A DNA stretch of 32,532 bases, from assembly GCA_017515595.1 (NCBI GenBank), contig JAFWFL010000033.1, positions 1 to 32,532 of the forward strand. Direction: 5' to 3'. The notes below the pieces were generated by a model. That model did not search any database. It was not told where the DNA came from and worked only from the letters and a program-made list of their open reading frames with translations. The translations under genes were made by a program, and so were the position numbers. Below, piece by piece: positions 1 to 32,532 of the stretch. The DNA comes from Coriobacteriales bacterium (GTDB lineage: Bacteria; Actinomycetota; Coriobacteriia; Coriobacteriales; UMGS124). The first letter of the stretch is position 1; each line of letters opens with the position of its first letter.

Positions 1-215
1 CAAAAAACTATCTCGTGCAGAGAATTTGTCAATTCATGACTACTCAAACGCATTTGAGTTGTCTAATTTTGAATAATCAACTCGATATGCCGAGAAACCC
101 GCATCTCTGACCTGCAGGTTCTTCTCAGCAAGTTCTTTTAGTTCTTCTTGACAGACTACTCAAATGCGTTTGAGTAGTCATGAATTGACAAATTCTCTGC
201 ACGAGATAGTTTTTG
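1..215. repeat. Long inverted repeat (about 62 bp arms) around a 90-bp spacer
   Basis: The left arm (1-63) and right arm (154-215) are reverse complements apart from one substitution and one A/T-run length difference. Each arm also holds a near-perfect 28-bp palindrome built on ACTCAAATGCGTTTGAGT. The left arm starts at the first base, so the repeat may continue outside the window. The spacer (64-153) ends in TTGACA (148-153), a possible -35 element, and holds no gene. Candidates are a MITE-like or IS-derived element, or an invertible control segment; no recombinase gene lies next to it in this window. Confidence 0.85.
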
Positions 216-247
216 TGATTCAAACCTTGTGACTCAGAGAAAGAAGC

Positions 248-691
248 TCATTCAACGACTTCTTTGTCGGTATTTGAGCGAAGCATATAGATTGCAGCTA
301 CAAGCTGCAGGATGCCAAGTATGAAGTAAAAGACAGATATTCCATTGGGAATCAGGATGAGCTCGGTTACTGTCCAAATGATGAGTAAAAGACCGGCTAT
401 AGCGCACCAGCGCTTCCAACTTTGCATGTTTTTCTTAAAACGGAAGACGAGTGCAATAAGATTTGGAACGCCATTAACAAGAAGGAGAGCCAACCCGGGC
501 CAAAAATGGCTTGTGAAAAACACGTCGTGGAACGGGAACGGGTCATAAATCGATAAAGGCATCCAGTCATTCCAACTTAAGGGCAGCACAAACAAAGCAC
601 TGAGCATCATCCATATGCCGCATACCGGCGCACAGATTCCGTTAAACCAGTTCATAAAAAGCGAGAAACTCCTGCAAATCTTATTAAGCAT
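248..691 (-). CDS. Small four-helix membrane protein, unknown function
   Basis: A 147-residue protein of unrecognised family. It has about four hydrophobic segments, near residues 18-40, 64-84, 92-112 and 118-138, joined by short polar loops, with a charged C-terminus ending in DKEVVE. The ATG at 691 follows a good ribosome site (AAGGAG). It begins 38 bp downstream of the cysteine desulfurase stop on the same strand, so the two are probably co-transcribed, but nothing in the sequence ties it to sulfur metabolism. No catalytic motif is visible. The gene is likely real because of its ribosome site, length and coherent membrane topology. The product cannot be named beyond integral membrane protein. 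Confidence 0.7.
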   Translation of the reverse strand: MLNKICRSFSLFMNWFNGICAPVCGIWMMLSALFVLPLSWNDWMPLSIYDPFPFHDVFFTSHFWPGLALLLVNGVPNLIALVFRFKKNMQSWKRWCAIAGLLLIIWTVTELILIPNGISVFYFILGILQLVAAIYMLRSNTDKEVVE

Positions 692-729
692 TATGACTCC
701 TTACATGAAAAATGGATCGATACTGATCT

Positions 730-1893
730 TTACTCTTCGGTACGTACCGAGCGCAGATGTTTTACAACATCGCGCACCGCTGAGATTACGGTATTCATCT
801 CATTATCAGTATTATCCAGGTTAAACGATATGCGTAATGCACCTGCGGCTATGTTTTGGGGGACTCCCATTGCACGCAATACCGGGCTTATTGAGACTGC
901 TCCGGCGGCACAGGCTGAGCCTGCCGATGCACAGATTCCTTCTCGGTCAAGAAGGGTTACGAGGGCTTCCCGGTTTACATCTTCAAAGCATATGTTAAGA
1001 ATGCCTACCCGGGCGTTGGGGTCTCCCATAAGATGGGACCCGGGGATTTCTAAAAGTCCCTCCATAAGGTGGGTGCGCAGCTTGTAGACATGAGCCAGGT
1101 ACTCCTGTATGCAGTCAGTAGCTTCTTTGAGCGCGGTTGCAAGTCCAACCATTCCCGGAATGTTTTCTGTAGCAGCACGGTGACCGCGCTCCTGCCCGCC
1201 GCCGTATACCAACGATACCGGCTCAAGCTTTTGATTAAAAGCTGACTCCCTGCAAATGAGTGCTCCAATGCCTTTGGGGCCATGGAATTTGTGAGCAGAA
1301 AGCGACAGCATGTCTGCACCGTAATCATCCATAGTGTATGGGACATGCCCCATTGCCTGAACAGCATCAGTGTGGAACAGCGCTCCTGCTTTATGAGCCT
1401 TTTCTGAGATAAGATGAACAGGCTGTAGAGTGCCTACCTCGTTGTTCAAGGTCATTACACTAACGAGGCAGGTGGTGGGGCGGAGAAGTTCTGCGACTGC
1501 CTCGGGTGTGATAACTCCCTCATGAGTAGGAGTCACACGGCTTACCTCAATATCTTCTTCTTTTTGAAGCGCATCGAGCGTTCGCAGAATCGCCGGATGT
1601 TCAATTGCGACGGTGACCACATGGTTGCGTCCATGAGCTTTACCCCAGGCAACTGCTGTTCTCAAAGCCTGGTTATCTGCTTCGCTCCCGCTTGCGGTAA
1701 AAATAATCTCACGATCTGTACATCCCAGGCATGAGGCAACGGTGTTACGAGCTTTATGCATGCCCTCGTGGGCGGCATGACCGGCGGCATGCTGGGCACT
1801 CGGATTCCCGTAAAGCTGCGTAAAGTAAGGCTCCATTGCCTGCAAAACACTCATATGAACAGCAGTTGTTGCTGCGTTATCAACGTAAATCAT
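730..1893 (-). CDS. Cysteine desulfurase, NifS/IscS type (PLP-dependent)
   Basis: Cytoplasmic class V aminotransferase-fold enzyme of 387 residues, the usual family length. It would take sulfur from L-cysteine as an enzyme persulfide, giving alanine. Visible landmarks are DNAATT near the N-terminus (5-10), the cofactor histidine in EHP (H99), TDAVQ (D176, Q179), the PLP lysine in SAHKFHGPKG (K202), the RHAATEN-like GHRAATEN segment (237-244), and the catalytic cysteine in SAGSACAAG (C328). The short loop around that cysteine fits group I (NifS/IscS) rather than SufS. No IscU scaffold or iscR lies beside it, so its sulfur acceptor (Fe-S assembly, tRNA thiolation or another pathway) cannot be read from context. 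The ATG at 1893 follows GGAGGT. The membrane protein ending at 248 is probably in the same transcript. Confidence 0.93.
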   Translation of the reverse strand: MIYVDNAATTAVHMSVLQAMEPYFTQLYGNPSAQHAAGHAAHEGMHKARNTVASCLGCTDREIIFTASGSEADNQALRTAVAWGKAHGRNHVVTVAIEHPAILRTLDALQKEEDIEVSRVTPTHEGVITPEAVAELLRPTTCLVSVMTLNNEVGTLQPVHLISEKAHKAGALFHTDAVQAMGHVPYTMDDYGADMLSLSAHKFHGPKGIGALICRESAFNQKLEPVSLVYGGGQERGHRAATENIPGMVGLATALKEATDCIQEYLAHVYKLRTHLMEGLLEIPGSHLMGDPNARVGILNICFEDVNREALVTLLDREGICASAGSACAAGAVSISPVLRAMGVPQNIAAGALRISFNLDNTDNEMNTVISAVRDVVKHLRSVRTEE

Positions 1894-1976
1894 AAATACT
1901 CGTAACCTCCGGGTTGACTTGAACTCATAGAGATAATACTACAAACTAAAAATGCAATTGTGGAGTTACAAATACA

Positions 1977-3146
1977 TCAGGGTAGATTTAGCTCATGCAG
2001 CAGGTTGTGACAGGCAGCTTGGGTTTCATGAGCTATTTTGGCCGAGATACGCTTGGGAAGGCCAATTTCTTCTGCAAAAAGCAGTATGTCATCCAAGGTG
2101 GGATTTCCCTTGCCGTTTACGGTTGTCGTGTGCTCATTACCAAAAGAGGTGCTATAGGTCAGGTCATATGCAGGGGAAAGCTGCCAAGTTCCGTCCTTGT
2201 ATAGCCAGGAGAAATTGTTTGAATGATCATCTTGATTATGAGCAAAAACATTAAAACACATAAGACGGTAAAGCTTTAAAAGCTGCTCGGTATCAAAAGA
2301 AAGCTTGTTACACAGCTGGAACAAATGCCTGTAGTCGAGTACCGGTTGTCTGTGGGAAACCTCGAGCATGCCTGAGGCGCTAACCATATGAATTCCGGCT
2401 CCGTTTTTGTCCCGGTCAAAGCGCTGTGTACCAAAGTAACCGCTACACAGCTTTGATGGGAACAGCTTGGTTTGCGGTAAATCGATGCCACAGGATTTTG
2501 CACATTCTGCGTACCGATACTCAATGAGCCCAATATCAGGCATATCATAACTTGAAGGAAACTTAATAAGCCAAATACCTTCGTTATTCTTCACATATGC
2601 TTTTGGTCTCGCTCCGCCGGATGAACCGCCAAATGTATATGCTATATCCAGGTCTTGTGAGGTCAAGTTGTTGAGAATGTTATTGCAAAGTGATGCAAGA
2701 ACATCCAGATCAGGGCTGTATGAATCAGTGCCTTCAAGAACTATCTCGGGCTTATATTTTAGGGCCCCTCTTCCTGATGATCCTACAATTGCCAGCCGAG
2801 TCATGGGGCCCACGTAAGAGGGATCAATCCCCATTTCACGTAATTTGCGATCGAGAAGCAAAGCCCCCCACCCATCCGGAAGGCTGTCTTGGAACACGCC
2901 AAACAGGCCATCAAAAGGTTCTTCTTTTGGAATAAAGACGCGATTTTGCAGAGGCAGACTTAATGGACTAATAGAAAATCCCTGCTGTAACCATGTAGCA
3001 TCATATTCAAAGGCGGCAAGTTTTTGAGAAGTTAACGCCATGGTACCAACAAGCGTGCTGTTATGCCAGACCGTAAGTTTTGTGACTTGTGGTAACAGAC
3101 TGGTTTTTTGAGTCTCAGAGGTGCTAAGAGTTTTTCTTCTGCTCAT
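1977..3146 (-). CDS. hipA: HipA-family serine/threonine kinase toxin
   Basis: A 389-residue HipA-like kinase. HipA of E. coli phosphorylates glutamyl-tRNA synthetase and halts translation; the target of this homologue is unknown. The N-terminal subdomain contains FDGLFGVFQDSLPDGWG (78-94). The glycine/serine-rich ATP loop is GGSSGGARPKA (173-183), a lysine in WLIKF (K195) fits the ATP-binding position, and the catalytic motif D-x-H-x-x-N is present (D306, H308, N311) with the spacing of E. coli D309/N314. The metal-binding aspartate is in PAYDLT (D327 or nearby). All key residues are kept, so it should be active. The ATG at 3146 lies inside the hipB coding end (23-bp overlap), preceded by GAAGAGG, indicating translational coupling. 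Confidence 0.92.
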   Translation of the reverse strand: MSRRKTLSTSETQKTSLLPQVTKLTVWHNSTLVGTMALTSQKLAAFEYDATWLQQGFSISPLSLPLQNRVFIPKEEPFDGLFGVFQDSLPDGWGALLLDRKLREMGIDPSYVGPMTRLAIVGSSGRGALKYKPEIVLEGTDSYSPDLDVLASLCNNILNNLTSQDLDIAYTFGGSSGGARPKAYVKNNEGIWLIKFPSSYDMPDIGLIEYRYAECAKSCGIDLPQTKLFPSKLCSGYFGTQRFDRDKNGAGIHMVSASGMLEVSHRQPVLDYRHLFQLCNKLSFDTEQLLKLYRLMCFNVFAHNQDDHSNNFSWLYKDGTWQLSPAYDLTYSTSFGNEHTTTVNGKGNPTLDDILLFAEEIGLPKRISAKIAHETQAACHNLLHELNLP

Positions 3147-3423
3147 TAATGACCTCTTCTATTGAACGGTATGCCGGCTTGCTAAAAATCGTGCTCAGCT
3201 CATCTTCACACTCAAGTACTCTTGCTAAACGTACCAGTGATTCAAGTGAGATTGAGCCGGTCTGTTCAAACCGTCTGATTGAACCTAAACTTACTCCTGA
3301 CAAGGAAGCAAGTTCTTTCTGGTTGATGCCCAGCTTACGCCTGCGTGTTTTCTCGCGCTGTGCAATTTCGCGTGTTACGCCGGCCGGAGATTTGATTGGC
3401 TCTAATAAAGTAATATTACTCAT
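3124..3423 (-). CDS. hipB: HipB-like XRE-family antitoxin/repressor
   Basis: A 99-residue DNA-binding protein with a classical XRE/Cro helix-turn-helix at about residues 30-62 (GINQKELASLSGVSLGSIRRFEQTG). It precedes and overlaps hipA, the canonical order for this toxin-antitoxin family, in which HipB binds HipA and represses the operon. The tail past residue 75 carries the variable part that could contact the kinase. No clear ribosome site precedes the ATG at 3423. The leader is almost entirely A/T, so the message may be leaderless or poorly initiated. An inverted repeat covers the start codon (3418-3471), a natural site for autorepression. Confidence 0.88.
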   Translation of the reverse strand: MSNITLLEPIKSPAGVTREIAQREKTRRRKLGINQKELASLSGVSLGSIRRFEQTGSISLESLVRLARVLECEDELSTIFSKPAYRSIEEVINEQKKNS

Positions 3424-3471
3424 ATATAGATAATAGCTTTCTATAATAATAATAATTACGCATATATGAGT
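3418..3471. promoter_or_regulatory. Candidate hipBA operator/promoter region
   Basis: Arms ACTCATATAT (3418-3427) and ATATATGAGT (3462-3471) are a perfect 10-bp inverted repeat. The left arm includes the hipB start codon. The intervening DNA is A/T-rich and offers TATTAT/TATAGA-like -10 elements on the minus strand. HipB proteins are known to bind paired inverted repeats over their own promoter. The assignment here is positional, without a match to a known operator. Confidence 0.5.
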
Positions 3472-3587
3472 ATAATATATTGAAGATGGTTAACAATCTC
3501 AACATCAATGATTCATAGTGTTATCATGGAAGCATACCGTTGTCGAGGTTGAATTAAAGGACTTTATTGAGTACAGGGAGGCGCGCC

Positions 3588-3884
3588 ATGCAGTTTGTAA
3601 TCACAGCTTATGACGGAGAAAATATGCTTGAGAAGCGGATGGAAGTGCGTCCGCGCCATTTGGAGAACATGGGCAAAGTAAACGGTAAGATTATTTGTGC
3701 CGGAGGGCTTCTTGATGATGAGGGCAAAATGAAAGGTTCCGTCTTGATCATGGATTTTGACAGCCGGGAAACCCTTGATGAATACCTGAGCGGCGAGCCC
3801 TACATTATTGAGCATGTGTGGGAGAAGGTCGTGGTCGAAGCCATGAATGTGGTCATCGTAAACGGCGAGAAGGTCACCGGCTAA
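3588..3884 (+). CDS. YCII-domain protein
   Basis: A 98-residue single-domain protein of the YCII (dimeric ferredoxin-like alpha/beta) family. Typical features are MQFVITAYDG at the start, the GGLLDDEGKMKGS turn in the middle, and the closing GEPYIIEHVWEKVVV strand-helix. Relatives are cytoplasmic and mostly uncharacterised; one branch has a His-Asp pair thought to be catalytic. An upstream TTG at 3567 is in frame, but the ATG at 3588 sits 6 nt after GGGAGG and begins the conserved domain, so I chose it. The racemase-family gene starts 14 bp downstream, making a two-gene operon and suggesting a role with a small metabolite. That role is inferred. Confidence 0.85.
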   Translation: MQFVITAYDGENMLEKRMEVRPRHLENMGKVNGKIICAGGLLDDEGKMKGSVLIMDFDSRETLDEYLSGEPYIIEHVWEKVVVEAMNVVIVNGEKVTG

Positions 3885-3898
3885 AAGGAGATTATCCC

Positions 3899-4594
3899 AT
3901 GAAGAAGCTTGGACTTGTTGGCGGACTCGGTCCTGAATCAACGCTCGCTTATTACCGGGACATTGTATATGGTGTACAAGAACGTCTGGGACAAAAGCAA
4001 TTTCCTGAGCTTATCATTGACAGCGTTGATGTCTATGAGAACTTTGATATTCTCGAATCAGGTGATCTCGACGCCTATGCTGCCTGGCTTATGAAGCCAA
4101 TTGAGCGGCTTATTGCGAGTGGGGTTGACTTTGTGGCAATCAGCGCCAATACTCCTCATGTAGTTTTTGGTCGCATTGAGCCGTTATGCTCCGTCCCACT
4201 CATCAGCATTGTTACCGCAACTGCCGAGGCAGCCAAAGCTTTGGGTTATACCAAAGCAGCCCTTCTCGGCACGGGCTTTACCATGCGTGGCGGTTTCTTC
4301 GAAAACCCGTTTACCCAAGCGGGCATTGAACTCATTTTGCCTCATGATGACGAGATAGACTTTGTGCAGGAGAAGATTTATACCGAGCTTGAACAGGGCA
4401 TAGTGAACCCTGAGACACGCGATGCCTTTTGCGATATTGCTGCCCGTATGCGTGATGAAGACGGCGCCCAAGCGCTTATCCTGGGATGCACCGAGCTGCC
4501 CATGCTCCTGAATGACAAAGTGAGCCCTTTACCTTGTCTTGACACCGCACAAATACATGTAGCTCGTATTATTGATGAGATCGTAAGCTCGTAG
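3899..4594 (+). CDS. Aspartate/glutamate racemase-family protein (one-cysteine type)
   Basis: A 231-residue two-lobed racemase-fold protein related to aspartate racemase and E. coli YgeA. It starts with MKKLGLVGGLGPESTLAYYR. The C-terminal catalytic motif LGCTE is intact (C197). The N-terminal motif, normally CNTxH (or TNTxH in YgeA), reads SANTPH, so A83 replaces the first acid/base residue. From memory the SANTPH form recurs in a subgroup of gut-bacterial homologues, so this may be a normal subfamily feature. It makes bidirectional two-base racemisation doubtful; a one-way racemase, another activity or a binding role are possible. The ATG at 3899 follows AAAGGAG. A longer in-frame reading from 3818 overlaps the YCII gene and is unlikely. 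Confidence 0.88.
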   Translation: MKKLGLVGGLGPESTLAYYRDIVYGVQERLGQKQFPELIIDSVDVYENFDILESGDLDAYAAWLMKPIERLIASGVDFVAISANTPHVVFGRIEPLCSVPLISIVTATAEAAKALGYTKAALLGTGFTMRGGFFENPFTQAGIELILPHDDEIDFVQEKIYTELEQGIVNPETRDAFCDIAARMRDEDGAQALILGCTELPMLLNDKVSPLPCLDTAQIHVARIIDEIVSS

Positions 4595-4631
4595 TATTCA
4601 TGGATATGCTGCAATAATAGCAATCAATATC

Positions 4632-4712
4632 TATCGGATTCAGAACGAAGGTACCATCATTGTTTACTGTGTATTTCATTTGACCCAAGACTATGCGAGA
4701 ATAATTGACTAG
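4632..4712 (+). pseudogene. 3' remnant of a RelE/ParE-type toxin gene
   Basis: These 81 bases align without gaps to 10696-10776, the end of the intact toxin gene, with 11 mismatches by eye. Read in the matching frame they give YRIQNEGTIIVYCVFHLTQD then YARIID and a stop, against YRIQNVSAIIIYRVFHSTQD in the intact toxin. The 5' part and any antitoxin are absent. It marks a second, now deleted copy of the same toxin-antitoxin family, just after the racemase gene. Confidence 0.85.
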
Positions 4713-4769
4713 ACAGAAAGCGTTAACTGCTAATATAGCTGCTTATATTTTTTATTGGGGGAGGCTGCT

Positions 4770-5386
4770 ATGAACGCACAAGCAAGCCAAGAGTCTTACG
4801 AACTGCAGTTGTTTGATGACCTTGATTTTCAACATCTGATTCACGAATATGCGCGTCGTTGTATGTCGTGGGATGAATTCCTTGAGCAACCGTTGCCACG
4901 CGGCGTCAGTCCACGTTGTCAATGCTTCCGGTTTCAAAAGCAAAGCTTGCGTGGAACGCGGGAATCATTGCGCCTCCCCGTGTGTCTTTTACCCAAGAGC
5001 AGTTTGTACAACTCCGGCAGATGTGTCCTGGTGATCTGACAAGCATGGCAACGATTGGGCTGCAGCTAACCTTAATAGCTCTCGAGGAGCTAAAGGCAGA
5101 AATAGAGCAATGGCAGGAGCGAGATCAAAATATGCTTTCTATGCTCGCAGGTGAGGAGTATTTGAATGCACGCCAACGCGGCATTTTGGGAAAAGCCTTG
5201 CGTAATCCTGATGAATTGTTCAGTATCAGCTACCACCTCGCCCATAACAGCATTACCTACCCTACAGCACGCCGGGATTTTATGACCCTTGTGGAAAGAG
5301 GTTATCTCGAATGCCTCGATGACGAGAAGGCCTACCGTTTTAAAGCAGCCAAAGGTCTCAAAGAACGGTTTGGGCTGAACTCATAG
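4770..5386 (+). pseudogene. Frameshifted gene with Fic-protein-like C-terminal winged helix
   Basis: A strong ribosome site (GGGGGAGG, 4757-4764) precedes ATG 4770, which opens a frame reading MNAQASQESYELQLFDDLDF and continuing to about 4910. The plausible protein then continues in another frame from about 4916 to 5386. Its end (LNARQRGILGKAL, then TYPTARRDFMTLVERGYL) resembles the winged-helix domain that closes many Fic-family AMP-transferases. The Fic core HPFxDGNGR motif is nowhere present. I read it as a decayed gene with a frameshift near 4895-4920, probably also missing its catalytic centre. A short functional DNA-binding protein starting near 4916-4922 is the alternative. It is preceded by the toxin remnant, so this stretch looks like a graveyard of accessory genes. 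Confidence 0.55.
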
Positions 5387-5439
5387 TGATATGATGGCAG
5401 GGACAACTTTTGCCACCTCTATAGGCGGTGATGACAGAT

Positions 5440-6138
5440 ATGAATGCTAAGCGGGGTTTTCTGCCAAAGGATGACAGGTACTTTTCTCCAGAGGCGCTTA
5501 AGGTGTTGCAAAGGGCTTCTCGGCATATCTTTTATCTTATCAATGAAGGGTATGACCTTGAGCAGGCGGCAACTTTTGTGGGGAATCATTTCCAGTTGGC
5601 TGAACGGCAAAGGCTGGCAATTATTCGCAGCCTGGCAACAAAAGAGCAGCTTGCTTCCCGGGAATACAAACAGATTCCTATGGGTGCGTTGGCAGGACGG
5701 GAAGTTTGGATTGACGGCTTTAATACCATTATCACCGCAGAAGTTATGCTGAGTGATTCCCTTCTTTTAAAAGGCATGGACGGTTGTATTCGCGATCTTG
5801 CCGCTCTCAGGGGAACGTACCGGATGATTCCACAAACGTCCCAAGCAATTAACCTCATCCTCAGCATGTTGCAATCAGCGGGAGTTTTACGCGCTACATT
5901 CCTTTTGGATGAGCCGGTATCCAATTCCGGTCGCTTAAAAACAATGATTGCTGATCATGGAGAATCGTATTCCCTGGATCTCGACATCAGGATATTAAAA
6001 AATGTTGACCGGAAACTATATGATAAAGAAAATGTAATCACATCAGATTCAGTAATTCTCGACCGCTGTATAAGCTGGATAAATCTGGCCGAGAAGTACG
6101 TCGAGCAATCAAAAGCAAGCTGTCTGCAGGTATGGTAA
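5440..6138 (+). CDS. DUF434-like protein
   Basis: A 232-residue soluble protein. The N-terminal part (KRGFLPKDDRYFSPEALKVL, then NHFQLAERQRLAIIRS) resembles DUF434, found in archaea and anaerobic bacteria. The second half (AGREVWIDGFNTIITAEVML onward, ending near LDRCISWINLAEKY) fits the partner domain often fused to it, with an Asp-rich centre (WIDGFN, SYSLDLDIRILKNVD) that could bind metal. No biochemical function is established that I can name. GTG 5428, ATG 5431 and ATG 5440 share one frame. AGGCGG at 5423-5428 is best spaced for 5440, so I used it. It stands alone and ends before a hairpin shared with the convergent reductase gene. Confidence 0.75.
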   Translation: MNAKRGFLPKDDRYFSPEALKVLQRASRHIFYLINEGYDLEQAATFVGNHFQLAERQRLAIIRSLATKEQLASREYKQIPMGALAGREVWIDGFNTIITAEVMLSDSLLLKGMDGCIRDLAALRGTYRMIPQTSQAINLILSMLQSAGVLRATFLLDEPVSNSGRLKTMIADHGESYSLDLDIRILKNVDRKLYDKENVITSDSVILDRCISWINLAEKYVEQSKASCLQVW

Positions 6139-6216
6139 GAATCAGACCAGCATTGATTCGCAGCTTAACCGGCAAGCGTAATATAGTGCCGGGAACAGGT
6201 GTCATAAAACACGAAT

Positions 6217-6252
6217 ATGGGTCCCTGTCATTATGGAGTAACAGGGACCCAT
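6217..6252. terminator. Hairpin between convergent genes
   Basis: A perfect 12-bp stem (ATGGGTCCCTGT, 6217-6228, with its complement 6241-6252) and a 12-nt loop lie between the stop of the DUF434-like gene and the stop of the minus-strand reductase. There is no strong T run on either side, so termination in both directions is likely from position but not certain. Confidence 0.6.
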
Positions 6253-6297
6253 CACTATTCTAAGCTACGTTTAACAGAACTATTGTCAGTTAATATC

Positions 6298-7752
6298 CTA
6301 CAAGCTGGCAATGTTGCTTGCGGCGAGGTAGCCTGAGGTTGCGCAGTAGGCGAGGTTGATGCCAAACTTCAGGGTGTAGGGGTAGTTTACGCCAAAGAAG
6401 CCGCTTGAGCTGTTGCCGGCTGCATAGAGGCCCTGAACAGGGAGAAGGTCTGCGCCAAGTACCTGGAGCTTGCCGTTTACGAGCGGGCCGCCAATAACGG
6501 TTGCCCAGCCGCCGCGGCTTGGCTTGCAGTGGTAAGGAGGCGTATCGAGCTTCATGGCAAGCGAGACATCCAAGCCATACAGCTCGTCAACGCCGGCATC
6601 GCACATGGCGTTCCAGTCAGCAATGGTTTTGGTGAAGCGTACGGGGTCAAAGCCAAAGTCGGCTGTCATAGCCTCAAACGAGTCATAATCTGCGAGAACC
6701 ATGTTGGGGTCTTCCGGAGCGATATCCTCGGGATATCCTTCCTTGCTGTCAGTGATGCAGAAGGTCATGTGTCCAGGGCGCCTCATGACAATCTGGGTAC
6801 GGGCGTCAAAGTTCAGCATGTCGGCGTGGTCAGGCAAGCGGTCGCCAGCTCCGTCAACAAAGAGAATGCCCTCAACGCCGTCGAGGAAGCCAATCTCGGG
6901 GGTATGAGGTACCGGGCCAATAGCAAGACCAAATTGCTCACACATGGTAATCGCGTCGCCGTCAAGTGCGCCAAGGGGAGCGGTGGGGAGGTCAAGGTCA
7001 ATGGCATCAGGGTCAAGCCATGGAATAAATCTGCGGAGATAATCATTGTTGGCGACATAACCGCCTGTTGCAAGAATAACGCCCTTCTTGGCAACAAAAT
7101 AAACATCTGCGTCATTTACGGTATCATGGGCGATCACGCCGGTGCATACGTTGCCGTCCATTGCGAGCTGGATAGCAGGCATATTGTAGATAATCTCGGC
7201 ACCGTTCTCTTCAGCATATGAGATATACATGCTGTAATGGTCAGCAATCTGGTAAGAGCTGTCACTCGGAGAAAGGATGACGGGGTTGTCGTACTTCTCG
7301 GCCATAGCTACCAGCCAGTCGCCAACAACGGGGCTTGCCTTAATAAAGTTGCGGTAAAGTTCGGGATTGCCCATACCGTCGTTCTTAACGATGAGGTCCG
7401 AGAGGAACTGCTCCTCGTCATAGGTCTCGGCACCGGCCTCGGTCAGAGCTTTGGTGTTAATAAAACCATAGTTAAAGCCGCCTGAAGAAGATTCGTCACG
7501 CTTCTCGATGCAGGCAACCTTGAGGCCTTCCTCGGCAGCCTTACATGCAGCGCTCAGGCCGCAAACGCCTGATCCGCAAATAACAACGTCGTACTCACGC
7601 ACATCGGCAATAGATGCTGCGTCAATGAGCTCAACAGCAGCGGGCTGTGCCTCATCTGCGATAGCAGATACCGTTGCGGGAAGGATGGCTGACATACCGG
7701 CTGCAACACCGGCACCTTTAACAAACGTACGCCTTGAAACTGCATTCTCCAT
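6298..7752 (-). CDS. Tat-exported FAD-dependent reductase (fumarate/urocanate reductase family)
   Basis: A 484-residue flavoprotein related to the flavin subunit of soluble fumarate reductases. The Tat signal carries SRRTFVKG (6-13), a hydrophobic stretch and a likely cleavage after VSA (about 30). FAD binding is shown by GSGVCGLSA (60-68) and the C-terminal LYAAGNSSSGFFG block. No CxxCH heme motif or FMN-binding domain is present, so electrons must arrive from a separate cytochrome or other carrier. The acceptor cannot be told; family members in Eggerthella-type bacteria reduce various organic acids. It is shorter than the two other reductases here (541 and 551 residues) and clearly divergent from them. 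ATG 7752 follows AAGGGAG. It is transcribed away from a LytTR two-component pair 259 bp off, the likely regulator. Confidence 0.9.
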   Translation of the reverse strand: MENAVSRRTFVKGAGVAAGMSAILPATVSAIADEAQPAAVELIDAASIADVREYDVVICGSGVCGLSAACKAAEEGLKVACIEKRDESSSGGFNYGFINTKALTEAGAETYDEEQFLSDLIVKNDGMGNPELYRNFIKASPVVGDWLVAMAEKYDNPVILSPSDSSYQIADHYSMYISYAEENGAEIIYNMPAIQLAMDGNVCTGVIAHDTVNDADVYFVAKKGVILATGGYVANNDYLRRFIPWLDPDAIDLDLPTAPLGALDGDAITMCEQFGLAIGPVPHTPEIGFLDGVEGILFVDGAGDRLPDHADMLNFDARTQIVMRRPGHMTFCITDSKEGYPEDIAPEDPNMVLADYDSFEAMTADFGFDPVRFTKTIADWNAMCDAGVDELYGLDVSLAMKLDTPPYHCKPSRGGWATVIGGPLVNGKLQVLGADLLPVQGLYAAGNSSSGFFGVNYPYTLKFGINLAYCATSGYLAASNIASL

Positions 7753-7777
7753 GATAACTCCCTTCGTGACATTATGG

Positions 7778-7802
7778 ACAAGAGCTGCAGAATCGCTCTT
7801 GT
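7778..7802 (-). promoter_or_regulatory. Hairpin in the leader of the 6298-7752 reductase gene
   Basis: ACAAGAGC (7778-7785) and GCTCTTGT (7795-7802) form a perfect 8-bp stem with a 9-nt loop, 26 bases upstream of the reductase start codon. It could be an mRNA structure affecting translation or stability, or a dyad operator. No family match is known to me. Confidence 0.4.
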
Positions 7803-7847
7803 GTTACACCTTAACACCGTGTGCGTGCAAACGTAAAGTCTTTGGAG

Positions 7848-7877
7848 ACAGTTGGGCGGCTCCTGATGATAACTGGG
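7848..7877 (+). promoter_or_regulatory. Candidate LytTR-regulator binding site
   Basis: ACAGTTGGG (7848-7856) fits the known LytTR half-site pattern [TA][AC][CA]GTTN[AG][TG]. A weaker copy, ATAACTGGG (7869-7877), starts 21 bp later, two helical turns, the usual spacing of LytTR direct repeats. The pair lies in the 259-bp gap between the reductase and the LytTR regulator. Only one half-site matches the pattern fully. Confidence 0.4.
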
Positions 7878-8011
7878 TATGAGTCTGCTTCTCCATTCAG
7901 TATTGCACGACTATAATGTTCACTACGGTTTCCTGTGTGTAGCCGTACCTTTTGGCTATGGTTTGTACCAGGCCGGCATCGCGGCGTAACCGTCTGCGTT
8001 TTGGAGGTAAA

Positions 8012-8716
8012 ATGACCCGGATTGTGCTTGCTGAGGATCACGCAGAAGACAGGCTTACTGTCTGTGCGTTGATAGACCGCTATTACAAAAGTCATGGCAT
8101 CCGCGGTGATTACGTGTGCTTTGAAAACGGTGAGGAGCTTCTGAATTCGTGTTCCTTTGACGTTGACCTCTTTTTGCTCGATATCGAGATGCCCCGTCTT
8201 AACGGCCTTGAATGTGCTCACCGTATTAGGCAGCGTGACCCAAATGTACCTCTGTGTTTCTTAACCAACCTTGCGCAGCTCGCCCCTGCGGGCTACGAGG
8301 TTGACGCCATGGGATTTCTCATTAAGCCGGTTTCTTATGGAATGCTCGATCGGATCATTACGCGCGCATTAAACAAAGCCCGTCATCATCGCAGCGCGTT
8401 ACTCCAGCTCAAAGAAGGTAAAAATTCCCGCTATGTGGATGCGCACTCAATTACCTATGTCGAAACGGTTGGCAAACATACAAGGGTCCATGCAGATTCA
8501 GGCAGCTTTGACTGCGGAGACACCCTCAAAGCCATAGAGCTTGCTGCAGGGGAAGGATTCTATCGAATTCACAACGCCTACCTTGTCAATCTTGACCGCA
8601 TTGAAAGCGCGACTCAAACTGAGGTCATGGTTGCAAATGAGCGTCTCCCCTTAAGCAAACACCGCCGCAAAGACTTCTTTAAAGCTCTTTCTTCTTATAT
8701 CGGAGGTCTGGTATGA
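8012..8716 (+). CDS. LytTR-family response regulator
   Basis: A 234-residue cytoplasmic regulator. The receiver domain (1-125) has the acidic pocket ED at 8-9, phosphoacceptor D57 in FLLDIEMP, T85 and K105 in GFLIKPV. The output domain (about 134-232) is LytTR type, with GKNSRYVDAHSITYVETVGKHTRVHADSG early, YRIHNAYLVNLDRIE centrally and LPLSKHRRKDFF near the end, as in AgrA/LytR-class activators that bind paired 9-bp direct repeats. An upstream in-frame ATG (7952) exists, but TTGGAGGTAAAATG marks 8012 as the start. It overlaps the kinase gene by 4 bases (ATGA), so the pair is translationally coupled. The divergent reductase is the probable target. Confidence 0.93.
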   Translation: MTRIVLAEDHAEDRLTVCALIDRYYKSHGIRGDYVCFENGEELLNSCSFDVDLFLLDIEMPRLNGLECAHRIRQRDPNVPLCFLTNLAQLAPAGYEVDAMGFLIKPVSYGMLDRIITRALNKARHHRSALLQLKEGKNSRYVDAHSITYVETVGKHTRVHADSGSFDCGDTLKAIELAAGEGFYRIHNAYLVNLDRIESATQTEVMVANERLPLSKHRRKDFFKALSSYIGGLV

Positions 8717-10026
8717 TCACAGTACTTCTCCTTGATTTTACTCATCCGGTGTGGCTGCTTGCTTCTTTGGCAGAGATCGCGGTCCTGTTCTTTTTTGTTC
8801 GTGGTATTGAGTATCGCAATCCTTCTATGCATGTTTGCGATATTGCACTCTTGGGAGTGCGGCATGTTATTCGTATTCTGCGCCAGGATGTGTTCATTGA
8901 TTTTGTACTTTGCATTGCGGCATTTTTTGTCTATTTACGTATTGCGCGCCGCACAAACGGCCAACAGGCGCTTTTACTCTCAGGCTTGTTTGAACTTGCC
9001 ATTGACGTAGGTAAAACGGTGTGTGTTGATCTTATTATGCAGCCTATGGCCGGCTTTTTTACACCGCTTGGTTCTGTTGCTATTACCCTGTGCTGGATCA
9101 TTTTTTCTCTTGCCATCTCTTTGGTTATCCTTGTTGTGGCAAGTAAATGGCTCCATAGCGAGTCAATTGCACGGCTCAGCTGGGGTCAATGTGTCACGGC
9201 TCTTTTGCCTCTCATACCCTATGTGCTTATCAGGCAGTTTGAGATTGATAACGCGCTTAATACCTATGAGATATATCAAGAAATGATGCAGGTCACACTA
9301 GCTATTGGACTTACAACCATCATCTCGTTGGTGGCTGTTGCGAGCGGTCTCACAACGCAAGCTGAGCACAACGAGCTTCTTCGCATGCAGGCATTGTTGC
9401 GAGAACAGCACGCACAGTATCTTGCTCAAAAGGAAGCTGAGACGCAGATTCGTGCTCAATACCACGACCTTAAGCACTTCATTACTGAAATTGATGCCAT
9501 CACCGCGGGTGACCAGAGAACAGATAACCTTAAAGCATATGCAACACGAGTTCGGGAAGAACTTGAACCCTTGGAAACTCGTATAGAAACAGGCAACGAA
9601 GTTCTCGATATTCTCCTGACCGAGAAACGCAATACGTGTATCAAAAAGGATATTGTGCCTGTGTTTTATGTTGATGCGGCCCATCTTGGTTTTGTTAATG
9701 ACCTTGACCTCTGCGCGCTATTTGGGAACATCGTTGATAATGCGCTTGAGGCAGCATCAAAAGTTCTTCTTGAGGAACACCCCGAGATTGAACTTGATGT
9801 AAGACAAATCCATCAAATGAGCGTTACACGCTGCACCAATCCCTATGTAGGAGAGCTCTTGCGCTGCGAAGACGGTCTCGCAACCACAAAGCGTGAAGAC
9901 ACAGAAAACCACGGTTACGGTCTGAGAAGTATCCAGATGGTTGCAAGCAGATATAATGGAGAAGTAGTATGGGACGCCCAAGACGGCCTGTTCACCCTAA
10001 CCGTCATTATCCCCTTACCCCGCTGA
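8713..10026 (+). CDS. AgrC-like sensor histidine kinase (GHKL)
   Basis: A 437-residue membrane kinase. The N-terminal half has about five or six hydrophobic helices (near residues 12-30, 62-77, 85-105, 118-145, 160-175 and 195-212) and would sense a signal at or within the membrane. A linker with coiled-coil character (216-248) leads to the H-box AQYHDLKHFI (H251), then the N-box NIVDNALEA (N343) and the G-box HGYGLRSIQ (400-408) of a GHKL ATPase. This is the architecture of kinases that partner LytTR regulators; many sense peptides, but no peptide precursor gene is visible here. The start codon overlaps the regulator stop (ATGA), preceded by GGAGG. The gene ends 180 bp before the Phd/RelE-type module. 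Confidence 0.92.
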   Translation: MITVLLLDFTHPVWLLASLAEIAVLFFFVRGIEYRNPSMHVCDIALLGVRHVIRILRQDVFIDFVLCIAAFFVYLRIARRTNGQQALLLSGLFELAIDVGKTVCVDLIMQPMAGFFTPLGSVAITLCWIIFSLAISLVILVVASKWLHSESIARLSWGQCVTALLPLIPYVLIRQFEIDNALNTYEIYQEMMQVTLAIGLTTIISLVAVASGLTTQAEHNELLRMQALLREQHAQYLAQKEAETQIRAQYHDLKHFITEIDAITAGDQRTDNLKAYATRVREELEPLETRIETGNEVLDILLTEKRNTCIKKDIVPVFYVDAAHLGFVNDLDLCALFGNIVDNALEAASKVLLEEHPEIELDVRQIHQMSVTRCTNPYVGELLRCEDGLATTKREDTENHGYGLRSIQMVASRYNGEVVWDAQDGLFTLTVIIPLPR

Positions 10027-10138
10027 TTACCCAAAAACTCTCCTCACTCAGGATCGCTGTGTATATGAACTGTTTGATATCTCTAAAGTTAAAAGATTCA
10101 TAAAGACCCAAAACAATATTTCATCTATGGTTATGTCA

Positions 10139-10201
10139 TTGTTGAATAAGCTGTAAATATGGTACAATATATCCTAATATTATATATTATATTATGGGAG
10201 G
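10139..10201 (+). promoter_or_regulatory. Promoter/operator region of the Phd/YefM-RelE module
   Basis: TTGTTG (10139-10144) and TACAAT (10163-10168) are an 18-bp spaced promoter candidate. They are followed by an almost pure A/T stretch with ATATTATATATTATATTAT, rich in short dyads, before the ribosome site GGGAGG (10196-10201). Antitoxins of this family autoregulate from such sites. The rest of 10027-10138 shows nothing coding. Confidence 0.45.
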
Positions 10202-10205
10202 ATAT

Positions 10206-10475
10206 ATGCCTACATGTGTGCCTATCAGTGATATTAAAGATACGGTAGCATTTTCAAAAAAGGTTGCTACCGCAGGGGAACCGGTGATTGTTACCAAAAA
10301 CGGTTATGAGCAGTTTGTGGCTATTGATGCGGAGCTGTTTAAATCATACAGATTAGAAACGCCTCAAGAGCATTTGGAACGTTTGTTGGCAGAAGCTGAC
10401 AGAGATGTTTCTTACGGTGTATTGAGCGAGACGTTCTCGGACCTCGATGAGATGCGGAAAGCATATGGCTTATAA
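10206..10475 (+). CDS. Phd/YefM-family antitoxin
   Basis: An 89-residue antitoxin. The N-terminal DNA-binding fold is typical of the family: PISDIKDTVAFSKKVATAGE, then PVIVTKNGYEQFVAID, followed by a flexible acidic tail (VLSETFSDLDEMRKAYGL) that would wrap and block the toxin. ATG 10206 follows GGGAGG by 4 bases; an in-frame ATG at 10194 precedes that site and is less likely. The gene overlaps the toxin start by 11 bases, the usual coupling. Its role is to neutralise the toxin and, with it, repress the operon. Confidence 0.9.
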   Translation: MPTCVPISDIKDTVAFSKKVATAGEPVIVTKNGYEQFVAIDAELFKSYRLETPQEHLERLLAEADRDVSYGVLSETFSDLDEMRKAYGL

Positions 10476-10797
10476 AGTATTGTGGACAGAACATGCTCTT
10501 GAGGATACTAAAGAGATCATACGTTATATAGCCAAAACACTGGATAGTCCAATAGCAGCGAGGGAACATCTTGAGGCATTTGAGCAAGCAGTCAAAAGCA
10601 TTGAGTTATTTCCAAAAGCAAGAGCAATTAGCGTAACCCCTTCGCTCAGAAAGAGAGAACTCCGCTGTTTTCCGGTGAAAAAGTATCTTATGCTTTATCG
10701 TATTCAGAACGTGAGTGCCATCATTATTTACCGTGTATTTCATTCAACCCAAGACTATGCAAGAATAATTGACCAGGCAGACAATACTGACTCCTAG
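10465..10797 (+). CDS. RelE/ParE-superfamily toxin
   Basis: A 110-residue basic toxin of the RelE/ParE fold. Recognisable features are MAYKVLWTEHALEDTKEIIRYIA (a strand then two helices), LFPKARAISVTP in the middle, ELRCFPVKKYLMLYRI and the closing IIYRVFHSTQDYARII strands. RelE members cut ribosome-bound mRNA and ParE members block gyrase; the sequence alone does not separate the two. ATG 10465 is used because the fold begins there; ATG 10447 lies inside the antitoxin. The last 81 coding bases have a degenerate copy at 4632-4712, showing this family was once present twice here. Confidence 0.88.
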   Translation: MAYKVLWTEHALEDTKEIIRYIAKTLDSPIAAREHLEAFEQAVKSIELFPKARAISVTPSLRKRELRCFPVKKYLMLYRIQNVSAIIIYRVFHSTQDYARIIDQADNTDS

Positions 10798-10892
10798 TGT
10801 TTCATCCTTAAAAAATGAGATAATCACCTTCGCTCGGTATTGCTCATGACGTTACGTTATGAAGTATGTTTGGCACAAAGGAGGTGAAAACT

Positions 10893-11309
10893 GTGTCAAA
10901 ATATACAACGGGAGAAATTGCGAAACTCTGTGGCGTAACCGTAAGAACGGTTCAGTATTACGATACCCGGGGCATCCTTGTGCCCTCAGAATTGTCAGAA
11001 GGAGGCAGGCGCCTTTATTCGGAAGATGACCTGAGGCGGCTTCAAATTATCTGCTTTTTGAGGGATTTGGGTTTATCCATTGATTCTATCTTTCAGATAT
11101 TTGCCGAGAATGACCCGGCAAGCGTGATCTCTATATTGCTCGAACAGCAAAAACTCGATCTCAAAGAAGAAATAACCGAGCGCAAAGAGCAGCTTAATAA
11201 ACTCGAAGAATTGCAGCAGGGTCTCAAAATGATGAACCCGGTTTCTGTGGCATCAATTGGTGACATAGCATATATCATGTCAAGCAGAGAAAAACCTAAC
11301 CTGACATAA
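10893..11309 (+). CDS. MerR-family transcriptional regulator
   Basis: A 138-residue regulator with the MerR winged helix at the N-terminus (YTTGEIAKLCGVTVRTVQYY, then DTRGILVPSELSEGGRRLYS) and the second helix pair EDDLRRLQIICFLRDLGLSI. A long amphipathic dimerisation helix follows (about 80-120, KLDLKEEITERKEQLNKLEELQQ) with a short, cysteine-free effector tail. It is therefore not a metal sensor of the MerR/CueR type. The GTG at 10893 is 8 bases after AAAGGAGGT; the ATG at 10866 lies before that site. The stop codon lies inside a hairpin shared with the convergent gene. No adjacent efflux or stress gene reveals its target. Confidence 0.88.
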   Translation: MSKYTTGEIAKLCGVTVRTVQYYDTRGILVPSELSEGGRRLYSEDDLRRLQIICFLRDLGLSIDSIFQIFAENDPASVISILLEQQKLDLKEEITERKEQLNKLEELQQGLKMMNPVSVASIGDIAYIMSSREKPNLT

Positions 11310-11332
11310 GGTCTGTCCATTTGTCAGGTTAG
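11296..11332. terminator. Hairpin repeat copy 1, terminator for the U32-like gene
   Basis: CTAACCTGACA (11296-11306) pairs with TGTCAGGTTAG (11322-11332), 11 bp perfect. On the minus strand it follows the U32-like gene by 10 bases and is followed by GGTTTTTCTC, so it can terminate that gene. It also covers the MerR stop codon. The same core (ACCTGACAnAAGGTCTGTCC) recurs at 16641 and 19147. Confidence 0.75.
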
Positions 11333-11341
11333 CGGCGGTCT

Positions 11342-12481
11342 TCATGCTTCTCGTGGCTTCTCGGATAAATCTGGGCATTTGGGGTAAATGCCGCCAAATC
11401 TTTTAATTACTGTATCGGCCAGAAGGTCTTGACCAGTATCTCTGAGGTTTTCTTCTGTAACCCAGCCGTAGCGCACGTATTTATGGACGAGTTCGTCACA
11501 GTATGTACAATCACAACACTTGCGATTACAGGTAGAAAGGCGCTTAAAATAACCGCTTGATCCAAGCAGTTTGTTATCAATGTAAGCGCTCTTCTCAACA
11601 CTGTAAAACCCGGTACTGCTGCAGAGAAGGTCGAGCAGGTTGCCTTCATATGACTGATTGATGTATGCATTGCATGATCGTAAAACTTTGCTTTTGAGCA
11701 TATCGCGACCAACAACTTTAAAGTATGAGGCAGCTCCTGCTTTCACATAGAGATCCAGCTCTTCAGGACGGACCCAATTTGAGCGAAAAAGCTGTGCTGG
11801 GTCGTTAGAAACGAGGTCACCACAGGCAAATGAGAAGTCACTGCCCTCAGCCTCTCCCTCTTTTGAACGATGCGAAATATAGTTCATGTGGAACTTACGA
11901 TACGGGCACTTATAGAGGCACCCCTCATTGACCATAAGTTTGACCTGTAAGCCGGTTATTCTTTGTATTTTAGCGAGTGTTTTAAGATCACGATTTATAG
12001 CAGTATCAGGGCAAATAGTAGTTGCACCTGCATTCGCAAACACCTGAGCACGCCAGACACAGTCGACATCAGCAAGGACCGAAACCGATATTTCCAGTGT
12101 AGGGCAGGCTTCTCGTACGCGTTCGATATAAAACGGATTTGCAAGCGTGACAGCTTCAAGTCCATGGGTTTCATGTGCCTCTTTAATAAAGTCGCATACT
12201 TTGTCGACATGTTCTTGCGAATACCACTCACTTCCGCCGCATGTTGAATTCATCGCGAGGTCAACTCCAACGCCAGCCATATGAATCCGGTCAACAATTC
12301 TATATAACTCTTCACGACTCATATGCGCAATTAAGCCGGCTCGTCCTGACCCCTCAATCTCTTGCGGAGCATTCATATATACTTCCCGAATCTTGTTATC
12401 TCTCACACCGTTCATGGCAAGCTGGGCATCGAGTGTTTCGAAATCTCCGTTAAACGGAAACGAAAAATCAAGATGAGACAT
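11342..12481 (-). CDS. U32-family-like TIM-barrel Fe-S protein
   Basis: A 379-residue protein resembling the U32 'peptidase' group, whose studied members (UbiU/UbiV, TrhP/RlhA) are Fe-S proteins hydroxylating quinone precursors or RNA without proven peptidase activity. Features: early GVGVDLAMNST (70-80), DVDCVWRAQVFANAGATTIC (138-157) and the signature VNEGCLYKCPYRKFHMN (184-200), with C188 and C192. More cysteines are at 220 and in a dense C-terminal cluster, STCNRKCCDCTYC (316-328), which suggests one or two clusters. The substrate is unknown. It starts 22 bp after a small DNA-binding protein gene on the same strand, preceded by CGGAG. Confidence 0.72.
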   Translation of the reverse strand: MSHLDFSFPFNGDFETLDAQLAMNGVRDNKIREVYMNAPQEIEGSGRAGLIAHMSREELYRIVDRIHMAGVGVDLAMNSTCGGSEWYSQEHVDKVCDFIKEAHETHGLEAVTLANPFYIERVREACPTLEISVSVLADVDCVWRAQVFANAGATTICPDTAINRDLKTLAKIQRITGLQVKLMVNEGCLYKCPYRKFHMNYISHRSKEGEAEGSDFSFACGDLVSNDPAQLFRSNWVRPEELDLYVKAGAASYFKVVGRDMLKSKVLRSCNAYINQSYEGNLLDLLCSSTGFYSVEKSAYIDNKLLGSSGYFKRLSTCNRKCCDCTYCDELVHKYVRYGWVTEENLRDTGQDLLADTVIKRFGGIYPKCPDLSEKPREA

Positions 12482-12503
12482 ATGAAACTCCGTTCTGATC
12501 TGG

Positions 12504-12932
12504 CTATTTTGCAGCGTTCAACAGGTTTTCCAGTGACGTTTTTGAGACAAAAACAGATCCGTCTGTTTTGCGATAAGCACAAAGCTTGCCGTTCGAAACC
12601 ATGGCATTTATCCTATACCGGCTGACGCCGAGTTTTTGCGCTGCATCATCAATAGAAATAAAACCGTCGGTGTCTTCTGCTGAAGCGTATGATGCGATAT
12701 GCATTTGTCCACCGCCCATGATGGGAGGAGCCCATTCAAGACGCTCTTTGGCTTGGGCCAAGGATGGCTTTATAAACGGCACAAGATGAGGATAATGCGC
12801 TTCAAACCCGCCGGTCTCTAATTCCACAATATAACCGCCTGGGATAGGAGTACCATTAATGCTAATATCCCATCTGCCTAATCCGGTCTTTTGATCATGC
12901 GATTCAACCCACGTACGAATTTGCTTTGTCAT
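12504..12932 (-). CDS. Small protein with excisionase/MerR-like helix-turn-helix
   Basis: A 142-residue two-part protein. Residues 1-75 (RTWVESHDQKTGLGRWDISI, then PIPGGYIVELETGGFEAHYP) form an unrecognised beta-rich domain. Residues 90-142 (FISIDDAAQKLGVSRYRINA, then MVSNGKLCAYRKTDGSVFVS) are a winged helix of the excisionase type. It may regulate itself and the U32-like gene 22 bp downstream. ATG 12932 lies 8 bases after CAGGAG; the GTG two codons earlier is less well placed. There is no phage or integrase gene nearby, so a regulatory rather than excisive role is more likely. Confidence 0.7.
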   Translation of the reverse strand: MTKQIRTWVESHDQKTGLGRWDISINGTPIPGGYIVELETGGFEAHYPHLVPFIKPSLAQAKERLEWAPPIMGGGQMHIASYASAEDTDGFISIDDAAQKLGVSRYRINAMVSNGKLCAYRKTDGSVFVSKTSLENLLNAAK

Positions 12933-12955
12933 ACACACAACTCCTGAACGTATAA

Positions 12956-12996
12956 AAAGCGCCGTTCATCCATAGCATACCGGATAACGGCGCTTT
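12956..12996 (-). terminator. Intrinsic terminator of reductase 1
   Basis: AAAGCGCCGTT (12956-12966) and AACGGCGCTTT (12986-12996) form a perfect 11-bp G/C-rich stem. On the minus strand the stem is followed by TTTTT. It sits about 55 bp past the stop of the 13051-14676 reductase. Confidence 0.85.
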
Positions 12997-13050
12997 GCAT
13001 ATCAGTTAATACAGGGTATTGGACCAAGCGCACATCATTAAGGCACGGGT

Positions 13051-14676
13051 TTACTCCCAACTGTCCAGATGAGCAGCTTCGCGTCCCGCAATACGGCCAA
13101 CACACCAGTTCTCACTGCCGTTGCCTCCGGTGATAGCATAGGTGTGACCATTCATATTACCAAATGAGCCGGCAGAGTACAAACGTGGAATGGGCTCACC
13201 GTCAGGATTCAATACCTGGGCTTTGCCGTTACGACGGGCTCCGCCAATGGTATTGCAGATTCCGGGATAGAGATTGATAGCATAGAACGGAGGGGTCACA
13301 ATAGGTGCCAAGCCACTGCGGCCAAAGTCAAGATCCTCACCCAGCTCGCAAAGCTCATTCCAGCGATTAATAGAAGCTTGGAGTTTTTCGAGATCCATGT
13401 AATTGGGATCCCAGCTATGAATTGCTTCTACGAGTTCTTCAAGGGTGTCGCCCTTTTTAATCCAACCACGCTCAAGTTCCCACTTGTTGTCAACAGACCA
13501 ACCTTCCCAGCCGCCGAGTTCGGGGTCAAGACCGGGTGTAGTGTAACCAATGCCCGTGCCGCCTGCGGCCTTGCTGGCGCCGCCAACCATACCGCCCAGT
13601 GTGCCGCCCTCAAAAGCAGTCTGGTCAAAGATGTACCATGATGGAATGCGATCAAAATCGCAGATTTCTTCGTTAAAGTTTGCATAGGGCTTCCAACCGC
13701 CGTGAGGCGCAAAGATATCCTCGTTAATCCAACGGTTGCCCAGACGATCAACTTCAATGTAATTGAAGGTGGGAATCGAGCAGCTTACGCCACCGGGAAC
13801 AATTTCTGGATCATCAAAGAATGAGTTGACACCGCCGCAGACCTGCTGCATATGCCACAAATCTGCACCAACCTTCTGAGCCATTGCGATACCGTCACCG
13901 GTGTTGTATTTCCAGCCATAAAAACCTTTCATGGGGTAGCACTTGAGATACTTTGCCTGGAGTTCATAGTTGAATTCGAAGCCACCGGTGCAAAGACATA
14001 CGCCCTTACGTGCCTTGACGGCCTTGGGAGTTTCATCATCACCAATAAGCGTGTAGCAACCAAGGATCTCTTTGGTGATAGGATCCTGGATGAGCTCCTC
14101 GTCATGGCAGCTGAAAATAACCGGAATTTCGCGATCTTTAATATGTTGGTCGAGAACCTCAAATGCTGCGACGCCCCAACCGCTGCCCTGACCTACATAC
14201 ATCTGGTCAAAGCCGTCAAAGATTTCATACTCGGCGCGGGGGAAGTCTCCCAAAGAATACTCGATACCGTACTTGTCTGCATAGTCAGGATTCTGCACGG
14301 CTTCTTCAGCCCAGGCCTGACAGACGTCCATAGGAGTCTGGCCATGGAATGCCTGGTATGCGAAGGTGGCTGCTGCATCAGCGTCGTGAGGTGCTGTCCA
14401 CTGGCCCATATTAATAGAGGAGCTGCCACCGCCGCGGAAAGGAGACTTTTCAAGGAACATAACTTCAGCGCCTTCGTCATAAGCGATGAGGCCTGCCCAC
14501 ATGCCGGCGCCGCCGTAACCAATTACCAGTACATCGGTCTCATAATCCCATGCTTCAGGAAGCCATGGTTTGTTCTGGGCTTCATTGGCATGGGCTATCC
14601 CTGCGCCTAAAGCGGCTGCAGCAGTTGCACCGGTTATTCCACCAATAAAACTCCTACGTGACACCTCGTTCTTCAT
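13051..14676 (-). CDS. Tat-exported FAD-dependent reductase 1 (fumarate reductase flavoprotein family)
   Basis: A 541-residue flavoprotein. The Tat signal has SRRSFIGG (6-13) with likely cleavage after AHA (30). The FAD dinucleotide motif is VIGYGGAGMW (51-60), followed by FLEKSPFRGGGSS. The C-terminal FAD/substrate block reads GEPIPRLYSAGSFGNMNGHT then YAITGGNGSEN. It is plainly paralogous to reductase 2 at 21236, including the KKGDTLEELVEAI and PPFYAINLYPG segments. No heme or FMN domain is fused, so it needs an external electron donor. ATG 14676 follows GGAGGAAAG; the TTG at 14688 precedes the ribosome site. The LuxR copy 1 gene lies upstream on the same strand and is the expected regulator, but that copy carries a stop codon. 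Confidence 0.9.
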   Translation of the reverse strand: MKNEVSRRSFIGGITGATAAAALGAGIAHANEAQNKPWLPEAWDYETDVLVIGYGGAGMWAGLIAYDEGAEVMFLEKSPFRGGGSSSINMGQWTAPHDADAAATFAYQAFHGQTPMDVCQAWAEEAVQNPDYADKYGIEYSLGDFPRAEYEIFDGFDQMYVGQGSGWGVAAFEVLDQHIKDREIPVIFSCHDEELIQDPITKEILGCYTLIGDDETPKAVKARKGVCLCTGGFEFNYELQAKYLKCYPMKGFYGWKYNTGDGIAMAQKVGADLWHMQQVCGGVNSFFDDPEIVPGGVSCSIPTFNYIEVDRLGNRWINEDIFAPHGGWKPYANFNEEICDFDRIPSWYIFDQTAFEGGTLGGMVGGASKAAGGTGIGYTTPGLDPELGGWEGWSVDNKWELERGWIKKGDTLEELVEAIHSWDPNYMDLEKLQASINRWNELCELGEDLDFGRSGLAPIVTPPFYAINLYPGICNTIGGARRNGKAQVLNPDGEPIPRLYSAGSFGNMNGHTYAITGGNGSENWCVGRIAGREAAHLDSWE

Positions 14677-14919
14677 TCTTTCCTCCAATACATAACTTGA
14701 CAGATTAATAACAGCAATCCATGTGCTGCCAACCTCAGGGCGTCATCAAGTATTAACTCGTTGCTCCTGGAGTACTGCGCATTATGCATATCTCGAACAG
14801 GTTTGCCATCCAATGATACAGATTATTTTTGTGAGGCCTGGTAATGATAGATGTTTAACTGTATATCATCTTAATCGCATGATATGATGTTTGGGCAGAA
14901 AAGCCAGAACAAGACTCCG
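14677..14919 (-). promoter_or_regulatory. Leader region of reductase 1, no gene
   Basis: This 243-bp gap between LuxR copy 1 and reductase 1 holds no convincing reading frame. It should contain the reductase promoter. I see A/T-rich stretches (such as the region around 14820-14885) but no promoter pair or terminator for LuxR copy 1 that I would defend. Confidence 0.35.
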
Positions 14920-16536
14920 TTAACCGGTTGGCTGATCAGTTTGCATGAGTGCGTCAATCCGGTCGATAAGTTCTTGCTTGCTGTGAATGTTGAGCTTGCG
15001 GTAGATATTATTGCGGTGAGTGATGGCAGTTCCTTGAGATATAAACAGCTCTTCCTCAACTTTGCGAAGGCTGTTGCCTTTTGCAAGAATTGCCAATACC
15101 TCGCTTTCGCGTTGGGTGAGGCCGGCTTCAAGCGCAAGCTCTTTACAACATGTCAGAATACTCATTCGTTCGGGAATGCTCTCATCTGGTTGTTTTGCGT
15201 ACAGCGTATAAGAAATTGGCAGCTTGCCGACACTCAAAAAGCGCAGGTCACGCAGTATATCTCGATCAATAAGGACCGAAGTCGCTATAAAAATACTAAT
15301 GAGGGATGTCATGCCAAGTGTAGCAATACCAATAACATTAAGATTCTGAGGTAGATTTATTTGCAGTATATCACTTATATAACCGGCTGCGATACCCGCT
15401 ATGATTCCGAGAGAAATACCTGTCAAACCAATACAACAGGTTTTGACGTCGTCTTTATCGATAATCAGGGTCGCGTCAAATATGACTCCGCCAAATGCTC
15501 CAATAAATACAATAGTGTATGCAAGCGTGAATGTTATGGCAAATACAATGCTAAATTGACTTCCAGGATCCATAGGGAAGAATGCCGGAAGAGCGATTAT
15601 CATAGAAAGCCTGTATACATAAAGAGTGTCATATTCATGCCGGACCGCACGGGATATAACAATTAAAAGGAGCAGCAGGACTGCTCCTACAACACCTGAG
15701 AGAAATACTCCCAGAGAGAGCCTCGCGTACGGCGCCGAGAAAAACCTTTAGGTCATCGTAGCCAGAGCAATACCAATAAGAAGCGCAGATAAGAATATCC
15801 TTCTGTAAAACAGGGTTTTTGTTTGATCAAACAGACGCTGTCCCTGGTGCAGCAAATCGTTGGAGCCAGGTGTCAAAACCGTATCAGAGGGGATGGTTTG
15901 TCTGATTGTCAAAAAAAGTACAGCCGATATTAAACAGCAAATGGTGACAATCACGAGAATTGCTATTTCGCTTATACAAAACCCAAGATAGATACCAAAT
16001 CCTGTTATTGCAGACGGAGCCACTACAAAAGCTACTTTACCTGATCCCTCAAATGAGGTTGTTATCATTTGCCATAAATAGGCAAAACAAAAAGACGCCA
16101 ATCCGGAACATGCAGTTCCGGTAATATAGAGGAGATTCTGCACGCTGGACGGAACAGACCCTATTCCAAAAAAGACCAGACTTGCTGCTGATGATGCGAT
16201 TAAACAATGCCATGCTGTTTTTAGTCTGTCGCGTTTGCTTACTCCCTTTTGTGCCATTACAAGAAAGCACAAAGAAGTCCCAAGCATACAAAGAGCAAAG
16301 ACAGTCATAACAACCATATCATTGAGCGTAGCAAAAGTTGCGGCGTTATAACTCCTGCAGAGCAGCGCGACCGCAGGAAGCCATGGTATACCCAGTGATT
16401 TTCCTATGCACGCAAGGACTGCCCAAAGCGAGACTCTTGGATTCACAACCGCATCCTGAGCATTGCCGGCATCTATTAATTCATTATTTGAAACAGCTTG
16501 TTCATTAAGAATAGCTTCGCTTGTTGCGTCAGACAT
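14920..16536 (-). pseudogene. Membrane LuxR-type regulator, copy 1, interrupted by one in-frame stop
   Basis: Two open segments, 16536-15748 and 15603-14920, are in the same frame and together match the intact 538-codon regulator at 19274-20890 over the whole length, with identical total length and no indel. The break is one ochre codon at 15750-15748 (MT-stop-RFF against MTYRFF in copy 2, Tyr263 to stop). The stop falls inside the multi-pass membrane domain, so a normal product would lack the C-terminal LuxR helix-turn-helix (QRESEVLAILAKGNSLRKVE). The remaining sequence is open and close to copy 2, so inactivation is recent, or the codon is read through, or it is a sequencing error. It would have controlled reductase 1, which lies downstream on the same strand. 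Confidence 0.88.
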
Positions 16537-16640
16537 ATGTGCAGCCCCTATAATCTATACTTACATGCTTCTTGTGGTTTGTATGATAGTCAAATCTGAA
16601 CAAGCCGTTGTTTCCGGTCGAACTTTGCATAGCAAACTTT

Positions 16641-16673
16641 AACCTGACAAAAGGTCTGTCCTTTTGTCAGGTT
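16641..16673. repeat. Hairpin repeat copy 2
   Basis: AACCTGACAAAAGG (16641-16654) and CCTTTTGTCAGGTT (16660-16673) make a perfect 14-bp stem with loop TCTGT. It lies in the 237-bp gap between LuxR copy 1 and the ABC-GNAT gene, not after a gene end. No strong T run follows on either strand, so it is probably a dispersed palindrome or operator rather than a terminator. Copies 1 and 3 are at 11296 and 19147. Confidence 0.8.
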
Positions 16674-16773
16674 TGCGTGGTATTATTATGTTCAGAAATG
16701 ATAACTGGGAACTGCCATGTTTTTGGGGCGGTTCTTAGATATGTAACGTGTTTATTGGTGGAAGGGAACCGCT

Positions 16774-19134
16774 ATGTCTCCAGCTCCGGCAGGGCCTATG
16801 ATGCGTGGGTATTTGACAGAAGAAGAGAAGTCGAACATGCCCAAGGTTACAAAAGGCCTGCTTAAGCGTATCTTCTCGTATCTTAAGCCATACTGGCTGC
16901 AGTTCTTGTTTGTGTTTATCACTATTTTGGTTGCGGCTGTGGTGGGTCTCTTCCCCTCGATTATTACCGGTATGATAGTAGACCAGGCGCTTGTAGGAGA
17001 AGACCTCGGATACCTCATCCAGCTTCTGCTTATTGCGCTGGCGGCAATGCTCGCAAGCCAGCTTGTGGGTGTGCTTGAGAATTACATCAATGCGTGGATT
17101 TCCCAGCATATTATCTTTGATATGAAGAACCAGATGTATGCGCATCTCCAAAGCATGCCGCACGCGTTTTTTACAACTGAGAAACAAGGCGACATCATTA
17201 CCCGCATGAATACCGACATCAGCGGTGTAAGTAGTGTCATCAGCGGTACACTTTCTAAAGCCGTGAGCAATATCGCGACGGTAGTTACCACCATAGTTGC
17301 GCTTTTTGCTATGAGCTGGCAGCTCGCACTTGTGGGGCTTGCGGTTATCCCCCTGCTCATTCTTCCAACTCGGAGCGCCGGAAGAGTGCGCCTCAAGTTG
17401 CTCCAGGAAACGCAGGCTAAAAATGACGAGATGAACCAGATGATCAACGAGACGCTCTCGGTGAGCGGGTCTCTTCTCGTCAAAATGTTTACCCGGGAAT
17501 GCAGAGAGTACGAGCGCTTTGAGGCTGTCAACAAAGAGGTAACCACGCTCTCTATGAAAGAGACCCGCTCGGGCTCGCTGTTCAATGTAGCTATGGGCAT
17601 GTTTACCCAGCTGGGACCGCTTTTGATTTACTTTGCCGGCGGGCTTTTTATTATTGAACATCTTGACCCCACGCTTACTGTGGGTACGGTTACGGCCACG
17701 GTGTCATTGGTAAACCGCCTGTACCGGCCGGTTGAGTCGCTTCTGAATCTCCAGGTGAGTTTTACCCGTTCGCTTGCGATGTTTACCCGCATCTTTGACT
17801 ATCTTGACCGTGAAAACACTATCGTTTCGCCCGAGAACGGCCAGAAGCCCCGCGTTGACCTTGAGCCGATCACCTATGATCACGTGGCATTTAGCTATGA
17901 TGGCGAGCACATGATCCTTAAAGACGTTAACTTTGAGGTGCCGGGCGGTTGCATGTATGCCATTGTGGGACCCAGCGGGAGCGGCAAATCAACGGTGGTC
18001 AATCTCATCCCGCGTCTTTATGATGTGGCAGCGGGCTCGGTGAGCATCGCAGGTGTTGACGTGCGTGACTTTGACCTCTCTTACCTGCGGCAATGCGTTG
18101 GCATGGTCACCCAGGAAACATATTTGTTCAACGGGACCATTCTCGACAACCTGCGTTACGCCAAAGAGGATGCCACGCAGGAGGAAATCGAGACGGCATG
18201 CCGCATCGCCCACATTCATGACTTTATTGCTGCTCAGCCTGACGGCTACAACACTGAGGTAGGCAACCGCGGTCTCAAGCTCTCGGGCGGAGAAAAACAG
18301 CGCCTCTCAATTGCGCGCGTTGTTCTCAAAGACCCCAAAATCCTTATCCTCGACGAGGCCACAAGCGCCCTCGACTCAATCTCAGAAAACGCCATTCAAA
18401 GCGCACTCGAGAAGCTCATGACTGGCCGTACCAGCATTGTTATTGCGCATCGTCTTTCAACCATCCTCAAAGCAGATTGTATCCTCGTGGTCAAAGACGG
18501 TGTTATTGCCGAGAAGGGCTCTCATGAAGAGCTTCTCGCCCAAAATGGCGTGTACCGCGAGCTCTATGAGACTCAGTTCCGCGAGGTCATTGAGTATGAA
18601 CATGACGCAGAAGGCGAGGGCGAACCTGCCCTCAACATTCAGGCGCTTGCGACCGGTTTTGACGTACGCCGCATAACTGCAGCAGATATTTCAGACGTCT
18701 ACCACCTCGCAAAGACCAACCACAAGTATTACGAATACCTCCATACCAAGCCTACGGTTGAGGGTCTGACCGAGGTTATCAGCGAGATGCCCGAGGGCAC
18801 AGGACCCGGCAACAAGTTCTTTGTGGGTTTCTACAATGATCAGAATGACCTTGTAGCCATTATGGACCTCATCACCGGTTACCCCGAGAGCGATGATGCA
18901 TTTATTGGCTGGTTCATGGTAGATGCCACCCTCCAAGGCCAGGGCATAGGTTCTTCGATTTTTGCCGACGTTCGCGCTGCCATGACTGCCCAAGGTTATG
19001 ACCACCTCGAGCTCAAGTGCCCCAAAGAGAATACCGAGGCTGTCGCTTTTTGGAAGGCCCAGGGCTTCCGTACAACCGGTCAGGAATCCAGCAACGGCGA
19101 CTACACAGTGATTGATATGGAGCGTGATATATAA
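16774..19134 (+). CDS. ABC exporter (membrane + ATPase) with fused C-terminal GNAT acetyltransferase domain
   Basis: A 786-residue inner-membrane protein. Residues 30-345 form an exporter-type six-helix membrane domain. The ATPase domain (360-600) has Walker A GPSGSGKST (399-407), Q-loop VTQETYLF, signature LSGGEKQR (503-510), Walker B ILILDEATSALD (523-534, catalytic E528) and switch H559 in AHRLST; all are intact, so it should pump as a homodimer. After a short acidic linker (608-620) comes a GNAT-like domain (629-786) with the acetyl-CoA loop near LQGQGIGSSIF and the ending AVAFWKAQGF. Such fusions are unusual; the enzyme might modify a substrate before or during export. ATG 16774 follows GGAAGGG. 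The last 143 bp, including the stop, recur at 24321. Confidence 0.92.
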   Translation: MSPAPAGPMMRGYLTEEEKSNMPKVTKGLLKRIFSYLKPYWLQFLFVFITILVAAVVGLFPSIITGMIVDQALVGEDLGYLIQLLLIALAAMLASQLVGVLENYINAWISQHIIFDMKNQMYAHLQSMPHAFFTTEKQGDIITRMNTDISGVSSVISGTLSKAVSNIATVVTTIVALFAMSWQLALVGLAVIPLLILPTRSAGRVRLKLLQETQAKNDEMNQMINETLSVSGSLLVKMFTRECREYERFEAVNKEVTTLSMKETRSGSLFNVAMGMFTQLGPLLIYFAGGLFIIEHLDPTLTVGTVTATVSLVNRLYRPVESLLNLQVSFTRSLAMFTRIFDYLDRENTIVSPENGQKPRVDLEPITYDHVAFSYDGEHMILKDVNFEVPGGCMYAIVGPSGSGKSTVVNLIPRLYDVAAGSVSIAGVDVRDFDLSYLRQCVGMVTQETYLFNGTILDNLRYAKEDATQEEIETACRIAHIHDFIAAQPDGYNTEVGNRGLKLSGGEKQRLSIARVVLKDPKILILDEATSALDSISENAIQSALEKLMTGRTSIVIAHRLSTILKADCILVVKDGVIAEKGSHEELLAQNGVYRELYETQFREVIEYEHDAEGEGEPALNIQALATGFDVRRITAADISDVYHLAKTNHKYYEYLHTKPTVEGLTEVISEMPEGTGPGNKFFVGFYNDQNDLVAIMDLITGYPESDDAFIGWFMVDATLQGQGIGSSIFADVRAAMTAQGYDHLELKCPKENTEAVAFWKAQGFRTTGQESSNGDYTVIDMERDI

Positions 19135-19146
19135 ACAATTTATAAT

Positions 19147-19173
19147 CTGACAAAAAGTTAGACCTTTTGTCAG
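19147..19173. repeat. Hairpin repeat copy 3
   Basis: CTGACAAAA (19147-19155) pairs with TTTTGTCAG (19165-19173), 9 bp, starting 12 bases after the ABC-GNAT stop. It is a more eroded relative of the hairpins at 11296 and 16641. With copy 2 it brackets the ABC-GNAT gene. No T run follows on the plus strand, so terminator activity is uncertain. Confidence 0.7.
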
Positions 19174-19177
19174 GGTA

Positions 19178-19261
19178 AAGGCTGATACGCTTGAGGAGCT
19201 TTTTGCCTCCATTCCCGGTATGGATACAGAAGATGCCCTCGCCAGTGTAGAGCGTTATAAC
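19178..19261 (+). pseudogene. 28-codon scrap of a reductase flavoprotein gene
   Basis: The open frame here reads KADTLEELFASIPG then MDTEDALASVERYN. This is the helix segment found in fumarate-reductase-type flavoproteins just before the final domain; compare KKGDTLEELVEAI...INRWN in reductase 1 and KKGNTLEELAADM...IEHWN in reductase 2. It is closer to another subclass than to either neighbour. Nothing of the gene remains before or after it; it runs straight into the end of LuxR copy 2. It indicates a third, deleted reductase in this interval. Confidence 0.7.
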
Positions 19262-19273
19262 ATGAGACTCTCG

Positions 19274-20890
19274 TCAGTTGGTTGGCTGTTCGGCTTGCAT
19301 GAGTGCGTCAATTCTATCGAGAAGTTCTTGCTTGCTGTGAATATTGAGCTTGCGATAGATATTGTTACGGTGAGTGATGGCGGTTCCTTGAGATATAAAA
19401 AGCTCTTCCTCAACTTTGTGAAGGCTGTTGCCTTTTGCAAGAATCGCCAAAACCTCACTTTCTCGCTGGGTGAGACCCGCTTCCAGCGCAAGCTCTTTAC
19501 AGCATGTCAGAATACTCATCTGTTCCGGAATGCTCTCGTTGGGTTGCTTCTCGTACAGCGTGTAAGAAATTGGCAGCTTGCCGGCGCTCAAAAAGCGCAG
19601 ATCACGCAGTACTTCTCGGTCAATAAGGACTGAAGTTGCTATAAATATACTAATGAGAGATGTCATTCCAAGTGTAGCAATACCAATGACATTGAGATTT
19701 TGAGGCAAGTTTACTTGCAGTATATCACTAACATAACCGGCTGCAATACCTGCTATGATCCCTAAAGAAATTCCCGTCAGACCAATACAGCATGTTTTAG
19801 CATTGTCTTTATCGACAATCAGAGTTACGTCAAGTATTACTCCGTCAACCGCCCCAATAAATACAATAGTGTATGCAAGCGTGAATGTTATGGCAAATAT
19901 AATGCTAAATTGGCTGCCGGGATCCATAGGAAAGAATGCCGGAAGAGCGATTATCATAGAAAGCCTGTATACATAAAGACTGTCATATTCATGTCGAACC
20001 GCACGGGATATTACGATTAAAAGCAGTAACAAGACTGCTCCTATAATGCCTGAGAGGAATACCCCCAGAGAGAGTCTCTCGTACGGTGCCGAGAAAAACC
20101 TGTAAGTCATCGCAGTCAGCGCAATACTAATAAGAAGTGTTGAAAAGAATATCCTTCTATAAAACAGAGTTTTTGTTTGATCAAACAAACGCTGTCCCTG
20201 GTGTGGCAAATCATTGGAGCCTTGTGTCATAATTGTATCGCAGGGAATGGTTTGCTTGATTATCAAATAAAGTATGACTGATATTAAACAGCAAGCGGCG
20301 GTTATCACGAGAATTGCTATTTCACTTATACAAAACCCAAGATAGATGACAAATCCTGTCATTGCAGACGGAACCACAACAAAAGCAGCTTTACCTGATC
20401 CCTCAAATAAGATTGTTGTTATTTGCCATAAATATGCGAAGCAAAAAGCCGCTAATCCGGAACATGCGGTTCCGGTAATATGGAGGAGAGTTTGCACACT
20501 GGACGGAACAGATCCTATTCCAAAAAAGACCAGGCTTGCTGCTGATGATGCGATTAAACAATGCCATGCTGTTTTTTGTCTGTCTCGATTGCTTACTCCT
20601 TCTTGTGCCATAACAAGAAAGCACAAAGAAGCTCCAAGCATACAAAGAGCAAAGGAAATCATAACAGCTATATCATTTAGCGTAGCAAAAGTTGCAGCAT
20701 TATAGCTTCTGCAGAGCAAAGCGACTGCGGGAAGCCATGGGATACCCAGTGATTTTCCTATACATGCAAGGATAGCTTGAAGTGTAATTCTTGGTTTCTC
20801 AATTGCATCCTGAGGATTGCTTGTTCCTTTTAATTCATCATTTGAAGCAGCCTGCTCGTTAAGAATAGCTTCGCTTGTTGTGTTAGACAT
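19274..20890 (-). CDS. Membrane-spanning LuxR-type transcriptional regulator, copy 2 (intact)
   Basis: A 538-residue regulator. Residues 35-460 hold about a dozen hydrophobic helices (for example SAASLVFFGIGSV, AAFVVVPSAMTGFVIYLGF, LLLLLIVISRAV and IIALPAFF), forming a polytopic sensor domain. The LuxR/NarL helix-turn-helix is at 473-532 (LTQRESEVLAILAKGNSLHK, then ISQGTAITHRNNIYRKLNIH). This architecture is a known expanded family in Eggerthella lenta, where members activate neighbouring substrate-induced reductase or dehydroxylase genes. It is divergent from reductase 2 with a 345-bp gap and is its probable regulator, perhaps now also serving reductase 1, whose own LuxR copy is broken. The start ATG at 20890 matches copy 1. 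Confidence 0.93.
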   Translation of the reverse strand: MSNTTSEAILNEQAASNDELKGTSNPQDAIEKPRITLQAILACIGKSLGIPWLPAVALLCRSYNAATFATLNDIAVMISFALCMLGASLCFLVMAQEGVSNRDRQKTAWHCLIASSAASLVFFGIGSVPSSVQTLLHITGTACSGLAAFCFAYLWQITTILFEGSGKAAFVVVPSAMTGFVIYLGFCISEIAILVITAACCLISVILYLIIKQTIPCDTIMTQGSNDLPHQGQRLFDQTKTLFYRRIFFSTLLISIALTAMTYRFFSAPYERLSLGVFLSGIIGAVLLLLLIVISRAVRHEYDSLYVYRLSMIIALPAFFPMDPGSQFSIIFAITFTLAYTIVFIGAVDGVILDVTLIVDKDNAKTCCIGLTGISLGIIAGIAAGYVSDILQVNLPQNLNVIGIATLGMTSLISIFIATSVLIDREVLRDLRFLSAGKLPISYTLYEKQPNESIPEQMSILTCCKELALEAGLTQRESEVLAILAKGNSLHKVEEELFISQGTAITHRNNIYRKLNIHSKQELLDRIDALMQAEQPTN

Positions 20891-21235
20891 ATGTGCTGTT
20901 CCTATAATCTGTACTTACCTGTTCCTTGTGGCTTGTTTGATAATCAAATTTACGCAAGCCGTTGATTCCAGTTGAACTTTGCATAGCGACTTTATCACAA
21001 CGCTGGTTAAAGGGACATAATTCGTTTTGAATGATCCTTGTAATGCACAAGATCATCTGAGTTAAATGCATAGTTCGAGTTTTGTAGATGATTGTCATTT
21101 TGATTAAGAGCGTTAACAATAGCCACAGCGTTGTCGATACACATATGACGTACGCTCATAAGCGTATGGATGCAAGTTATGTGTTTGGCAATGCAACTAC
21201 CTGATAACGTAAGCATTAGTTTGGAAGGGATTCTC
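20891..21235. promoter_or_regulatory. Divergent control region between LuxR copy 2 and reductase 2
   Basis: This 345-bp gap has no gene. The first 100 bp match the region upstream of LuxR copy 1 (to about 20995 against 16640), both containing CCTATAATCT near the start codon. A dyad, ATGATCCTTGT (21031-21041) with ACAAGATCAT (21047-21056), 10-bp arms with one bulged base, is the best operator candidate. A smaller dyad, ACGCT...AGCGT, lies near 21150-21165. The reductase ribosome site is GGAAGGG. Confidence 0.5.
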
Positions 21236-22891
21236 ATGAGCGAAAACATTTCACGTCGAGGGTTTATTGTTGGCGCTACAGCGGGTGCGGGTGTATTGGC
21301 TGTCGGTGCAACAACGGCAATGGCGGAGGAAGCACCGTCATATATGCCTGCAAACTGGGACTTTGAGTGCGATTTCTTAGTAATTGGTTATGGTGGAGCA
21401 GGTCTTTGGGGCTGCCTTTGCGGCGCTGACGAGTGTGGCATGGAGGTAGTGGCTCTTGAGAAGGCTCCGGTGCGTGGCGGCGGCAACACCTCCATTAACA
21501 TGGGTGAGTTTACCGTTGTTAATGATATTGATGGTTTTGCGCAGTATATGCGTGGTTTCTCTAAGGGTATGATTCCTGAGGCTGTTTGCCAGGCTTGGGC
21601 AAACGAGGCTGCACGCAATGTCGAGTACATGAACCGTTATGGTATTGAGCCCGTTGATCTTGGAGGCTCCATGGCTTCCGGTTTTACCCGCAGCTGCGAA
21701 TATCCTCAGTTTGACCCCAATCAGCCCGATGGTTGGTCAATGTCAATCTACCGTTACAGCTGGGATTATAACGGAGCTTATGGTTGGGAGATTCTTGACC
21801 AGGCTCGTGCAGACCTTGGTGTAGAGGTTAAGTTTGGCTGCCATGACGAGGAGCTTATCCAGAATCCGGTAACCAAAGAAATCCTTGGTGCTTACTTCTA
21901 CATGGGCGAGGACGAGACCCGCTATGCCATCAAGGCGCGCAAGGGTGTTCTCCTTTCAACAGGTGGTTTTGAGTTCAATGAGGAAATGCAAAACGAAAGT
22001 CTTAAGTGCTATCCCGCACGCGGTATGTACGGTTGGCCCTTCAATACCGGCGACGGTCACAAGATGGCATTTGCTGTTGGCGCAGCACCGTGGGCGATGC
22101 GCGAAATGATTGGTGCCGATACCTGCAACTTCCCCAACAACCCCTATAAATATGCCATTATGGCAAGTCCTAACAGCGATAACTATCTTGATGTTACCCG
22201 TACCGGCAAGCGTTGGCATAACGAGATGGGCGGATTCGACCCTCATAACGGTTGGCATCCATACATGAACTGGGATAATTCAATCTGTGATTTTGACCGT
22301 ATTCCAACCTGGATTATTTTTGACCAGAAGGGTCTTGACGGCGGTCCTCTTGGCCCCATGGCTAACAGCGGCAGCATGCAGATGTGGCTCAAGGACTTGC
22401 CCGAGGAATGCGGTGCATTTGGCGGATGGAGTGAGGATAACTCAAAAGAGCTCGAGATGGGCTGGATCAAGAAGGGCAATACTCTTGAAGAGCTTGCTGC
22501 GGATATGGCTAACCCAGACGCATTTGTAGATGACAAGATGGATGTTGAGACCCTCAAGGCAACCATTGAGCATTGGAACGAAATGATCGCAAACGGTGTT
22601 GACGACGAGTTTGGACGCAAGATCGAAGGTCTCGAGCCGCTCGAACCTCCGTTCTACGCAATGCCCAAGTATCCGGGCGGTTGCACCACACTCGGCGGTC
22701 CCAAGAAGAATGAGAACGCACAGATTCTTGACGGTGCCGGTAACCCCATTCCTCGTCTTTACGGCGCAGGCAGCATGTGCAATTGCCACAATCATACATA
22801 TGGTATTTCCGGTGGCGGCAATGCAGAGAATATGGTCTTTGGCCGCATTGCAGCAAGACATGCCGCTTCTCTTGACTCATGGGATGCATAA
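21236..22891 (+). CDS. Tat-exported FAD-dependent reductase 2 (fumarate reductase flavoprotein family)
   Basis: A 551-residue exported flavoprotein paralogous to reductase 1. The Tat signal has SRRGFIVG (6-13) and likely cleavage after AMA (30). The FAD motif VIGYGGAGLWG is at 49-59, followed by ALEKAPVRGGGNTS. The end block reads GNPIPRLYGAGSMCNCHNHT then YGISGGGNAEN. No heme-binding CxxCH or FMN domain is present. Its acceptor is unknown; differences from reductase 1 around the substrate block (SMCNCHNHT against SFGNMNGHT) suggest another substrate. ATG 21236 follows GGAAGGG; an upstream in-frame ATG at 21170 lacks a ribosome site and would bury the Tat signal. It ends before a strong terminator and faces away from LuxR copy 2. 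Confidence 0.92.
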   Translation: MSENISRRGFIVGATAGAGVLAVGATTAMAEEAPSYMPANWDFECDFLVIGYGGAGLWGCLCGADECGMEVVALEKAPVRGGGNTSINMGEFTVVNDIDGFAQYMRGFSKGMIPEAVCQAWANEAARNVEYMNRYGIEPVDLGGSMASGFTRSCEYPQFDPNQPDGWSMSIYRYSWDYNGAYGWEILDQARADLGVEVKFGCHDEELIQNPVTKEILGAYFYMGEDETRYAIKARKGVLLSTGGFEFNEEMQNESLKCYPARGMYGWPFNTGDGHKMAFAVGAAPWAMREMIGADTCNFPNNPYKYAIMASPNSDNYLDVTRTGKRWHNEMGGFDPHNGWHPYMNWDNSICDFDRIPTWIIFDQKGLDGGPLGPMANSGSMQMWLKDLPEECGAFGGWSEDNSKELEMGWIKKGNTLEELAADMANPDAFVDDKMDVETLKATIEHWNEMIANGVDDEFGRKIEGLEPLEPPFYAMPKYPGGCTTLGGPKKNENAQILDGAGNPIPRLYGAGSMCNCHNHTYGISGGGNAENMVFGRIAARHAASLDSWDA

Positions 22892-22925
22892 TTACCCTTT
22901 CTAAAGAGCCGTAACATATGATTAT

Positions 22926-22961
22926 AACCGGCAGCAAACCTTGGCTTGCTGCCGGTTTTTT
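22926..22961 (+). terminator. Intrinsic terminator of reductase 2
   Basis: AACCGGCAGCAA (22926-22937) and TTGCTGCCGGTT (22946-22957) form a perfect 12-bp stem with an 8-nt loop, running into TTTTTT. It lies 34 bp past the reductase 2 stop and just before the ATPase ribosome site, so the ATPase is expressed by read-through or its own promoter. Confidence 0.92.
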
Positions 22962-22980
22962 AACAATAAAAGGATGTCTG

Positions 22981-24318
22981 ATGAGTGCTGCTGGCAATAC
23001 CATGGTTATAACCGAAACCAAAGATACCGTTAACAGCATAGTACCCCATGTGTATATTCAGAGACTGGCTCAAAAACGTATTAGCGATGCGCTGGTTCAC
23101 AGAGGCGCCGTGCTGGTAGAAGGAGTTGCCCACTGCGGCAAACAAACATTAGCCCGGCAGTTATCGGCTGCTGTGATCAGCGCAAATGATCTTGGTGATA
23201 TTACCTTTAATACAGAAGACACGAATTCGTGTAGCAGCAAGCCGCTGTTTGTTGATACTGGTCACAATACCCCTCGTTATTGGGATGATATAGCTTATGC
23301 GGTGAGATCAAGAACGGGCGAAGGGCTTTTTTTGCTGACAGAAGATACTGTTCTCCAAACCAGGAAAGAACTGCCCATATATGCAAGAGAAATTGGCCAT
23401 GTGAGAATGGGCACACTTTCAAGCCTTGAGTCTGGCGTTTCTGATGGATCATTGCCACTTCAAAGCCTGTTCACCGGTGAATCTCTGCATATTTGCAAGG
23501 GTTTGGAATCCAGCAGTACGCAAGAGCTTCTCGTCAACGCTTTTTCACGAGGCGGTTGGCCTGCAACCCAAGATATGCCACTCAATGAAGCGATGGAATT
23601 CGTTACAGAAATTTTGCGCGGTTTTGTCAAAGAGGCTTTGCAGGGTATGTCTGGGAACGCTGGAATTGATGAGGATTTGTCCGAGAAAACCATCAATGAA
23701 GGAATGCTTTTTAGCTCGGGTATTGCGCAATTTATTGATATGCCTGTAACGAATCTTGAAATCTGCAAGCATCTTATAGAAAACCCTGATGAAGCTTTCA
23801 GATCGCGTTTCGCGGCATTTCAGGAGCAGCTCAATAAAGCCTATGTGATAGAAAACCCCATCAACTGGAAACCTACTAAACTTCTCGAATCTCGTTTTTC
23901 TTATCTTCCGCGAAGGTATTTTGCTGATCCCTCACTCGCTGTTGCGGCATTAGGACTCAAGCCAGAAAGCATCTCTCATAATCCCCGGCTTATGGGCAGC
24001 CTTTTTAAAAATCTTGTTGTTCGAGATATTTCAGAATATGCAAGAACGCCGGGAATCTCGCTTTTTCGTTATAACGACAAAAGCAATAAAAGTATTGATC
24101 TGGTACTTGAATGGCAAGGCCGCTGGTGTGCCATTATGATTGTTCTTGATCCTCAAGAAGTCCAAAATGCTGCAAAGACTCTCTCCAAAACATGCAGTTA
24201 CCTTGAAGAATACAAAACACCATTGGTGACCTCACGTGCAATAATAACAGGCCCCGGAAGCCATGGCGATATTATTGACGGTGTAAGTATTTTGCCTTTT
24301 GATTGCCTTGGCATATAG
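22981..24318 (+). CDS. AAA/DUF4143-type ATPase with degenerate nucleotide-binding motifs
   Basis: A 445-residue protein with the layout of the AAA plus DUF4143 family, cytoplasmic proteins of unclear role. The P-loop region reads GVAHCGKQTLARQL (48-61), keeping the lysine but replacing the usual Trp before CGK with His and the Thr/Ser after it with Gln. The Walker B segment, normally xIDEWQ, is FVDTGH (90-95) and lacks the catalytic glutamate, and the usual LTGSxxP is LTEDTV. The DUF4143-like part (from about 230; MGSLFKNLVVRDI, YNDKSNKSIDLVLEWQGRW) is recognisable. It is probably catalytically inactive or in early decay, although the frame is open. ATG 22981 follows AAAAGGA; a start at 22918 would translate through the terminator hairpin. 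Confidence 0.8.
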   Translation: MSAAGNTMVITETKDTVNSIVPHVYIQRLAQKRISDALVHRGAVLVEGVAHCGKQTLARQLSAAVISANDLGDITFNTEDTNSCSSKPLFVDTGHNTPRYWDDIAYAVRSRTGEGLFLLTEDTVLQTRKELPIYAREIGHVRMGTLSSLESGVSDGSLPLQSLFTGESLHICKGLESSSTQELLVNAFSRGGWPATQDMPLNEAMEFVTEILRGFVKEALQGMSGNAGIDEDLSEKTINEGMLFSSGIAQFIDMPVTNLEICKHLIENPDEAFRSRFAAFQEQLNKAYVIENPINWKPTKLLESRFSYLPRRYFADPSLAVAALGLKPESISHNPRLMGSLFKNLVVRDISEYARTPGISLFRYNDKSNKSIDLVLEWQGRWCAIMIVLDPQEVQNAAKTLSKTCSYLEEYKTPLVTSRAIITGPGSHGDIIDGVSILPFDCLGI

Positions 24319-24320
24319 TG

Positions 24321-24457
24321 ATGACCACCTCGAGCTTAAGTGCCCCAAAGAGAACACCGAGGCCGTCGCTTTTTGGAAGGCCCGGGGCTTCCGTACAACC
24401 GGCCAGGAATCAAGCAACGGCGATTATACAGTGATTGATATGGAGCGTGATATATAA
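24321..24457 (+). pseudogene. Duplicate 3' end of the ABC-GNAT gene
   Basis: Bases 24321-24463 match 18998-19140, the end of the ABC-GNAT gene plus 6 bp, with 8 mismatches in 143 bases by eye and no indel. The frame and stop codon are kept; it encodes only the last part of the GNAT domain (around CPKENTEAVAFWKARGFRTT). Most changes are in third codon positions. It begins 2 bases after the ATPase stop, marking a recombination joint. No start codon or ribosome site serves it. Confidence 0.92.
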
Positions 24458-24617
24458 ACAATTCATCCCATTTGTTTACGGAATGGTATGGGAGTTGTAA
24501 TAAGTTTGATATATTCCAGTAATACGCATGTTATAGGCTGAGCATAAACTAAATCCTGAAGTTAATATCGCAGAACAGCGGATCTCACTTGAGCATGGTA
24601 TGAGCGGAGGGGTTTGT

Positions 24618-27191
24618 ATGGCAGCCTTTGAGAAAACCGAGTCGGGAATCCCCATGATGGATGAAGCACTGCAGTATATCCGTCTTGGAGATAATGTTGT
24701 TTGGCAGGTGCCTTCGCTCGAGGAGTTCAAGATTGTTGCCGAGCGCTTTGCTGACCAGGCAATTAAGGATCACCGGAACCTCATTTATATTCGCTTTGCA
24801 GAGCATGAACCAATTCTCACTCCGCGTCCGGGACTGAGAATAGAGCAGGTCGAGCTTTCGCATTTGTTCGAAACCTTCACGGTAAACATTCATAACATCA
24901 TTGAGCGCGAAGGCTATGATGCCTTTTATGTGTTTGACTGTCTCTCAGAGCTCGAAGAAGCCTGGGCAACTGACCTTATGATGGGTAACTTCTTCCATCT
25001 GACCTGCCCGTATCTGTTTATCCTTGATACCGTTGCGTACTTCCCCATTATCAGAGGCAGGCATTCGTTTGACGCGATCGCAACCATTCGCGATACAACT
25101 CAGCTGTTCCTCGATGTTTACGCTGATGATGAAGGGTGCTTTGTGCGCCCCATGAAGGTATGGAACCGCTATTCGCAAACCATGTTCCAGCCGTACCGGC
25201 TCAATAAAAATACGCTCGAGTTCAGTCTCTTAGCAGACAGTACTGAGGTTAGCAGGTTCTACAGTGTTATGAACAAGGCGTCTCAGGAGGCGCTTGATCA
25301 AAACCAGGACAGCTGGGAGCGCTTCTTCAGGCGTACGGAGTTGCTGTATGATAACGGTATTGATGTAACAAATGAATGCGCAAGAATTTGCGATATTATG
25401 CTGACGAGAGACCCGCGCATGCGCGAGCTGATTAAGCAGAACTTTACCCCTAAAGACTACTTTGAAGTTCACTCGCGCATGGTAGGAACAGGCATGATAG
25501 GCGGTAAAGCATGCGGCATGCTGCTTTCGCGAAAGATTGTCGAGAACTACCGGCCAGATATCTTTGCCCGTTTTGAGCCCCATGATTCTTACTATATTGG
25601 GTCTGATGTGTTCTACGCCTATATTGTTGACAACGGGTTCTGGGATCTTCGCATTAAGCAGCGTACCGAGGAAGGCTATTTTACGCTCGCGAGCCAGTTT
25701 GAAGAATGCATCATGAAGGGAAAATTCTCGGCAAAAATTGAGGCGGAATTCCGCCGGATTCTTGACTACTACGGGAACGACCCGGTTATTGTGCGCTCAA
25801 GCTCGATACTTGAGGACGGGTTTGGCAATGCGTTTGCCGGCAAATACGAATCAGTATTCTGCGGAAACCAGGGTACGGACGAGGAACGCCTGCAAAAGTT
25901 TGAAGAAGCGGTACAGACGGTGTATGCGAGTACCATGAGCCTCTCCGCCTTGGATTACCGTAAGCGCCGCGGCCTTGACCAGCGCGATGAACAGATGGCG
26001 ATTCTTGTCCAGCGCGTGTCGGGTTCGCGTTACGGTTCGTTCTTTATGCCGTGTGCGGCATGCGTGGGTTACTCGGCAAGTCCTTACAGAATGGATGCCG
26101 CAAAACCGGAGTCGGGAATGTTGCGCCTGGTCATGGGCCTTGGTACGGCTGCCGTTGACCGCAGGACCGGCTCGTACCCCAGAATGGTTTCTCTGGATGC
26201 ACCAACGCGTGTTATTACCACAACCGTCTCTGACCGCCAGCAGTACTCCCAGAGAATTGTGGACGCCATCAACCTGGAGACCGGCGAAGTTGAAGGATAC
26301 AACCCGTTGGCCATGGGCGAAGCGCTGCCAGATTACCTCAAGAAGCTGCTGCTTTCTCATAATTACGAAACAGAAGCCCGCCTGAGAGAGCAAGGAGAAC
26401 GCCGGGAAGTTCTGTTTGTGACCTGCGACGGTCTCACAAAGAACACCGCGCTTATGACCGACATGCGCGATATTCTCGACCTGATCCAAGCCCATTACGA
26501 GTACCCTGTAGATACCGAGTACACCATTAACCTTGCCCGCGACGGCAGCTACGTAATTGACCTCCTTCAATGCCGGCCGCTCCAGCTCACGGCTGAAGGT
26601 GACAAAGTAAAATTCCCGGAGCAAGTAAGTGCCGAGAATATCCTGCTCGAAACACAAGGTGTTTCTATGGGCTTCTCAAGAAAGATTAAGCTTGATATTG
26701 TTGTTCATATTGATCCCATTGGGTATTACCAAATGCCCTATCGCACAAAATACGAGATCAAAAAAGCACTCTCAGAAACAAACTGGCATTACCGCGGCCA
26801 AGGCAAGCACATGCTGCTTCTCACGCCGGGAAGAATTTGCACATCTTCTCCTGAGTTAGGTGTACCGTCCGCATTCTCGGATATCAGCGAGTTTTCTACC
26901 ATTGCAGAAGTCTCGGAGTCTAAAGCAGGCTACATTCCCGAGCTCAGCTACGGCAGCCATATCTTCCAGGACCTCGTAGAAGCAGGTATTCTTTATACTG
27001 CCGTTTTTGAAGCCCAAAGCACCGTCGCGTATCATCCTGACTTGCTCGGCAACACAAGCGATATAACAGAAGAAATAACCAGTCTGCCTGATGAAATAAA
27101 AGGCATCCTGCGCGTATACGACGTTTCGAATACTGACCTCTATCTTTACTATGACATGGGAGAAGAACGCCTGCAGATATGCTGGGCATAA
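24618..27191 (+). CDS. PEP/pyruvate-binding-domain protein (PEP synthase N-domain family) with a RecA/KaiC-like N-terminus
   Basis: An 857-residue cytoplasmic protein. Residues 15-165 resemble a RecA/KaiC-like fold without a Walker A loop; YDAFYVFDCLSEL (100-112) looks like its Walker B strand. Residues 285-690 resemble the ATP-grasp pyruvate/ATP-binding domain of PEP synthase/PPDK, with MIGGKACGMLLS (293-304), PVIVRSSSILED (389-400) and FAGKYESVF (406-414). The swivelling phosphohistidine domain and PEP-binding barrel of a full PEP synthase are not seen, so it cannot run the complete PEP-forming reaction alone. It may phosphorylate another substrate, as rifampin phosphotransferase relatives do, or need a partner. 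ATG 24618 follows GGAGGGG. It follows the GNAT scrap and ends at a terminator. Confidence 0.85.
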   Translation: MAAFEKTESGIPMMDEALQYIRLGDNVVWQVPSLEEFKIVAERFADQAIKDHRNLIYIRFAEHEPILTPRPGLRIEQVELSHLFETFTVNIHNIIEREGYDAFYVFDCLSELEEAWATDLMMGNFFHLTCPYLFILDTVAYFPIIRGRHSFDAIATIRDTTQLFLDVYADDEGCFVRPMKVWNRYSQTMFQPYRLNKNTLEFSLLADSTEVSRFYSVMNKASQEALDQNQDSWERFFRRTELLYDNGIDVTNECARICDIMLTRDPRMRELIKQNFTPKDYFEVHSRMVGTGMIGGKACGMLLSRKIVENYRPDIFARFEPHDSYYIGSDVFYAYIVDNGFWDLRIKQRTEEGYFTLASQFEECIMKGKFSAKIEAEFRRILDYYGNDPVIVRSSSILEDGFGNAFAGKYESVFCGNQGTDEERLQKFEEAVQTVYASTMSLSALDYRKRRGLDQRDEQMAILVQRVSGSRYGSFFMPCAACVGYSASPYRMDAAKPESGMLRLVMGLGTAAVDRRTGSYPRMVSLDAPTRVITTTVSDRQQYSQRIVDAINLETGEVEGYNPLAMGEALPDYLKKLLLSHNYETEARLREQGERREVLFVTCDGLTKNTALMTDMRDILDLIQAHYEYPVDTEYTINLARDGSYVIDLLQCRPLQLTAEGDKVKFPEQVSAENILLETQGVSMGFSRKIKLDIVVHIDPIGYYQMPYRTKYEIKKALSETNWHYRGQGKHMLLLTPGRICTSSPELGVPSAFSDISEFSTIAEVSESKAGYIPELSYGSHIFQDLVEAGILYTAVFEAQSTVAYHPDLLGNTSDITEEITSLPDEIKGILRVYDVSNTDLYLYYDMGEERLQICWA

Positions 27192-27214
27192 TGAAGATGG
27201 CTGCTTAAACAATG

Positions 27215-27253
27215 CCGAGAAACCCTTGCGAGCGAAATGCAAGGGTTTCTCGG
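27215..27253. terminator. Strong hairpin between convergent genes
   Basis: CCGAGAAACCCTTGC (27215-27229) and its exact complement (27239-27253) form a 15-bp stem with a 9-nt loop, placed between the PEP-domain gene stop and the stop of the minus-strand CARF-HEPN-like gene. T runs are short, but the position suits bidirectional termination. Confidence 0.8.
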
Positions 27254-27285
27254 TATGCTCGTATTTCATACAACCGGTGAGCAGA

Positions 27286-29133
27286 TTATCGATTGGTCCT
27301 TTCGAGCCGGCGGGCTTTTGATTTTACTTCTTCTGTAGTAATCTGAACAACAGTAGGGTTTTTACCGGCGATCTTGTTAAGAACTATGTCATAAGCCCGG
27401 ATAAAGTACTGTATGCTTTCTTGTATCACGATGAGCTTGGCGCTTATATCTTTCTCTTCAGTGGACGGCGTACCGTTTTTATAATAGCTATCGCTCGCAT
27501 GATTGGTCTTGTTGCGCACATGACCAATATGAAGATACGCGAACAGCAGGTCTTCGAGCGCCTGTCTGTCATCACATGCCGAATACGCGGTTACAATATC
27601 AGGATTGGTATTATCCAAACCGGCAACCAGGTCTTGCGCATTCTCTCTCTGGTACTCGTTGGTAGTTGACGGATGATTAAGGCGAATATAGTTTTTCACA
27701 AAATAGTGACCCAGATCATCCATTTTCCAGTATTCAGAGGGCTTCATCTTATTGCGTGTCCGGGCAAACAGCTCGGTTACCCTATCTTTGTCGTTCTCAT
27801 TGTTGCAGTAATAGAATATACCCCGGTTTACCATATCAAGTGGCGCTTTGGCTTCAATTATGGTCAGGCACGGCTGATAGAAACCTTTTGAATAAGCCCA
27901 TTTGACCAGATCAATAAAGCCGGCGTCAGAAGCGGTGACAAGGCGTCCATAGTCCTTTTTGATGCCTTCTGACATAAGAATAAAGAGCTTGCTGTAATAA
28001 TCGCTATTGCTGAGATCGAACCCGTTCATAAACAGTTCGCGCAGACTTATGATACCTTTTTCTATATCTCCTATGCAGCACAGCGAAAGTCCGGTATCAA
28101 TGTACCTCATAGCATATATCATCTTGTCAATCTGATCGTTTTTGGCGTGGCTGTGCTCCCAGAAATCGACAATCATATCGACCTTGCCGTATTTGAGAAA
28201 CGCTCTTGAGGCAGTTACAAGGGACGCCATTCCGTAGCCTTCTGAGTCATCTCTGATCATTCCAGCCAGCTTGTAGTGTGCGTTGGTTGTGGTGTAGACC
28301 TTTATGAGCTCAAATTTGCTTCCGTACAATGTGTCGAGAATATCAAGCAAAGCCAGCAAGACAAAGTTGTCTGTCATGTCATCATTATTGAGCGCGATGT
28401 ACATATTAATGCTGTCATGTTTCTCCGCAACAATATCTTGACCGAGCTTCATAAGGGTATCCATGGGGAGCTTGCCGGCTTCGCCAACCATTGTGGGAAC
28501 AAATCTCACCTTTGCACCCTCGTTGTCCTCGAGGATTTCCAGCTTACCGGAGTCCTTGAGGTTCATATACAGATAGTTCTTGACCCATGATAAATAAATC
28601 TCTTGTTTTTCTGCGGCACCGGGAACTGTCTCTATGAGTTCTTTCTTCAGCTCGTCATACAACGAGGTATCCTGCACGAGCTTGTCAAAGAATCTGGCGA
28701 ACTTGCTCTCATCCTTGCCGGCGTTTGTTTTGTCATAAAAGTTCTTAATAAAAGCTTCTGTTTTTGCTTGTTCCTCAGAAGACAACTGATTGTTGATAGT
28801 CTCCAGTTCTGTCTTTAAATCATCTTTGAACTGAGACAGCCTATATCTGAACAGGCTGTATGTTGACAGTTCGTTTATATCTGAAGTGTAGAATGATTTG
28901 CCGTCATCAACGCCAAGCACTCTTTGATCATCACCAACGTCAAAAGTCAGCTGCCTGCCGAGTATCATAATCTCGTCTATGTGATGCCGGGACAGAATGT
29001 ACTTTGTTGTGGCTTCTACCGTGAGCATCGCATCAGTATAGAGCCTTCTTTCGCCTTCTGTTGCATAGTAATAGCGAAGCGGCTCATCTTTACCGGCGGC
29101 ATACAGTGATGTGAATAAGATATTGTAAGCCAT
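27286..29133 (-). CDS. CARF-HEPN-like protein (TM1812/Csx1-type), no CRISPR context
   Basis: A 615-residue soluble protein. The N-terminus AYNILFTSLYAAGKDEPLRYYY followed by a helix and HIDEIMILGR resembles the CARF ligand-binding fold of TM1812/Csx1 proteins. A second half of that fold appears near SINMYIALNNDDM and ELIKVYTTTNAH, followed by SRAFLKYGKVDMIVDF. The C-terminal helical domain has HVRNKTNHAS, an R-x4-H motif (R540, H545) of HEPN ribonucleases, which in Csx1-like proteins is switched on by cyclic oligoadenylate. No cas gene or repeat array lies in the window, so the activating signal is unknown. ATG 29133 follows GGAAGG; ATG 29160 overlaps the stop of a 42-codon frame (ATGA) and is the other candidate start. 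Family assignment is by motif and remains tentative. Confidence 0.65.
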   Translation of the reverse strand: MAYNILFTSLYAAGKDEPLRYYYATEGERRLYTDAMLTVEATTKYILSRHHIDEIMILGRQLTFDVGDDQRVLGVDDGKSFYTSDINELSTYSLFRYRLSQFKDDLKTELETINNQLSSEEQAKTEAFIKNFYDKTNAGKDESKFARFFDKLVQDTSLYDELKKELIETVPGAAEKQEIYLSWVKNYLYMNLKDSGKLEILEDNEGAKVRFVPTMVGEAGKLPMDTLMKLGQDIVAEKHDSINMYIALNNDDMTDNFVLLALLDILDTLYGSKFELIKVYTTTNAHYKLAGMIRDDSEGYGMASLVTASRAFLKYGKVDMIVDFWEHSHAKNDQIDKMIYAMRYIDTGLSLCCIGDIEKGIISLRELFMNGFDLSNSDYYSKLFILMSEGIKKDYGRLVTASDAGFIDLVKWAYSKGFYQPCLTIIEAKAPLDMVNRGIFYYCNNENDKDRVTELFARTRNKMKPSEYWKMDDLGHYFVKNYIRLNHPSTTNEYQRENAQDLVAGLDNTNPDIVTAYSACDDRQALEDLLFAYLHIGHVRNKTNHASDSYYKNGTPSTEEKDISAKLIVIQESIQYFIRAYDIVLNKIAGKNPTVVQITTEEVKSKARRLERTNR

Positions 29134-29156
29134 TACGTATTCCTTCCGGCTCAGAG

Positions 29157-29285
29157 TCATGCAACGTCTGTGGTGCTGTTGTACAACACGTAGTATATAC
29201 CTCTTGCCTCCATAAAGATGTATCCGGTCTTCTCGGCAACAAAGCGAATATAAGAAACCCGGGCGGGATTGTCTTTTAAGAACAA
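29157..29285 (-). CDS. Possible 42-residue ORF upstream of the CARF-HEPN-like gene
   Basis: A minus-strand frame from TTG 29285 reads (M)FLKDNPARVSYIRFVAEKT, then GYIFMEARGIYYVLYNSTTD and VA, stopping at TGA 29159-29157. That TGA overlaps an in-frame ATG (29160) of the CARF-HEPN-like gene. The amino-acid pattern looks protein-like, with alternating aromatic and hydrophobic residues. The start lacks an ATG and the 5' part overlaps a hairpin, so it could equally be the tail of a lost gene. No family is recognised. Confidence 0.3.
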   Translation of the reverse strand: MFLKDNPARVSYIRFVAEKTGYIFMEARGIYYVLYNSTTDVA

Positions 29286-29299
29286 TACCGCCCGGGTTT
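29255..29299 (-). terminator. Terminator-like hairpin after the surface-protein gene
   Basis: AAACCCGGGCGG (29255-29266) pairs with CCGCCCGGGTTT (29288-29299), and inner ATTGT/ACAAT (29268-29272 with 29282-29286) lengthens the stem. It begins 26 bp past the surface-protein stop on the minus strand. The stem is very stable but the following T run is weak (TTTCTTAT). Confidence 0.8.
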
Positions 29300-29324
29300 A
29301 CAGAATACTCTGCTCTAAGTTGTT

Positions 29325-30755
29325 TTAGCCTTTTGCATCTGCATCAATATACAAAGAAATAGCCACGTTGGTTCCGGGGCTTGCATAGCTGCCGCCGTAT
29401 GGATCCGTCGAATAAACAGTGTTAAACAAAGATGCGATGTTAGTTGGCATTCCCGCTTCAAAGTGGTACAGGAATCCTGCACCTGACAAAGTGGCTACCG
29501 CGTCAGAGACAGGCATACCGGTAACATCAGGAATCATGATCGAAGAAGGACCAAGGCTGATCTCAAGGGTTAACGGCTCGGTAACCGCAAAGTCCATACC
29601 GGCATTGGGATTCTGAGTGGTAACCGTACCCCATGCAGTCTTAAAGAAGTCGTCAAATACCCAGTTCTCTATAATATTGGTTGCACCTAAGGCAATAAGC
29701 TCGTCTTCAGCATCAGTATAGAATTTGCCCAGGAGATACGGCATCTTATAAACAGCAGGTCCGCCACCTTCAGGACCTATAGGTACTGAAGATTCAGGAT
29801 CCTCGGGCGATATGACATGGATAGGTTCAGGTTCAGGCTCCGGCTCCGGGAACACATAAGGCCCCACATATTCGCCGGTTTCCTCGTCAAAGTAGTAATA
29901 TGCTCCTCCGTCATTGACAATACCCTTTTGTATTTCATTATCACGGTAGAAGTAAATCTTGCCGTCAAGCTCATACCAGCCGTCATAGATAATGGGCGTG
30001 ACTTGCACAACAGCAAAACCCCAGTCATTGTTTGACCCGTCAGAAACAAGGCGCACGCTTACCGTACCGTCCTGAACCCAGACTTCGCCAGAAGCAAGTT
30101 CTTTGCCGGTAAAGCGCTCAATTACTTTGCCGTCAGCGTCAGAGACTTCTATGAAATCAAAGCCATCCTCTACCGCGGTACGCTCGTCAAACTCAACTAT
30201 AAGCTCGCTCGCTAAGGGATGCGTATACTGCCAGCAATCGCGGGTATTCTCGGCATACGGATGCTCGGTTTGCACGGCTTCATAATTCTTGGCGATATAG
30301 CGGGTGCTTATGACGGTTACCTCACAGGTAGCGGCTACCTTGGCATCGCTTGAAAGAGCGCAGGTAATAGTAGCTTTTCCGGGAGAAGCGGTGGTAACTT
30401 TGCCATTTTTGTCAACGGTAGCAATTGAATCATCAGAAGAAGACCAGTCAACAGCCGGAGGAGTTGTTACCGTTGCAGAAGAACCGGAGTCCAGGGTGAC
30501 CGTTGCTTCAAGTTGCCGGGTTTGACCACCATCAGCAGTAAATGACGTCCTGTTAAGCTTGATTTGCCATGTTCCGCTTGCTGAGCCTTCAACCGAGCCT
30601 CCGCTCACGTTAAAGTCACTTATGCTCGTAGAAAACGCCTGTGACGAAACTGCCAAATACAAAGCACACGGAATTATTACGGCCAGCAAGAGAATCATGC
30701 GCCAAAATACCGTGTGGTTTTGTAATGGCAAAACGCCTTTGTTGTGCACGCTCAT
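29325..30755 (-). CDS. Modular surface protein: Ig-like, CUB-like, wall-binding repeat and two PASTA domains
   Basis: A 476-residue secreted or membrane-anchored protein. A hydrophobic segment at 17-37 is a signal peptide or anchor. Residues 63-150 are a BIG2-type Ig-like domain (VDWSSSDDSIATVDKNGKVT, then PGKATITC). Residues 155-255 resemble a CUB-like domain (YTHPLASELIVEFDE, DGFDFIEVSDADG, WGFAVVQVTP). Next are a choline-binding/wall-binding-like repeat (YDGWYELDGKIYFYRDNE, GGAYYYFDEETG; 257-295), a Pro-Glu repeat (303-311) and two PASTA-like domains (336-405, 406-473; VTGMPVSDAVATLSGAGF). PASTA domains bind peptidoglycan or muropeptides; no kinase domain is attached. It probably acts in the cell wall. 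ATG 30755 follows AAAGGAG. Confidence 0.87.
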   Translation of the reverse strand: MSVHNKGVLPLQNHTVFWRMILLLAVIIPCALYLAVSSQAFSTSISDFNVSGGSVEGSASGTWQIKLNRTSFTADGGQTRQLEATVTLDSGSSATVTTPPAVDWSSSDDSIATVDKNGKVTTASPGKATITCALSSDAKVAATCEVTVISTRYIAKNYEAVQTEHPYAENTRDCWQYTHPLASELIVEFDERTAVEDGFDFIEVSDADGKVIERFTGKELASGEVWVQDGTVSVRLVSDGSNNDWGFAVVQVTPIIYDGWYELDGKIYFYRDNEIQKGIVNDGGAYYYFDEETGEYVGPYVFPEPEPEPEPIHVISPEDPESSVPIGPEGGGPAVYKMPYLLGKFYTDAEDELIALGATNIIENWVFDDFFKTAWGTVTTQNPNAGMDFAVTEPLTLEISLGPSSIMIPDVTGMPVSDAVATLSGAGFLYHFEAGMPTNIASLFNTVYSTDPYGGSYASPGTNVAISLYIDADAKG

Positions 30756-30879
30756 AACCGCTCCTTTCCAGACTTGTAATCCGTAACAGCACAAGAAATT
30801 TATACCACAAAAAGCTTATGCGCATACCCCGGCAGGGCATAATGCTCGGCCAAAAGATTCGAGCTGTGCGGTCAGGTGA

Positions 30880-30943
30880 CACGACCCCGTGTTACCCAAA
30901 AGCACGACCCCGTGTCACCCAAAAGCACGACCCCGTGTCACCC
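30880..30943. repeat. Tandem 23-bp repeat, three copies, each a small hairpin
   Basis: The unit CACGACCCCGTGTCACCC plus AAAAG occurs at 30880-30902 (one T/C change), 30903-30925 and 30926-30943 (last copy partial). Each contains the dyad CACG-ACCC-CGTG; the first extends to GGTGACACG...CGTGTTACC (30876-30897). The third copy overlaps the stop codon of the 30938-31969 gene, so on the minus strand the repeats form a series of hairpins just after that gene. Function unknown. Confidence 0.9.
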
Positions 30944-31969
30944 TGCTTTGTTGACGAGAAGACCTGCGTGGGCCAAGTGATAGAGCTTTGAAGGCTGTGG
31001 GGTGCCGTTGGTCCAGCGCGCTTTTACCCACTGAGGCATGAGGGAAAAGGCAAAGCGGCCAAAACCTCCGTCAGGAAGCTCAACCGGCACAGAACGGGCA
31101 AATGCGGCCTGAGGGCCAAGTTTCCAACGATTATCTGCCGCACCCCAACTCTCCAGGAGACTCATAATACGAGCTCCGGGGCCGTTTTCAAAGGTGTTAT
31201 ATACAACCTCCGGTTGCTCGATGCCAAACTGTATATCAATAGCGAATGTGTTGCCCAGACTGCCGTCAGGGTAAACGTCAAACTGAAAGTCAACTATCAT
31301 TGGAGTGGCTGCCATAAGTGCAGCTATCTGAGTAAGCATGGTGTCATTGAATGCGGCAAAACCAACTTTGTTAAATATTTGAGCAAGGTGTGCCTTGTCA
31401 TTGGCACACGCGGTTTTCTCGGCCTTATCTAAATAGCCGCAGACACGGAGTGGCGAGCCGGGACGTCCTCGAAACATCCCAAAGAAAGAAAGCGGCCAGC
31501 CGTTTGGCATGCGTGATGTCAGAGTAAGATAGAGCTCTGCGCGCTCGGGCTCGCCTATTGCTTCGCAAAAAGGGCGTACAAGCTCGGTGAATTCTCTTGG
31601 CTGGAAGTGTATTGCCGCAGCAGGTAGTGACTTCTCTTTTGTATCAAGTTCAAAGCCGCAGGTAATACCGTGATGGGTCTTACGGGCATCTGCATACCAG
31701 TCAAGCATCGCGCCATGCTCACCGGCAGCGGGAGAGTTTATGCGCGTTCCCGGTTTCATGTCTCCATAAAGCACAGTTACATCAAGAAAGGGCTCGCCAA
31801 TAAGCGGATGTTCCAGGTATACATCAGGGAAATTTTGAGAAACCAGAAATGGCGGCACAAGCTCATTTGCCCGAGCCTGACTCTCGCCAAACAGCGCGGC
31901 CCCACGCCCCTCATCTGCAGCCTGCAACAAAAGCATCCGGAACGAATCAGTATGCGTAGGAACCCTCAT
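30938..31969 (-). CDS. Unrecognised 343-residue protein
   Basis: A soluble protein of 343 residues with no signal peptide or membrane segment. Striking segments are LTSRMPNGWPLSFFGMFRGR followed by PGSPLRVCGYL, then NTFAIDIQFG, DNRWKLGPQAAFARSVPVEL, and the end SLMPQWVKARWTNGTPQPSK with LYHLAHAGLL. The ending, an aromatic strand followed by a lysine-containing helix, faintly recalls RiPP-modifying enzymes such as cyanobactin-type prenyltransferases, but I cannot support that call and no precursor peptide is seen. ATG 31969 follows GGAGGG; the reading from 32023 lacks a ribosome site. The gene stands alone and ends within tandem hairpin repeats. Confidence 0.65.
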   Translation of the reverse strand: MRVPTHTDSFRMLLLQAADEGRGAALFGESQARANELVPPFLVSQNFPDVYLEHPLIGEPFLDVTVLYGDMKPGTRINSPAAGEHGAMLDWYADARKTHHGITCGFELDTKEKSLPAAAIHFQPREFTELVRPFCEAIGEPERAELYLTLTSRMPNGWPLSFFGMFRGRPGSPLRVCGYLDKAEKTACANDKAHLAQIFNKVGFAAFNDTMLTQIAALMAATPMIVDFQFDVYPDGSLGNTFAIDIQFGIEQPEVVYNTFENGPGARIMSLLESWGAADNRWKLGPQAAFARSVPVELPDGGFGRFAFSLMPQWVKARWTNGTPQPSKLYHLAHAGLLVNKAG

Positions 31970-32111
31970 AATGCACCCGCCCTCCTTCAGGATGCCATTT
32001 GAAATCCTGCATATTATACGCAACTGACCAGCTTTTGTCTTTGACCTGCGAATGAAACACGTCCCGAGTATTCATGGTATTCAAGCGAAAAGCTCAATAA
32101 CGTCATCAAGC

Positions 32112-32156
32112 AAATCAATATAGTCATTTTACCAATAAATGACTATATTGATTTTT
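32112..32156. repeat. 18-bp-arm A/T-rich palindrome
   Basis: AAATCAATATAGTCATTT (32112-32129) and AAATGACTATATTGATTT (32137-32154) are perfect complements around a 7-nt loop, followed by TT. It resembles a plus-strand terminator, but no plus-strand gene lies just before it. It may be an operator for the divergent 30938-31969 gene or an element end. Confidence 0.75.
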
Positions 32157-32409
32157 CACTGATGGGATGAGATTGCTGTTTTCGAGAGGGTCGGTGGATA
32201 GGATCCGGGTTTTCGAGAGGACCCGTCTTTAGGATTTAACACCAGATTATTTTGAATACGCAATGCATAAATTGAGACTAAAGCCAGCCGTTGAGCTGGC
32301 TTTTTATGTATATATCATGAGTGTTGACAAAATTCTTTGAAAGTATTGTTATACATGGTGCTATGGTGTTATAATAGAGAAGAGTAGTTATCAGAGATAA
32401 GGACTTGGT
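32157..32409 (+). promoter_or_regulatory. Leader region of the transposase with terminator and promoter
   Basis: This gap holds a repeated 11-mer, TTTTCGAGAGG, about 33 bp apart (near 32181 and 32214), the second inside a CGGGT...ACCCG dyad. A plus-strand terminator follows (AAGCCAGC 32281-32288, GCTGGCTT 32295-32302, TTTTT), then promoter-like TTGACA (32324-32329) with TGTTAT (32347-32352) at 17 bp and a second TATAAT (32370-32375). A terminator ahead of the promoter fits an insertion sequence shielding its transposase from outside transcription. The element's left end is probably in this gap, but I could not fix the terminal repeat. Confidence 0.5.
32281..32305 (+). terminator. Intrinsic terminator upstream of the transposase
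   Basis: AAGCCAGC (32281-32288), loop CGTTGA, GCTGGCTT (32295-32302), and a T run to 32305. It would stop plus-strand transcription arriving from the left before it reaches the transposase promoter. Confidence 0.85.
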
Positions 32410-32532
32410 ATGGCATATTTTTTAAAGAAGTCAACGAATAAAAAAGGTCTTTACTTACAAATATATGAAAGCTTTTATGATCCGACTAAAAAGCAAACCG
32501 CGCATAGAAGTATTAAAGCTATAGGATATGAG
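32410..32532 (+). CDS. IS1634-like transposase, N-terminal fragment cut by the window edge
   Basis: The frame from ATG 32410 stays open for 41 codons to the window end: MAYFLKKSTNKKGLYLQIYE, then SFYDPTKKQTAHRSIKAIGY and E. This start is typical of IS1634-family (IS4-like DDE) transposases, which share the AYFLKK-type opening, LQIYESFYDP and the H-x-S-x-K-x-IGY segment. The catalytic DDE residues lie outside the window. AAGGA lies about 8 bases upstream. It marks the left part of an insertion sequence reaching beyond 32532. Confidence 0.82.
   Translation, partial: MAYFLKKSTNKKGLYLQIYESFYDPTKKQTAHRSIKAIGYE

Follow-up and report, generated by a model that had tools for sequence, protein, structure and literature searches.

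A stand-alone CARF-HEPN protein with an altered CARF pocket, encoded away from type III CRISPR loci in a Coriobacteriales bacterium

The window, i.e., the whole 32,532-nucleotide stretch of DNA that was analysed, corresponds to the entire contig C60 of a 3.3 Mb genome (98% complete, 134 contigs), whose gene content resembles that of a Coriobacteria-type anaerobe. Its minus strand harbours a real gene for a 615-aa protein at 27286-29133 (stop codon included), flanked by a convergent gene for a PPDK_N-domain protein and an upstream gene for a PASTA/Big_2 protein (Pfam domains). In line with the preliminary description, neither cas genes nor CRISPR arrays with 4 or more repeats were found in the window. 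The locus comprises the following features:

27286..29133, minus strand: stand-alone CARF-HEPN gene, 615 aa
28234..29133, minus strand: N-terminal Rossmann-like CARF domain, residues 1-300 approximately, containing a helical insert around residues 75-190 (AF2)
27289..28233, minus strand: helical middle part followed by the C-terminal HEPN domain, residues 301-615 approximately (PADLOC match to residues 300-600, AF2)
27499..27516, minus strand: HEPN catalytic motif R540-N-K-T-N-H545 (R, N and H invariant in 15 proteins; helix H523-544)
28363..28392, minus strand: altered strand-4 loop, residues 248-257 (LNNDDMTDNF), DxTGGxR in the outgroup (alignments)
27212..27256, no strand assigned (scored on the plus strand): 19-pair inverted repeat between the convergent PPDK_N-domain and CARF-HEPN genes, likely a terminator
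29258..29296, minus strand: GC-rich terminator-like hairpin following the upstream PASTA/Big_2 gene, minus-strand sequence CCCGGGCGGTATTGTTC...GACAATCCCGCCCGGGTTTCTT (read from the sequence; a simple scan does not list it)

By mechanical call, the longest open frame starts at 29160 and encodes 624 aa. We nevertheless favour the 615-aa form, as chosen in the preliminary description, because the starts of homologues agree with the ATG at 29133 and because GGAAGGAA lies upstream of it; the corresponding N-terminus reads MAYNIL and is preceded by GGAAGGAATACGTA. The stretch 29134-29285, previously counted in with the gene, is intergenic and contains the terminator-like hairpin that separates the PASTA/Big_2 gene from the CARF-HEPN gene. 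Since hairpins lie on both sides, the CARF-HEPN gene looks monocistronic as judged from the sequence. A 42-codon upstream frame, which had been suggested as a translationally coupled partner, is not credible: its TTG start lies inside the strong terminator-like hairpin, and it ends before the 615-aa start, overlapping only the 624-aa form. The convergent neighbour (24600-27191) encodes an 863-aa protein whose match is confined to the ATP-binding domain of PEP synthase/PPDK; the roughly 300 residues that precede this domain are devoid of Pfam matches. A PADLOC "Cyclase" match of this neighbour (51 residues, E 6e-4) was judged to be due to chance, since the same protein matches PPDK_N at 1e-41.

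The 615-aa protein was confirmed to be a CARF-HEPN protein. Searches against Pfam and NCBIfam as well as a sequence search against the PDB returned no match, and therefore the assignment rests on PADLOC, profile-profile and structural comparisons; a PHROGs search gave only weak, biologically unconvincing matches. The PADLOC model CARF2--CARF_HEPN matches the protein with an E-value of 9.8e-19, and the PADLOC Csx1/Csm6 model matches residues 300-600 (E 6.9e-12). Furthermore, a profile of the stand-alone clade described below was aligned by hhalign with a profile of four CARF-HEPN proteins outside this clade (three from type III loci and one, L012, from elsewhere), resulting in a 99.4% match (E 1e-21) that begins at CARF strand 4 and runs through to the HEPN motif. 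The Pfam family Csx1_HEPN (PF09455) was matched neither by the protein nor elsewhere in the host genome. This is weak evidence against Csx1/Csm6 membership, since the related type III proteins L011 and L018 likewise lack a Pfam match.

In an AF2 model based on 11 alignment rows (pLDDT 81), the N-terminal domain is of the Rossmann type, its strands 5 and 6 forming a hairpin, and an all-helical C-terminal part follows. The predicted order of elements is E3-10, H38-49, E54-59, helices within 75-190, E208-213, H224-236, E242-248, H253-268, E274-282 and E291-295, with the HEPN helix at H523-544; confidence in the CARF loop region is moderate (pLDDT about 60-70). The definition of CARF domains asks for the last two strands to form a hairpin (PMC4012209), and the model fits this definition. 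The helical insert, which spans about 115 residues inside the CARF domain, is absent from the aligned CARF-HEPN proteins outside the clade. A Foldseek search against the PDB ranked Marinitoga Csx1-Crn2 (8y7g/8y6z) first (E 9.4e-7, probability 1.00) and Thermus Csm6 (5fsh/8jbb) next, with ranks 1 to 10 all being CARF-HEPN proteins or CARF parts, at modest TM-scores of 0.39/0.43. A first AF2 model from 6 rows (pLDDT 69) already placed Csm6/Csx1-Crn2 first, but with E-values above 0.001; the addition of type III relatives to the alignment led to the pLDDT of 81 and a Foldseek E of 9e-7. Together, the PADLOC CARF models, the AF2 topology and the Foldseek matches bear out the CARF-like N-terminal fold that had been proposed from the sequence.

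A scan of 85,000 species genomes revealed four clostridial relatives with 46-50% identity. Genome sampling added one further relative in the order of the window (in G337, 35% identity), five further clostridial relatives (in G712, G865, G889, G894 and G868), and distant CARF-HEPN proteins inside true type III loci of G242, G426 and G739 as well as one in G272 (L012) without a cas locus in the 11 kb read; a full-length member was present in 2 of 398, 2 of 391 and 5 of 188 genomes sampled. In a tree of 15 proteins, comprising ten stand-alone members and five outgroup proteins, the stand-alone proteins form one clade (support 100/100, 100% of bootstrap trees), with long branches and few rows limiting the placement of the root. 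Clade members originate from Coriobacteria-like and clostridial genomes and are 30-50% identical. Another relative, L004, belongs here by sequence, yet it was left out of the tree and of the ten, since the N-terminal residues are encoded by unrelated DNA and the contig is probably chimeric: in L004 1-1371, a GC-rich stretch appears to be joined inside the CARF-HEPN frame at the equivalent of residue 117. All 15 proteins share the HEPN residues R540, N541 and H545, and the stand-alone ten have the motif RNxxNHA in common. The R-x4-H motif is therefore not a chance occurrence, and the RNKTNH motif noted earlier is indeed located at residues 540-545.

Among the outgroup loci, the type III CRISPR locus of G242 (L011/L021, contig C19) belongs to a genome from the window's own order. 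Besides arrays and an RT-Cas1 fusion (RVT_1 and Cas1), it contains two CARF-HEPN genes, one on each strand. The type III CARF-HEPN protein encoded at L019 3918-5636 carries an extra C-terminal domain that, by eye, may represent a ring-nuclease (Csx15/Csx20-like) fusion.

The clade differs from these proteins in its CARF pocket. A conserved signature, [DN]x[ST]xxx[RK], follows strand 4 of CARF domains (PMC4012209), and all 5 outgroup proteins fit it (DMTGGMR, DVSGAQR, DTTGGPR, DITGGQR and DITHSFR). According to the alignment, the signature is absent from the window protein and its nine relatives, the basic residue being lost in 10 of 10 clade members and kept in 5 of 5 outgroup proteins. The clade loops are of two types, both devoid of a basic residue: LNNDDMTDN, LHSEDAADS, LHSDDPTDN and IHNEDSFDS on the one hand, and DMQGLETSA, DLQGLEASA, DMQGLESSA and DMQGMGSIN on the other. 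Conserved acidic or polar residues were gained in the pocket, LNNDD/LHSED being typical of the first sub-clade and DMQGLE of the second.

The loss of the signature is compatible with a sensor-less or toxin-antitoxin HEPN RNase in which the CARF domain is reduced to a degenerate scaffold and control is exerted at the level of expression or through a partner, either protein or RNA; HEPN domains are common as toxins (PMC3710099). Two clade members (L043 8913-10949 and L044 9233-11368) have C-terminal tails that are long and rich in RG/RGG, which is uncommon in bacterial proteins, and the composition of these tails, suggestive of RNA binding, would suit such control as well. However, the CARF residues T8, E40, K44, D53, E54, G59 and Y245 are invariant in 10 of 10 members, and for one close pair (L001 and L002), dN/dS is about 0.07 for the whole protein, 0.11 for the CARF part and 0.04 for the HEPN part. 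The protein therefore appears to be maintained, its sensor domain included, and this purifying selection argues against decay. As for an adjacent partner such as an MNT antitoxin, the neighbourhoods read show no recurrent small gene. We consider a sensor-less RNase distinctly unlikely.

The genomic surroundings differ among the members, and cas genes were found beside none of the ten in the DNA read around them. A MATE exporter gene adjoins the CARF-HEPN gene in 5 of 10 members from three lineages (L001, L002, L043, L044 and L045; 23-76 bp away, upstream on the same strand in four and divergent in one), and an ABC exporter gene does so in 2 of 10. These neighbours, the ordinary chromosomal settings of the clostridial members (conserved between L043 and L044) and the lack of relatives in the phage, plasmid and viral-contig collections searched would fit a housekeeping RNA-processing or stress regulator devoid of a defence role, e.g., one tied to membrane exporters. 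Since MATE genes are common, their adjacency is a lead only, and none neighbours the window gene; furthermore, the patchy spread over the genomes sampled is unlike that of a housekeeping gene. Such a role is, in our view, highly improbable.

The host genome contains a type I-C CRISPR locus (L033, G000:C5) with cas3, cas5c, cas8c, cas7, cas1 and probably cas4. It also contains a type II locus (L034, G000:C134), which comprises cas1 and the gene for a 1409-aa Cas9 as well as, judged by eye, cas2 and csn2. Neither type I-C nor type II systems are known to make cyclic oligoadenylates. Cas10 was found in the host genome neither with TIGR02578, PF22335 and TIGR02577 nor with a tailored profile built with Cas10 sequences from the two closest type III loci. 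The tailored profile also found nothing in six other stand-alone genomes searched (G865, G868, G889 and G894 lay outside this search), several member genomes being incomplete metagenome assemblies. It recovered both source genomes as positive controls and missed the more distant Cas10 of G739, which marks its reach as limited. A SMODS/CD-NTase query of the host genome was empty as well, and no mCpol polymerase gene adjoins the window gene or occurs in the neighbourhoods read.

These searches bear on a further explanation, namely that the protein is an ordinary Csx1-type effector that still binds cyclic oligoadenylates, supplied by a cyclase elsewhere (a divergent Cas10, mCpol or a CD-NTase) or via a gained type III system. 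Its fold and HEPN motif are the same as those of type III effectors, stand-alone CARF genes and mCpol/CARF-HEPN modules have been described (PMC4012209, PMC8730458), and T8 is conserved throughout the ten members at the end of strand 1, a place where CARF pockets are lined by alcohol residues; moreover, some CARF domains may bind cyclic oligoadenylates without exactly that basic residue. Against this stand the basic pocket residue lost in 10 of 10 members and the empty queries in the host (four for Cas10, one for SMODS/CD-NTase) and in the six other member genomes, with both controls found. We therefore regard a canonical Csx1-type effector as rather unlikely, and the earlier suggestion that the protein uses a cyclase elsewhere is unsupported, with mCpol having been looked at in the neighbourhoods only.

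In our view, the protein is probably a solitary sensor-gated HEPN ribonuclease, derived from or sister to Csx1, whose CARF domain has been retuned to a ligand other than a canonical cyclic oligoadenylate. Given the same architecture and the intact catalytic motif, a ligand-gated RNase is the simplest reading; the ligand is probably non-canonical because the basic residue is lost, acidic or polar residues replace it, the gene is solitary and no cyclase was found by the Cas10 and SMODS queries of the host. The preliminary description had placed a CARF-HEPN protein away from type III CRISPR and allowed for its answering another signal, and the PADLOC, hhalign, AF2/Foldseek, motif, clade and Cas10 results agree with this. 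In type III systems, CARF-HEPN proteins work as dimers, and their HEPN site becomes active once the CARF domains have bound cyclic oligoadenylate (PMC11229360). We infer the ligand, the dimer, the RNase activity and the role of the window protein. By analogy with Csx1/Csm6, its N-terminal CARF-type sensor would be connected through the helical region to the C-terminal HEPN ribonuclease, and in the presumed dimer, a small ligand in the CARF pocket would open the HEPN site, so that RNA would be cut and growth stalled. The trigger would probably be an endogenous stress or infection ligand, candidates being cyclic-ended RNA fragments, as in the case of the RtcR CARF domain, or some other nucleotide.

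It is conceivable, though we would give it somewhat less than even chances, that the whole family has left CRISPR signalling and constitutes a one-gene sensor-effector for a new ligand that is not a cyclic oligoadenylate, by which a single ligand-gated protein would bring about dormancy under stress or abortive infection in anaerobes of the gut and rumen; RNA ends arising from phage attack or tRNA damage would be examples of such ligands. In the literature searched, we found no description of this family and its shared pocket change; an earlier mention is possible. The usual, almost automatic reading of a CARF domain is that of a cyclic-oligoadenylate sensor. With its ribonuclease kept, its pocket altered and its host devoid of a detected Cas10, this single protein makes the question of what else CARF domains sense directly testable, and it may provide a new ligand-switched RNase for defence biology or diagnostics.

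Among known systems, Csx1/Csm6 (Marinitoga Csx1-Crn2, Thermus Csm6) share with the window protein the CARF and HEPN architecture, R-x4-H and the middle helical region, as reflected by the 99.4% profile-profile match to CARF-HEPN proteins, most of them in type III loci. In contrast to them, the window protein comes without a type III locus or a detectable Cas10, lacks the strand-4 basic residue and any Pfam or NCBIfam match, and contains the CARF insert of about 115 residues. The RNA-repair regulator RtcR, compared here by description only, likewise has a CARF domain outside CRISPR, and its family mostly lacks the basic residue after strand 4 (PMC4012209); however, RtcR fuses CARF to an AAA+ ATPase and an HTH domain rather than to HEPN. 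In the abortive-infection module of mCpol and a CARF-HEPN protein (PMC8730458), the effector likewise occurs without a full CRISPR system, whereas the window gene has no adjoining polymerase gene.

Defence roles outside type III CRISPR have been proposed for CARF genes linked to McrBC/CoCoNuT systems as well (PMC11090510), but the window gene lacks an McrB-like neighbour. A possible case of such a CoCoNuT-like association is L012 (G272:C39:131000-142332), which does not belong to the clade and has retained the basic residue: its CARF-HEPN gene (6979-8808), with an intact DxTGGxR pocket, adjoins a large partner gene and a gene for a coiled-coil AAA+ protein in which McrB-like motifs were recognised by eye and which has no Pfam match, while cas genes were absent from the 11 kb read and Cas10 from the G272 genome by two queries. 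Finally, stand-alone CARF-nuclease genes unlinked to CRISPR have been noted earlier (PMC3710099, PMC4012209); those are scattered cases, whereas the proteins described here form a monophyletic family with a shared change of the pocket.
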